Below the pieces are notes generated by a model. It ran no database searches, was not told the DNA's origin, and saw only the letters and a program-made list of their open reading frames with translations. A program made the position numbers and the translations under genes. From Myxococcales bacterium (lineage in GTDB: Bacteria > Myxococcota_A > Polyangia > Fen-1088): a stretch of 55,173 nt of DNA. Positions 1-55,173 of this stretch are shown here, in pieces. Location: the NCBI GenBank assembly GCA_003158455.1, contig PMJO01000169.1, positions 1 through 55,173 of the forward strand. Direction: 5' to 3'. Numbering within the stretch: position 1 is the stretch's first letter; each line of letters begins with the position of its first letter.

Positions 1-1882
1 CATCATGGTGCAGTCACGCACCGGTTCGGGCAAGACCGCGGCCTTCGGAATTCCCTTTGCCGACGGGATGGTCGACCCCAAGCAGAAATCGGTGCAGGCC
101 ATCGTGCTTTTGCCCACGCGCGAGTTGGCCCTGCAGGTGGCGGCCGAGATCGCGCGGATCAGCGCCCAATCCGGTTTGTCGATAGTTCCGGTGTATGGCG
201 GGGCGCCCATGGGCCGGCAAATCGAACAGCTCCGCGCCGGCGGGCAGATTGTGTGCGGCACGCCCGGACGCATACTTGATCATTTGCGCCGCGGAACTTT
301 GCATTTGGACAAGGTCAAGTGCGCGGTGCTCGACGAGTGCGACGAGATGCTTTCCATGGGTTTTCAGGAAGACATCGAAGCCATCCTGGAACGGACGCCC
401 AAGGAGCGCCAGACCATGCTCTTTTCGGCCACCCTACCCGAGGGCATTCAACGCCTCGCACGCCGCTATATGCGCGAGCCCGAGCTGGTGACCCTGTCGG
501 CTGACTTCGTTGGCGTGCACGAAATCCATCACATTTACTACTCCATCCCGGGTGGACAGCGCGAAGCCGAACTCTCGCGCGTGCTCGCCTTTGAAAATCC
601 CGAACGCGCGCTGATCTTCTGCAACACCCGTGAAGAAACTGGCCGGGTGGCCGAACATCTGCGCCGGCAGGGTCTGGATGCCGAGGCTATTTCGTCGGAC
701 CTGTCGCAGTCGGAACGTGAGAACGTGATGGCGCGCATGCGGGCCGGCAACATTCGCTTCCTGGTGGCCACCGACGTGGCGGCGCGGGGAATCGATATTG
801 AAAACCTGCCCTGCGTGATCAACTACACCTTCCCGGAATCGCCCGAGGCGTACATCCACCGCACCGGGCGAACCGGGCGGGCGGGCCGTTCTGGCCACGC
901 CGTGTCGCTCATCGGCCCCACCGAGGTTGGGTCGTTCTACTATCTCAAGTTGCTGTACAAGATCCGGCCCGAGGAGCGAGCCTTGCCGTCAGAGGCAGAA
1001 CTGCGTTCCAAACATGAGGGCGAGAGCGTGTTGCGGCTGCGCAGCCTCTTGCCTGATGACGTGGGTTCTGAGTGGCACGCGCTGGCTCGGCGGGTGATGG
1101 GAGCGAGTGACGGTGAGCGGCTGATCGGATGTTTACTGCGTGGTGCACTAGCCGGGAAAGAGACAACTGTCGCACGGACTGCGCCGCCTCGTCAGGAAAG
1201 CAGGGAGCAAGCTGCTCCATCCGAAAAGGTCGGCGATGAATCGGCCCGGCCCGCGCGCGAACATACAGAAGAACGCCACAGTCATGGCGGCTACCGGGAT
1301 CACGAGCGGTCCCGGCCGGATCGCGGCCGGCCCCCACGCGATCGCGGCCCGTCTGAACGCCCGCGCGCCGGGGGCGAGCATCGCGAGCGAGTCGAGCGCA
1401 GCCCGCGGCCCGCCGAGCGAGCCGCCAGGCCCGCGCAGACAACGGTTGCCACCGCAGCGCCGCCAAGCGACGGCCGCGAATTCTGGGAGGTGTGGAGCGA
1501 AGAAGTCGGCCGCACCCCCACCGCAAGCCCTGCCCCGCCGCCCGAGGCGACCGAGGCGCTTGAACCACAGTTGTCCGCGACCAGCTCGCCGCCTGCAGCC
1601 AGCCCAGCGCCGGCGGCCGGCTACCAAGCACCCGCTCCTGGTCAGGTTCGCTTGTATCTCAACCTGGGTCGCAAGGATGGCGTTTCGACCGACGAACTCG
1701 TGGCATTGCTAGCCAGCACAGGCGTATCAGTGCCCGCGACGTCCATCGACACGATGAACACGCATACCTACATCAACGTCGATGCCGCCGACGGCGAGAA
1801 GCTGTGCGCAGGGTTGGTGGGCAAAGAACGCAATGGGCGGACGATCATGTGTGAGCCGGCCAGACCGCCACGGCGGAGGTAG
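1..1882 (+). CDS. DEAD-box ATP-dependent RNA helicase, 5' end outside the window
   Basis: The window opens inside this gene: the first visible codons lie just before the ATP-binding motif SRTGSGKT, so the Q motif and true start are upstream. Helicase motifs follow in order: PTRELALQ, the Walker B box written DECD instead of DEAD, the SAT motif in LFSATLP, and HRTGRTGRAG (motif VI). A disordered Arg/Pro/Ala-rich linker of roughly 150 residues follows. The last ~75 residues (starting near VRLYLNLGRKDG) resemble the DbpA/CsdA RNA-binding domain, which directs such helicases to structured RNA, often rRNA. The expected role is ATP-driven RNA unwinding in ribosome assembly or cold adaptation; which subfamily (DeaD/CsdA or DbpA) cannot be settled without the N-terminus. 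Confidence 0.93.
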   Translation, partial: IMVQSRTGSGKTAAFGIPFADGMVDPKQKSVQAIVLLPTRELALQVAAEIARISAQSGLSIVPVYGGAPMGRQIEQLRAGGQIVCGTPGRILDHLRRGTLHLDKVKCAVLDECDEMLSMGFQEDIEAILERTPKERQTMLFSATLPEGIQRLARRYMREPELVTLSADFVGVHEIHHIYYSIPGGQREAELSRVLAFENPERALIFCNTREETGRVAEHLRRQGLDAEAISSDLSQSERENVMARMRAGNIRFLVATDVAARGIDIENLPCVINYTFPESPEAYIHRTGRTGRAGRSGHAVSLIGPTEVGSFYYLKLLYKIRPEERALPSEAELRSKHEGESVLRLRSLLPDDVGSEWHALARRVMGASDGERLIGCLLRGALAGKETTVARTAPPRQESREQAAPSEKVGDESARPAREHTEERHSHGGYRDHERSRPDRGRPPRDRGPSERPRAGGEHRERVERSPRPAERAARPAQTTVATAAPPSDGREFWEVWSEEVGRTPTASPAPPPEATEALEPQLSATSSPPAASPAPAAGYQAPAPGQVRLYLNLGRKDGVSTDELVALLASTGVSVPATSIDTMNTHTYINVDAADGEKLCAGLVGKERNGRTIMCEPARPPRRR

Positions 1883-1994
1883 AGGGGAAAGGCGACGCTG
1901 GCGCTAAGAGAGGTTGAAACAGGCTGAGAACACAGAGGGGAGAGGAGAGGACACGGAGGCGGAGTGCTGGCCCCGGCCGCCGCGGCGGAGGTAG
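1865..1994 (+). repeat. Duplicated 18-bp helicase tail
   Basis: The last 18 bases of the helicase gene (1865-1882, encoding PPRRR and the stop) recur at 1977-1994 with one mismatch, again ending in the same TAG. The spacer is purine-rich (many GAGG and GAGAGG runs). This looks like a partial tail duplication or slippage product. The rest of the gap up to 2087 shows no gene. Confidence 0.5.
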
Positions 1995-2087
1995 ACAACC
2001 GGCAGCCCGACTGTGGCACCGCGCGCGCGTTTCTGTAGCGGGCCGCACGACCAAGAGCCGAACCTTCGGGAGATCTGACCCGAGCTC

Positions 2088-3824
2088 TCAGAACTGGCTA
2101 AAGAAGTTCCAGACTTCTGCAGGTCCCCAGCTGGTTGCACTCTGGCCGTTATCCGGATATGCGGTGTGGTCACCATCGAAGGAGCAAAACTCAACCGGAT
2201 AGCCCGTCTTGCAGTCCGCCTCATGTGTGCAGACGTGAGGACCTCCCGCATCCGCTTTTGTAGGAACAGCCCAGGTGCAGCCGTTGGCCGCGGCAAACTT
2301 CTGACACAACCCCAGTCCCCCGGTGCTAACTCCCCCGTCACTGCCCGCAGAACCGTAGGGCAGCACCGAATCGTGAAATCCGTGCGAAGCGTAGTAAGCG
2401 ACTGGCGTGCTGGGATTGCAGCCGCCGCTCATCTGGGATCCCGAGTAGATGGCGATGGCGCGGACCCCCCATGTCGCGCTCGTCCCACCTAGGGGCCTCT
2501 CGCACCCGACTTCGTAGGACATGCTCGCCCCGAAGCTCCAGCCGGTCGCAAAGATGCGATTCGTGTCGACACAGAAGTTCTGTTCGATCTGGGCCACGAT
2601 GGCATCCACGAAAGCGATGTTGTCACCGCCCACGTAGGGCCATCCGCACTGCGAATCCCCAGACCCGGTCCCCGAACAGGGCTCGCCAATAGGTCCAGCG
2701 TCAGTGCCACTGCTTCGCGTCCCGTTGGGAGCCACGAAGATCGCGGTGTCGTTGGGCACGGGCAACAGGCGATAGTATTTTTCGTTGTACGTCTGGATGT
2801 CGTTTCCATTTTGCGAGTGGAAGGCGAGGATGAGTTTGTACGGTATGGTTTTGTCGTAGCTGGTCGGCACGTTGAGGATGTACCGGCGCTGCTTGCCGTT
2901 GACCGTAATTGAGATGGGCGTACCGTTGTTGTACTGGTCGCTCGTGATAGTAGACGTCGTGCCGCAGCCCGCGCTCTGGTTGGTCGGGCCATCGCCAGGC
3001 GCGTCCGCCCCCGCGTCGCTGCCGCCGGATGAGACCACCCCGCCCGATCCGACAACGCCACCGCTGCCAGTGGCACCGCCCGCTGTCGTGTTCCCGCCAG
3101 CACTGGTTGTTGCGCCACCAGTGCTCGTCCCTCCAGTCACCGCGCCACCAGTCCCCGCGTCGACTGTGCCTGTCGTGCCACCGTTGCTGGTCGCGCCACC
3201 GACGCCGGAACTGCCACCTGCGCCGGCCCCCGCAATTCCGCCCGTTCCCGGATTACCGCCCGCGCCGCCGATGGGAACATCGGGCGGGCCGGCAGCAGCG
3301 TCGGGCGTCCTGGCATCGCCGCCGCCGCCCGTGCCGCCGGTCGCTCCGCCACCCGTGCCACCGACGGGAAGATCGGGCTGACTGGCAGGAGCGTCTAGTG
3401 TCTCGGCGTCACTTTTGCCGCTGATCCCAGCAGCGCCGGCATCTAGTCCCCCCCCAGCCACATCCGTGCCGCTGTCCGGTGCGGAAACATCCTCTGGCTT
3501 GTCAGCAGCGCCGTCGCCTGCACCCCGCCCATCCGCGAACGCATCCACGCTACCGTCGGCGCCAACCTTGCCATCTGCCGGCGCGTCGGTGAGCGCGCTA
3601 TCGGTCGGCGCGCCTGCCGCATCAGGCGGGAAACACGCGGCTGCGTCGGGCTTGTTGCAGCAGAAGCCGAGCCTGCCTCCAGTGCTGCCCGTGCAATAGT
3701 ATCCCGACGGGCAGCCATTCTCGTCCTTGCAATGCAGTTGGCTGGGATCGACCTTGGGACTAAACGAGCAGGTGGCAGTCAGCAGGAGCGCGCAGGCGCC
3801 CAGGAGAATCTTCCGATGCTGCAT
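2088..3824 (-). CDS. Cys-rich secreted protein with C-terminal esterase domain (PHB-depolymerase/feruloyl-esterase-like)
   Basis: The 578-residue product has a signal peptide with a Cys at residue 19 (LTATC, a weak lipobox). A short Cys-rich module follows (CKDENGCPSGYYC ... FCCNKPD), then about 220 residues of Asp/Gly/Thr/Ala linker (GGTGGG, GAGG runs). The final ~280 residues look like an alpha/beta-hydrolase of the LpqC/PHB-depolymerase group, with GWSFG around Ser430 as nucleophile elbow and DGDHTAYPD near the end offering the His. The family cleaves esters such as feruloyl-polysaccharide or polyhydroxyalkanoate; the substrate here is unknown. It starts 3 nt after the upstream TPR gene and is probably cotranscribed with it. 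The Cys-rich module is closely repeated in the protein at 8109-10949. Confidence 0.8.
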   Translation of the reverse strand: MQHRKILLGACALLLTATCSFSPKVDPSQLHCKDENGCPSGYYCTGSTGGRLGFCCNKPDAAACFPPDAAGAPTDSALTDAPADGKVGADGSVDAFADGRGAGDGAADKPEDVSAPDSGTDVAGGGLDAGAAGISGKSDAETLDAPASQPDLPVGGTGGGATGGTGGGGDARTPDAAAGPPDVPIGGAGGNPGTGGIAGAGAGGSSGVGGATSNGGTTGTVDAGTGGAVTGGTSTGGATTSAGGNTTAGGATGSGGVVGSGGVVSSGGSDAGADAPGDGPTNQSAGCGTTSTITSDQYNNGTPISITVNGKQRRYILNVPTSYDKTIPYKLILAFHSQNGNDIQTYNEKYYRLLPVPNDTAIFVAPNGTRSSGTDAGPIGEPCSGTGSGDSQCGWPYVGGDNIAFVDAIVAQIEQNFCVDTNRIFATGWSFGASMSYEVGCERPLGGTSATWGVRAIAIYSGSQMSGGCNPSTPVAYYASHGFHDSVLPYGSAGSDGGVSTGGLGLCQKFAAANGCTWAVPTKADAGGPHVCTHEADCKTGYPVEFCSFDGDHTAYPDNGQSATSWGPAEVWNFFSQF

Positions 3825-3827
3825 AGG

Positions 3828-4730
3828 CTAGAAACTCCCCTGCACTACTGCGCCGGTTCCACCTGGCAACAGCACGGGCAGCAAACTGACGGAATCAGGC
3901 GCCGGCGCGCGAGCTGACCGGTACCCGAGGTAGTACAGCACCGCGCCGCCAGCGAGCGCAGCCGCGCCCACGCCGTAGCCCACCCATTGCAGCGCCTCGA
4001 ACAACTTGCCGCGGTCATAGGTGGTTCTGCTGAAGTTGCCCTGAGCGCCGTCGGAGGTGACATTGCCAGAGATGCTGTGGGTCTCGACGCTGAAGATCAC
4101 CCCGGCGATCAAGGCCGCAGCTCCGATGGAGCCAGTCACGATTCCTGCGGTTCGCAGCGACGCGCCTCGGCTGCCCGTGGAGGGCCGCCTCGACGTAGTC
4201 TCGACGACGCCAGCCGGAGTCGGGGAAAAAGTAGACACAGGCGCAGGCTGGGCCTCGGTAGCGAGCGACGCGGGCGGCGGAGACACGACGGGCCCTGGTG
4301 GCGTCACAGGTGCGGCCGCGCCTGGCGACGCCGGACTCTCCTGCTCAGCCTTCATGGCCTTGCATTCGGCGATGTGACCGTTCACCTCGGCCTTTTCCTC
4401 AGCCGACAGGTTCTTGGCCTTGCGCAGAAATTCACGGAAACGCAGAATGGCCTCGCTGAACTTGCCATTCTGCTCGTAGCACCGGCCCTGGTTGTAGATG
4501 TAGTTCACGTCCCCCGTCTCGGCGAACATCTGCGCCAACAGATCCACGCCTGCCTGAAAACGACCCGCCAGGCACTCGCTGCGTGATTTGGTCTCGCGCG
4601 GGTCCGCCGCCTGCGCACGAGCAGGCATGAGCGCCAGCAGAAACGTACAGCCCAGTCCTGCCGCCAGTGGCCCAGGCAGGCGCCTGCGCGGCCCAGTTAA
4701 CAGCGACCTGACAAAGCAAGGAACACACAT
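3828..4730 (-). CDS. Exported TPR-type protein with two membrane segments (cassette 1)
   Basis: The N-terminus is basic and hydrophobic, ending near ARAQA, like a signal peptide. A TPR-like region follows (ECLAGRFQAGVDLL, YIYNQGRCYEQNG, FREFLRKAKNLS), then a Pro/Ala/Ser linker, two hydrophobic segments (around GSIGAAALIAGVIF and GYGVGAAALAGGAVLYYLGY) and a tail rich in Leu/Val/Gly ending GSF. A GTG start at 4757 is possible, but it and the ATG at 4745 overlap the inferred promoter, so the ATG at 4730 is preferred; no clear Shine-Dalgarno is visible. The gene is a paralogue of the one at 10953-11786. TPR modules of this kind mediate protein-protein contacts in the envelope. Partner and function are unknown; the following secreted esterase is the obvious candidate client. 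Confidence 0.8.
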   Translation of the reverse strand: MCVPCFVRSLLTGPRRRLPGPLAAGLGCTFLLALMPARAQAADPRETKSRSECLAGRFQAGVDLLAQMFAETGDVNYIYNQGRCYEQNGKFSEAILRFREFLRKAKNLSAEEKAEVNGHIAECKAMKAEQESPASPGAAAPVTPPGPVVSPPPASLATEAQPAPVSTFSPTPAGVVETTSRRPSTGSRGASLRTAGIVTGSIGAAALIAGVIFSVETHSISGNVTSDGAQGNFSRTTYDRGKLFEALQWVGYGVGAAALAGGAVLYYLGYRSARAPAPDSVSLLPVLLPGGTGAVVQGSF

Positions 4731-4743
4731 GATCGATCGTGGC

Positions 4744-4773
4744 ATTTTGAGCGCCACGGCCCCGGCGTGTCAA
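4744..4773 (-). promoter_or_regulatory. Sigma-70-type promoter of cassette 1
   Basis: On the minus strand TTGACA (4773-4768) is followed after 18 nt by CAAAAT (4749-4744). The 18 bases around the -35 box (4765-4782) match those upstream of cassette 2 at 16 of 18 positions, which supports a real conserved promoter. It places transcription start only a few bases before the ATG at 4730. Confidence 0.6.
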
Positions 4774-5010
4774 CCGAGGACATGACTTACTCCAGCCCAC
4801 CGGCGTCCATATTCAAGCGGCGGGCATTTGTCGACCAGGCTCGTCTTGCCAGGGAGCCAGTTGTCTCACGCGCTCGGTAAAGAGATCCAAGAGCCTCTGG
4901 CCATCAAGATTCTGAAATCGCTGGGGGCTGGGTAGGCCGGTCCTGTAGGCGGCCCTGCGCGGGGATCCCTCCGATTCGCCCTCCTGTTGCTTGGGTGGTA
5001 TTGGAAGTGT

Positions 5011-7005
5011 ATGTCCACGACTCGGCTGGGCTCGCGCTCCGGCCCTCCCGAACCGCACGGTTCGGGATTCACATGTTCGCAGCTCATCGCCGCTGCCGGC
5101 GTCGCCGTCGCAGCTCTGTTGGTCTACCTCTGCACCATGTACCCTGAGGTTGCCGGCGGGGACAGCGGCGAACTCGTTGCGGCCATCGCCTCAGGTGGCG
5201 TCATCCACCCGCCCGGATATCCGCTGTACTCGCTTCTTGCCAGGCTGTTCATCCACCTGCCGCTGCGGACTCTCGCCTGGCGGCTGGGCCTCATGTCGGC
5301 CATGTGCGACGCCGTGGCCGCTGGACTGCTGTGTCTGGGCGTGGCGCGCTGGAGCCGATCTGTCTGGGCGGGGGCGGCTGCGGCTGGGATGTTCGCTCTG
5401 TCGCCGGGGATCTGGGAGTACGCGATCTGCGCCGAGGTTTTTGCCCTGAACAACTTGATGGTGGCGTCGCTGCTCTTGCTCGCGGTGCTCTACACTGACA
5501 GCAAGAATTCCCGGTATGCGCTTGCGGCCGCCCTGGTCTTCGGCCTGGGGCTTTCGAACCACCATACCTTCGTCTTCGTCGCTGTTCCGCTCGCAGCATG
5601 GGCCTTGTGGCACGGCCGAGATGATTTGCGTCGGCCGCGTGCCATTGCGCTCATGGCTTCTCTGTTCGCGGCCGGGCTCCTGCCCTATCTGTATCTGCTC
5701 TGGGCAGGCTCCCGACCGGCCGCGGTCGCCTGGGGGGCAACCAACACCTGGGCCGGGTTTTGGACCCATGTTTTCCGGCGCGAGTATGGCACCTTTCAGC
5801 TCGCGGTGGCTGGAGTGGGTTCGCAAGTCCCAGGTAGTGAGCTGGTCGCCGCCTGGTTCAGCGACCTTTTTCGCCAAGTCGGCTGGTGGGGCACCGGGCT
5901 GGCGGCGGTTGGTTTCGTGGCATCGACACGGCGGACTGAATGGAATCAACTGGGCGCTGCGGTCATGGCCGCACTGGCTCTCACCGTGCTCGCTTTCGCT
6001 GCGCTCGCGAACCTGCCGGTGACCGATTCCTTGCACCGCGGGATAGTTGCCCGTTTCTGGCAACAGCCAGAGATTCTGGTGTGCGCCTTCTGCGGCCTGG
6101 GATTGGCCACGCTTGCGCGCGCGTTTCGCCGTCGCGCCGTGGTGCCAGCGCTGGCCGTGGGCCTCATGATATTGCAGGGAGCGCTTCACTGGCGCCGCAT
6201 GGACCGGCACGACAGTCGGGTTGTGCGACACTACGCCGACGAGATGCTGCGGGTCGTGCCGCGCGACACACTGCTGGTCACCAAGGGTGACCTCATAACC
6301 AACACCGTCCGCTACCTGCAGGTGGCAGAGCGCCAGCGGCCAGATGTCCGAGTGGTCGACCAGGAGTTGCTCGGCTTCTTGTGGGACCGTGGCCGCCTGG
6401 CCGCCCTCTATCCCGAGGTCGCCATCCCTGGCAAGCGACTCGGGCCGGGCGGGTTTTCCGTCAAGGATCTGTTCGACGCCAATATCCGTCGCTTCCCCAT
6501 CGTGGTTTGCGGTGGCCTCAAGGCCGGCGACAACTCCGCATCCTCCACCTACGAGTTTTGGCCTCTGGGCGTGTGCGAGCGCGTGTACCCGCGAGGCGAA
6601 CCGGTCGATGCGGACAAATGGTTGAGCGAGAGCGAGGCGGCACTGCCACGCATCGAGAACGCGCAGCAACCACAGAGCTCCTGGGAAGAAATCGTTGTCC
6701 GGGACCACTGGGGCGCACGCCAAACCCGGGCGGCCCAGCTCATCAACTACGCCGGCGCGCTGCCTGAACGCCGGCCGTACCTTCGTCTTGCGGCGGTGAT
6801 GCTGCAGGCTCTGGTACGGGATGATCCTGCTCCGCCGGCCCTCGTCTACAAGACCCTGGCTATCGCCCTCGGCCGCGCCGGTCTGCAGACAAGCGAGGAT
6901 AGGCAGCAGGCAGCCACCGCGTGGCGAGAGTACTTGCGGATCGCACCAACTGACGACCCAATGCTGCCTCAGATTCGCAAGGAACTGGAGAGACTGGCCC
7001 AGTAG
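5011..7005 (+). CDS. DUF2723-family multi-spanning membrane protein (GT-C-like)
   Basis: The protein is about 664 residues. After one N-terminal membrane segment it carries the DUF2723 signature: MYPEVAGGDSGEL followed by HPPGYPLYSLL. These lie in the first extracytoplasmic loop, where GT-C enzymes keep their acidic catalytic residues. About ten hydrophobic segments follow, then a soluble C-terminal part of ~270 residues. The family includes TMEM260, a protein O-mannosyltransferase, so a lipid-linked-sugar transferase acting at the inner membrane is plausible; the substrate is unknown. A TTG at 4987 would add eight residues. The ATG at 5011 is preferred, although GGAAG (5003-5007) is only 3 nt away. 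It diverges from cassette 1. Confidence 0.82.
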   Translation: MSTTRLGSRSGPPEPHGSGFTCSQLIAAAGVAVAALLVYLCTMYPEVAGGDSGELVAAIASGGVIHPPGYPLYSLLARLFIHLPLRTLAWRLGLMSAMCDAVAAGLLCLGVARWSRSVWAGAAAAGMFALSPGIWEYAICAEVFALNNLMVASLLLLAVLYTDSKNSRYALAAALVFGLGLSNHHTFVFVAVPLAAWALWHGRDDLRRPRAIALMASLFAAGLLPYLYLLWAGSRPAAVAWGATNTWAGFWTHVFRREYGTFQLAVAGVGSQVPGSELVAAWFSDLFRQVGWWGTGLAAVGFVASTRRTEWNQLGAAVMAALALTVLAFAALANLPVTDSLHRGIVARFWQQPEILVCAFCGLGLATLARAFRRRAVVPALAVGLMILQGALHWRRMDRHDSRVVRHYADEMLRVVPRDTLLVTKGDLITNTVRYLQVAERQRPDVRVVDQELLGFLWDRGRLAALYPEVAIPGKRLGPGGFSVKDLFDANIRRFPIVVCGGLKAGDNSASSTYEFWPLGVCERVYPRGEPVDADKWLSESEAALPRIENAQQPQSSWEEIVVRDHWGARQTRAAQLINYAGALPERRPYLRLAAVMLQALVRDDPAPPALVYKTLAIALGRAGLQTSEDRQQAATAWREYLRIAPTDDPMLPQIRKELERLAQ

Positions 7006-7229
7006 AGGCCGACGCCGTGCCCGTGGCTTGACATGACGTGCCTTCCTGGGCATCGTGGGCTGCGTGGCCTTCCGGTCCTGTCAGTACAGGGGCGATGCAA
7101 CGCAACGGGCACCGCTAACCCGATTCCGCCTGACTGCCCAGCGCAGTCGCAGAACGGCGCCGAAGCTGAGCCACGGCGCGCGCCCCCCTCTCGCCACTTC
7201 CGACGCAACTTCTTCCACTCACAGCCGGT
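7006..7229. other. Gap without a recognisable gene
   Basis: Between the DUF2723 stop and the cellulase remnant I see no convincing gene, promoter or terminator. It may include decayed 3' sequence of the cellulase. Confidence 0.4.
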
Positions 7230-7995
7230 CGGGACGCCAGAAGTGTCAAATGACGTTCCGCCCGATACGTAGTGAAGGTCGAAGATGACATCTATCCCAG
7301 CTTGTAGCATCCAATTAATTACCCGCTTGACTTCGCGTTGATACGCGGGTCCACTGCAGGTCGCGTTTCCGGTGGATGCTCCGCTCCAAAGCTTGTCCAT
7401 CACTGCCAGGCGGATCGCATTGGGATGCCACGTTTTCATCCGCTGGATATCTTCACGAGTGATGCCGAAGCCCGCGCAATCCCATTCCATCGAGGGGCGC
7501 ACGAGCCCGCGGATCTTGTATTCCGTCCCGTTGCGCATGATCTTGTTGCCCGTGGTTGTCCATATGACGTTCGCGGAAGGAGTGGGTCGGGGCCGCCTCG
7601 CTCAAGAAATGGACGTCATCGATGTAGCAGTCAAATGCGTTGGCGGATGCCGTACCGCTGCGTGGGCTGAGTGGATTCACGTGGATCTGGAATGCCATCA
7701 GCTTGCTCTTGTCAATCCCAGAGGTAAATGTCGTCCCATTGGGATCCTGCAACAGTTCGGAGAAGTAGAGCTTGTAGTAGGTCCAATCCTTGGTGATAAC
7801 AGCGTTCTTGACCCCGTACTGGTTGCACGTGTTTGCCGAGTAGCTGCACGGGCTTGGGATGATGGATGAGTCCACATCTGCATCCTGCGCGGCATCCACC
7901 GCCTTGGCGAAAGCAAACTGGAGATCGGTCTTGCACTTGGCCCAGAACCCGACGCCCGTGTACCATCCGGAGTTTGTCCCGCCTGCCTGCAAGAA
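7230..7995 (-). pseudogene. Decayed, truncated glycoside hydrolase family 5 cellulase with N-terminal carbohydrate-binding-like domain
   Basis: Reading leftward on the minus strand, one frame (about 7992-7580) gives a secreted beta-sandwich-like domain (GWYTGVGFWAKC ... AFQIHVNPLSPRSG ... CYIDDVHFLSEAAP). Near 7560-7580 the frame shifts by one base, and the continuation is the start of a GH5 (beta/alpha)8 barrel (NKIMRNG, IRGLVRPSMEWD, RLAVMDKLW, VIFDLHYVSGG). Coding similarity stops after barrel strand 2, so both catalytic Glu residues are missing. A second frame change near 7995-8005 and the absence of any signal peptide remove the 5' end. The domain pairing is typical of secreted endoglucanases. 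At least two frame changes plus truncation at both ends make this a remnant. Confidence 0.75.
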
Positions 7996-8108
7996 ACTTC
8001 ACTCCAGGGATAACTCGTCACGAGGACGTCCTGGGAAAGTTTGGCGGAGAAAAATCCGTCCCGGTCTGGACGGGGACCGGACATCAACGGTGGCGTGGTG
8101 CGGTCGTG

Positions 8109-10949
8109 CTACTTCGGCGTCAGCTTCCTCACCATTCCAGTATCTTCGGTCGTCCAGTAGACACTCGTGGCATCGATGGCAATGCCGTGGCGGGCTTCCT
8201 TACTTGAGGCGATAATAGTTGGGGTGCCTCCGCTAGTGGGCACCTTCATCAGCGAGCCATCAGTGTAGTTTGTCCAGTAGACACTCGTGGCGTCAACCGC
8301 GAGGTACGCGGGACTGGTCGAGACTGAGGCAAGAGTGGTGGGAGTGCCGCCACCGATGGCCGTCTTCATGACCGTTTCGTCGCCTTGGTTTGTCCAGTAG
8401 ACGCTCGTGGCGTCGATGGCGATGCCGTGGGGCTCTTTCTGGCCTGAGGCGACGGTGGCAAGGACGCCGCCGCCTTTGGCCGCCTTCATCACCGTTCCGT
8501 CTGCGTAGGAATTGTTGCTCGTCCCTTCGTTCGTCCAATAGACGTTCGTGCCGTCAACCGCGATACTGTAGGGGTTGGTCTGTCCCGAGGCGAGAGTAGT
8601 GGGAGTGCCGCCCCCGACGGCCACCTTCATCACCGTGCCATTGGTGTCGCTCGACCCGTGGTTTGTCCAGTAGACGCTCGTACCGTCAACCGCGATGCCT
8701 ATGGGGTCGATTTGCCCTGAGGCGAGAGTGGTGAGGCTGCCGCCGGCCTTGGCCACCTTCACCACCGTGCCGTCGTTGTTGGAATTGGCGTATGTCCCTT
8801 CGTTCGTCCAGTAGACGCTCGTGGCGTCGATGGCGACGACGTCTGGGGTACCCTGGCCTGAAGCGAGAGTGGTGGGGCTGCCGCCGGCAATGGCCACCCT
8901 CATCACCGAGCCGGCGCCGGTGTCTGTCCAGTAGACGCTCGTGGCGTCGACCGCGATGCCCGAGGTGTTTTGCTGGCCTGAGGCGAGAGTCACGAGGCAG
9001 CTACTCTCCGTACACAGAGCCGTGGAGGGCGAGATGGCCGAGCACTTGGTGCCGCATGCGCCACAGTTGTTCACTTCCGTGGTCAGGTCAGAGCACGTGC
9101 CTGCGCACATCGTGCCGGTGCAACTCCCGCCTGTGCCGCCGTACAGGTCAGCGGTCCCGGAAGCACTAGTGGAGTCAGTCGCCCCGCCCGCAATGAGCAC
9201 CATCCCGTTGCGCAACAGTGTCGCGGTGTGCTCCAACCTTTCCACCGTCATACTGTGGGTGCCCACAAATGTGCCGACGGTCGGGTCGTATAGCTCCGCA
9301 CTCGCGAGGGTAAGATAGTTGGCGTCATCTTCTCCGCCGGTGATGAGCACCTTCCCGTCGGATAGCAATGTCGCCGTATGACTTTCCCGAACCTCGGTCA
9401 TGCTGCCGGTGGCCGCAAATTTGCCGGTAGCTGGGTCGTATAGCTCCGCGCTCGCGTAGGCATTCCCCTTGCCGTATCCGCCGGCGATGAGCACCCTTCC
9501 ATCGGGCAACAACGTCGCTGTGTGATACCACCTGGAAATAGTCATGCTGCCGGTGGTGGAGGTGAACTTGTTGACGCTTGGGTCGAACAGCTCCGCGGTT
9601 TCGCCGGCGATCAGCACCTTTCCGTTTTGCAGCAATGTCGCCGTGTGGTCTGACCTTGCCAGGCTCATGCCCCCGATAGCGGTGAATTTTCCGGTTCCCG
9701 GGTCGTATAGCTCCGCGCTGGCAAGATACACTACGTACCCGGAGACGTTGGCATCGACATATGCGCCGCCGGCGATGAGCACCTTCCCATTTTGCAACAA
9801 GGTCGCCGTGTGATGTGCTCTCTTCTGGCTCATGCTGCCGGTTGCAGTGAACTGCCCGGTGGCTGGGTCGTATAGCTCCGCCGTCATGGTGGTGAGGTAG
9901 AGATCGTTGACGCTGTCGATGTCGTTGTATCCACCAGCAATGAGCACTTTCCCGTCTTGCAACAACGTCGCCGTGTGGCTCCCTCGCTTGTCGGTCATGC
10001 TGCCAGTTGCAACAAACTGTCCAGTGGCTGGGTCGAATTGCTCTGCGCTCTGGATGAGGGGAGACAGAATATTTGACGATCCGCTGGATCCCCATCCGCC
10101 GGCGATGAGCACCTTCCCGTCTTGCAACAACGTCGCCGTGGGTCGGTCTCGGCCAGTAGTCATGCTGTCCGTCGCCGCGAAAGATGCTGGCAACACCGTC
10201 ACCGTGACCTGCGCCGACACAGATCCGTTCAACGTCAGCGTGTAGGTCGTGGTCTGGGTCGGGGTGACCACCTGGGATGTCTTGTCCAGGACCGAACCAA
10301 TGCCTGGAGCGATGGACAGGGTCGTCGCGCCAGTCACACTCCAAGTGAGCGTGCTGCTGTCACCAACAAAGATCAGTGTGGGCGTGGCAGTGAAGCTCAG
10401 GGACGCGCCTGCATCCCCGACAACCGTGATCCCGCCGTCGCCCGCCGCGCCGCCAGTGTCACCTGCATCAGTGCCTCCGGTGGCAACCGGAGCGTCGCCG
10501 CCGCCCACCGGTGCGTCGCCAGTACCCACCGGTGCGTCGCTGTTGCCCGAGCCATCCGTACCCCCGTTGTCAGCGGTCGCATCGACCAAGCCGGGTGAAC
10601 CGGAGTCAGGGACTTGCGTTCCCCCATGGTCTGCAGGGTTGACGTCGGGGTAGGCGGGGCCGTCGCCTGTGCCATTCAAGTCTGCCGGCGCGTCGGCGGC
10701 CAGAACATCTTTCGGAGCGCTTGGCGCATCAGGAGACGGGCCCTGCGCGAAACATGCGTTGTTGTCGGGCTTGTTGCAGCAGAAGCCGGTCTTCTCGCCG
10801 GTCTTGAGCGCACAATGGTAACCCGACGGGCAACCGTTGTTGTCTTTGCAGACTACGCCGGAGTCGCCTTGAAAACTGGGGTTGTACGTGCAGGCAGCGA
10901 CACCGGCTAGCAGCAGCGCCGCAGTCAGAAAAGCGTTTAGACGGTGCAT
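8109..10949 (-). CDS. Cys-rich lipoprotein with kelch-type and YWTN-type beta-propellers
   Basis: The 946-residue product has a signal peptide with lipobox VAAC (Cys20). It then has the same Cys-rich module as the 2088-3824 protein (CKDNNGCPSGYHC ... FCCNKPD), a Gly/Asp/Ala/Pro linker to about residue 180 and an Ig-like domain. Seven kelch-like repeats follow, each holding HTATLL.(D/N)GKVLIAGG or a variant. A short Cys cluster (NCGACGTKC) precedes seven repeats of the type GIAVDATSVYWTN...GGTPTTLASGQ. Both repeat sets are typical of beta-propellers, so two seven-bladed propellers on a lipid anchor are predicted, probably outer-membrane and ligand-binding rather than enzymatic. It starts 3 nt after the TPR gene upstream. 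Repeats in the second set are very similar at DNA level, so recombination between them is likely. Confidence 0.82.
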   Translation of the reverse strand: MHRLNAFLTAALLLAGVAACTYNPSFQGDSGVVCKDNNGCPSGYHCALKTGEKTGFCCNKPDNNACFAQGPSPDAPSAPKDVLAADAPADLNGTGDGPAYPDVNPADHGGTQVPDSGSPGLVDATADNGGTDGSGNSDAPVGTGDAPVGGGDAPVATGGTDAGDTGGAAGDGGITVVGDAGASLSFTATPTLIFVGDSSTLTWSVTGATTLSIAPGIGSVLDKTSQVVTPTQTTTYTLTLNGSVSAQVTVTVLPASFAATDSMTTGRDRPTATLLQDGKVLIAGGWGSSGSSNILSPLIQSAEQFDPATGQFVATGSMTDKRGSHTATLLQDGKVLIAGGYNDIDSVNDLYLTTMTAELYDPATGQFTATGSMSQKRAHHTATLLQNGKVLIAGGAYVDANVSGYVVYLASAELYDPGTGKFTAIGGMSLARSDHTATLLQNGKVLIAGETAELFDPSVNKFTSTTGSMTISRWYHTATLLPDGRVLIAGGYGKGNAYASAELYDPATGKFAATGSMTEVRESHTATLLSDGKVLITGGEDDANYLTLASAELYDPTVGTFVGTHSMTVERLEHTATLLRNGMVLIAGGATDSTSASGTADLYGGTGGSCTGTMCAGTCSDLTTEVNNCGACGTKCSAISPSTALCTESSCLVTLASGQQNTSGIAVDATSVYWTDTGAGSVMRVAIAGGSPTTLASGQGTPDVVAIDATSVYWTNEGTYANSNNDGTVVKVAKAGGSLTTLASGQIDPIGIAVDGTSVYWTNHGSSDTNGTVMKVAVGGGTPTTLASGQTNPYSIAVDGTNVYWTNEGTSNNSYADGTVMKAAKGGGVLATVASGQKEPHGIAIDATSVYWTNQGDETVMKTAIGGGTPTTLASVSTSPAYLAVDATSVYWTNYTDGSLMKVPTSGGTPTIIASSKEARHGIAIDATSVYWTTEDTGMVRKLTPK

Positions 10950-10952
10950 GAT

Positions 10953-11786
10953 CTAGAACCTCCCCTGCAATACAGCTCCGCTTCCGCCCGGCAAGAGCAC
11001 AGGCATGAAGCTGACCGAACTAGCGGCAGGCGCGTGCCCTGCCTGGTACCCGAGGTAGTACAGCACCCCGCCGCCCACCAGCCCAAGCGCGCCCACTCCG
11101 TAGCCTACCCACTGCAGCTCCTCGCACAGCTTGCCCAGATCCTCCTTGCTGTGATCGTAGGTGCCGTTGCCGTTGGCCCAGTCAGTCGTTGCCTGGTTGG
11201 CGATGCTCCGGGTCTCGATGCTGAAGATAATGCCGGCAACCACGGCCGCCACTCCTACCGAGGCGGCCACGACTCCGGCAACCCGCAACCCCGAACCTCC
11301 GCTGTCCGCGGGCGGCTCGCTCACCGTCGCCTTAACCTCACCCTCCGTATTGGCGACGGGCTTGTTCGCCGACCCCGTATCAGGGGCGGTCGCCTGGCGC
11401 TTGTCCAGCTCGGCCTGGCAGTCCGCGATGTGCCCATTCACTTCCGCCTTGTCGTCAGCCGATAGGTTCTTGGCCTTGCGCAAGAACTCACGGAAACGTG
11501 GGATGGCCTCGGCATATCTGCCGTTCTGCTCGTAGCACCGGCCCTGGTTGTAGATGTAGTTCGCATCTCCGGTCTCGACGAACATCTGCGCCAGCAGATC
11601 CACTCCGGCCTGAAAGCGGCCCGCGAGACATTCGCCGCGCGATTGGCTCTCGCGCGGATCCGCCTGCTGCGCACGTGCCGGCGCAATTCCCAGCAGGAAT
11701 ACACTGGTCAGGGTCGCCGCTAGCAGCCCGTGCCGGCTGCGCCGCGACCAGTTTTCTGGCGTCCTGGTGAAATGGTGAGTGTGCAT
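10953..11786 (-). CDS. Exported TPR-type protein with two membrane segments (cassette 2)
   Basis: This is a 277-residue paralogue of 3828-4730. The mature N-terminal region is almost the same (DPRE..SR.ECLAGRFQAGVDLL, NYIYNQGRCYEQNG, FREFLRKAKNLSA). The linker is shorter, two hydrophobic segments are kept (GVVAASVGVAAVVAGIIF and VGYGVGALGLVGGGVLYYLGY), and the tail again reads PVLLPGG.GAV.QG.F. The ATG at 11786 is preferred because AGGGGG (11798-11793) lies 6 nt upstream; a GTG at 11804 would fall in the predicted promoter. The conserved domain order and 3-nt spacing to the next lipoprotein suggest the pair works as a unit at the envelope. The biochemical role is unknown. Confidence 0.82.
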   Translation of the reverse strand: MHTHHFTRTPENWSRRSRHGLLAATLTSVFLLGIAPARAQQADPRESQSRGECLAGRFQAGVDLLAQMFVETGDANYIYNQGRCYEQNGRYAEAIPRFREFLRKAKNLSADDKAEVNGHIADCQAELDKRQATAPDTGSANKPVANTEGEVKATVSEPPADSGGSGLRVAGVVAASVGVAAVVAGIIFSIETRSIANQATTDWANGNGTYDHSKEDLGKLCEELQWVGYGVGALGLVGGGVLYYLGYQAGHAPAASSVSFMPVLLPGGSGAVLQGRF

Positions 11787-11805
11787 GGTCCGCCCCCTGG
11801 GCACA

Positions 11806-11835
11806 CATATAGGCGTGGTAGTCGGCGCGTGTCAA
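11806..11835 (-). promoter_or_regulatory. Sigma-70-type promoter of cassette 2
   Basis: On the minus strand TTGACA (11835-11830), an 18-nt spacer and TATATG (11811-11806). The predicted start site near 11799 leaves a leader that just contains the AGGGGG ribosome-binding site. The -35 surroundings match cassette 1 (4765-4782) at 16 of 18 bases. Confidence 0.7.
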
Positions 11836-11872
11836 CCACGGACAAGGTCAGGGATCTAGCGACGGAAGGACC

Positions 11873-13414
<1,542 letters not shown>

Positions 13415-13443
13415 GCACCGAATTCTTGCGGCGGTGCGGGATT

Positions 13444-15006
13444 TCACTGCTGCCAGGGGGGTGGCTTCAGGCCGGGCGCCAACGGCGGCGGTTGCTTGAT
13501 CGGCGCGGGACCGGGCGGCGCGGGAACCGCAGGATGGGCTGTGCCTGCGCCGGGCCTGGTGGCCGTAGTCAAAGCGCGGGCGTGGCCGGGCTTGTGATGC
13601 ACTGACGAGCGGGCAGGCTTGGCCGGCGCGGTGACCTCGGCGGCGACAGGCGGTGTCTCGACGGCCGGAGCTGCCGGAGAAGGCGCAGCCGATGGCGCGG
13701 CCGACGGCGCGGTCGGAACAGCGGCCTGCGGCGCCACGGATGCGGCGGGGGTCGGAACCGGCGGCGGAGTCGGCGCCGCGACCGGAACCGGTGCCGCAAC
13801 TGGAACCGGCGTCCGAGTCAGCTTGGCTTCGCCGATACCCGGCGCCGGGACCGGAGGCTCGCGAAGGTACAAAGCAAGCCCCACCCCTCCCGCCGCACCA
13901 ATGACGACGCCCACGACGGCAAGCACGAGCTTCTGGTTGGACCGGCGGCGGCGGGCAGGGCGTTCCCCGATCTCGGATGCCGCGGCCTCTGCCCAACCAC
14001 GCGGCACCAATTCAGTATCGGATGCGCGATCCAGGGGCTTGGTCGGCTTGAGTGCGGCTCTGGCGTGTGCGCCCCCCATTTCGCGGGTAAAGCTCATGAC
14101 CGAGAGCTGGCTGGATGCAGGTCCGTGGCAGCTCGACACCGCCTCAAGCAACTCCTCCATGCTCTGGTAGCGCTGGTCGCGATCCTTCTCCAGCGCCTTG
14201 CTGACAAGGGCGTCCATCTCGGGGCTGATGGCCAAGTCAGGCCGGCGCACACTGGGCGGCACCGGGTCCTCCATGAGGTGCTTGGTCAGCATCGCCATGA
14301 AGTTATCGGCCACGAAAGGCGTCTGCCCGGTCAGCAGGTGGTAGATGATGCAGCCGACGGCGTAGATATCCACGCGGTGGTCTGCTTCCTTGCCCTCGGC
14401 CTGCTCGGGCGCCATGTACTCGGGGGTGCCGAAGATCATCCCGGTGCGAGTCAGGCGCGGGCCGTTTGGGTCCAGGCCCATTAGCTTGGCGATGCCGAAG
14501 TCGAGAATCTTCACGAACTCCGGCCGGCCCTCGCGATGGATGAGGAAGATGTTCTCGGGCTTCATGTCCCGGTGGACGATGCCCTTGTCATGCGCTGCGC
14601 GCAGGGCCCGGCAGATCTGCATCACGATTTCGCGGACGCGCGGCCAAGACAACGCGCCCTCCGCACGCACCACCTGGCCCAGATCCTTGCCCTCCAGGTA
14701 CTCCATGGCGATGTAGACCAACCCCTCGGCGGATTGGCCAAAGTCGGAGATGTCGATGACGTTTTCGTGGCCGATACGCGAGGCGCTGCGCGCCTCCTGC
14801 AAAAATCGCGCGACCAGATCTTGCCTTCCCGACAACTCGGGAGACAAGACCTTGAGCACCAGCTTCTTCTCGATGACCACGTGCTCGGCCAAGTAGACCG
14901 AGCCCATCCCGCCCTCGCCCAGCTTGCGTATCACCCGGTAGCGATCCGCGACGAGCTGCGCAATGAGCGGGTCCGTGCCCAGAGGGGGGCTCTCGCCGAC
15001 GTTCAT
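13444..15006 (-). CDS. Membrane-anchored Ser/Thr protein kinase
   Basis: The 520-residue kinase has glycine loop GEGGMG (30-35), Lys52, HRDMKPEN, DFGIAKL and GTPEYMAPEQA. After the catalytic domain there is an Arg/Lys-rich stop-transfer region, one hydrophobic segment (LAVVGVVIGAAGGVGLALYL) and a Pro/Ala/Val-rich tail of about 130 residues with no recognised sensor domain. All catalytic residues are present, so an active kinase is expected. The 3' ends of this and the preceding kinase gene are only about 30 bp apart and convergent. The two are not close copies outside the catalytic core. Confidence 0.93.
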   Translation of the reverse strand: MNVGESPPLGTDPLIAQLVADRYRVIRKLGEGGMGSVYLAEHVVIEKKLVLKVLSPELSGRQDLVARFLQEARSASRIGHENVIDISDFGQSAEGLVYIAMEYLEGKDLGQVVRAEGALSWPRVREIVMQICRALRAAHDKGIVHRDMKPENIFLIHREGRPEFVKILDFGIAKLMGLDPNGPRLTRTGMIFGTPEYMAPEQAEGKEADHRVDIYAVGCIIYHLLTGQTPFVADNFMAMLTKHLMEDPVPPSVRRPDLAISPEMDALVSKALEKDRDQRYQSMEELLEAVSSCHGPASSQLSVMSFTREMGGAHARAALKPTKPLDRASDTELVPRGWAEAAASEIGERPARRRRSNQKLVLAVVGVVIGAAGGVGLALYLREPPVPAPGIGEAKLTRTPVPVAAPVPVAAPTPPPVPTPAASVAPQAAVPTAPSAAPSAAPSPAAPAVETPPVAAEVTAPAKPARSSVHHKPGHARALTTATRPGAGTAHPAVPAPPGPAPIKQPPPLAPGLKPPPWQQ

Positions 15007-15059
15007 GCTTGTCGCTGCACTTTACCACGGACCCCGGTACAATGCTGTCATCGGCTCCT

Positions 15060-15647
15060 ATGGCCAGTATTGTTGCCTACACAGAAATTCGCGACGCGAC
15101 GATAGCGCCCGCGTCCCGCTTCGCGCTGGCGGAGGCGCGCCGAATTGCCGATGATCTTGGGGCGACAGTGTATGCGCTTCTTGCACTTGGGCCCACCACA
15201 CCCGACGGAATCGCCGCTTTGGCTGGCGAAGTGGGAACCGCGGGCGCGGATCGCATCCTGTGCTGCGCAGATGAGGCGCTGCAAGGACCGCCGCGCGACG
15301 CCACCCATGGCCCTCTCCTCGCGGCCGTGGCCGAGCGCCTGCGGCCGACCCTGGTGCTGTTCCCCGAGGGAGACGCCGGCGCCGAGTTGGGTCGCGCGAT
15401 GGCCGCTCGCGCAGAAGCGGCTTTCTTGCCCGATTCATCGCTTGAGATTCTTCCTGCCAATGATTCGGAGCCCGCGCAGCTCGCCGTGCGCTGCGAGCAT
15501 GACGACCAAGGCGAGAAGCGCGTAGTGCGCCTGCGTGAAATTGAGCGACCCGTAGTCGCCACCCTGCGAGCGGGCGCCGCCCCGCCCGCACTCGGTGAGC
15601 CCGCATCGGAGATGGAGATGCTGAACTACCCAACGCCCCGGTCGTAG
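15060..15647 (+). CDS. Orphan electron-transfer-flavoprotein alpha N-terminal-domain protein
   Basis: The ~195-residue sequence resembles domain I of ETF alpha (MASIVAYTEIRD, then LAEARRIADDLGATVYAL, ADRILCCADEAL, LRPTLVLFPEGDAGAELG). The C-terminal FAD-binding domain that normally makes up the second half of EtfA is missing, and no etfB is adjacent. The protein ends naturally at a stop after a short acidic tail. It may bind a nucleotide, or be a relic or regulator; electron transfer by itself seems unlikely. TTG (15009) and ATG (15042) starts are also open. The ATG at 15060 was chosen because the fold begins there. It diverges from the kinase at 15006. Confidence 0.55.
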   Translation: MASIVAYTEIRDATIAPASRFALAEARRIADDLGATVYALLALGPTTPDGIAALAGEVGTAGADRILCCADEALQGPPRDATHGPLLAAVAERLRPTLVLFPEGDAGAELGRAMAARAEAAFLPDSSLEILPANDSEPAQLAVRCEHDDQGEKRVVRLREIERPVVATLRAGAAPPALGEPASEMEMLNYPTPRS

Positions 15648-15773
15648 CATCGCTGCTCCGCTGCAAGGGCACACCCGGTTCTCCTCACGCCCGGCCGAGC
15701 ACTACGCCCAGTAGATCAGCTCGCGATGAATTGCCGTACACCACGAGCTCAAGAGCCACTGCTGGGCTTCGAC

Positions 15774-17594
<1,821 letters not shown>

Positions 17595-17732
17595 CGCGCT
17601 ACCTCCGGGCAAGAAGCATAACAGGGACCTCTGGCGCGGGAGCGCGAAACACCCCGAAACACCCCACCAAGGTTGACCCAATATCCGCAACGCGGCAAGC
17701 AACCTGCGCTTTGGTTTGCCGAAAATCTCGGC

Positions 17733-18653
17733 ATGTCACTTCCTCGCGCCATCGTCCCAGGTCGCCGCTACATGATCACCCGGCGCTGCTCCGAGCGCCG
17801 TTTCTTCATGCGCCCTGGCCGCGAAACCAACAACGCCTTCATCTACTGCGTCGCCCTCGCCGCCCGCAAGGCCAGCGTCAGCATCGTCTGCGTCGGCACT
17901 ACCAGCAATCACTATCACGCGGTCGTCGTCGACAGATCCGGCCGGCTGCCCCAGTTCCTCGAGCATCTTCACAAACTCTTCGCCAAGCACCAGAACGCCC
18001 TTTGGGGGAGGTGGGAGGCGTTTTGGGCCAGCGAGCAGACCTCCGTGGTCGAGTTGGTCGGAGCCGAAGACGTGCTTGCAAAGATCGTCTATGCCATCGC
18101 CAACCCGGTCACGAGCCACTTGGTCCAAAGGGTCCACCACTGGCCAGGCGTCGAGTCGCTCACGGCCATCGAGCACAACTTGCCTCTGACCGCCAGCAAG
18201 CCTGTCCGTTTCTTCGACCCCGAAAACGACGACCTGCCCGACGTCATCGACCTGCACTTCCGCCGAGCGCCTGGCTTCGAGCGCCTGAGCCATGTCGAGT
18301 ACTCCAAGCTCCTGTGCGAAAAGGTCGCCGAGGCTGAAGAGAAGGCAGCCGCTGAGCGCCGGGGGAAAGGTATCAAACTCTTCGGCCGCAGGGGCGTGCT
18401 CAACCAGCACTGGAACTCGCGCCCAGTTACGCGCGAGCCTCGCCGTGGCCTCTCGCCACGTGTGGCATGCAGGAATACCAGGGCAAGGGTCGAGGCACTC
18501 CAGCGCAATCAGAGCTTCATCGACCGCTACCGCGAAGCGCGCTCCGACCACCTGGCTGGCCGCAAGGCCATCTTCCCCGCCGGCACCTGGTGGTTGCATC
18601 GCTTTGCCGGCGTGAAGTGCGCCGGGTTGGGCGCCACCGCCCCGCCAAGCTGA
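17733..18653 (+). CDS. REP-associated tyrosine transposase (RAYT), IS200-like Y1 family
   Basis: The ~306-residue product begins with the RAYT-type sequence GRRYMITRRCSERRFF. It has the HUH-type metal site as HYH (residues 60-62, within TSNHYHAVVVD) and a candidate nucleophile Tyr120 in IVYAIANPV, a position usual for this family. A C-terminal extension of ~150 residues is rich in Arg/Lys and may bind DNA. RAYTs are single-copy domesticated relatives of IS200 transposases that process REP hairpins. A TTG at 17673 would lengthen it by 20 residues; the ATG at 17733 starts at the conserved part. The long hairpin at 18706-18754 just downstream is a possible substrate. Confidence 0.85.
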   Translation: MSLPRAIVPGRRYMITRRCSERRFFMRPGRETNNAFIYCVALAARKASVSIVCVGTTSNHYHAVVVDRSGRLPQFLEHLHKLFAKHQNALWGRWEAFWASEQTSVVELVGAEDVLAKIVYAIANPVTSHLVQRVHHWPGVESLTAIEHNLPLTASKPVRFFDPENDDLPDVIDLHFRRAPGFERLSHVEYSKLLCEKVAEAEEKAAAERRGKGIKLFGRRGVLNQHWNSRPVTREPRRGLSPRVACRNTRARVEALQRNQSFIDRYREARSDHLAGRKAIFPAGTWWLHRFAGVKCAGLGATAPPS

Positions 18654-18705
18654 GCCACGGCGGCTCCCCAGCTCTTCCGCGGCGCCTCGCCAGGGCCGAC
18701 CTCTG

Positions 18706-18754
18706 TTCTCGACGCGCAGACGTAGCTGCGCTCACGTCTGCTGTCCGTCGAGAA
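18706..18754. repeat. Long two-stem hairpin downstream of the RAYT gene
   Basis: An 8-bp outer stem (TTCTCGAC / GTCGAGAA) encloses a 7-bp inner stem (CAGACGT / ACGTCTG), with an asymmetric internal bulge of 3 and 6 nt and a 10-nt loop. It lies 53 bp after the transposase stop. It could be the cognate REP-like substrate or a transcription terminator, but no T-tract follows. Confidence 0.65.
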
Positions 18755-18841
18755 ACGCCGAGAATCATGTGCGCTGGGGCGATCGGCACGCTGGCCGTCG
18801 CCAGATCCGGGTCACCAGCGCCACATTCACAAGCGCAACCC

Positions 18842-18887
18842 TGGTGGGGCGCTATTTGGTGGGGCGCTATTCTCGTGGGGCGCTATT
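18842..18887 (+). repeat. Three-copy 15-16 bp tandem repeat
   Basis: TGGTGGGGCGCTATT occurs at 18842-18856 and 18857-18871, and a third near copy runs to 18887. It lies between the RAYT hairpin and the cca stop. The rest of 18654-18925 shows no gene. Confidence 0.85.
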
Positions 18888-18925
18888 CACGCGCATGATC
18901 AGCCACGAATTCTCGCCCGCCGTTG

Positions 18926-20296
18926 CTACCCTGACGCCAGCTCGGGAATAAGCCGCTCAAGTATCTCTTTTTGATTGAGCGCCGGATCGTCGAGCACGCG
19001 TTCGAGCAGACGATTGAGAATCCGCCCCACTTGCGGTCCGGGGCCCACTCCCAACACCCGCATTACGTCCGCTCCATTCACCGCCAAGTCCTTGACCCGC
19101 AAGGCTGCGTCCTCGGCTGCCACGCGCGCTATGCGGGCACGCAACTCGCGGGTTTCGCACTCGCGATCCTCGCCCCGCCCGCGACTGACGATGTCGGCCT
19201 CACGCAAAGCAAACAGCAGTGCAATGCGCTCTGCCTGCGCGCGATTGACGAAGCGACGAACTGTGCCGTCGGTCCAGTCAGGCGTGTAGAAAAACATGTG
19301 ATTCGCCACCAACCCGACCAACAACTCGGTTTCCGCGCGCGACATGCGCAACCGGCCGGCAATCGCTTCTACCATCTCCGCGCCCACGTACTCGTGTTTG
19401 AAAAAACCAAATTCACCCGGCGCCTCCGGCTGCGCGGTCTGGGTGCGCGGCTTGCCCACGTCGTGCAACAGCGCCGCCAAACGCAGGATGGGTTCTGCCG
19501 ACACGGCATCCAGGGTGGCCAGGCTGTGTTGGTAGACGTCGTGCTTGTGGAAACGGTTCTGCCTGCACCCGAACGTGGCCAACACTTCGGGCAAGACTTC
19601 CGCGAGCAGTCCCGTCTGCCGCATGAGTTCGATGCCGCGCGAGGGGTGAGGCGCCAGCAACAGCTTCAACAGTTCGTCGCGCACGCGTTCGGCGGAAACC
19701 TTGCGAAAGGCTTCCATGGTCGCGGGGATGGCGGCCAGGGTGAACGCGTCCACCTCGAACCCGAGTTGGGTGGCCTGGCGCACGGCGCGCATGGGGCGCA
19801 GGCCATCCTCGGAGAAGCGCTGGATGGGATCGCCCACCGTGCGCACCAGCCGGCGTGCGATGTCCTGCTGGCCCTGGTGAAGATCAATGATGGCGCCCGC
19901 CTCCGGCTCGTAGGCGATGGCGTTCATGGTGAAATCCCGGCGCGAAAGATCCTCGGCCAGGGTCGCGCCAAAGGTGACCACCGAAGGGTGTCGTCCGTCG
20001 AGATACGCGCCCTCGCCGCGAAAGGTGGTTACCTCCACCTGGCGCAACCGGGGCGGCTCCCCCGCCAAGACCGTCACCGTGCCGTGCTGGATCCCGGTGG
20101 GAACGCTGAAGCGCGCGCCAAAAACCCGCAAGGTGTCCGCGGGGCGCGCGCTGGTCGCCACATCGAAATCGCCCACGCTGCGGCCCACCAATAGATCGCG
20201 CACGGAGCCGCCTACCAGATACGCCTCGAATCCAGCCTGGCGCAGCCGGCGACACACCGCAAGCACATCGTCGGGGATCTGCTTCGCATCGATCAC
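18926..20296 (-). CDS. cca: CCA-adding tRNA nucleotidyltransferase / poly(A) polymerase family with HD domain
   Basis: The 456-residue enzyme has the class II nucleotidyltransferase signature: GGSVRD (29-34), the metal-binding DFD (43-45), RRDFTMNA and the downstream EDGLRPMRA motif. A C-terminal HD phosphohydrolase domain follows (LLHDVGKP ... HEYVGAEM ... NHMFFY), as in bacterial Cca proteins. It adds or repairs the 3'-CCA of tRNAs; the tRNA-Gln gene in this window lacks an encoded CCA and would depend on it. The GTG start at 20296 lies immediately after the rnc stop, suggesting translational coupling. Upstream in-frame sequence to 20755 is the rnc gene read in another frame. Confidence 0.92.
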   Translation of the reverse strand: MIDAKQIPDDVLAVCRRLRQAGFEAYLVGGSVRDLLVGRSVGDFDVATSARPADTLRVFGARFSVPTGIQHGTVTVLAGEPPRLRQVEVTTFRGEGAYLDGRHPSVVTFGATLAEDLSRRDFTMNAIAYEPEAGAIIDLHQGQQDIARRLVRTVGDPIQRFSEDGLRPMRAVRQATQLGFEVDAFTLAAIPATMEAFRKVSAERVRDELLKLLLAPHPSRGIELMRQTGLLAEVLPEVLATFGCRQNRFHKHDVYQHSLATLDAVSAEPILRLAALLHDVGKPRTQTAQPEAPGEFGFFKHEYVGAEMVEAIAGRLRMSRAETELLVGLVANHMFFYTPDWTDGTVRRFVNRAQAERIALLFALREADIVSRGRGEDRECETRELRARIARVAAEDAALRVKDLAVNGADVMRVLGVGPGPQVGRILNRLLERVLDDPALNQKEILERLIPELASG

Positions 20297-20297
20297 G

Positions 20298-21017
20298 CTA
20301 GCTCCCCCCGCGCTCAGCCTGCAACGCCGCCAACGCCATTTCGGCCGCATTCTGCTGGGCTTCTTTCTTCGACTTTCCGCGCGCGCGGCCGTACTCCTTG
20401 TCGCCAAGCGAGATGGCCACCTCGAAGGTCTTGTCGTGATCGGGCCCGTGCTCGGCGACGACCGTGTAGCGCGGCGGAAGTTGCAGGCAGGCTTGCGAGA
20501 CTTCCTGCAAACGCGACTTGAAATCGCGGGCAGTGCTGCCCGGTGAGTCGGCCAGCGCGGGCTGGAACAGTTTTTCCACCACCTGCATGGCTGCGACGAA
20601 GCCCCCGTCGAGATAGACAGCGCCCAACAGCGCTTCCAGCGCGTTGGACAAGAGCGACCGTTTCTGCCGCCCGCCGGCCTGTTCCTCACCGCGACCAAGG
20701 AAAATCCACTGGCCCAACAACAGGTCGTCCGATACGCGCGCCAAACCCGCCTCATTGACCAAGGCGGAACGTGCCTTGGAAAGCTCGCCCTCGGGATGCT
20801 CGGGATAGCGCCGCATCAACATGTCGCTTATGGCCAAGGACAGCACCGAGTCACCCAAAAACTCCATGCGCTCGTTGTCCGAGCGATCGGTCTTCTGCGT
20901 CTCGTTCATCCACGATCTGTGCGTCAACGCGGTCTCGCACAGAGTGGGATCACGAAAAAAATAGCCGAGCCTTTCCTCGAGCGCGGCATAGGGCGAAGAC
21001 CTGTCGGTAGACGTCAT
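20298..21017 (-). CDS. rnc: Ribonuclease III
   Basis: The 239-residue protein has the RNase III catalytic signature NERMEFLGDSVL (Glu52, Asp56), a second acidic cluster in SNALEALLGAVYLDGG, and a C-terminal double-stranded RNA-binding domain from about DFKSRLQE to the end. It cleaves double-stranded RNA, including rRNA precursors. The ATG at 21017 is preferred over a TTG at 21035. It is cotranscribed with cca, whose GTG start follows its stop directly, forming a small RNA-processing operon. It diverges from the UbiB-like gene, with about 33 bp between starts. Confidence 0.96.
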   Translation of the reverse strand: MTSTDRSSPYAALEERLGYFFRDPTLCETALTHRSWMNETQKTDRSDNERMEFLGDSVLSLAISDMLMRRYPEHPEGELSKARSALVNEAGLARVSDDLLLGQWIFLGRGEEQAGGRQKRSLLSNALEALLGAVYLDGGFVAAMQVVEKLFQPALADSPGSTARDFKSRLQEVSQACLQLPPRYTVVAEHGPDHDKTFEVAISLGDKEYGRARGKSKKEAQQNAAEMALAALQAERGGS

Positions 21018-21050
21018 TCGTGGAGAGTGGGACAATCATAGCCTCCTGCG

Positions 21051-22358
21051 ATGGTGCGAGCCACTTTCACCAACACGCGGCTCTTTCTCCGCGCCCTGAC
21101 CATACTTGTCCTGCTCATCCAGCAAGGATTGCGTTGGCTCGCGGGCTGGGTGTGGCTGGTCATCACCTTCGCGGGACGCAAACGCCGCCAGGCCTGGTTT
21201 GGCCGCTGCGTGCTCAATCTCTTTCGCAGGCTGGGTGCCACCTTCATCAAGGTTGGCCAGATCATGAGTACGCGTCCCGATCTGCTTCCCGAATACATCA
21301 CGCACGCCTTGGTGCACCTGCAGGATGACGTGGGACCGTTTGCCTTTGCCCATGTGGTGCGCACCATCGAGGAGGATCTGCATCGGCCACTGCACGAGAT
21401 CTTCGCCGAATTTGCCACGGTTCCATTGGCCTCGGCTTCGGTCGCGCAGGTACACAAGGCGCGCCTGCCCGACGGCCGCGTGGTGGCGGTCAAGGTGCGG
21501 CGACCCAACCTGGTCGAGCTGTGCACCTTCGACCTTGCGGTCATGCGCACGGTGGCGCGTTGGCTAGGCAAGTTGCCCCCCCTTGTCCCGGTGCAACCGG
21601 AGTCTGCGGTCGAGGAATTCGGACGCGCGGTATTCGCCCAACTCGACTTCTGCGTCGAGGCGAACAACAACCGACGTTTTCGCGAAAACTTCCGCGACGA
21701 GCACGAGGTGGTCTTCCCCGAGGTACTGGCCGAGCTGTCCAGCGAGCGCATCCTGTGCATGTCGTTTATCGAAGGGACCAAGATCCTGAGCGTCGGCCAG
21801 ACCCGATCGGATCCCAAACGCATCGCCCGGCTGGGCATGCACGCCCTCATGAAGATGATCTTCGAGGACGGTTTCGTTCATGCCGATTTGCACCCGGGGA
21901 ACATCTTCATCACCACGGACGATCGGGTGGCCCTGGTCGACCTGGGCCTGGTCGGGGAGCTTGACCCCTTTCACCGCGCGGCCCTGGCGCGCTTCTTTGC
22001 CGCCTGGGCGCAGCGGGATGGCGACGCGATGGCCAAGCAGATGTACTCGCTGTCCACCAGCCACGCCAACGACCAGAAAACCTACGATGCCTTCCGGGCT
22101 TCGGTCATCGATTTCGTGGGCCGCTACTGGGGCCAGCGCCTGGCCGATGTCCAGATCGGCAAGGTGCTGGTCGACATGCTGGGCATTCTGCGGCGCCATC
22201 GTATCCGCATGACCCCGGCGTTCACCATCGTGAACATCGCCATCGCGATCACCGAAGGCATCGGCAAGCAGCTCGATCCCAATCTCGACCTCATGGCCGA
22301 GGCCATCCCGTTTTTCATGGCGCATCCGTCCCTGGCCGCGCCCGCGGCAGAGGGCTAG
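21051..22358 (+). CDS. UbiB/ABC1 (AarF) family atypical kinase
   Basis: The 435-residue protein has an N-terminal hydrophobic stretch and the family KxGQ motif as KVGQ (67-70, followed by IMSTRPDLLP). It also has the Ala-rich nucleotide loop written ASASVAQVH, the catalytic region HADLHPGN and the metal motif region VALVDLGL. UbiB/ADCK proteins are ATPases or kinases that support ubiquinone or other isoprenoid-lipid metabolism at membranes. Usual C-terminal membrane helices are not obvious, though the last 60 residues are moderately hydrophobic. No ubiquinone genes lie alongside, so the precise role is open. Confidence 0.9.
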   Translation: MVRATFTNTRLFLRALTILVLLIQQGLRWLAGWVWLVITFAGRKRRQAWFGRCVLNLFRRLGATFIKVGQIMSTRPDLLPEYITHALVHLQDDVGPFAFAHVVRTIEEDLHRPLHEIFAEFATVPLASASVAQVHKARLPDGRVVAVKVRRPNLVELCTFDLAVMRTVARWLGKLPPLVPVQPESAVEEFGRAVFAQLDFCVEANNNRRFRENFRDEHEVVFPEVLAELSSERILCMSFIEGTKILSVGQTRSDPKRIARLGMHALMKMIFEDGFVHADLHPGNIFITTDDRVALVDLGLVGELDPFHRAALARFFAAWAQRDGDAMAKQMYSLSTSHANDQKTYDAFRASVIDFVGRYWGQRLADVQIGKVLVDMLGILRRHRIRMTPAFTIVNIAIAITEGIGKQLDPNLDLMAEAIPFFMAHPSLAAPAAEG

Positions 22359-22467
22359 CCCTTCTTCGGCGATTCGTCCTGCCTCCTTGCGCGCCCGGCA
22401 CAGCATCCTATGCTTTGGCGCGACTGCGTCTCAAGGCAATCCAAAGCCCCAAGCAAAGGAGTTTTCC

Positions 22468-22968
22468 GTGCCCACCACCATCGACAATCTAAAGACCGCC
22501 TTTGCTGGCGAAAGCCAGGCCAATCGAAAATACCTCGCCTTTGCGCGCCGAGCGGAGCGGGATGGCTTTCCTCAGATCGCCAAGCTCTTCCGCGCCGCCG
22601 CCGAGGCCGAGACCATTCACGCTCTCTCTCATCTGCAGAACATGGGCGGCGTGGCCTCTACGGTCGAGAATCTGCAAGCAGCTATCGCCGGCGAAACCTA
22701 CGAGTACAGCGAAATGTACCCGCCCATGGTGGAACAGGCAAAGAGCGAGAATCACAAGGGCAAGACCATGCTGGAACATGCCAGCAAGGTTGAGCGCGTA
22801 CATGCGGACCTCTACCAGCAAGCCCTAGCCGCTCTGCAAGCGGGCAAGGATCTGGACGCGATGGACGTCTACCTCTGTCCGGTGTGCGGTCACCTGGAGT
22901 TGGGCAAGCCACCCGAGAAGTGCCCAATCTGCGGCTTGCCGGCTGCCCGCTATCAGAAAATCGGATAG
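22468..22968 (+). CDS. Rubrerythrin
   Basis: The GTG at 22468 is chosen because AAAGGAG (22455-22461) sits 6 nt upstream, giving 166 residues. The N-terminal ferritin-like four-helix domain carries diiron ligands (AGESQANRKY, then AAEAETIHALSH, GETYEYSEM, and the later ERVHADLY). The C-terminal rubredoxin-like Fe(Cys)4 site is CPVCG ... CPICG. Rubrerythrins reduce hydrogen peroxide in the cytoplasm, protecting cells at low oxygen. Length and domain order are typical. It stands alone, with no associated superoxide reductase or rubredoxin gene. Confidence 0.95.
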   Translation: MPTTIDNLKTAFAGESQANRKYLAFARRAERDGFPQIAKLFRAAAEAETIHALSHLQNMGGVASTVENLQAAIAGETYEYSEMYPPMVEQAKSENHKGKTMLEHASKVERVHADLYQQALAALQAGKDLDAMDVYLCPVCGHLELGKPPEKCPICGLPAARYQKIG

Positions 22969-23104
22969 CCACAACCTGCCGAGAACAGCGCAGGTCTGGA
23001 CCTGCGCGCACCCGGAGACCAGCAATCGCCGCGGCGATCGCCACATCATGTAGACTGTGTGCCATGATTGCGCGTCGCGTAAAGCTCCCGGTCGGGCCCT
23101 AGCG

Positions 23105-26100
23105 ATGTCGTTCGTAGGCACAGATCGGTTCAAAGTCATCCGCCTCCTCGGCAGCGGGAGCATGGGTACCGTGTATCTGGTCTTCGATCGACAGCTAGGC
23201 ATGGAGGTTGCGCTCAAGCTGCTGGACCTTTGGGACGGCATGGACTTGTATCGGTTCAAAGGCGAGTTCCGCGCCCTCGCAGACATCAAGCACCCCAACC
23301 TGGCCACTCTGCACGAGCTGATCGGCGAGGGGCCACTGTGGTTCTTCACCATGGAGTACGTGGCGGGCGTGCCCTTTGACCATTTCCTGTTGGGCGCAGC
23401 GCCGGCGAGCCACGTCCCAGTGGCCTCCGTGTCGAAATCGGTTGACACCCAACGCACCACCAAACCCGGGCGGGCCACGTCTTCTCCGCAACCCGATCGG
23501 CCGCGGCCGGAATGGGCCCGTCGCGACGCTGAACCTGTGCTGACGCGGGCGACGCCACGCGCGCAACCTGATCGCCGGCGGCTGCACATGACACTGCGGC
23601 AGCTCTGTGCTGGGGTGCATGCCATGCACCGGGCCGGCTGCATTCACCGCGATCTCAAGCCGTCGAACGTGCTAGTGACACCGGAGGGCCGAGTGGTGGT
23701 GCTGGATTTCGGCCTCGCCCGACCGGCCGGAACGCGGTCGTTCGGGGGCGACGGGCTGACCGGAACCCCGGCCTACATGGCGCCCGAGCAGGCGAAGGGC
23801 GGGCTCTCGCAGCCCGCTGCCGACTGGTACTCCGTGGGCGCCATGCTGTACGAGGTGCTGACCGGACGCCTGCCCCATCAAGGCGACATGATGGAGATTC
23901 TGCTCAAGAAGCAGAGCGAGGAGCCGCCCGCACCCATCGCAGTGGATCCCCTGGCTGATCCCGAATTGAGTCGGCTGTGTGTGCAGCTTCTGCGGCGCGA
24001 TCCAGCGCAGCGTCCCGGTGGCGCGGAGATCTTGGCCCAGTTCGACGCCGGCGCCACGCCCCCGCCACTGTCTGAGGCTGAAACGGGGACGATTCGGGCT
24101 GGCGCCCCGCTTTTCATCGGACGCACGGAAGAGATGCGGGCCCTGCGCCGCGGCTACGGCAGCGCGTGCGACGGCAACCTTGCTCTGGTGCTGGTCCAGG
24201 GCGCTTCCGGCATCGGCAAGACCGCGCTGGTCGAACGCTTCTTGGATCAGATCACAGCCGCCGAACCGTTTCGCCGGCCTCTCATCCTGCGCGGCCGCTG
24301 CCACGAGCGCGAGACGCTGCCCTTCAAGGCCTTCGACAGCATCGTGGATGCGCTCAGTTCCCGGCTGGCTGGCCTGGGTGCCGCCGAGCTGGCGCAGGTG
24401 TTGCCGGTGGGGGTCGCGTATTTGTCCGAGATCTTCCCGGTGTTGTGCCGGCTGGAGCGACTGGAACACGCACACGACTGGCTGCCGAAGATTCACGACG
24501 CGAATGAGCTGCGCAACCGAGCCTTTTCCGGATTTCACGAGCTGCTCAAGCGCTTGGCGCAACGACAGCCGGTGGTGGCTTTCATCGACGATCTGCAGTG
24601 GGCCGACCGCGACAGCTTCGTGCTCTTGCAGGCGCTGCTACGAAACGCCAGCGTGCCTGGCTTGATGCTGGTGGCCACCTGCCGGCCGGTTTCCCCGGAC
24701 GATGCGCTGGCGGCAGTGCTGAGCGAGATCGAGGCACATCCCACGGTGATGCGTGTGCAGATCGGCCCGCTCTCGCCCGAGGCGGTCTCGGCCCTCGTGG
24801 ATCGGCAAGCCGACTTGGGCGAGCTTGACCAGCCGGTCAAGCAGCGCCTGGCCGAGTCGGTGGTGCAGGAAGCGGGCGGCAACCCGCTATTCACGCTGGA
24901 ACTGCTGCGCTACCTCTACGACGTGGTGTTGCCGCGGGACGGGTCCGTGGCCTTCAGCGCGGGAAACGCCGTGAGCCTGGACGCCCTGATCCTGGAGCGT
25001 CTGCGCACCTTGCCCGCACAAAGCCAGCGTCTGCTAGAGGTCATCGCGGTGGCAGGTGATCCACTGCCACAGAAGGCGCTGGCCGACGCAGCCGGCGTGC
25101 CCCTCGGGTGCGAGGATTGGGAGCGTGGCATCTCGGCCCTGGCGCAAGCGCGTTTGATCCGGCGCGCGGGCGGACAGGGATCGGACTTGGTCGAGCCGTA
25201 CCACGACCGCATAGGCGAGGCGGTGCTGAGCAGCCTGGACGAGGCGACGCTGCGCCAGCTGCGCACCGGCATCGCGCACGCCATCGAAAAATGGGGCCGT
25301 GAGCGCACCGACATGCTGTCCCGCTACTGGTTGGAGGCGGATGACCACGAGCGCGCCAAGTACTACGCGCGCGAGGCGGCGATCCAGGCACGCACCAAGC
25401 TGGCCTTCGATCGCGCCGCGCAGCTATACCAAACCGCGGCGGCGCTGGAGTCGGATCACGGGCCAAGACGCGAGCTTCTCCACGCGCTGGGTGACTGCCA
25501 GGCCTGCAACGGAATGCCCTCGCTGGCAGCGGAGGCGTACCAGCAGGCCGCCGCGCTGAGCGGGCCTGAACTGGCGCTCCGCTTGCATCACCTGGCGGCT
25601 GAGCAGCTTCTGCGCGGAGGCCATATCGTGCGCGGGCTCGAGATCGTGGGCGAAGTGCTGGATCAAGCCGGGCTGCACCTGGCGCGCGGTCCGCGGCGCG
25701 CGCTTTGGGCAGTGACCTGGCGCCTGCTGTGGCTGCGCGTGCGCGGAATCAAGTTCGAGGAACGGCCGCCCGCCAGCATACCGGCCGAGCAGGCCCACCT
25801 GCTCGACGTGCTGTGGTCGGTGAATATCGGTCTGGGCGTGGTGGACACCCTGCGCGCCGACGATTTCCTGCTGCGTTTTGTCCTGCTGGCACTCAAGGCT
25901 GGGGATATCCGGCGGGTGGCACAGGGACTGGCCGTGCTGGCCGGACAACTGGCGGCGCTAGGCAGCTCGCACCAGCGCTGGGCGGCTCGCCTGGCGGCGC
26001 AGTCCGAGGTGCTGGCCCGCCGATCGTCGGACGCAGCGACCATAGGGTTGGCACGCATGAGCAAGGCTCTGGTGCGCTACTTCGCGGGCGAGTGGGACGC

Positions 26101-26980
26101 GGTGGCGACCGAACTCATCGCGATCGAGCAGTACCTGCTCACGCACTGTCTGAACGTAAGCTGGGAGCTGGCAACCACGCGCTCGTTCGCGTGCTTCTCG
26201 CTACGTCTGTCAGGCCGACTGCGCGAACTGGCCGAATGCTTCGATCGCTACACCGCGGACGCCGATCGCACCGGCGACCGCTACCTCGCCACCAACCTGC
26301 GCACCTACCAGTCCATGGTCTGGCTAATCCGCGACGATCCCGAGCGCGCCGCGCGCGAGATAGAGGGCGTCCTGGATCCCTGGCCGCGCGACCTGTACCA
26401 CGTGCAGCACTTCTTCCACCTGTACGCGCGCTGCGAGCAGGCGCTGTACCGCGAGCGTCCCGAGCAGGCCAGGGATGCGCTGGCGGCCGAGCAGCCGCGG
26501 CTTGTCGGCTCCGCGCTGCTCAAGATCAACGGCATCCGCATCGAACACGATTGGATCTCGGGCCGCGTGGCACTGGCCGTGGCCGAGAGGCTGCCGGTGG
26601 AGGAGCGCGCCCCGCACCTGCGCCGAGCGCGCCGGCACGCGCGCAGCCTGGCCCGGGCTGTGCACCAGACCGGCGTCGCCATGGGCGCCCTGCTGGAGGC
26701 CGGCAGCTGCTGGCTGGAACCATCGCCATCGCGTGCCTTGGCCGTGGTCGCACTGGAGCGCGCTGTGGCTACCGCTGAGGCAGCCGGCGCCCCGTTGCTG
26801 GCCGAGGCGGGCCGCCGCTGGTTGGGCGAGTTACACGGCAACCCCGCGGGCGAGAATCTCCGCGAAAGCTCGCAGCGCTGGATGACCGACCGGGGCGTAA
26901 AGGATCCTGATCGCTTTGCCCACCTGATCGCACCTGGCTTCGCGTGCCCGCAGCCCGGGTGCGACGCCGTCAGCTTGTGA
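23105..26980 (+). CDS. Large Ser/Thr kinase fused to AAA-type ATPase and TPR region (PknK-like regulator)
   Basis: The 1291-residue protein starts with a kinase domain (GSGSMG 16-21, Lys38, HRDLKPSN, DFGLARP, GTPAYMAPEQ). A ~65-residue basic, Pro-rich insertion sits before the catalytic loop. After the kinase comes a STAND/AAA ATPase module (FIGRTEEM, Walker A GASGIGKT near residue 366, Walker B VVAFIDDLQWAD near 490). The final ~550 residues are helical repeats of TPR type. No HTH output domain is seen, so signalling is probably by phosphorylation. The ATG at 23105 begins exactly at the kinase fold. The stop codon coincides with the first bases of a 91-bp repeat shared with the hrpB 3' end, so the present C-terminus may have been created or trimmed by that event. 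Confidence 0.92.
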   Translation: MSFVGTDRFKVIRLLGSGSMGTVYLVFDRQLGMEVALKLLDLWDGMDLYRFKGEFRALADIKHPNLATLHELIGEGPLWFFTMEYVAGVPFDHFLLGAAPASHVPVASVSKSVDTQRTTKPGRATSSPQPDRPRPEWARRDAEPVLTRATPRAQPDRRRLHMTLRQLCAGVHAMHRAGCIHRDLKPSNVLVTPEGRVVVLDFGLARPAGTRSFGGDGLTGTPAYMAPEQAKGGLSQPAADWYSVGAMLYEVLTGRLPHQGDMMEILLKKQSEEPPAPIAVDPLADPELSRLCVQLLRRDPAQRPGGAEILAQFDAGATPPPLSEAETGTIRAGAPLFIGRTEEMRALRRGYGSACDGNLALVLVQGASGIGKTALVERFLDQITAAEPFRRPLILRGRCHERETLPFKAFDSIVDALSSRLAGLGAAELAQVLPVGVAYLSEIFPVLCRLERLEHAHDWLPKIHDANELRNRAFSGFHELLKRLAQRQPVVAFIDDLQWADRDSFVLLQALLRNASVPGLMLVATCRPVSPDDALAAVLSEIEAHPTVMRVQIGPLSPEAVSALVDRQADLGELDQPVKQRLAESVVQEAGGNPLFTLELLRYLYDVVLPRDGSVAFSAGNAVSLDALILERLRTLPAQSQRLLEVIAVAGDPLPQKALADAAGVPLGCEDWERGISALAQARLIRRAGGQGSDLVEPYHDRIGEAVLSSLDEATLRQLRTGIAHAIEKWGRERTDMLSRYWLEADDHERAKYYAREAAIQARTKLAFDRAAQLYQTAAALESDHGPRRELLHALGDCQACNGMPSLAAEAYQQAAALSGPELALRLHHLAAEQLLRGGHIVRGLEIVGEVLDQAGLHLARGPRRALWAVTWRLLWLRVRGIKFEERPPASIPAEQAHLLDVLWSVNIGLGVVDTLRADDFLLRFVLLALKAGDIRRVAQGLAVLAGQLAALGSSHQRWAARLAAQSEVLARRSSDAATIGLARMSKALVRYFAGEWDAVATELIAIEQYLLTHCLNVSWELATTRSFACFSLRLSGRLRELAECFDRYTADADRTGDRYLATNLRTYQSMVWLIRDDPERAAREIEGVLDPWPRDLYHVQHFFHLYARCEQALYRERPEQARDALAAEQPRLVGSALLKINGIRIEHDWISGRVALAVAERLPVEERAPHLRRARRHARSLARAVHQTGVAMGALLEAGSCWLEPSPSRALAVVALERAVATAEAAGAPLLAEAGRRWLGELHGNPAGENLRESSQRWMTDRGVKDPDRFAHLIAPGFACPQPGCDAVSL

Positions 26981-27068
26981 ACGCGCTCACCTGCGCTGCG
27001 GTGGCGTCCCTGGCTTGTGCGGTGCCGGCGCTGTCGCGCTGGCGCCATCCTCGGGCCAAGGGTGGCAC
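26978..27068 (-). repeat. Displaced copy of the hrpB 3' end (91 bp)
   Basis: These bases match 33779-33869 at about 81 of 91 positions without gaps. On the minus strand both copies read HPWPEDGASAT ... PGT.PQRR and stop, the C-terminus of HrpB at 33788. The copy begins at the TGA of the large kinase gene and directly precedes the rearranged BNR gene, so it marks a recombination junction. Confidence 0.8.
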
Positions 27069-27080
27069 AGCCGCAAATAC

Positions 27081-27773
27081 CTATGTCAAGTGTTTCCGAT
27101 TTCCGGCGGAAACCCAGGTCACACCCGCATCGACCGATCGATAGATCGAGCCGCCATTGACGACGGCGACCATTCGGCTGCCGTCGGCAGACTGTTCGCC
27201 GCCGGAGACTACGTCTACGCGTCCACCGACTCGGGTGTGACGTGGAATCCCGGGGCAAAGCCGACGGGCTTCGAGGCCATAGCATCTTCGACGGACGGGA
27301 CCCACTTGCTGGGCGCCACGTTCTCTGGCCATCTGGATGTCTCGACCGATTCGGGCGCGACGTGGACTCAACGGGGCCCGGTGCTCGAATGGACAGCAGT
27401 GGCGTCATCCAGCTCGGGACAGAATCTGATCGCGGTTGCTCAAGACGGCGGCCACGTCTACCTTTCGTCTGACTACGGCGTCACTTGGACGCCTCGCGAT
27501 CCCGTCCACGACTTCATGTCGGTGGCTTCATCGGCCGACGGCAGCAATTTGGTAACGGCGGCTCGCAACGGCTTCCTCTATGTTTCGACCGATTTCGGTG
27601 CGACCTGGGCCCAGTCCGGTTCCGTGCAGAACTGGTCGGCCGTTGCCTCATCGGCGGATGGCCTGACCCTGCTCGCCGCGGTCGACGGTGGATACCTGTA
27701 CCGGTCGACCGATGGCGGTGCCCACTGGGGCCATAGCGCAATAGTCTTCCTGGTCGGTGAGCCGACAGGATAG
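27081..27773 (+). pseudogene. Broken BNR/sortilin-type propeller gene with one repeat inverted
   Basis: From about 27195 the plus strand encodes four to five propeller repeats of the type SADGSNLVTAARNGFLYVSTDFGATW, ending at 27773 shortly after YRSTDGGAHWGH. The expected preceding repeat is found instead on the minus strand at 27190-27081 (SADGSRMVAVVNGGSIYRSVDAGVTW). The 5' part has therefore been inverted, and there is no signal peptide or credible start. Families with such repeats are secreted sialidase-, Ycf48- or Vps10-like propellers. A short unrelated protein starting near 27195 cannot be excluded, but no ribosome-binding site is visible. Confidence 0.65.
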
Positions 27774-27784
27774 GGTGTCACCTT

Positions 27785-28606
27785 GTGAGGCAAGTGCCCG
27801 ACAATAAGTTTCAGCGCCGCTACGGACCGTGGGCCATCATCCTCGGTGGTTCGGAGGGAATTGGCGCTGCGTTCGCCCGAGATCTCGGAAATCGAGGGTT
27901 CAACCTCGTGCTCGTGGCTCGGCGGCCGGCGCCGCTTGATGATCTGGCCACTCGATTGCGCCAGCAGCAAGGTGTGGAGGTGAGGACCTTGGCCCTCGAC
28001 CTTGGTGCGCGCGAGGCATCTGACGTCATCATCGAGGCCACCCGGCCTCTCGACGTGGGCCTGCTGGTTTGTAGCGCTGCCGACTCGCGGGTTGCCTCGT
28101 TCTTCGATCTAAGTCTGGATGAAAAGCTGCACATGCTCGACGTCAACTGCCGCACGCCGCTGGCTGTCGTTCATGGACTGGGCCAACGGATGAAGGCGCG
28201 GGGGCGCGGAGGGATCATCCTCATGTCGTCGCTGGCCGGGGTGTACGGGGGCCCGTTTGTCGCGACCTACGCGGCGACCAAGGCCTTCGCGCGCTTGCTT
28301 GGCGAGAGCCTTTCGGCCGAGCTCGGCAGCGCAGGCGTCGATGTCATTGCTTGTGTCGCCGGACCGACCCACACGCCCACGTACGAACGCGAGGTCGCGG
28401 GCGATGCCCAGGTGATGCGTCCCGAGGTCGTTGTCGCCGAAACCCTGGCGGCCCTCGGCCGGCGCCCCAGCCTGATTCCAGGCCGGCGCAATCGCATCCT
28501 CCATTGGGTCATCAATCAACTTCCACGCGGCTGGGTGATAAAACTCGTGGCAGCAAACATGCGCAAAATCCTTGCACGCGGAAGCAATCGGCCGACGACA
28601 CCTTGA
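27785..28606 (+). CDS. Short-chain dehydrogenase/reductase (17beta-HSD12/3-ketoacyl-CoA-reductase-like)
   Basis: The 273-residue Rossmann-fold enzyme has the cofactor motif GGSEGIGAA near residue 21, with an Arg pair in LVARRP suggesting NADP(H). The usual NAG is replaced by CSAA. The catalytic Ser is in MSSLAG and Tyr-Lys in YAATK. The opening (YGPWAIILGGSEGIG) and the extended C-terminus with a hydrophobic stretch recall the 17beta-hydroxysteroid dehydrogenase type 12 / very-long-chain ketoacyl reductase group. Only 11 nt separate it from the ERG2-like gene, so it is probably in one operon, and a keto-lipid or ketosteroid substrate is a reasonable inference. The start is GTG at 27785. Confidence 0.88.
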   Translation: MRQVPDNKFQRRYGPWAIILGGSEGIGAAFARDLGNRGFNLVLVARRPAPLDDLATRLRQQQGVEVRTLALDLGAREASDVIIEATRPLDVGLLVCSAADSRVASFFDLSLDEKLHMLDVNCRTPLAVVHGLGQRMKARGRGGIILMSSLAGVYGGPFVATYAATKAFARLLGESLSAELGSAGVDVIACVAGPTHTPTYEREVAGDAQVMRPEVVVAETLAALGRRPSLIPGRRNRILHWVINQLPRGWVIKLVAANMRKILARGSNRPTTP

Positions 28607-28617
28607 GAGGAGAAATC

Positions 28618-29310
28618 ATGGGAAAGTACCTGTTCGATCCCGATGTGGTGCACGAGTGTGCCATGCAGTGCTTGGGCAAGCCCAAACCCCAGATGTTCGA
28701 TGTGTTTGCCCAGGCGCTGGCCGCACACCATCCCAACATTCTCGATTTTTCGCAGCCCTGGATCTACAGCATCGCGGGGGGCGCGCTGATCCAGATGAAG
28801 CTCTACTACGCCTCGCTGAACGAATACATCATGATTTGGGGCACGCCCATCGGATCGGAGGGCCATTCGGGAAGACACTTCACCGGTTTCTGGGACACGG
28901 TCATCGACGGCGAGACCTGGTATTACGGAGAGGGTCAATTCGAGAAATCGGTCTACGTCCCTGGCGACCGGATCTACGTCGGCCCAGGCCAGGCGCGCGC
29001 CATGAATTTCACCAATGGCGTCTGGGCGGTGGAATATGCGCGCGGCCGCCTGCCCCTCAGCATTCCCTTCGGCATCGCCGATGAAATTCTGAGCTGCCTC
29101 GACTTCCTGACGGTAATTCGCACGCTCAGCATCTATACCGACCTAATCTTCCGCAATGTGCGCCGCCGGTTGGGTGTGGTGGCAGGCTTTCCCGCTGCGG
29201 CAATCGCCGCCGTGGCCCGTGCGGTGACTCGTAGATTGGCGCCTCCGCCCGAGGTGGACGCAATCCCGAAAGACAATATCCGCCGGCGATCGCGCCCGCG
29301 GGCCGAGTAG
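28618..29310 (+). CDS. ERG2/sigma-1 receptor family protein (sterol C8-isomerase-like)
   Basis: The 230-residue protein starts at an ATG with a strong AGAGGAG 5 nt upstream. It aligns by eye over most of its length with fungal ERG2 and the mammalian sigma-1 receptor: an AGGA motif (53-56), SLNEYIMIWGT, GSEGHSGR (79-86), WDTVIDG, EKSVYVPGD, VGPGQA, WAVEYARG and IPFGIADEILSCLDFLT. The paired acidic residues that bind ligand in sigma-1 (Asp126, Glu172) correspond to Asp93 and Glu139. Yeast ERG2 moves the sterol double bond from C8 to C7. The N-terminal membrane helix of sigma-1 is missing. A basic C-terminal tail of ~45 residues is extra. Cytoplasmic, possibly membrane-associated; substrate unproven. 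Confidence 0.88.
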   Translation: MGKYLFDPDVVHECAMQCLGKPKPQMFDVFAQALAAHHPNILDFSQPWIYSIAGGALIQMKLYYASLNEYIMIWGTPIGSEGHSGRHFTGFWDTVIDGETWYYGEGQFEKSVYVPGDRIYVGPGQARAMNFTNGVWAVEYARGRLPLSIPFGIADEILSCLDFLTVIRTLSIYTDLIFRNVRRRLGVVAGFPAAAIAAVARAVTRRLAPPPEVDAIPKDNIRRRSRPRAE

Positions 29311-29332
29311 CGCAGAACCACGCGAAGGTCAT

Positions 29333-29417
29333 GGTGCCTAGTCAAAACGAACCAGATTCTTCTGCACCAAAGAGCGTCAAGGAATCCCTTCGACCCAAGT
29401 CTGGCCCTCCGTCGGTG
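29333..29417 (+). repeat. 85-bp direct repeat, left copy
   Basis: It matches 31302-31386 at about 76 of 85 positions without gaps, starting GGTGCCTAGTCAAAACGA. Together they flank the secreted-protein gene at 29535-31226. The remaining intergenic bases to 29534 hold only a weak inverted repeat (GACCCG at 29509, CGGGTC at 29531). Confidence 0.9.
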
Positions 29418-29534
29418 TGTCGCCGTGAGGACCTCGTGGCAGATCGTGGTGTGGGCGGAGGGTCGGCAAGGGCGCATCTGTCGCCCAGGGCACAGTCGCC
29501 CCCGTCACGACCCGATCTTAGCTAAACGACCGGG

Positions 29535-31226
29535 TCAGCGCGTGTTGCGAACGCAGTCGTAGCCGGAATCGGTGCCGCCCGTGTCGAGCACGTCGAAATC
29601 GCTCGGCAGGATACCGTTCAGCACGCGCGAGGCCTTTGAGCCCCACAGATCATCCCAGGTCTGGCTGCAGCCGGTTCCGTCCTCCGCCGTCAGCGCGATG
29701 TCGCCACCGTCGGAGAGGAGCATGCCGTGGTGCTGGAGGCCGTACACGACCGCTTTCACCACCGGGTTTGCCGGATCGAGGCCGCGCGACGTCGCATCGA
29801 AGTCGGCTTTCAGGCGCCAGCGCGAGCCGTAGATGGGCGCGTTCGGGGAAATCGCCGTGGGACCGCCAGCGTGGGTGGCCGGCCAGACGAAGACTGGGTG
29901 CGGATCCGTAGAAGTCGCTGCTTTCTGGATACGGTTGTTGGGCAGGATGAAGCGGATCGCGTGCTCGACCTTTCCGGATTGAACGTCGCCGATGGTGAAC
30001 AGCAGCGGCGCGATGGGGAAGCCGGCGGCGTCGGGACCCGTGCACTGACGGCCGATGCCCCAATTGCGGGTGGCCACCGGCGGCAGCGTCGACCCGGGCG
30101 CAGGCGGCGCGCCCCAGACGTCGCGCACCATGTTCCACGCGATGGTGCAGGTCGTGTAGAACAGGTTCTGGGCGTAGGTTGCCTGGTAGGCTTCGAACAG
30201 GATGTTCGACGAGAAATCCGCCACCAGCATGTGGCAATCGCCCTCGGGATTTCCGTTCACGCGGTCGCCGCACACGTACCCGGTTTCCCCTTCGATGCGT
30301 CCGTTTGCCGGAATCGGCATGCTGACGTTGGGATCGCAATCGGTGCTGTATTCCATCGGATCGCTCGAAGTGGGCGCGACCCGTGGCGTGTTGGCGTCGG
30401 CGTCGAGGATGACGAATGAGGTGTCGATCCGGAGTTGGTTGCTGCTGCCCCAACCGCCATTGCTCTCCAACCAGGTCGTGGTGGCCGCCGAATTCGACCG
30501 GACCGGAGCGTTGCTGATGTCGGTGTAGATCCAAGACGTGGCGGGGAAGTAGCGACCGCTGCGCGCTCCGCAATGGCCCACCGGAATACCGGCCACGGTG
30601 GTTCCGCCGTCGAAAGCGCCATCCATACCCAGGTTGGCGTCGACGGTGTCCGCGCCGTTTGCGTCGATGATCGCGCCACCTCCGTCGACCCCTGCGGCCC
30701 CGCCCGAACCCTGCGTGCCGCCCGTGGCGGATCTGCCGCCGGTGCCGCTACGTCCGCCCGTGCCCACCCTTCCACCCGACGCTGGCCCGCCATCTAGCCA
30801 CTGTGTCCCGCCCGCACCCGTCGTGCCGCCCGAAGCCGGTCCGCCGTCAAGCCCTTGCACTCCGCCCGAACCCGAGCGCCCGCCGGTGCCGCCTGGGCTC
30901 GATGCCCCGCCCGAACCCAAGGTAGCGCCACTGCCAGAAGCTCCGCCCATACCCACGGCCCCGCCACTGCCGAGGGCGCCGCCAGTGCCCTTCGCACCAC
31001 CACTTCCCAATGCGCCGCCGGTGGCGGTCGCTCCACCACTTCCGGGTGCGCCGCCGGTGGCGGTCGCTCCACCACTTCCGGGTGCGCCGCCCGATCCGCG
31101 AAGACCGCCCGCGCTCACGGCGCCTCCGGATCCCTTGCCACTTCCTGTGTCCGACGAACTGCAGGCGCTCGCCATCGACAGGGCAGCCGCTATCGAACCG
31201 ACAAGAACGATCGACGTTTTGGGCAT
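29535..31226 (-). CDS. Secreted, probably lipid-anchored protein of unknown function with Gly-rich linker
   Basis: The ATG at 31226 is chosen because GGAGG lies upstream; a start at 31250 is possible. The signal segment (IVLVGSIAAALSMASAC) ends in a lipobox-like ASAC. About 160 residues of GSGGA/GTGG-type linker follow, then a ~340-residue globular domain with eight or so Cys (NGRIEGETGYVCGDRV, CTIAWNMVRDVWG, VEHAIRFILPNNRI, GSRWRLKADFD, VVYGLQHHGMLLSDGG). I do not recognise a named family. The conserved look of HAIRF.LP...ATHAGG...ALT suggests a family found in other secreted bacterial proteins, perhaps polymer-binding. It is flanked by 85-bp direct repeats. Confidence 0.7.
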   Translation of the reverse strand: MPKTSIVLVGSIAAALSMASACSSSDTGSGKGSGGAVSAGGLRGSGGAPGSGGATATGGAPGSGGATATGGALGSGGAKGTGGALGSGGAVGMGGASGSGATLGSGGASSPGGTGGRSGSGGVQGLDGGPASGGTTGAGGTQWLDGGPASGGRVGTGGRSGTGGRSATGGTQGSGGAAGVDGGGAIIDANGADTVDANLGMDGAFDGGTTVAGIPVGHCGARSGRYFPATSWIYTDISNAPVRSNSAATTTWLESNGGWGSSNQLRIDTSFVILDADANTPRVAPTSSDPMEYSTDCDPNVSMPIPANGRIEGETGYVCGDRVNGNPEGDCHMLVADFSSNILFEAYQATYAQNLFYTTCTIAWNMVRDVWGAPPAPGSTLPPVATRNWGIGRQCTGPDAAGFPIAPLLFTIGDVQSGKVEHAIRFILPNNRIQKAATSTDPHPVFVWPATHAGGPTAISPNAPIYGSRWRLKADFDATSRGLDPANPVVKAVVYGLQHHGMLLSDGGDIALTAEDGTGCSQTWDDLWGSKASRVLNGILPSDFDVLDTGGTDSGYDCVRNTR

Positions 31227-31301
31227 TCTCAGGGCGCCTCCGCCCGCCATTCTACGCCGATTCTCTGGGCTCGGCTGCGGACTTGCGTGCTGCGAAATAT
31301 C

Positions 31302-31386
31302 GGTGCCTAGTCAAAACGAGCCAAGTTCTTCTGCGCAAAAGAGCGTCAAGGAACCCCTTCGACCCAGGTCTGGCCCTACGTCGGCG
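31302..31386 (+). repeat. 85-bp direct repeat, right copy
   Basis: Second copy of the element at 29333-29417 (about 89% identical), in the same orientation, 76 bp upstream of the secreted-protein gene start. On the minus strand both copies keep an open frame (GSKGFLDAL ... VLTRH), so the element may be a decayed coding fragment. Confidence 0.9.
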
Positions 31387-31797
31387 CGAGCTGGATGCGG
31401 CGCTCACGTCGAGCCTGCCGGCAACGTCCCATGGAGAATCTCGATCATCCTCTCGAGCGTAGGCGTGGGCCGGACTTGCGACCGCCCCTGGCTCCGCTCG
31501 TTTCGGCCTGAGAAGAAGATGACCTCTACTGAGAAGACAGCGGCTCTCGCTGGCAGCCCATGTGGATCTAGAGGAACAGCAGGGCGAACGTCACAACGTT
31601 GGGAAATACGGTCATCTTCAACGTCAATCGGTCGGAAATCGAGGACGGCGACGAGGACGCGGACGACAACGCGGCGGACCGCCCTACCGCGAGGGCGTAA
31701 CCGCAAAGGCCTAACCGAACGGCATTGGATCTAGCGACGCCTCGCTCAAGCCGGAAGATCAAGGTCTGCCCGCGGGAGAACAACGGCCCGCGAGCGG
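31387..31797. other. Intergenic stretch without a recognisable gene
   Basis: No reading frame here has a signal peptide, ribosome-binding site or recognisable domain. A run of acidic codons on the plus strand near 31640-31680 is low complexity only. Confidence 0.4.
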
Positions 31798-32367
31798 TCA
31801 GGATTTGGCCGTGATATCGGCCTTGCCCACGATGGTGATGATATCGTCCACCGGTACGAAGAGAAGGCTCGGGCGCTCGATCTTGTGCGCGGTCAGACTC
31901 TCACTGAAGGTGAAGCGCGCCTGGAAGTGAACGCCGTCTTTGGATTCAAGGGTGATGTCGACGGGATGAGTGACCGCCACCCCGTGCAGCTCGACCGAGG
32001 CTTGTACGCTGATCTTCGTGCTCCCAGCCGCGCTCGGCAGCTTGAACCCGGGCAGGACTGCGCGTACGACCGACCAAGGGTACTTTTCGCCTTCCACGGC
32101 CTCCATCATGTGCGCATCGCGGTTGCTGTTTCCGCTGTCGAAGGTACCCACTTGGGCGCGCGCCATCACCTTCAGCCCCGACGCATCGACGGTGCCCCGT
32201 ACGGCCATGGCATGGCTGGTGGCCGAGATGGTGTGGAACTTGTGAACGAGACGATATTCGACCGAGCCACTCCCAACGAGCTGGCTGGGCTGCGCGGCAA
32301 CCCGTACCGGCTTTGCAATCGTGGCGGCCAGGAGCACCAGAAGAGCGACTACGTGTTTGCGAGTCAT
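31798..32367 (-). CDS. YceI-family periplasmic protein
   Basis: The 189-residue product has a signal peptide (MTRKHVVALLVLLAATIA ... AAQ). The rest resembles the YceI lipocalin-like beta-barrel: SVEYRLVHKFHTISATSHAM at the start, GTFDSGNSNRDAHMM in the middle and a C-terminal FVPVDDIITIVGKADI. YceI proteins bind long isoprenoid or polyprenyl lipids in the periplasm. The ATG at 32367 is 16 nt after the stop of the small cytochrome gene upstream, so the two are likely cotranscribed. Such pairing with small c-type cytochromes suggests a role in envelope electron transfer, but that is inference. Confidence 0.85.
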   Translation of the reverse strand: MTRKHVVALLVLLAATIAKPVRVAAQPSQLVGSGSVEYRLVHKFHTISATSHAMAVRGTVDASGLKVMARAQVGTFDSGNSNRDAHMMEAVEGEKYPWSVVRAVLPGFKLPSAAGSTKISVQASVELHGVAVTHPVDITLESKDGVHFQARFTFSESLTAHKIERPSLLFVPVDDIITIVGKADITAKS

Positions 32368-32383
32368 GGTTGGAGACCGCGGG

Positions 32384-32617
32384 TTAGTTGTTGAGCGCAC
32401 CCTGATTCACCCAGTTCTGAAAGAGCTGTCGCTGGGCGGTTGAGAGCCCGCCGGTTGGGGGCATGATTCCGTTGGCAATGGCATTGGTGGCCGCGGTGAG
32501 ATTGGTCTTCACCACGTTGTAGCTATCCAGTCGGACGCCGGCGTTCTGCTGCGAGGGCCCATGGCAACTCACACAGTTCGCCTTGAGGAGAGGCAGGATC
32601 TGGTTTGCGAAACTCAC
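32384..32617 (-). CDS. Small c-type cytochrome domain protein, N-terminus possibly lost
   Basis: A single haem site CVSCH is followed by a candidate Met ligand in NGIMPPTGGLS and the closing helix RQLFQNWVNQGA, the small cytochrome domain often called planctomycete-type. The GTG at 32617 gives 77 residues but no export signal, which a c-type cytochrome needs. In the same frame the sequence reads on upstream through SAASGDSAT and then reaches a stop with no start codon, so the signal peptide may have been lost by frameshift, or the gene is a remnant. It resembles the haem lipoprotein at 32743-33087. Confidence 0.6.
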   Translation of the reverse strand: MSFANQILPLLKANCVSCHGPSQQNAGVRLDSYNVVKTNLTAATNAIANGIMPPTGGLSTAQRQLFQNWVNQGALNN

Positions 32618-32742
32618 AGTGGCAGAATCCCCGGACGCGGCGGAATCGGCCGGCCGGCCGGAATCACGAGGAAGGGTACAGCACCTTCGGTCTGCTCACG
32701 GTGGCGGCAACGGTTTGGGTCTTCTAGCCGGAAAGGACGACG

Positions 32743-33087
32743 ATGCGAATCATCGGGATGGGTCTCGTTCTCCTCCTGTCGGCCTGCTCGGCTGCCGTCC
32801 AGGACATCTATTCGGTTCCCCCCGAGCCCACCTACGATAGCGATGTCCGCTACTTTTTGGCCGATCACTGTGTGCTCTGCCATGGATCCCCACCCAACCG
32901 AGGCGCGCCGGCCACCTTCCGACTCGACGTCTACGACGTGCCCAACTCCACCGAGCCGGGCGCCTTCGCCAAGAAGGATTCCATCCTCGCGGATATCACC
33001 TCAGGGCGGATGCCGCCGGGCGGCGGGATCGGCCCCAACGCGAAGCAGATGATCACTCTTTGGGTGAGCCACGGCGCGCCTCGCTGA
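32743..33087 (+). CDS. Small c-type cytochrome lipoprotein
   Basis: The 114-residue protein has a clear lipoprotein signal (MRIIGMGLVLLLSAC, lipobox LSAC, Cys15), haem motif CVLCH, candidate axial Met in GRMPPGGG and a final helix KQMITLWVSHGAP. AAAGGA lies about 6 nt before the ATG. It should be a membrane-tethered periplasmic electron carrier. It diverges from the related small cytochrome and YceI genes across a ~125-bp intergenic region. Confidence 0.85.
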   Translation: MRIIGMGLVLLLSACSAAVQDIYSVPPEPTYDSDVRYFLADHCVLCHGSPPNRGAPATFRLDVYDVPNSTEPGAFAKKDSILADITSGRMPPGGGIGPNAKQMITLWVSHGAPR

Positions 33088-33323
33088 ACAGGGCGTCGCT
33101 CAGTGGGTCACGATTGCCAAGGGTTAATATCGGGCTCCCTGGGTTGCGCCGCCGCATGGCAGTTGTCTCGCCTGGTGTCTGCCGTGGGCTCCGCGACGTG
33201 GATACGCGGGCGGGCGCAGGAACTGCAGGGGCGCGCATCGAGCAGGGGGTGCAGTCTGCCCCATCCGCCCTCGCCGAGCTCGCGCGCTCAGTTCACCGCG
33301 CTACGGGCTACCGGCATTCTCGA

Positions 33324-33536
33324 TCAAATGCAGCTGCTCACCCCGCCGACACTGGCCGTGCCTCCGCCGGGCGCTGGCCCGGTCGCGGCGTCGGAAAGCG
33401 AGCGGGACTTGGCGGCATTGCTACTGCAAGCTGGACCGCCAGCCATGCTGGCCGTCGCCAAGGCAACGAACAGCGAGTAACACCTGGGATTGGCAAGGCT
33501 ACGACGGGCTCCGGTGGACCTTGAATGCAAAGTCAT
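33324..33536 (-). CDS. Possible small or truncated lipoprotein
   Basis: From an ATG with GGAAAGGA about 9 nt upstream, 70 residues are encoded: a basic N-terminus, a hydrophobic segment (CYSLFVALATASMAGG) and a lipobox-like PACSS, then a short Ala/Gly/Ser linker that stops abruptly. It looks like the 5' end of a secreted-protein gene whose body is gone. The rest of 33088-33778 has no other supported gene. Confidence 0.35.
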   Translation of the reverse strand: MTLHSRSTGARRSLANPRCYSLFVALATASMAGGPACSSNAAKSRSLSDAATGPAPGGGTASVGGVSSCI

Positions 33537-33778
33537 TGTGGCGCGTTCCTTTCCCCGCCTGTCATTCGAATCACACAACAGGATGGCGACAAACGGGGAT
33601 TGGCTGGGAATCGCCGGAAAGGTGCCAGGGACCTGTTTGTCGGGCGTTGCCTGCGGATCTGCCACGCGAGACGAGGACGGTGCCGGTGCCGGCCAAGGAG
33701 CGGGTGTGTGAGGGCGATCAGGCGCAGCGGAGTCTGGCATTTCGGGCATGCGGTCTCGATCCCGAACACCCGACGGAG

Positions 33779-33869
33779 TGAACGCGCTCACCTGCGCTGC
33801 GGTCGCGTCCCTGGCCCGTGCGCTGCTGGGGGCGTCGCGCTGGCGCCATCCTCGGGCCAGGGGTGGCGC
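33779..33869 (-). repeat. hrpB 3'-end segment shared with 26978-27068
   Basis: This is the native copy of the 91-bp repeat: it contains the last ~27 codons and stop of hrpB plus 9 bp downstream. Continuity with the complete hrpB gene shows it is the source and the other copy the duplicate. Confidence 0.8.
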
Positions 33870-36388
33870 GGGTAGCGGCGGCACAGCTCGCGGCGAATCG
33901 ATGGATAGTGTTGCCGCCAGAAACTGGCAAGATCGCTGGTCACCTGAACCGCACGGTGGTTGGGTGCCAAGAGGTGCAAGGTCAACCGCACCCGACCCTT
34001 GCAGATGCTTGGCCCGGCCGGCATGCCGAAAAAGTCCTGCAAACGCGACTCAATCCACGGCGCCTGGCCGGTTTGATAGTGCAGCGGAACCAGGCGCCCG
34101 CCCGCCAGGCGTATTTTTTCTGGCACTTCCTCGCGCAGCAGCCGGGCGACGGGCGCCGGCAGACTGGCCAGCCAGCGATCCTCGATTGGGTTGGCCCGCA
34201 GTTCGGCCAAGCTGGTGATGCCTTCGCACGCCGCCACCAGCATGGCTTGCCACTCCTGCGCGCCCAGGGCGGGCACGCCTGCCTCGGGAAAGGCTTGGCG
34301 CAAGACCTCCAGCTTGGCTTGCAGGACCGCGGGAACGTCGCCTCCTTGCTGGCTGCCCTGCCCGCTTGCCAGGGCAGCCTCGCAAAGCAAACGATTCGCT
34401 TCGGCCGAAGGCGGCGCGGGCTGGCGCGATTCCTCCAGCGTGATCGCGCCACAGAGCAACCGGCTTACCCGTTCCACCCGCTGGCGGTCGGCATTCCACT
34501 GCAACTCGTCCCGCTGGGCAAGTTCGTCCGGCGTGATGTCCAGCAGCCATTCGGGACGGATGCCCACCGCGAGGCGCACCGACACCGCCCGGCCGTCCCT
34601 GCGCGCCGCCCCGGTCCGTTCCTCGACATCGACGGCGCAAAGCAAGTCATCGGGCGGCTGCGCCCCGACGTCGGCAACCCCGCCCGCGGCGAGCAGCGCC
34701 TCGCTGCTACCCGGGCTGCGTCGGCGCATCACTCGGTCAGGAAAGGCCGCCAAGGTCGCCATGGCCAGTGCCTCGTCAATGGCATCGGGATCCTTGGGCG
34801 GCTGGGCCGGGCCATCCCGCCGCAAGGCCGCGGCAAACTGCCGCCGCGCCATTTCGGCTGCCTCGACCGCACGCAAATCCACCCCCAGACCGCGCAACCG
34901 TTCCCTGGAAAAGTGAACCGCACGCGCCTGACGGAAACGATCCAGCCTTTCCAGAAGATCGGCGCCTTCCGCCGCGCCGGCGCGCTGGCCCTGCCCCCCG
35001 AACCGCGTTCGTGCCATGTCGCTGATGTCCCCCTCGGCGACCAAGGCGGCCAACCCCGCCGCCTCCTCTCCCACGCCCCGCCGCTCGCCTTCCACGATCA
35101 GCCGCCCCAGCCGGGGATGAACCGGAAAGCGAAGCATTTGCTGGCCGGTGTCGCTCAGTTTGCCCTGTCCATCCAGGGCGCCCAAACGCCGGAGCAAGTC
35201 GTGCGCGGCTTGCAGACCAGATTCCGCCGGCGGTTCGAACCACTCGAAGCTGGCTCGATCGTGCACGCCCAGGGCCGCCAAGGTCAGGAGCGCCTCGCAA
35301 AGATCGAGACGCGCGATCTCGGGGATTTCGTGCGACCGGCGCGCCTCGAAATCGTGTCGGGTGAAAAGGCGCAGGGCTCGTCCGGGCCGCGTGCGGCCGG
35401 CTCGGCCCGCGCGCTGGACCGCCGACGCCTGGCTCACCTTGCTCACTGCCAGCACGGGCAAACCGCTCCACGGCGAGTGTGAGGCGATGCGGGCCAGTCC
35501 CGAATCGATGACCGCGACCACGCCGTCGATGGTGACCGAGGTCTCGGCTACGTTGGTAGAAAGGATCACCTTACGGCGATCGGCGGGCTCCACTGCCCGT
35601 CGTTGTTCCGCGGGGGGCAAATCACCATGCAGCGGCAGCAGCAGAAGGTCACGTGTCTCGGCCAGCGCCGCCAGTTTCTCGCTGGCGCGGCGTATCTCAG
35701 CCGCGCCGGGAAGGAAGACCAGCACGTCGCCGTCAAGCCCCTCCTGGCAAAGCTGGCGCACGGCGCTCGCGACTTGATCGGCCAGCGGTCGCGCGTCGGG
35801 CTGGGCTAGATGCTCCAGGGAGATTTCAAACTGCCGACCCTCGCTGCGCACCAGCGGGCAGTCGCCCAGAAACTCGCACACCGGCTCCGCTTCCAGCGTC
35901 GCCGACATGACCACCAGGCCCAGGTCGGGCCGCGCCGCGAGTTGCAGACGTCGCAACAGAGCCAGGGCCAAGTCACTCGCTAGATGGCGTTCGTGAAATT
36001 CGTCGAGAATCACCACCTCCACCCCGGGAAGATTCGGCTCGCTCAACAAGCGCCGCAGCAGGATCCCTTCAGTGACGAAGCGGATGCGTGTGCGTGGCCC
36101 GGCTTCCTCGGCAAAACGCACAGTGTAGCCCACGGTCTCTCCGGTTCGCTCGCCCCGCTCGCTGGCCACCCGCTCGGCCGCCAAACGCGCCGGCAGACGA
36201 CGGGGTTGCAGCACCACGATTTCTCCCCGCTGGCCAAAGCCCGCGTCGAGCAGGGCCGGCGGAACCCGGGTGGTCTTCCCCGCCCCGGGCGGCGCCTCGA
36301 TCACGATCGCGCCGCGCGCGCGCAGCGACCCCGCGATCCCCGGCAGGAGGGGGTCGATGGGCAAGGCGACAAGCGACAGCCGGCCCAT
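33788..36388 (-). CDS. hrpB: ATP-dependent helicase HrpB (DEAH family)
   Basis: The 866-residue protein has Walker A GAPGAGKT, the DEAH-type box as DEFH (VVILDEFHERHL), SAT motif MSATLEAEP, motif V region STNVAETSVTIDGV and motif VI QRAGRAGRTRPGRALRL. The HrpB C-terminal domain follows, ending YPRHPWPED as usual. Length is normal for HrpB. It is a putative RNA helicase of unclear cellular role. Its ATG shares one base with the stop of the upstream lipoprotein gene, so translation is coupled. It is the third gene of an operon starting at 38045. Confidence 0.95.
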   Translation of the reverse strand: MGRLSLVALPIDPLLPGIAGSLRARGAIVIEAPPGAGKTTRVPPALLDAGFGQRGEIVVLQPRRLPARLAAERVASERGERTGETVGYTVRFAEEAGPRTRIRFVTEGILLRRLLSEPNLPGVEVVILDEFHERHLASDLALALLRRLQLAARPDLGLVVMSATLEAEPVCEFLGDCPLVRSEGRQFEISLEHLAQPDARPLADQVASAVRQLCQEGLDGDVLVFLPGAAEIRRASEKLAALAETRDLLLLPLHGDLPPAEQRRAVEPADRRKVILSTNVAETSVTIDGVVAVIDSGLARIASHSPWSGLPVLAVSKVSQASAVQRAGRAGRTRPGRALRLFTRHDFEARRSHEIPEIARLDLCEALLTLAALGVHDRASFEWFEPPAESGLQAAHDLLRRLGALDGQGKLSDTGQQMLRFPVHPRLGRLIVEGERRGVGEEAAGLAALVAEGDISDMARTRFGGQGQRAGAAEGADLLERLDRFRQARAVHFSRERLRGLGVDLRAVEAAEMARRQFAAALRRDGPAQPPKDPDAIDEALAMATLAAFPDRVMRRRSPGSSEALLAAGGVADVGAQPPDDLLCAVDVEERTGAARRDGRAVSVRLAVGIRPEWLLDITPDELAQRDELQWNADRQRVERVSRLLCGAITLEESRQPAPPSAEANRLLCEAALASGQGSQQGGDVPAVLQAKLEVLRQAFPEAGVPALGAQEWQAMLVAACEGITSLAELRANPIEDRWLASLPAPVARLLREEVPEKIRLAGGRLVPLHYQTGQAPWIESRLQDFFGMPAGPSICKGRVRLTLHLLAPNHRAVQVTSDLASFWRQHYPSIRRELCRRYPRHPWPEDGASATPPAAHGPGTRPQRR

Positions 36389-37269
36389 CAGGGAAAGATC
36401 TGCGCGCTCTGCCCTCGCTCGAGTTTGAAATCAAACCACCCGGTGAGCGAGCCACCTATGTCGGGATCTAGCGGTGGCTGCAGATCCACTTGTGCGGTCA
36501 CCACCTTTTCGTCCTGCAGGGTCAGCGAAAATGCTGTGGCATGCAACCGGTCTTCAAGCTGGATCCTGAAGGTTGGGCTGATCGGCGCACGGGCAGTTGG
36601 GTCCGGTTGGTCGTTCTGCGCCGCTGCGCCGAAATCCGCGAATTCGATCCACGATTCCCAAGCTCCGCCATCCACGGTCTGTACCACGCCATTGATCGGG
36701 AGTACGTCGTCGGCCGTCGCCGCCGCCGGACGGGTGCAGGTCGAACGCGGACTCAGCGTCGAGTGGATGATGCCGCTCTCTACGGAAATGCGAACCCGGG
36801 CAGGCCCGGTGGTTGAGGCGCGGAAGCAATAGCGATCGTCATAGTCGTGCTGGTTGGGCTGACCGGCGATCGGGACCTCGCGACCACGCACGCAGCGGGC
36901 GACTTCATACGAATTCACCACGTCGAAGAAGAGGGCGTCGGTATTCTCGATCTGCTTGCCCGAGCGCTGCAGGCGAATGGTTATGCGATTCATGCGAGGT
37001 TCCGACCCGCTCAGGGGCGGCGCATTGCTGCTCGGGAATTGGGCGAGCTGGTCGATGGGCTCACCGGCAAAGAAGTCGGGGTTCAAGTTGTAGTCCGCCG
37101 GTGCCGACGGAGTGCCGCATACTCCCGCGCTGTCGCAGTAGTCGCCCGCGGATGAGCAATCGAGCACGAAGAGCTTGCCACTCGCCGCTCCCGTGCCTTG
37201 GCCAACTGAGCACCCTGACAGGACTACTGCCAGCAATACCGGGCCCAGACGCGCGGATTTTCCGGTCAT
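36388..37269 (-). CDS. Lipoprotein of unknown function
   Basis: The 293-residue product has a lipoprotein signal (VLLAVVLSGC, lipobox LSGC). A short Cys motif (LDCSSAGDYCDSAGVC) follows, then a mostly beta-type domain (RITIRLQRSG, FFDVVNSYEVARCV, YCFRASTTGPARVRISV, FRIQLEDRLHATAFSL, LTGWFDFKLERGQ). No family is recognised. It overlaps the upstream DUF62 gene by 4 bp and hrpB by one base, so the three are translated as a coupled set, an unusual position for an envelope lipoprotein. Confidence 0.8.
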   Translation of the reverse strand: MTGKSARLGPVLLAVVLSGCSVGQGTGAASGKLFVLDCSSAGDYCDSAGVCGTPSAPADYNLNPDFFAGEPIDQLAQFPSSNAPPLSGSEPRMNRITIRLQRSGKQIENTDALFFDVVNSYEVARCVRGREVPIAGQPNQHDYDDRYCFRASTTGPARVRISVESGIIHSTLSPRSTCTRPAAATADDVLPINGVVQTVDGGAWESWIEFADFGAAAQNDQPDPTARAPISPTFRIQLEDRLHATAFSLTLQDEKVVTAQVDLQPPLDPDIGGSLTGWFDFKLERGQSAQIFP

Positions 37270-38045
37270 CCTGTCCTCCGCAAGCGAAAGCGCGTGCCCC
37301 GTCGCGCCCCTGTCTCGTCGACTGCCGAACCATCGCGGACCGCCAATTCGATCTGCCCGCTGCTGCCCGGATAGATGACCAATCCGCCGGGTGCCACATC
37401 AGAGTAGGTCCGGCCAGCAACCACGACAAACCGGCGATCGTTCCATTCCATGGCTAGTTCCCATGTGCCAGTGGGTGGCTGGCTGCCATCGAACGAAGTG
37501 ATGAGATTGCCAAATCGATCCACGTGGATGACCTCGCCCTGCCCTTCTCCCGCAAGCGGACCGCTACTGGAAATGGGCAGTTCAGTCATGCCGTAGACCG
37601 GCGGTCCCGCTTCAGATGCCGGCAGCCCGCGCGCCAAGCACCCGGCCGCCGGCGCGAGAACGTCGCGGCCGTGAAAGGTGGGGCTTACTGGCTCGCGGCG
37701 AAACGCGGGATTCTCGATACGAAAGGCGCGCTTCGGGTTGCGCGCCGCCAAGTTCAGCAAGCCATTGTCCGGACCGATGAAGCTGCACCCGGCCGCTTCC
37801 ACTATCACATCCGCGCGCGGACCGCCCACCCCAGGGTCAACCACCGCCACGTGGATCGAGCCGGCGGGAAAGAAGGGCGCTGCCTGGGCCAGGGTCAATG
37901 CCCCCGCCACCACATCGCGGGCAGGGATCTCGTGCGTGATATCGACCAGCACGGTGGCGGGAGCCATGGAAAGAATCACGCCCTTCATGGCGGCCGCGTA
38001 GACGTCGGCTGACCCAAAATCGGTGGTGAGAGTGACGATGGCCAT
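37266..38045 (-). CDS. SAM hydroxide adenosyltransferase (DUF62, chlorinase/fluorinase superfamily)
   Basis: The 259-residue enzyme begins IVTLTTDFGSADVYAAAMKG. It has the Asp-Arg-His triad characteristic of DUF62 hydrolases: Asp and Arg in VDPGVGGPRAD and His in FHGRD, followed by the C-terminal domain with HVDRFGNLITSF. The halogenase-type features are missing, so it should hydrolyse S-adenosylmethionine to adenosine and methionine rather than halogenate. The physiological reason for SAM hydrolysis is not established. First gene of the DUF62-lipoprotein-hrpB operon. Confidence 0.9.
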   Translation of the reverse strand: MAIVTLTTDFGSADVYAAAMKGVILSMAPATVLVDITHEIPARDVVAGALTLAQAAPFFPAGSIHVAVVDPGVGGPRADVIVEAAGCSFIGPDNGLLNLAARNPKRAFRIENPAFRREPVSPTFHGRDVLAPAAGCLARGLPASEAGPPVYGMTELPISSSGPLAGEGQGEVIHVDRFGNLITSFDGSQPPTGTWELAMEWNDRRFVVVAGRTYSDVAPGGLVIYPGSSGQIELAVRDGSAVDETGARRGTRFRLRRTG

Positions 38046-38199
38046 AACCTATGGTGGATATCCTACCACTCGCACCGCAGGGGCTAAAACCTCCGGTAAA
38101 GTTTTGCACCCATTCCGCCGATAACCCGATGCGGTGAAGGGATCTGGGTTGGGGTCATACTTGCCCCCTTTCCGGGGCGATTCGCAACGAGCCTAGACC

Positions 38200-38559
38200 A
38201 TGACGAAATCGGAGCTTGTCGAGCACATCTCGCAGTTGCAGAAGCTGCCGAAAGACCGTGCTCGGCGTTTGCTCGACGCGGTCTTCGATTGTTTGCTACA
38301 GGCGTTGTGCCGGGATGAGCGCATCGAAATCCGAGGCTTCGGGTGTTTTGAAACCCGGCACTACCACGCCCGCAAGGGCCGCAATCCACGTACTGGCGCG
38401 TCCGTGCAGGTGAAGCCGAAGCGTCTACCCTACTTCAGGGTTGGCAAGGAACTGCGCAAACGGATCTCTGGCGGCCTGCAGACTACCCGCGAGCTACCAG
38501 CCCTGGCACCCGTGACCCCAAGCCCTTCGCTGCTCGAGACTCCCGCAGGCAAGCGCTAG
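38200..38559 (+). CDS. HU/IHF-family DNA-binding protein
   Basis: The 119-residue protein starts MTKSELVEHISQ, has the conserved RIEIRGFGCFETR core, the DNA-binding arm with ARKGRNPRTG and the closing KPKRLPYFRVGKELRKRI, closest to IHF-beta-like proteins. About 25 extra residues rich in Pro/Thr/Leu extend the C-terminus beyond a normal HU/IHF. It bends and compacts DNA. Its stop overlaps the stop of the convergent lipoprotein gene in a shared CTAG. Confidence 0.94.
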   Translation: MTKSELVEHISQLQKLPKDRARRLLDAVFDCLLQALCRDERIEIRGFGCFETRHYHARKGRNPRTGASVQVKPKRLPYFRVGKELRKRISGGLQTTRELPALAPVTPSPSLLETPAGKR

Positions 38560-39266
38560 AAACTTGCGTTCACTTCTCCTGCCACCGCGATCGTAAGCGT
38601 TGTCTTGGGAACAAGTGCACTGCCAATCGCGACGTGACCGGAAAGGATCAGAACAAACCGCGTGTTGAAATCGATGAGAAAGGCTGAAAGCGCATCCCGC
38701 GCGCCCGCAGTGAGATCCACATGATTGGTTCCAGAGGTCAATGGGATGTCGGCCAAGAACACCGCGCCGGCGGCCCCGGTTGAGGTAGCGCCCCAGGGCG
38801 CGACGTAGAGGCTGGCGGCCTGCACGGGCAAGGTGCCAGCGTCGGCCGCCTCCACCGTGGTGTCGATGCGGGCAAGGGTTGCCTGCGCGAATACTAAATG
38901 GCGCCGGTGCTGTAGCGCGGGCACACTCGCCAGATAGATCTCCACGACGTCGTCGTAGTCAAAGGCCAAAACGCACATTCCGCTCTTGTCGCAGCTTAGC
39001 GGGTACGCTTGGCAATCCACCGGGTCCATCGGTGGGGGCGGCTGACAGCAGTTGCTGACCAACGCGGCCGGGCCGCTGCAGACCACATTCGGCACGCCGC
39101 TGGGCGGAGCTGCCAACCAGCGGGAATCGGTCGAATCAATCTTGAAGGTGACGGGCAGATCGAAACTCAGGTTTCCGCCGCCCGCCTGGTCAAACATGGT
39201 ACATCCGCCTGCCGCGCCGGCGGTGGCAAGCCAGGCAAGCCATAGGGGCCCGACGGTGCCGCGCAT
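38556..39266 (-). CDS. Lipoprotein of unknown function
   Basis: The 236-residue product has a signal segment ending AGGC as a possible lipobox. A Cys-containing N-terminal half (VVCSGPAALVSNCCQPPPP, CDKSGMCVLAFDY) is followed by a beta-rich C-terminal half (ASLYVAPWGATSTG, TLTIAVAGEVNASF). No family is recognised. The stop codon is embedded in the CTAG that also ends the HU gene, so the two transcripts converge head on. Confidence 0.72.
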   Translation of the reverse strand: MRGTVGPLWLAWLATAGAAGGCTMFDQAGGGNLSFDLPVTFKIDSTDSRWLAAPPSGVPNVVCSGPAALVSNCCQPPPPMDPVDCQAYPLSCDKSGMCVLAFDYDDVVEIYLASVPALQHRRHLVFAQATLARIDTTVEAADAGTLPVQAASLYVAPWGATSTGAAGAVFLADIPLTSGTNHVDLTAGARDALSAFLIDFNTRFVLILSGHVAIGSALVPKTTLTIAVAGEVNASF

Positions 39267-39306
39267 GGCGGGAGACTATCCCATGACCGGTGCCGCCGGT
39301 CAGAAA

Positions 39307-40641
39307 TTATGGGACCGGTCCCGCTTGGGTTGGGCGCGGCTTGGCCGCTGGCCTGCTTGGCGCGGCCGGCGCTGGACCATGCGCCGCTCCGGTCAAACCG
39401 CCCGCAGTCAGGAATTGCACGGCCACCGGCCTCTCGGGCTTTTCAGCCTTGTCGGTCTTCTCGGGAACGATGAACTTGATGGCGTGGGGCTGCCCCGCAG
39501 GCAAAAACAGCACGCTGTCGCTGGCAAAGGGGTATTCCTCGCTACCCACGGTCAGTTTGCCTTCCCCGATCGCGACGTAGAGTATCTCCGTCGATCGGGC
39601 GTGCTCGTGTCGCGCCAGCTCGGCACCGGCGGCAAACTCCAGCAGGTTGACCGTCATGCCTGTACCACCGGTCGACTTGGGGTCGAGCAGAACCTTGATC
39701 GTGCCCTTCCCGCCAAGAATCGGCACCGCCGCAGTCTCGCTGGCGGTCACCACCAGCACCTGACCGTTCCCCTCGGGCGGCGCCTTGGCCGTGGCCGAGT
39801 CGCGAATCACCTCGAAATCGGCGCGGCCACGCGCGTCGGTCGGGTTGCGGTACACGCGCTCCGGCCCCGGCGGCGCGAACGCCTGCAGAAAGACTGCCGT
39901 GCTCTGGCGGCCCATGTTCTCGATGACGTGCGGATAGCCGGCGGGCACGAAAGCCAGCGCACCCTCGTCCAGCTTGATGGGCGCCACCCCGGAAGGTCCC
40001 AACAGGCGGGCATGGCCCTTGAGCAGGTACAGCACCTTGCCGCTGCGCGGGTGACGGTGCATGGCCACGCGGCTGGCCGGGCCAATGTTCAACTGGGTCA
40101 GCGAGATGTCTTGCGCACGCACGTTGATCTCGTCGGCCAACACCTTGACGGTAAACGGGGCGTCGCGTTTGGGGCCCGGCTTGGCCTTGCCCGACGAGGC
40201 AGAGCCAAGTCCGCTCTCGGGCACGTCCTCCGCCCTAACCACGAACTGGTTCTGTTGCGATTGGAAGGAAAACGGAAGCACAACCTTGGCGCCTGCTTCG
40301 ATCCCCTCGATGGTCCAGCCCGCGGCTGCCTTCTGCACGCATGTCGAAAGCGCACCGGGCGCGGTCTGCCCGTGCGGCAGGAGTTTGGTCGCCGTCACTC
40401 GCCCTGCCGGTCCAACCTCCACCTCGATCTCGACCTTGCCCGCAACATCCAGTCGCTCAGCCAGCGCTTTCTCGAAGCAGCGATGCACATCGGCTCCGTG
40501 CTTCTGAAGCGCCCTTTCGATGACTTGCGCGGCCCGCTGCGCCTCGCTCGCCGGCGGCTGCGCTGGGCCGGCAAAGGCAGAGCTTCCCAGCATCACTGAC
40601 CCGACCACTACCCATCGTACCGTCGCTAGAGTCTTCCGCAT
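39307..40641 (-). CDS. Exported double-cupin protein with AgmX/PglI-like domain
   Basis: The 444-residue protein has a signal peptide (VVVGSVMLGSSAFA). A ~90-residue domain (KHGADVHRCFEKAL ... GKVEIEVEVGPAGRV ... CVQKAAAGW) resembles the C-terminal domain of AgmX/PglI, common in myxobacterial motility and envelope proteins. Two cupin barrels follow: one with MHRHPRSGKVLYLLKG and PAGYPHVIEN, the other with ARHEHARSTEILYV and PAGQPHAIKF. Both keep His/Glu metal ligands. The C-terminus is Pro/Ala-rich. A periplasmic small-molecule-binding role is inferred; the pairing of the domains is unusual. Confidence 0.78.
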   Translation of the reverse strand: MRKTLATVRWVVVGSVMLGSSAFAGPAQPPASEAQRAAQVIERALQKHGADVHRCFEKALAERLDVAGKVEIEVEVGPAGRVTATKLLPHGQTAPGALSTCVQKAAAGWTIEGIEAGAKVVLPFSFQSQQNQFVVRAEDVPESGLGSASSGKAKPGPKRDAPFTVKVLADEINVRAQDISLTQLNIGPASRVAMHRHPRSGKVLYLLKGHARLLGPSGVAPIKLDEGALAFVPAGYPHVIENMGRQSTAVFLQAFAPPGPERVYRNPTDARGRADFEVIRDSATAKAPPEGNGQVLVVTASETAAVPILGGKGTIKVLLDPKSTGGTGMTVNLLEFAAGAELARHEHARSTEILYVAIGEGKLTVGSEEYPFASDSVLFLPAGQPHAIKFIVPEKTDKAEKPERPVAVQFLTAGGLTGAAHGPAPAAPSRPAAKPRPTQAGPVP

Positions 40642-40655
40642 GCCTGTCCGTCGCC

Positions 40656-41945
40656 CTATTCCTTCTTGGCCTCGGCCGACTCGATCGCGGGCGGGGGTGC
40701 CATCTCCGGCACCGCCGCTGCGGGCTCGGGCTGTGGCGGTGGAGCCGCGCTGCCGGCGGCCGCACTCGCGTCAACCACGGCCGGCTCATCCCATCCACCC
40801 CGGCGGCGCATCGGCGCAGACCATCCCTGGCCACGTCGGTGGTCGTCGTCGCCATTCCGCCGCGGACGTTGCTCACCACCTGGCCTGGGACCTTGTGCGC
40901 GCGCTGCTTCGTTGCCGGGCCTGGGCGCACGCTCGTCGCCAGCCGGGCCGCGCGGACCCGGCCGATCTCCGCGCGGCGGCCGATCTCCGCGCGGTGGACG
41001 ATCGCCCGGGTGACGATCGCCCGCCGGCCCGCCCGGCGGACGGGGTCCGCGGCCGTCGAAACGCGGTCCCCGCGGGGGCCGGACTCCTTGCTCCCGTCTG
41101 GTTGGATCCACTGGGCCCCGATTCCCGCCTCGTCGCTCGTCAGGAGCGCGAGTCAGCATCCAGCCTTCGCCTCCCTTGGCCAGATCACCCCGGGGCAGAT
41201 CGGCGTCGCGGCCGAGGGCATCAAACCCACCTGCGCGTCCACCCCGCCCGCCGAACCCGCCCGGGCCTCGGCCGCCGCCGGGACCGCCGCCCGGACCACG
41301 GCCACCGCCGGGACCACGGCCACCGCCGCCACCCGGCCCACCGCCTGGGCCTCGGCCGCCGCCGCGGCCATCCCGATCGCGGCCGCGCCGATCATCGCCG
41401 CGTGAGTCCGCATCGCGCCGAGACTCAGGCCGCGGCATCATGTCCAGCACGTAGTAGAAATCGCCCTTCTTCTGGGCGTTGGCAGGCGGATTGTCACCCG
41501 ACAGGACGCGCACCAAGCGTACCCCGGCCGCACGTTTTCCGGCCACGGAGAGTGCCTCCATCAAGCGCGACAAACGATCGCCCTGGATGTGCATAGCCGC
41601 AGCCACAGCCTCAGCCTCGGGGCCGGTGCCGAGGTCCGGAGCTGGCGTTTCGACGGCTGGCTCGGGCACAGACTCGCCGGCCGGTTCGCCACCTGATTCC
41701 GCCTCGGCCGGAGCGACATCCTGCGCTGCAGAAGCCTCTTCGGCCTGGGGCTCGGCCGCTGGTTCTTCCAGCGTCTCTGCGGCGGGCGCGGCCTCAGCCG
41801 CAGGCTCGGCCACCGCCGCGGGCTCGGCCTCAGCCGTGGGCTCGGCCGGCTGCTCCTCGGCTTGGGGCTGCGCGGCCCGAAAAGTCTGCTGCGCCTCTGC
41901 CGCCTGTCGCAAGAGAATCCCGGAGAACTCGGTGATTGTCTTCAT
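40656..41945 (-). CDS. RGG-rich disordered protein of unknown function
   Basis: The 429-residue protein starts MKTITEFSGILLRQAAE. It has ~100 residues of Ala/Glu/Pro repeats, then one compact region (AVAAAMHIQGDRLSRLMEAL ... VRLVRVLSGDNPPA ... DFYYVLDMM). The last ~250 residues are Arg/Gly/Asp/Pro-rich with many RG, RGG and RGPGG motifs. Such RGG tails bind RNA and can drive condensate formation. No signal peptide, so cytoplasmic. No close family is recognised. The antisense strand also looks open because of composition, but the start and the central folded region support this strand. Confidence 0.65.
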   Translation of the reverse strand: MKTITEFSGILLRQAAEAQQTFRAAQPQAEEQPAEPTAEAEPAAVAEPAAEAAPAAETLEEPAAEPQAEEASAAQDVAPAEAESGGEPAGESVPEPAVETPAPDLGTGPEAEAVAAAMHIQGDRLSRLMEALSVAGKRAAGVRLVRVLSGDNPPANAQKKGDFYYVLDMMPRPESRRDADSRGDDRRGRDRDGRGGGRGPGGGPGGGGGRGPGGGRGPGGGPGGGRGPGGFGGRGGRAGGFDALGRDADLPRGDLAKGGEGWMLTRAPDERRGGNRGPVDPTRREQGVRPPRGPRFDGRGPRPPGGPAGDRHPGDRPPRGDRPPRGDRPGPRGPAGDERAPRPGNEAARAQGPRPGGEQRPRRNGDDDHRRGQGWSAPMRRRGGWDEPAVVDASAAAGSAAPPPQPEPAAAVPEMAPPPAIESAEAKKE

Positions 41946-42380
41946 GAACGCGTCCTTCGCGTGGATGGGGAAGCCCCGTCAAGGAGGCCCGAATGAACTG
42001 CTTGGCCCTTAGTAGTGGACTTGCGGCCTCACGTCAATGGCTTGTCATCATGCCTCGACCGCAGGCTCGATGCGAGCGCCATCTCTTGTCGGCAGGCTGC
42101 GTCGCGCTTAATGCGGATTCTCATGACGACGCGACAAGCCCCACAAAAGTGGGTTTCCGCTTCACCCCGGGGTGGTTTTTCCTTCCCCTTCTATGGACCC
42201 GGTGCGGCGGCAGCCCACGCTCAGCCCCTACACCGGCAAGGACAGGCCTTGTACGCCGCCATGCCAATTCAGGGCGCGCGTGTGTCCGCGCTTGCGCTGT
42301 TGTTGCCGGGATTGCTCGTGTTCGTTCCTGCCGCGCTCGTTCCTCGCTCGGTAGAAGACACTGAGATACAGTGACAGCCG
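41946..42380. other. Intergenic stretch without a recognisable gene
   Basis: This divergent region between the RGG-rich gene and the GT-C-like gene should hold both promoters. No clear -35/-10 pair, riboswitch or small gene was identified. A short inverted repeat (CCCCAC ... GTGGG, near 42140-42155) is the only visible structure. Confidence 0.4.
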
Positions 42381-43949
42381 ATGCCCGGAGGAAGCGCCAA
42401 CCCAGGAGCTGACGAGACAGCTGGGGAGGCCCGAGCGGCAATTCTCGGTGAACGGCTGGCGGTGGCGGCGATCGGCGTCTTGCTGGTCATCTGGGCGGGC
42501 GCTTTCGCCTATCACTTTCTGCCATTCATCCAGTACCGCTACGAAGCCGATCCCAGCGACGGGGATATGCTGAACGCGCTGATGCGCGGGCTCGCAGGGA
42601 AGCCCATCTATGGCGACTGGAAGGCCGGCACGGTCACACTGCTGTACCCACCCCTGTTTCTCGGCGTCCTGGGTTTGGCGCGAGCGATTGGGCTCGATCC
42701 CATCGTGTTCTGTCGAAGCGCCAACCTGGGATTTTTCCTGCTCTCGCTGGGGCTGGTCGCGGTGGTGGCCAGCGGGCACGCCGAGGGTCGCAGACGCGTC
42801 TCTGTTCCCGGCCTGCTGGGTGGCATCTTCATGCTCTCGGCTTGGAAGCAGTACTTCTGGATGGCGCCGATTCACCCCGCTGCGCTGCTGCTGGCGATCT
42901 CGGTCGTGACGTGCGCCATCTTGGCGTTCCGTCCGGCAGCAACCGTACCGCTGGCGCTGTGCGGTTCGATCGCCGTGCTGGCCAAACAATCGGGCATCGG
43001 CCTGCTCGTGGCAGTGCTTGTCCATGTGGCCATCACCGACCGCAAGCGGCTTCTCCGATTCTGCGTGGTGGCGGGCGTTGCGCTGGGGCTCGCTGTCGCG
43101 ATGTTCGAGCTCCAGAGTCAGGGGCAGTTCTTGCGGAGCGTCTTTTTCTACCCAGGCAGGATATTCACGGGTCAATGGGCTAGCTGGGACAAGGCCTCCG
43201 CGCTGGCGGCCGGGTTCTACGGTGGCCGGCTTTGGCTGTTGCCTTTGGTTGCGCTTGGCCTTGTGTCCGCGTGGCGCACCTGGCTTTTTCCCTTGGCGGT
43301 GGTGTTCGGGGTGGACGCGGTTGCCGAGCTATACCTCGCGCGCAGTGTGGCTGGATCGCCGTCGTACCTTTGGTTCCACTTCGCGCTGGCATGCATCTTG
43401 GCTGCTCAGGGCTGGCGATGGTTGTTGGCGCGCGCAGGCCAGAAGCTTCGACCACTCGCAAGAGCGCGCTTGCTGCCCGTGCTCAGCGTCTTGTTGGCAT
43501 TCAGCTGCCTGGCGGTGGACGGACGAGACCTGCTGAGATTGCCCCGCCAGGACCTGTCGCGCGCGAGCGAGATCAGCAGACGGCACGCCCAGGTCGTGGC
43601 TTCGCTGGTGACCGCTAACCCAGACAAGAAGTGGATCATCACGCGATCGTCGTTGGCTGCGGTGCGCTCCGGTGTCATTCTCGATCAGGAGTACGCCACC
43701 TTTGCGATAGCCTGGACGCACCCGACCCTTCTCGATCGGTTGGCCATACGCCAAAGAGTCGCGGCCGGGGAATACACCTTCGCGCAGCTGGCGCCGACCG
43801 GTTTGACCTTCGATCCTTTGGCTGACATCTTCGCTGCCTGTTTTTCGCTCGTGAGTCACTCCACTCTCGTCTACATGGGGCGTTCGTCTCCCGCGGCCAT
43901 CCTCCGCTACGATGGCGCACGCCCGCAGTGCCAGAACCTGCGTCCTTGA
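42381..43949 (+). CDS. Multi-spanning membrane protein, probable GT-C glycosyltransferase
   Basis: The 522-residue protein has about ten hydrophobic segments. In the first outside loop the sequence RYEADPSDGDMLNAL provides acidic residues like the Asp/Glu pair of GT-C enzymes, and GTVTLLYPPLFL follows, as in GT39/GT87-like proteins. The C-terminal ~130 residues are soluble and probably periplasmic. The expected role is transfer of sugar from a polyprenyl-phosphate donor at the inner membrane. Family assignment is by pattern only. Confidence 0.65.
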   Translation: MPGGSANPGADETAGEARAAILGERLAVAAIGVLLVIWAGAFAYHFLPFIQYRYEADPSDGDMLNALMRGLAGKPIYGDWKAGTVTLLYPPLFLGVLGLARAIGLDPIVFCRSANLGFFLLSLGLVAVVASGHAEGRRRVSVPGLLGGIFMLSAWKQYFWMAPIHPAALLLAISVVTCAILAFRPAATVPLALCGSIAVLAKQSGIGLLVAVLVHVAITDRKRLLRFCVVAGVALGLAVAMFELQSQGQFLRSVFFYPGRIFTGQWASWDKASALAAGFYGGRLWLLPLVALGLVSAWRTWLFPLAVVFGVDAVAELYLARSVAGSPSYLWFHFALACILAAQGWRWLLARAGQKLRPLARARLLPVLSVLLAFSCLAVDGRDLLRLPRQDLSRASEISRRHAQVVASLVTANPDKKWIITRSSLAAVRSGVILDQEYATFAIAWTHPTLLDRLAIRQRVAAGEYTFAQLAPTGLTFDPLADIFAACFSLVSHSTLVYMGRSSPAAILRYDGARPQCQNLRP

Positions 43950-44015
43950 GGCTCGGTGGACGGGACGACGGGGAGAGACTCTGCCAAGGTATCCAGCCTG
44001 GTGACGGACCGATCG

Positions 44016-45182
44016 CTACTCTCGCTGCTTGCGTGGTGTGTCGTGCAGATCCGCCGTGGTCACTGCGGCCGAGCCGAACTTGTCGTGGATACGGTCAAGC
44101 GCGGCGTTGAGCCGACCGGTGCGGCGGTCAGAATCGAAAAGCGACAACTGCCCGCCTGGCGCGAGCAGTCTTTGCGCTGAAACGCCGGTGAGTCTGACCT
44201 TCTGTTTCAGTTTCTCCGCCAGCAGGAGCGCGCTCGCCGCGCGATAGATCGCCTGGCCATCGTCGGTCGCTTCCGGCAGCGTGCTCTGGCGCGTGAGCAA
44301 GGTGAAATCCGCCAGCTTGAGTTTGAGCTGCACAACCGCCGTCTTTCTGCCCGCGTGGCGCAGCCGCCGTCCCACCCGCAGGGCCTGCGCGTGCACGTGG
44401 GGCAGCAGCGCGCTTGCACCGGCAAGATCCTCCTCGAAGGTGTCCTCGGCGCCGATGCTCTTCGCTTCGCCATCGGGAACCACCGGGCGCGGGTCGATCC
44501 CACACGCCAGTTCCCACAGGTCGCGCCCGCCCGAGATGCGCCGGTCGAGCCAGTCGGGATCCGCGGCGGCAATCTGGCCCACGGTGCGCAGGCCCAGCTC
44601 TGCCAGTGCGGCGTCGGTTTTCGGACCCACGCCCCACAGACGTCCGACCGGCAACGGGGCGAGAAACCCACGGACCTCTCCCGGCGCGACTTCTTTCTGC
44701 CCGTTCGGCTTGGCCAAGTCCGACGCGATCTTGGCCACGAACTTCACCGACGCGATCCCAGCCGACGACGGCAGCCCCACCTCGGCGGCAATCCGCGCGC
44801 GCAAGTCGGAAGCCATCTGGCTGGGAGTGCCGAACAGTTTCACCGACGCGGTCACGTCCAGAAACGCCTCGTCGAGCGAGAGTGGTTCGATGAGCGGCGT
44901 GACCTTGCTCAGGATGGAGAACACGGCGTCGCTCGCTTCCTCGTACGCGGTCATGCGCGGTGGGACCACGATGGCCGCGGGTGCGCGTCGCATGGCGACC
45001 GCCATGGGCATGGCCGAGCGAACCCCGAACGGTCTCACCTCATAGGAGGCCGCGAGCACGACCCCACGCCGGGGATGTCCGCCCACGATCACAGGCTTGC
45101 CGCGCAGCTCGGGAGCATCGCGCTGTTCCACCGACGCGAAGAACGCGTCCATGTCCAGGTGGATGATCGCGGTGGCAGGCAC
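44016..45182 (-). CDS. dinB: DNA polymerase IV (Y-family translesion polymerase)
   Basis: The 388-residue enzyme starts IIHLDMDAFFASVEQ with the first catalytic Asp. It has the second acidic site in LSLDEAFLDV, the YEVRPFGVRSAMP finger region and the little-finger domain. Near the C-terminus QLSLF matches a beta-clamp-binding motif. It is an error-prone polymerase acting at stalled forks. No imuB, recA or lexA gene is adjacent and no LexA box was seen upstream. Confidence 0.95.
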   Translation of the reverse strand: MPATAIIHLDMDAFFASVEQRDAPELRGKPVIVGGHPRRGVVLAASYEVRPFGVRSAMPMAVAMRRAPAAIVVPPRMTAYEEASDAVFSILSKVTPLIEPLSLDEAFLDVTASVKLFGTPSQMASDLRARIAAEVGLPSSAGIASVKFVAKIASDLAKPNGQKEVAPGEVRGFLAPLPVGRLWGVGPKTDAALAELGLRTVGQIAAADPDWLDRRISGGRDLWELACGIDPRPVVPDGEAKSIGAEDTFEEDLAGASALLPHVHAQALRVGRRLRHAGRKTAVVQLKLKLADFTLLTRQSTLPEATDDGQAIYRAASALLLAEKLKQKVRLTGVSAQRLLAPGGQLSLFDSDRRTGRLNAALDRIHDKFGSAAVTTADLHDTPRKQRE

Positions 45183-45195
45183 GCGAAGAAGCGGT

Positions 45196-46755
45196 CTAGT
45201 TTCCTAGCCAGACGTGCTTGACCGCATCGAACGAGCGTTTGAACCGGCTGGGCTTGCTCTTTGCCGGCTCTTCCGTGGGCGCCTCGGGGCGCTCGACCAC
45301 AGCCTGCGATCGGGCCAACCTCTTCATCGAGAGCAGTATCGCGACGTCCTTGCTGGCATCGAGCTGCATGGTCTTGGCCCGATACCCCGGGGCTTGGAAG
45401 ACCAACTGGTGCGAGCCCGACCCCTTGACCAGGTGGATTGGAGGCGCGTGCGATTCGCTCCCATCAATCGACACCTTGAGGTTTGGGGGCGCATCCTGAA
45501 CCTCAACGCTAATCTCTTCCGCGGCTGGCGCAGGAGCGGCGGCAGGATGGGCCGGCGGTGCCACCGCGCTAGGCGGGGCCGAGGACGCGGCGGGTGGCCC
45601 GGACGAGGGCGCACACGCCTTGAGCGAGAGCACCAGTGCAGCAGCACCCAGCGCGACCGTGATCCCGCTGACCGCGATTGCGCGCCGGAACTTTCGCAGC
45701 TTGTCTGGTTCCTCCCGAGATGCGCCGGTGGCGAAGGCGCTCACGCCAAACGGCGTTTCTGGGGCATTGGGAGGTCCGGCGGGGGACGAGCCGTTGGCGG
45801 CAGGGGCCATCGCGACAACTGGCGCCGCTGCGGCAGGAAGCACCGTCTTGTCGCCGGCCGCAAGAACGGCCGAGGAGTCAGCGCCCATGCGCGGTGCAGC
45901 CTCGGCAACCGCTGCCCTGAATGCGCGGGCAAAATCGAGGACGTTTGGATAGCGTGCCTCCGGCTGCTTGGCCAGGCCTCGCCTGATCACGGCATCCAGG
46001 ACCGGGCTCACCGGCTGTCCATTGACCATCAACGGCGGCGGTTCGACGTGGACCAACTGGTAGAGCATGCTCGGGATGGTGTTGCCGACAAACGCGCAGC
46101 GCCCCGCGATCATCTCGTAGGCTATGCTCGCCAGTGAGAACTGGTCAGCGCGGGCGTCAATCCCCTGACCCAGGGCCTGCTCGGGCGCCATGTATTGCGG
46201 CGTCCCCATGATCATTGCGGCGCTGGTGAGCTGCGTGTTTGCCGCTTGCACCTTGGAGATTCCGAAGTCGACGATCTTGACCAACTCGTTGTGGGTGCCC
46301 GGCAGCACGACCAGGATCAGGTTCGCCGGCTTGAGATCGCGGTGTACGATCCCCTGTTCGTGCGCGGCGGCCAATCCCGACGCGATCTGGTCGATGAGGG
46401 ACTGCACGCGGGCCAGCGGTATGGGGCCGACGCGCTGGATCTCCGTCGCAAGATCGACGCCCTCCAGAAACTCCATCACGAAGTACGGCGCGCCGCCAGG
46501 TAGCTGACGGAAGTCCAGCACCTGGACGATGTTCGGGTGGCGTAGTGACGAAGTTATCTGCGCCTCGCGCTGAAAGCGCGCCATGAGAACCGGGTCGCTC
46601 GCGATCTCGCGCAGGAGCAGCTTGATCGCGTAGCGGCCTGCCAGGCGCGCATGCGTCGCCTCGTACACCTCGCCCATTCCGCCCACACCGATGCGCCTGA
46701 CGATGCGATAGGTGTCCTCAATCACAAGTCCGGGCTGCAGAATCTCTTGGCTCAT
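45196..46755 (-). CDS. Membrane Ser/Thr protein kinase with C-terminal PEGA domain
   Basis: The 519-residue kinase has GVGGMG (23-28), Lys45, HRDLKPAN, DFGISKV and GTPQYMAPEQA. A hydrophobic segment follows around residue 375 (IAVSGITVALGAAALVLSL). The C-terminal part has a PEGA-like beta domain (DAPPNLKVSIDG ... SHQLVFQAPGYRAKT), common in surface-exposed myxobacterial proteins. This suggests an extracytoplasmic sensor linked to a cytoplasmic kinase. It lies 13 bp upstream of dinB in the same direction, so cotranscription is possible. Confidence 0.93.
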   Translation of the reverse strand: MSQEILQPGLVIEDTYRIVRRIGVGGMGEVYEATHARLAGRYAIKLLLREIASDPVLMARFQREAQITSSLRHPNIVQVLDFRQLPGGAPYFVMEFLEGVDLATEIQRVGPIPLARVQSLIDQIASGLAAAHEQGIVHRDLKPANLILVVLPGTHNELVKIVDFGISKVQAANTQLTSAAMIMGTPQYMAPEQALGQGIDARADQFSLASIAYEMIAGRCAFVGNTIPSMLYQLVHVEPPPLMVNGQPVSPVLDAVIRRGLAKQPEARYPNVLDFARAFRAAVAEAAPRMGADSSAVLAAGDKTVLPAAAAPVVAMAPAANGSSPAGPPNAPETPFGVSAFATGASREEPDKLRKFRRAIAVSGITVALGAAALVLSLKACAPSSGPPAASSAPPSAVAPPAHPAAAPAPAAEEISVEVQDAPPNLKVSIDGSESHAPPIHLVKGSGSHQLVFQAPGYRAKTMQLDASKDVAILLSMKRLARSQAVVERPEAPTEEPAKSKPSRFKRSFDAVKHVWLGN

Positions 46756-46933
46756 TTTCGTACTCGCCGTTCAAACGTTGGTTCCCAAGTCCGGACACTA
46801 TATACCGTCATGACAGAGTAGCCGCATGGATGCGGCCCGCTGCCGCCAGCGAGAAGCTCACCAGTGTCGCGATGAGCGATGTTCTTTGGGGCGCGCTTGG
46901 GCTGTCGGGCATCTAAGCCCCAGGGAGAACACC

Positions 46934-47317
46934 ATGAAACGGCTCTGGACTGGACGAATCATGAGCGGCGTGGCGGCGCTGTTCTTGTTGTTTGACAGCA
47001 CCACCAAGCTTCTGCGCGTAGAGGCGGTGATGAAGGCGGCTGCGCAGATCGGATATCCCGCCAGCACGATGGTCCCCATCGGGCTGATCCTCCTGGTGTG
47101 CGTGGTTGTCTACCTGATTCCGCGGACCGCCGTGCTGGGCGCAGTATTGCTCACTGGCTATCTGGGGGGCGCCGTGGCGACTCACGTGCGTGTAGGCGAT
47201 CCGCTCGTGAGCCACGTCTTGTTCCCTATCTATTTCGCCGTCCTGATCTGGGGCGGGCTCTACCTGCGCGACCGGCGGGTGCAAGCGCTGATCGCGCGAC
47301 GTGATCCGCCACGCTAG
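46934..47317 (+). CDS. DoxX-like small membrane protein
   Basis: The ATG at 46934 has GGGAGA about 6 nt upstream. The 127-residue protein has four hydrophobic segments and the DoxX-like pattern KLLRVEAVM near the start and TGYLGGAVATHVRVGDPL followed by YFAVLIWGGLYLRD near the end. DoxX-like proteins are small inner-membrane proteins linked in other bacteria to redox or thiol stress; the role here is unknown. It is alone and just outside the tRNA-Glu remnant island. Confidence 0.82.
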   Translation: MKRLWTGRIMSGVAALFLLFDSTTKLLRVEAVMKAAAQIGYPASTMVPIGLILLVCVVVYLIPRTAVLGAVLLTGYLGGAVATHVRVGDPLVSHVLFPIYFAVLIWGGLYLRDRRVQALIARRDPPR

Positions 47318-47352
47318 CAAGACTGCGCCGGCCGCTTCGCGGTGGTGTCGAG

Positions 47353-47390
47353 CACAAGCAGCGCGCGGACGACGCATGAGCAGCGCGCAA
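47353..47390 (+). repeat. Island-flanking direct repeat, left copy
   Basis: CACAAGC(A/G)GCGCGC, GACGACG and ATGAGCAGCGCGC occur in order here and at 48512-48552; the right copy has four extra bases (TACG) in the middle. The two copies bracket the toxin-antitoxin remnants. Confidence 0.75.
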
Positions 47391-47418
47391 TGGTGCACCG
47401 GCAATGAAGGAAGAAGAT

Positions 47419-47442
47419 GGTGACCTCATCGAGACTTGAACT
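47419..47442 (-). repeat. Partial tRNA-Glu 3' end (att-like duplication)
   Basis: These 24 bases match the 3' end of tRNA-Glu (48651-48674, from CCA into the T-loop) at 22 positions and in the same orientation. The sequence then diverges. This is the geometry left when an element integrates at a tRNA 3' end. The following bases to 47616 hold an 8-bp inverted repeat (GACGGTTC at 47512, GAACCGTC at 47564) and no gene. Confidence 0.7.
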
Positions 47443-47616
47443 GCTCGAAGATCATTCGGAAAAAAAATCCAGGCGCGACGCGGCCTTGCGCTGGTTGTCT
47501 GAGTGATCTTCGACGGTTCGACCCGGCAGGGGTGACCCGCTTCGGACCGTGGCTTTCCGGCTAGAACCGTCAAAAAGTAGAGTGTCGTGGCAAACTGGTG
47601 GCAGAATTGTGTGGCA

Positions 47617-47865
47617 ATGGTCGTGCGACTTAACATTCCGGACGAGACCCTGCTGGCGCTCAAGCTGAGTGGCGATGCCGCTGAGCAAGAGGTGCGGCTC
47701 GTCTTGGCCGTGAAGCTGTACGAGATGGGCCGGCTGTCAGGTGGCGCCGCCGCGCAGCTTGCCGACCTGCCCAAGCCGGTCTTCATGACCAAGCTGGCCG
47801 ACTACGGCGTGCCCGTGTTCAAGCTGTCCGACGCCGAGATCGCCCGAGACGCCAAGAATGCCTGA
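47617..47865 (+). CDS. UPF0175-family protein, probable antitoxin
   Basis: The 82-residue product (MVVRLNIPDETL ... EVRLVLAVKLYEMGRLSGGAAAQLADLP ... LADYGVPVFKLSDAEI) fits UPF0175, small HTH-like proteins usually encoded directly before a PIN-domain (DUF3368) toxin. The arrangement is kept here: the ATG of the broken PIN gene overlaps its last codons. The gene itself looks intact. A GTG start at 47587 would add ten residues with no support. Confidence 0.8.
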   Translation: MVVRLNIPDETLLALKLSGDAAEQEVRLVLAVKLYEMGRLSGGAAAQLADLPKPVFMTKLADYGVPVFKLSDAEIARDAKNA

Positions 47866-48004
47866 CCAGCGCCCGGTCGCGATCGCGAATACGTAGCCGC
47901 TCCAGTACCTGCACCAGTGCGGCCTGACCGATCTGTTGGTGAAGCTCTACCAGGAAGTCCTGGTTCCACCATCCGTGGTCCAGGAGCTTGCCGCGGGTCG
48001 CTAT
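47858..48004 (+). pseudogene. PIN-domain (DUF3368-like) toxin remnant
   Basis: From the ATG at 47858, overlapping the UPF0175 stop, the frame reads MPDQRPVAIANT, then TAG where these proteins have Ser-Pro-Leu. It continues as PLQYLHQCGLTDLLV and VLVPPSVVQELAAGR. Similarity ends there, so most of the nuclease and its acidic residues are gone. A nonsense codon and 3' truncation make it inactive. The junction is followed at once by the promoter of the next antitoxin gene. Confidence 0.8.
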
Positions 48005-48016
48005 CCTGTCTATGTG
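47988..48016 (+). promoter_or_regulatory. Possible promoter of the second antitoxin gene
   Basis: TTGCCG (47988-47993), 17-nt spacer, TATGTG (48011-48016), ten bases before the ATG at 48026. Supported only by spacing and by sitting exactly where PIN coding similarity ends. Confidence 0.35.
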
Positions 48017-48025
48017 AGTGGCACC

Positions 48026-48214
48026 ATGCACACCCCAAAAGAAACCGTCCGCCGGCTGCTCGATGACCTGCCTGACAACGCCTCGCTGGAAGACATCCAG
48101 TACCACATCTACGTCCGCGAGAAGATCGAACGCGGCCTGCGCGACGTTGAAGCCGGGCGTGTTGTCGACCAGGACGAGGCCAAGCGACGGATGGCCAGGT
48201 GGCTCGGCGAGTAG
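48026..48214 (+). CDS. Small antitoxin-like protein of a ParE/RelE-type module
   Basis: The 62-residue protein (ETVRRLLDDLPDNASLEDIQYHIYVREKIERG ... EAKRRMARWL) resembles short antitoxins encoded just before ParE/RelE-type toxins. The toxin remnant starts inside its last codons, which supports the assignment. The gene is intact. With no active partner left, it may be retained by chance or protect against a related toxin elsewhere. Confidence 0.7.
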   Translation: MHTPKETVRRLLDDLPDNASLEDIQYHIYVREKIERGLRDVEAGRVVDQDEAKRRMARWLGE

Positions 48215-48318
48215 GCTGGACCGAAGCCGCGCCTGAGGATCTAGGCGCGACCGCGTAGTACATTGCCCGCGACAGTGCACGCTATGCAGGCGGGTTCGTT
48301 CGCGAAGCGTTATGCTAA
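48199..48318 (+). pseudogene. ParE/RelE-type toxin remnant
   Basis: From a GTG overlapping the antitoxin gene the frame reads VARRVGWTEAAPEDLGATA, then TAG, YIARDSARYAGGFVREAL and a stop. The two halves join into the start of a normal ParE-like toxin (WTEAA..DL..IA.YIARDS). The nonsense codon and loss of the C-terminal ~55 residues, including the usual active-site region, make it non-functional. Confidence 0.75.
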
Positions 48319-48451
48319 ACAGGATCCCGTCGTACCGTGACAGCGCACGATTGGCCCTGCCAAGCGCCGGAATGAGTGGCTCCCACTAAACGTCCGCTAC
48401 GGACAATTTCGATGGCAAGGATAGTTTCACGGTGCTCACGATACGCTGAGG

Positions 48452-48516
48452 TTGTGTAAAGCATGTCGCACCATTCGTTTACACAAGAATTCTTGTGCAA
48501 CCTATGCATTACACAA
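48452..48516. promoter_or_regulatory. Cluster of TTGTGTAA-type inverted repeats around a 16-bp palindrome
   Basis: TTGTGTAAA (48452-48460) is inverted at 48478-48486 as TTTACACAA. A perfect palindrome CACAAGAATTCTTGTG covers 48482-48497, and TTACACAA recurs at 48509-48516. Four related half-sites in 65 bp look like an operator for a dimeric regulator, perhaps of a lost toxin-antitoxin operon. The rest of 48319-48650 has no supported gene. Confidence 0.5.
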
Positions 48517-48552
48517 GCGGCGCGCAGACGACGTACGTATGAGCAGCGCGCG
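48512..48552 (+). repeat. Island-flanking direct repeat, right copy
   Basis: Second copy of the element at 47353-47390, with a TACG insertion that creates ACGTACGT at its centre. It lies about 100 bp before the tRNA-Glu 3' end. Confidence 0.75.
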
Positions 48553-48650
48553 AGACTCCGACTCCTAAACGCCTGTGCCTGAACATCTTTTCCCTGCTAC
48601 CCACCACCAAGTGAGTAGAGCCGGGGTGCGGCGGAAGCGCAAACAAAAAG

Positions 48651-48725
48651 TGGTGACCCCATCGGGACTTGAACCCGAGATTACGCCGTGAGAGGGCGCC
48701 GTCCTAACCGCTAGACCATGGGGCC
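48651..48725 (-). tRNA. tRNA-Glu (CTC anticodon)
   Basis: The minus strand folds as a cloverleaf: acceptor GGCCCCA/TGGGGTC, D-stem GTC/GAC, anticodon stem GCGCC/GGCGT with loop CTCTCAC (anticodon CTC), T-stem TCGGG/CCCGA with loop TTCAAGT. The 3' CCA is encoded. Its 3' end is the probable integration site of the remnant island to the left. Confidence 0.96.
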
Positions 48726-48759
48726 AGTCGTATCTTTCAATTCTCTCACGCTAGCTTTG

Positions 48760-48830
48760 TTCGGGGACAAGGATTCGAACCTTGATAGCCAGATCCAGAG
48801 TCTGGCGTCCTGCCATTAGACGATCCCCGA
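48760..48830 (-). tRNA. tRNA-Gln (CTG anticodon)
   Basis: The minus strand gives acceptor TCGGGGA/TCCCCGA, D-stem GTC/GAC, anticodon stem CCAGA/TCTGG with loop CTCTGGA (anticodon CTG), and T-stem CAAGG/CCTTG with loop TTCGAAT. CCA is not encoded (ACAA follows), so the CCA-adding enzyme must complete it. It is 34 bp upstream of tRNA-Glu and probably cotranscribed. Confidence 0.95.
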
Positions 48831-48992
48831 GTGCTCCGCGCCGAGGCTGTCCGCGGCGGGAAGGAAAGTTGTAGCAGTCGTGCTGGGCGTGTCAAGACGG
48901 CATCCGCCTTGCCGCGCCAGTTCTTGCTGGCCCGCAGAATAGATGCTATTCAGGCTGGATCCCGGCGAGGCGGTCACCGTGCAGGACACACC

Positions 48993-50270
48993 ATGGAGCT
49001 GAGTTTCTGGGCCGCGACCGACGTTGGTCGGAAGCGACAACACAACGAGGACAACTTCCTCATCGACAAGAAGTTGTCGCTGTTTGCGGTCGCTGACGGA
49101 ATGGGTGGCCACGCTTCGGGCGAGATCGCTTCACAGATCGCGGTGACCGACTTCCGCAACGCGCTGGAGGCACGCAAGGATCTGCTGAACGCATACGCCC
49201 GCCACGAGGATGGCATCACGACGCAGGACATCCTCTCGGCCCTGGAAAACGCCGCGCAGCTGGCGGGGGCTGCCATCTTCGAACGCGGGCAAAAGGAACG
49301 CGAGAAACGTGGCATGGGCACCACCCTGTCAGCTCTCTTGCTGCTGGGCGAGCGCGCCTTCATCGTCCACGTCGGCGACAGTCGGGTCTATATGGTGCGG
49401 CAGAACCAGGCCGTGCAACTGACCGAGGATCATTCTTTGGTCAACGAGCTCATCCGCCACGGCAAGGTTACCCGCGAGTCGCTGGCTGCTTCCCCTTACG
49501 CCTCGTACAAGAATGCCGTCACCCGTGCCCTCGGTGTCTACGAGACGACCCAGGTCGATACGATTGACCTGGAGGTCCTCCCGGGCGACCAGTTCCTGCT
49601 TTGTTCGGACGGACTGCACGGCTACCTGCAAGACAAGGACGTCACCAGCTTTCTCAGCGACGGCCATGTGACCGACATCCCGCAGAAGTTGGTCGACCAC
49701 GCCAACAAAGGTGGCGGCCAGGACAACATCACGGCGGTGATCATGCGCCTGCACGCCGACACCACGGATGCGGGCCAAACGCGGGTCCAGGAGCTCAATC
49801 GCAAGGTCGAGGTCCTGCGCCAGATGCCTCTGTTCCGCCACCTCACCTACAAGGAAATCCTGCGCGTCCTCTCCGTCACCAAGGTGGTGGATTTCAACAG
49901 CGGCGACCAGATCCTGCGTGAGGGCGAGCCGGGTGATGACATGTTGATCCTGCTCATGGGCAAGGTTCGGCTGCACAAGGACGGGGCCTTGGTCACCTAT
50001 CTCGGACCGGGCGCGCATCTCGGCGAGATGGCGTTGGTCGACAAGCGACCGCGTTCGGCCAGCGCAACCGCCGAGGACCACACCCGCGCCCTGGTGCTGC
50101 GCCGCCATGATTTCAACGAAATCATCCGCAACGAGCCGCGCTTGTCGGTCAAGTTGTTGTGGAGTTTCGTTCAGGTGCTGGCGCAGCGCCTGCGCAAGAC
50201 CACCGCCGATCTCACCGGTGCCCGGCAGGAGCTTCCCGAGGCATCCGAAGAGACCATGTTCGACGAGTAG
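48993..50270 (+). CDS. PP2C-type Ser/Thr phosphatase fused to a cyclic-nucleotide-binding domain
   Basis: The 425-residue protein has an N-terminal PP2C domain: the RxxNED motif as RQHNEDN, the metal site VADGMGGHASGE, MGTT, HVGDSRVY, LCSDGL and GGGQDNITAV. The C-terminal ~130 residues form a cNMP-binding (CAP_ED) barrel (MPLFRHLTYKEILRVL, ILREGEPGDDMLILLMGKV, LGEMALVDKRPRSAS, the phosphate-binding cassette). It should remove phosphates placed by Hanks-type kinases, with activity set by a cyclic nucleotide. It is the only phosphatase in a window with four such kinases. It lies next to tRNA-Gln and converges with comEC. Confidence 0.92.
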   Translation: MELSFWAATDVGRKRQHNEDNFLIDKKLSLFAVADGMGGHASGEIASQIAVTDFRNALEARKDLLNAYARHEDGITTQDILSALENAAQLAGAAIFERGQKEREKRGMGTTLSALLLLGERAFIVHVGDSRVYMVRQNQAVQLTEDHSLVNELIRHGKVTRESLAASPYASYKNAVTRALGVYETTQVDTIDLEVLPGDQFLLCSDGLHGYLQDKDVTSFLSDGHVTDIPQKLVDHANKGGGQDNITAVIMRLHADTTDAGQTRVQELNRKVEVLRQMPLFRHLTYKEILRVLSVTKVVDFNSGDQILREGEPGDDMLILLMGKVRLHKDGALVTYLGPGAHLGEMALVDKRPRSASATAEDHTRALVLRRHDFNEIIRNEPRLSVKLLWSFVQVLAQRLRKTTADLTGARQELPEASEETMFDE

Positions 50271-50274
50271 CAGG

Positions 50275-52689
50275 TCATTGACAACCCCGCACGCAGGTGA
50301 CTGACAAGTGGCCTTGGGCATCGACGGCCACCGTGACCGCACCTTCTAGATCGGTTCGCCGCACACGCACGCCGCGCGCGGCATATCGAGCCAAAGTCGC
50401 AGCACTGGGCAGATGGAAGCTGTTGTGCTTGCCTGCGGAAACCACCGCCAGGCTTGGCCGCACCGCCGCCAGGAACTCATCCCCCGACGACGTCCGGCTG
50501 CCATGGTGGGGAACCTTGACGATGTCGCTGGCGATGGCCAGGCCCGTCTCCCCCCGCGCCACTAGCTCAGCCTCGCCATCAATCCCAATGTCGCCGGTGA
50601 ACAGCACCGCGTGTCCGGCATAGCTCGCGCGCACCACCAGCGAGGCGTTGTTCGCATCCAATCCCGGCGGCGGGCCCACCACGTCGCCGACCCAAGGCCC
50701 GAGTGGCTCGATGCGCACGCCCTTGGTCTCGAACCGGGTTGGCACCGGCGTCGCCACTCCCCGCTGCCGCGCCAGCGCCAGCAAATCGCCGTACTTCGGG
50801 TTGTGGCCATCGTCACCGCTGCTCCACAGGGTTCCCACCTCGAAGCGCTCCAACACGCGCAGTAGGCCGTTGAGATGGTCGGGATGCGGATGGGAAAGCA
50901 CGACCAGATCGACGCGTGCGATGCCACGCGCGCGCAGTACGGGCTCCACCACGCGAGCTCCGGTGTCGAAGGAATCGTCGTAGCGACCGCCGCCGTCGAC
51001 CAGCATGACGAACCCGCCCGGCCCTTCCAGCAAAGCCGAATCCCCCTGCCCCACGTCGATGAAAGTCACCCGCATTTCGTCGGCGCTTTTGCGGCGCAGG
51101 TCGCGTACCAGCAAGCTGCCCGTCGCTAGCCCGCCGGCCAGCAAGGCCGACAACAACCATCGCCCGCGCCGACCCGTGCCGCGCGACAGGCCGTAGAGAA
51201 GAAAGCCGGCGCCCGCTACCAGGGCTGCGCTCTCCAACAGGTTGGGATAGCGAACCAAGATGATAGGAGCCAGGCGGCGAAATCCCTCAGCCCCATGGAG
51301 CGCCGCCCACGACGCCCAGCCCGCAATCCAAAGCGGCGCAGCCCCAAGTATCGGATGAATCAGGGCCAGCAAAGCACCCACCAACCCACAAGGCAGAACC
51401 GCCAGTTCCACCAGCGGTACCAGCACCAGATTGCCCACTGGAGCCGCGGGCGTCACCTGACCAAAGTGGTGCGCCACGAGTGGCATGGTGCTCAGACTTG
51501 CGACCGAACTTGCGGCCAGGCAGCGGGCAAGCCAACCCAGGGCACGCCGCGACCGGCTGGCGCCCTTGGGCGGCGCCGCAGGCGAGAACCGCTGCGCAAA
51601 GAATCCCAGCGCAATCACCGAGGCAAATGAAAGCTGAAACGAGACGTCCAGCAAAGCGAGTGGCGACTGCACCAACAAGACCAGGGCTGCGAACGCTATG
51701 CTGGCGGCCAGAGAGAATGGTCGGTTGAACAGCATCGCGCCCAACGCCACAGCAGCCATGAAAGCCGAGCGCAGGGTGGCGATGGCCTCGCCGGTGAGCA
51801 AGGTGTACAGAACCACTGCGGGCAGGGACAGCGCAGCGGCCAGCGCAGTGGCATTCACACGCAAGGACCAACCGGGAACCAGCAGGGCCAGGCGACGCAA
51901 CAGCCCGAAAACCAGTGCCGCCACCACCGCCAGGTGCAGACCCGAAACCGACAGCACGTGCGTGGCTCCGGCCGCGCGAAAACCTTCCTCCACCTCGGGC
52001 GATACCTCGGTGCGCTCGCCCAGCACCATGGTGCGCACGAACGCCGCCGCAGCACCGTCGAGGCGCTGATTGATCACCCGAGCCATGGCCGAGCGCAGGC
52101 GAAAGGCCAAGCGTCGCGGCTGCAAGTTCGCGCCCTGCAGCCCGGGCACGACCCTTATATCCGCAGCGGTCCGAACGCTGGCGAGCAGATCCACTCCTTG
52201 GGCCTGGGAAAGAAGACGCGCATCGGGCAGGCCAGGATTGGCGAACCCGCGTGGCAGAAAAAGCCGCGCGGAGAACGCCACCTCATCCCCCGGTGCCAGG
52301 TCGGGCACGCCCTGCACCACGGACACCAAGGCCCTGGCTTCCAGCAAGCACGCGTCGACCGAATGAACCGCCAACAAAAACCTTGTCTTCTTGCTCTCGC
52401 CCTCCCCCGTTCCCGCCTCCGGCCCCATGACCACCTGGCCCAACACACGAACCATGGTGTCCTCAGGCACGGCGGGCGGGACTTGGCAATGCCGAACCGC
52501 GTGGATGGCGAGCCCTGCCCCCGCTGCCAGCAGACCTGCCGCCACCGCAGTGACCCACGCGCGCCGGCTCAGTTGCCAGGCCGCCAGCCCGAGCGCTGCC
52601 GCCCCAAGCCCCGCCGCTGCTGGGGCATAGGCTAGAATCGCGACTGCGATTCCGCAAGCGAACGAACACGCCCATATGGCGAGCACCAT
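50275..52689 (-). CDS. comEC: DNA internalisation protein ComEC/Rec2
   Basis: The 804-residue protein has an N-terminal DUF4131-like region, a central multi-spanning Competence domain (LRSAMARVI, GATHVLSVSGLHLAVVAAL, then several helices) and a C-terminal metallo-beta-lactamase domain (VGQGDSALLEGPGG, LVVLSHPHPDHLNGLL, VKVPHHGSRTSS). It forms the inner-membrane channel for single-stranded DNA in natural transformation, and the lactamase domain probably degrades one strand. Full length and intact. Confidence 0.95.
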   Translation of the reverse strand: MVLAIWACSFACGIAVAILAYAPAAAGLGAAALGLAAWQLSRRAWVTAVAAGLLAAGAGLAIHAVRHCQVPPAVPEDTMVRVLGQVVMGPEAGTGEGESKKTRFLLAVHSVDACLLEARALVSVVQGVPDLAPGDEVAFSARLFLPRGFANPGLPDARLLSQAQGVDLLASVRTAADIRVVPGLQGANLQPRRLAFRLRSAMARVINQRLDGAAAAFVRTMVLGERTEVSPEVEEGFRAAGATHVLSVSGLHLAVVAALVFGLLRRLALLVPGWSLRVNATALAAALSLPAVVLYTLLTGEAIATLRSAFMAAVALGAMLFNRPFSLAASIAFAALVLLVQSPLALLDVSFQLSFASVIALGFFAQRFSPAAPPKGASRSRRALGWLARCLAASSVASLSTMPLVAHHFGQVTPAAPVGNLVLVPLVELAVLPCGLVGALLALIHPILGAAPLWIAGWASWAALHGAEGFRRLAPIILVRYPNLLESAALVAGAGFLLYGLSRGTGRRGRWLLSALLAGGLATGSLLVRDLRRKSADEMRVTFIDVGQGDSALLEGPGGFVMLVDGGGRYDDSFDTGARVVEPVLRARGIARVDLVVLSHPHPDHLNGLLRVLERFEVGTLWSSGDDGHNPKYGDLLALARQRGVATPVPTRFETKGVRIEPLGPWVGDVVGPPPGLDANNASLVVRASYAGHAVLFTGDIGIDGEAELVARGETGLAIASDIVKVPHHGSRTSSGDEFLAAVRPSLAVVSAGKHNSFHLPSAATLARYAARGVRVRRTDLEGAVTVAVDAQGHLSVTCVRGCQ

Positions 52690-52739
52690 GTAGGATTTTC
52701 GTCCGACCCGGCCACAAGTTGCGTGAGGTCTTCTTAGAT

Positions 52740-52852
52740 GGGAACCCTCAAAGGGTTCCCAAACCGGCGGGCTAAGCCCGCCAGAGCCTACGCGATCTTG
52801 GGAACCCTCAAGAGGTTCGCTTCGCCCCTCGGCCCCGCCGGCAAAGCCGGCG
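52740..52852. repeat. Array of four GC-rich hairpins, two in a 60-bp tandem period
   Basis: Hairpins: GGGAACCCT/AGGGTTCCC with a 3-nt loop (52740-52760), GGCGGGC/GCCCGCC with loop TAA (52766-52782), a decayed copy of the first starting at 52800, and CGCCGGC/GCCGGCG with loop AAA (52836-52852). The start GGGAACCCTCAA recurs exactly 60 bp later. It lies just downstream of the sigma-factor gene and upstream of comEC. It could terminate transcription or be a REP/BIME-like mobile unit. Confidence 0.75.
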
Positions 52853-52866
52853 CGCTCCCCACGCGA

Positions 52867-54435
52867 CTACAGCATCTCGCGCTTGGCCATTGCCTTGCGC
52901 ATCTTGCCTAGGGCCTGCTCTTGCAGCTGGCGTACCCGCTCGCGCGACAGCCGGTATTCGTCACCGATCTCCTTCAGCGTACGTTCGCGGTCGTTGACCA
53001 ACCCGAAACGCTTGCGCAGGATGTCTGCCTCGATGGGCTTGAGCACACTCAGCAGCTTGAGCATCTCCCGCTGGGTTTCGCTGCTCATCATCTGGTCAGG
53101 CGGGGCGGGCGCCTCGTTCGGGTCCACCAACACATCGATAAGCCGCCTGCCATCGTCTTCAGAAAGCGAACGATCGAGCGACACCGGGTTATCGGCCAAG
53201 AAGGTGCGCATCTTCTCCAACTTTTCGGCCTCGATCCCGGTTACCGAGGCAATCTCCTCGGTGGTAGCAGGCCGCTCCAGCTTGGACTGCAGTTCGCGTT
53301 CCGACTTTGCGATGCGGTGATAGGCGTCGATCATGTGCACAGGCAAACGCACCGCCCGGCCCTTGTCGGCCAGCGCCCGGCTGATGGCGTGACGAATCCA
53401 CCAGCTCGCGTAGGTGGAAAAGCGGAAGCCACGCCGATAGTCGTAGCGCTCTACCGCCTTCATCAGCCCGATGTTGCCCTCCTGGATCAGATCAGGCAGG
53501 GGCAGACGACCATGGTTGAAGCGCCGCGCGATCGACACGACCAGACGCAGATTCGCCTTCACGAATTCGTTCTTGGCGCGCTTAACCACTGCCGCCTTCA
53601 AGGACACGCTCTCCACGAACTGGCGGAACGCCTTGTTTGTGGTCGGGAAGCCAAGACCCTCGATAGGACGCCCCAGCCTGGCCGCCCCGTTCAAACGATG
53701 GATCTCCGCCATGGCGGCATCGACGAAGACTCGGTCGATGTCGAGTTCTTTCAGCTTGGCAGCTAGACCGTCCACCAGTTTCTCTAACTTCCGGTTCTTC
53801 GCCGCGCTGCCGCGGCGACCGGCCCGCTCGGCCAAGTTTCGATATGGCCTAAACTCAGGCAGAGGCTTGCCGATCGCAGCCTCCACCGTCGCGGCGGCGT
53901 GCTCTGCCCACGGCGTGAAGGTCAGGATGACCCGCCACAGATCCAGCTCGAGTTCCTCTATGTGGCGCGCAGTCTCGAACTCCTGCTCAGGCCGCAACAC
54001 TTCCAGTTCCGCCATGTCGCGGAAGTACATCGAGAGGAAACTCTGTGGCTCCTCGGCCTTCTTGACCTCACCCTCAGGCCCACTAGGACGAGCAGCCACC
54101 ACCTCCTCCTCTTCCCCTTCCGAGTCTTCCTCGCCCTCCTCTTCGGGAATTGGAACCAAATCAACCTCAAGTTCCTCTTCCTGAACCGCAGCCACCACCT
54201 TCTCGATGGGCTCCAGCTCGGCGGGCAGATCGTCGACAGCCGTCACGAACGCAGCTTCGCCCATCGGCGGTTCCGGCAGTCCCAGGTCGATGCCAACGTC
54301 GTTAGCTGGTCGCGGCAATGTACTCGGCTCCTCAGCGATGGTCCGTCCATGGCGTCGCCCAGGCTTAACGCGGTGACTTACATTTGCCGGCCGCTGCCTG
54401 CGAGCTTCTTTCATCTTTGCTGCTGTACGATTCAT
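52867..54435 (-). CDS. RNA polymerase sigma-70 family factor (group 1/2-like)
   Basis: The 522-residue protein has a long acidic, disordered N-terminus (~130 residues with Glu runs). Region 1.2-like sequence follows (YFRDMAELEVLRPEQE), then a non-conserved insert, region 2 (NLRLVVSIARRF, LPDLIQEGNIGLMKAVERYDYRRGFRFSTYASWWIRHAI read in short blocks), region 3 and region 4 with the -35 HTH (TLKEIGDEYRLSRERVRQLQ). Regions 2.4 and 4.2 are intact, so it recognises sigma-70-like promoters. Whether it is the main housekeeping factor or a paralogue cannot be decided here. Confidence 0.92.
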   Translation of the reverse strand: MNRTAAKMKEARRQRPANVSHRVKPGRRHGRTIAEEPSTLPRPANDVGIDLGLPEPPMGEAAFVTAVDDLPAELEPIEKVVAAVQEEELEVDLVPIPEEEGEEDSEGEEEEVVAARPSGPEGEVKKAEEPQSFLSMYFRDMAELEVLRPEQEFETARHIEELELDLWRVILTFTPWAEHAAATVEAAIGKPLPEFRPYRNLAERAGRRGSAAKNRKLEKLVDGLAAKLKELDIDRVFVDAAMAEIHRLNGAARLGRPIEGLGFPTTNKAFRQFVESVSLKAAVVKRAKNEFVKANLRLVVSIARRFNHGRLPLPDLIQEGNIGLMKAVERYDYRRGFRFSTYASWWIRHAISRALADKGRAVRLPVHMIDAYHRIAKSERELQSKLERPATTEEIASVTGIEAEKLEKMRTFLADNPVSLDRSLSEDDGRRLIDVLVDPNEAPAPPDQMMSSETQREMLKLLSVLKPIEADILRKRFGLVNDRERTLKEIGDEYRLSRERVRQLQEQALGKMRKAMAKREML

Positions 54436-54731
54436 CGTGACTTCTCGATAAGAAATGCCTTGAAAAGCTCCCTCCTACACGTATACGGGCCTGGGCGCCA
54501 GAATATTCCTGGCATCGTTAATTACCTTTCGTACACTATGATGTTCGACTCCAGCCATCGGTTTCATTAGCGTTGAGGCGCCTGGCAGTCCAGCGCGAAG
54601 CAGGCACGAAGCTGGGCCTCATACGCGCTCCAGGCTGACTCCCCCTATCTCCAAGACGTTAGTGTCGTCAGGCCGCCGGATTGTTCAGTTACTGCGCGCA
54701 AATACGCAAAATACCGCACAGAGTTGTCGCG
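54436..54731. other. Intergenic stretch without a recognisable gene
   Basis: It should contain the sigma-factor promoter (reading left). AT content is higher than around it near 54500-54560, but no convincing -35/-10 pair was fixed and no small gene is visible. Confidence 0.4.
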
Positions 54732-55173
54732 TCATGTCATTGGACGCTCGCAGATTATGACCACATGCCGCGATGCGGCCCCGAGAAACGGCTCTTTGCC
54801 TGAGAGACTTCCAGACACATCAACCACTTGGAACCCGGCTCGGCGCAGGACTCTGCCCATCTCATGCAGGCTGTAGGCGCGTATCGAGATCTCGTTCTCG
54901 ACCTGACGCCCATCTCCGAACACGATCGAACGTCGGATCAGAACCCTGCTTGTGTGAAAGTCGAAATCCACTTCCTCCAGCACCACGCAGCCGTCGCCTT
55001 CCCACCAGACTCGGCTGGGCAGATCGGACACGATGTAGTCCCGGTTGATGGCATCAACCAGAAACCGGCCGCCGGGCTTGAGCGCGCGGCAGATCGACGA
55101 AGCGACGCGGAGGTTGGTTTCCTCGTCGAAGTAGCCGAATGACGTGAGTACGCAGTAGGCGGCAGCGAACTGG
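54732..55173 (-). CDS. SAM-dependent methyltransferase, 5' part outside the window
   Basis: The last 146 codons of a class I methyltransferase are visible: AAYCVLTSFGYFDEE (motif II region), CRALKPGGRFLVDAINRDYI (motif III region), the acidic beta segment LEEVDFDFHTSRVLI and the closing EMGRVLRRAGFQVVDV ... HVVIICERP. The Gly-rich SAM-binding loop lies beyond the right edge. The substrate cannot be deduced. Confidence 0.85.
   Translation of the reverse strand, partial: QFAAAYCVLTSFGYFDEETNLRVASSICRALKPGGRFLVDAINRDYIVSDLPSRVWWEGDGCVVLEEVDFDFHTSRVLIRRSIVFGDGRQVENEISIRAYSLHEMGRVLRRAGFQVVDVSGSLSGKEPFLGAASRHVVIICERPMT

Follow-up and report, generated by a model that had tools for sequence, protein, structure and literature searches.

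A distinct bacterial branch of the ERG2/sigma-1 receptor family is repeatedly encoded next to one SDR family

Introduction

What a homologue of fungal ERG2 and of the sigma-1 receptor might do in a bacterium, encoded directly behind an SDR-family oxidoreductase, is the question raised by a gene pair within a 55,173-nucleotide stretch of DNA from a Myxococcales bacterium, which is referred to as the window (Table 1). The sigma-1 receptor (S1R) is a drug target, and to our knowledge its fold is otherwise known only as that of a sterol isomerase and of a ligand-binding protein. We know of no catalysis by S1R itself, and of no enzyme activity in the PF04622 family other than that of a double-bond isomerase. 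A literature search found no paper describing the bacterial PF04622 proteins as a family; the sterol genes of E. salina and Calothrix have been described in a study that does not name the branch treated here (PMC10202945). A preliminary description of the locus, made from the DNA sequence alone, is followed up in this work; all of its coordinates are correct.

Table 1. The gene pair and the signal between its two genes, in positions of the window
Feature	Position	Strand	Evidence
SDR-family NAD(P)-dependent oxidoreductase, 273 aa, GTG start	27785..28606	+	PF00106, E 2e-30
Ribosome-binding site GAGGAG	28607..28612	+	Sequence reading; 5 nt before the ATG of the ERG2-like gene
ERG2/sigma-1-receptor-like protein, 230 aa	28618..29310	+	PF04622, 5hk1 match, model fold, clade, residues

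Results

Identity and fold of the ERG2-like protein

The 28618-29310 protein (the window protein) matches the profile PF04622 (ERG2_Sigma1R) over residues 3-181 with 159.2 bits (E 1.2e-46), the curated cut-off of this profile being 21 bits, and human S1R (5hk1) is matched with an E-value of 1.3e-31. Its AlphaFold model, with a mean pLDDT of 77.6, can be superimposed on S1R structures with a TM-score of 0.74 and an rmsd of 1.9 (Foldseek E 6e-16), and the best structural matches other than S1R are cupins (E about 1e-6). S1R (SIGMAR1; 5hk1, 6djz, 7w2b) is thereby the closest solved fold, at 28-30% sequence identity. The window protein displays a cupin barrel, followed by C-terminal helices and then by a tail, which partly keeps the motif PEVxxIPxxNIRWF of the branch described below. 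Chance similarity or a wrong reading frame is ruled out by the PF04622, 5hk1 and structural matches. According to the alignment, Tyr70, Asp93 and Glu139 correspond to Tyr103, Asp126 and Glu172 of human S1R, so that all three residues have counterparts. Whereas S1R is an anchored ligand-binding protein of the ER, the window protein possesses neither its N-terminal membrane anchor nor any other N-terminal hydrophobic segment, and its first residue corresponds to about residue 34 of the human protein. These results show that the window protein belongs to the ERG2/sigma-1 receptor family and shares both the sigma-1 fold and the Tyr-Asp-Glu polar triad. The preliminary description had claimed homology to PF04622, counterparts of Asp126 and Glu172 and loss of the anchor, all of which are borne out, and the cupin-like sigma-1 fold to be expected from such a homologue is present in the predicted structure.

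A separate branch scattered across four phyla

Among 84,980 species genomes scanned, 21 loci encode products that are 56-71% identical to the window protein, most of them along its whole length; the nearest sequences outside this branch reach at most 48% identity. The window protein and its relatives form one clade with a bootstrap of 100 and an SH-aLRT of 99 (21 to 22 rows), and the stem of the branch measures 0.55 changes per column. Yeast ERG2 was part of a first tree and was omitted from the final one. The branch comprises Chloroflexota (mostly Dehalococcoidia), Actinomycetota, Spirochaetota (Treponema and others) and two Myxococcota. Its carriers among the Actinomycetota include Micromonosporaceae, Amycolatopsis and, with the habitat as labelled in the records, Propionibacteriaceae and Bifidobacteriaceae of the termite gut. 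Two members are named isolates (Rugosimonospora africana and Amycolatopsis alkalitolerans); most are metagenome bins, in which the absence of a gene may partly be a gap and some taxa may be mis-binned. Though most members are such bins, the scatter across four phyla suggests horizontal transfer. Plasmid-borne copies were not matched in PLSDB.

Bacterial ERG2 proteins of the sterol type (from Myxococcota, Cyanobacteria and others; for example L107, L131 and L106) belong to the same family, likewise lack the anchor, in some cases have Asp at the Asp126 position, and are 35-48% identical to the window protein, the comparison with those of Myxococcota giving 34-45%. However, they are found in genomes with an oxidosqualene cyclase and often beside sterol genes, unlike the branch of the window protein. 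Membership of the window protein in the sterol-type group of Myxococcota is ruled out by its separate clade (100/99). An alternative raised earlier, that the protein is a sterol-independent ancestor of the sigma-1 fold, thus holds in one part: a sterol-independent member fits better, whereas the tree gives a separate branch only and no ancestral status.

ERG2-family proteins were also observed in a Lokiarchaeota bin whose genome lacks an oxidosqualene cyclase (L145:8124-8690, grouping with the protein of the spirochaete bin L148), and in several Mycobacterium species (L116, L119, L123, L125-L127). Four of the Mycobacterium genomes were tested and contain no oxidosqualene cyclase; in both loci inspected (L116 and L126), a TetR-type gene follows the ERG2 gene.

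The adjoining SDR gene

The SDR of the window, whose GTG was read from the sequence and is putative as the exact start, displays in the alignment the glycine motif GGSEGIG, the motif SS and the catalytic YAATK, and thus has both the Rossmann and the Ser-Tyr-Lys signatures. Its stop codon (28604-28606) is followed by GAGGAG and then by the ATG at 28618, leaving a gap of 11 nt, so that the short distance and the strong ribosome-binding site described earlier are both confirmed. The best solved relative is 5fyd/5gt9 (E 1.1e-31), which we take to be the 7beta-hydroxysteroid dehydrogenase (7beta-HSDH) of Collinsella. By profile score, the nearest characterised SDRs are 7beta-HSDH (NCBIfam NF050024) and mycolate reductase (NF040690). 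Since the scores of 130.4 bits against a cut-off of 300 and of 133 bits against a cut-off of 380, respectively, stay far below these limits, the function of neither enzyme can be transferred. The window SDR constitutes a different SDR group, and the score against NF050024 rules it out as an equivalog of 7beta-HSDH.

A homologue of this SDR directly adjoins the ERG2-like gene in 15 of the 21 relatives, compared with none at the 59 other ERG2 loci, not all of which lie in cyclase genomes (Fisher p 8e-12). In eleven relatives (L083, L085-L091, L093, L095, L096) the SDR gene is situated upstream on the same strand, mostly at a spacing of 6-33 nt, once overlapping and once 143 nt away, and in four others (L094, L101-L103) the two genes are convergent. 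The gene stands without an adjoining SDR in five relatives (L084, L097-L100), and L092 is cut by the contig end. The branch is distinct and strongly conserved, and it is found repeatedly next to one SDR family, in two gene arrangements.

In the SDR tree the paired SDRs represent one family with two clades rather than a single clade, and the window SDR groups with its counterparts in L101-L103 (92/80). The SDR family also has unlinked members in the same genomes, as exemplified by a 48% paralogue at C228 in the genome of the window. The association between SDR and ERG2-like gene therefore arose on two or more occasions, or on one occasion followed by losses, and either history argues for a functional link. 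The pairing noted in the preliminary description recurs in other phyla and is therefore not incidental.

A larger conserved operon was not found around the ERG2-like gene: among the relatives only the SDR recurs, and no other conserved neighbour indicates the substrate. The upstream open reading frame at 27015-27773, which carries BNR repeats, was rejected as a member of the unit, as neighbour clustering gave no counterpart beside the relatives. Also just upstream of the pair (23057-26980, + strand), the window encodes a 1307-aa fusion of a serine/threonine kinase and an AAA/NACHT-type ATPase with a long C-terminal region, and tandem genes for tRNA-Glu(CTC) and tRNA-Gln(CTG) are located at 48651-48830 on the - strand. 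In two Dehalococcoidia, sequence inspection revealed a probable FeS, NrfD-like and molybdoenzyme set behind the ERG2-like gene (L086:10074-12783 and L090:2318-6290), which is not seen elsewhere in the branch.

Conservation of the pocket

The ligand nitrogen in S1R is contacted by Glu172, which Tyr103 and Asp126 hold in place (PMC6736580, which is also the source of the list of pocket residues). Within the branch, the corresponding Tyr70, Asp93 and Glu139, the predicted acid/base residues, are invariant in 22/22 sequences. The positions of Tyr103 and Glu172 do not vary in any of the 81 sequences aligned from bacteria and archaea, including that of the window, and the Asp126 position is occupied in the 59 sequences outside the branch by Asp (42), Phe (14) or Glu (3). 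Yeast ERG2 has Phe at this position. Compared with S1R, branch-specific exchanges within the pocket are V84 to S, L105 to M (21/22), F107 to W, I124 to F and W164 to F; in the window protein, V84, W89, L105, F107, I124 and W164 are replaced by S, A, M, W, F and F. Such a pattern is the one expected if catalysis were kept and the substrate changed. Fungal ERG2 (PF04622) thus shares with the window protein the family, the fold and the invariant Glu at the Glu172 position. It differs from it by an N-terminal anchor and by Phe in place of Asp at the Asp126 position, and from the branch by the pocket, by the SDR linkage and by the fact that most carriers of the branch are without sterol synthesis.

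The counterparts of Asp126 and Glu172, found as in S1R, could also be taken to mean that the ERG2-like protein is a non-catalytic ligand-binding protein or chaperone and that the SDR is the sole enzyme, particularly as yeast ERG2 and 14 of the 59 other sequences have Phe where S1R has Asp. However, the proteins of Plesiocystis (L131) and of other sterol-type members from cyclase genomes cluster with the Asp-type sequences, so that Asp does not mark a non-enzyme. Moreover, the barrel is very highly conserved and the partner is a dehydrogenase, both of which suggest catalysis and make a purely non-catalytic role very improbable.

Sterol genes in the carriers and in other Myxococcota

ERG2-family proteins were found in 34 of the 379 Myxococcota genomes sampled. 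An oxidosqualene cyclase, called from TIGR03463 matches scoring at least about 350 bits (with about 170-280 for squalene-hopene cyclases), is present in 27 of these 34 compared with 36 of the 345 others (Fisher p 8e-18). In G178, G357 and G345 fusion genes of squalene epoxidase/cyclase or epoxidase/squalene-synthase type are found no more than a few kb from the ERG2 gene, and several other Myxococcota have ERG2 beside apparent Rieske oxygenases or probable DHCR7-type reductases, as judged by sequence inspection. The fusion reading frames beside these sterol-type genes (L069, L070 and L068, in the order of the genomes) are about 1145 aa long and of two kinds, one joining squalene epoxidase to oxidosqualene cyclase and one joining squalene epoxidase, a middle segment and squalene synthase. 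The tracking of oxidosqualene cyclase by ERG2 in Myxococcota supports sterol-type ERG2 as a marker of bacterial delta8-sterol processing.

This association, and the sterol genes adjoining sterol-type ERG2, would be in line with a function of the window protein as sterol C8 isomerase in the sterol or triterpenol synthesis of its own genome, with the SDR as sterol ketoreductase. The genome indeed contains squalene synthase and two oxidosqualene-cyclase-type genes or gene pieces with the motif ITDCTAE, one on C261 (cut by the contig end) and one on C105 (containing an assembly gap), and a cyclase is also present in L102 of the same branch. However, both pieces are on contigs other than that of the pair, the window protein falls outside the sterol-type group, and the remaining 20 of the 21 relatives are without oxidosqualene cyclase (1/21, compared with 15 of 29 other ERG2 genomes; p 5e-4). 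Furthermore, squalene monooxygenase was not found in this 93%-complete MAG with either PF08491 or a myxobacterial query. Since PF08491 does detect myxobacterial epoxidases, this negative is meaningful within the 93% completeness. An ERG24-type reductase was likewise not found in the same MAG, by a search that matched no control genome. A sterol C8 isomerase of the host is therefore decidedly unlikely, even if the cyclases make a cell-made triterpenol possible for the genomes of the window and of L102. Of the two sterol genes named for a check in the preliminary description, oxidosqualene cyclase was found and squalene monooxygenase was not; of the sterol- or isoprenoid-lipid-editing unit proposed there, the role in host sterol synthesis is not supported in view of the clade and of the relatives without cyclase, and another isoprenoid lipid fits better.

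Squalene/phytoene synthase (PF00494) was not found in the genomes of 15 of the 21 branch relatives; provided that these bins are sufficiently complete, such carriers are unable to make squalene, hopanoids or sterols.

A U32-family gene (PF01136) adjoins the cyclase in the genome of the window (C261:1451-2710, L064; C105:18301-18807, L063), and U32 genes beside oxidosqualene cyclase also occur at L169, L170, L171, L173 and L189. Among 56 oxidosqualene-cyclase genomes, 9 are without squalene monooxygenase and 47 possess it; the U32 gene is present in 8 of the 9 (one truncated) compared with 6 of the 47 (p 1.7e-5). In most loci the gene immediately before it encodes a chorismate mutase fused to a DAHP synthase. 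Within the U32 family, hydroxylation without oxygen is carried out by proteins such as UbiU/UbiV, and prephenate is used by RlhA and TrhP. The U32 gene is a possible oxygen-independent substitute for squalene epoxidase, and a literature search found, within the terms tried, no paper on U32 in this place.

Discussion

The ERG2-like gene represents a new branch of a known family and not a simple sterol-synthesis enzyme. Together with the SDR it may form an oxidoreductase/double-bond isomerase cassette that is independent of the cell's own sterol synthesis; for this reading we consider the chances evenly balanced. In such a cassette, the SDR would convert a hydrophobic substrate between its secondary-alcohol and ketone forms, and the ERG2-like barrel would bind the same molecule. 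Glu139, held by Asp93 and Tyr70, could then protonate a C=C double bond and take up an adjacent proton, which would shift the double bond by one position, as ERG2 does on sterols.

Since most carriers are unable to make squalene, the substrate is most likely either an exogenous steroid (an environmental steroid or a plant or fungal sterol) or a lipid that is not derived from squalene. A precedent for combined dehydrogenase and isomerase chemistry is given by IsmA and SpiR, SDR 3beta-HSDs which oxidise cholesterol in anaerobes (PMC7435688, PMC13079761). These SDRs act alone and have no ERG2 homologue, and they offer an analogy to the pair rather than evidence of its substrate. Based on this analogy, a steroid-like exogenous substrate in particular is conceivable, albeit as a tentative and somewhat doubtful assignment.

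A lipid of the cell's own could be involved if the pair edits a linear isoprenoid such as a polyprenol or a quinone side chain, the SDR acting between alcohol and aldehyde and the ERG2-like protein shifting the double bond. Polyprenyl lipids are needed even by carriers that lack squalene synthase, and the hydrophobic pocket differs in shape from that of both S1R and sterol-type ERG2. However, 21 loci in 84,980 species are a very sparse distribution, unlike that of a function on a universal lipid, and no isoprenoid gene is conserved beside the pair, so that this possibility appears unlikely. The cassette may constitute a previously undescribed metabolic module, present in anaerobes and in further bacteria without sterols, whose isomerase of sigma-1/ERG2 fold and dedicated SDR act on a lipid of non-squalene origin, and we regard this as quite plausible, if a little short of probable.

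If true, the sigma-1 fold would here have its first enzyme function other than in sterol synthesis, and horizontal transfer would have carried it into four phyla. A soluble-looking bacterial branch, which is strongly conserved between phyla and linked to an SDR, mostly in organisms unable to make sterols, makes the chemistry of the sigma-1 fold directly testable, and it would supply anchor-free proteins for structure work.
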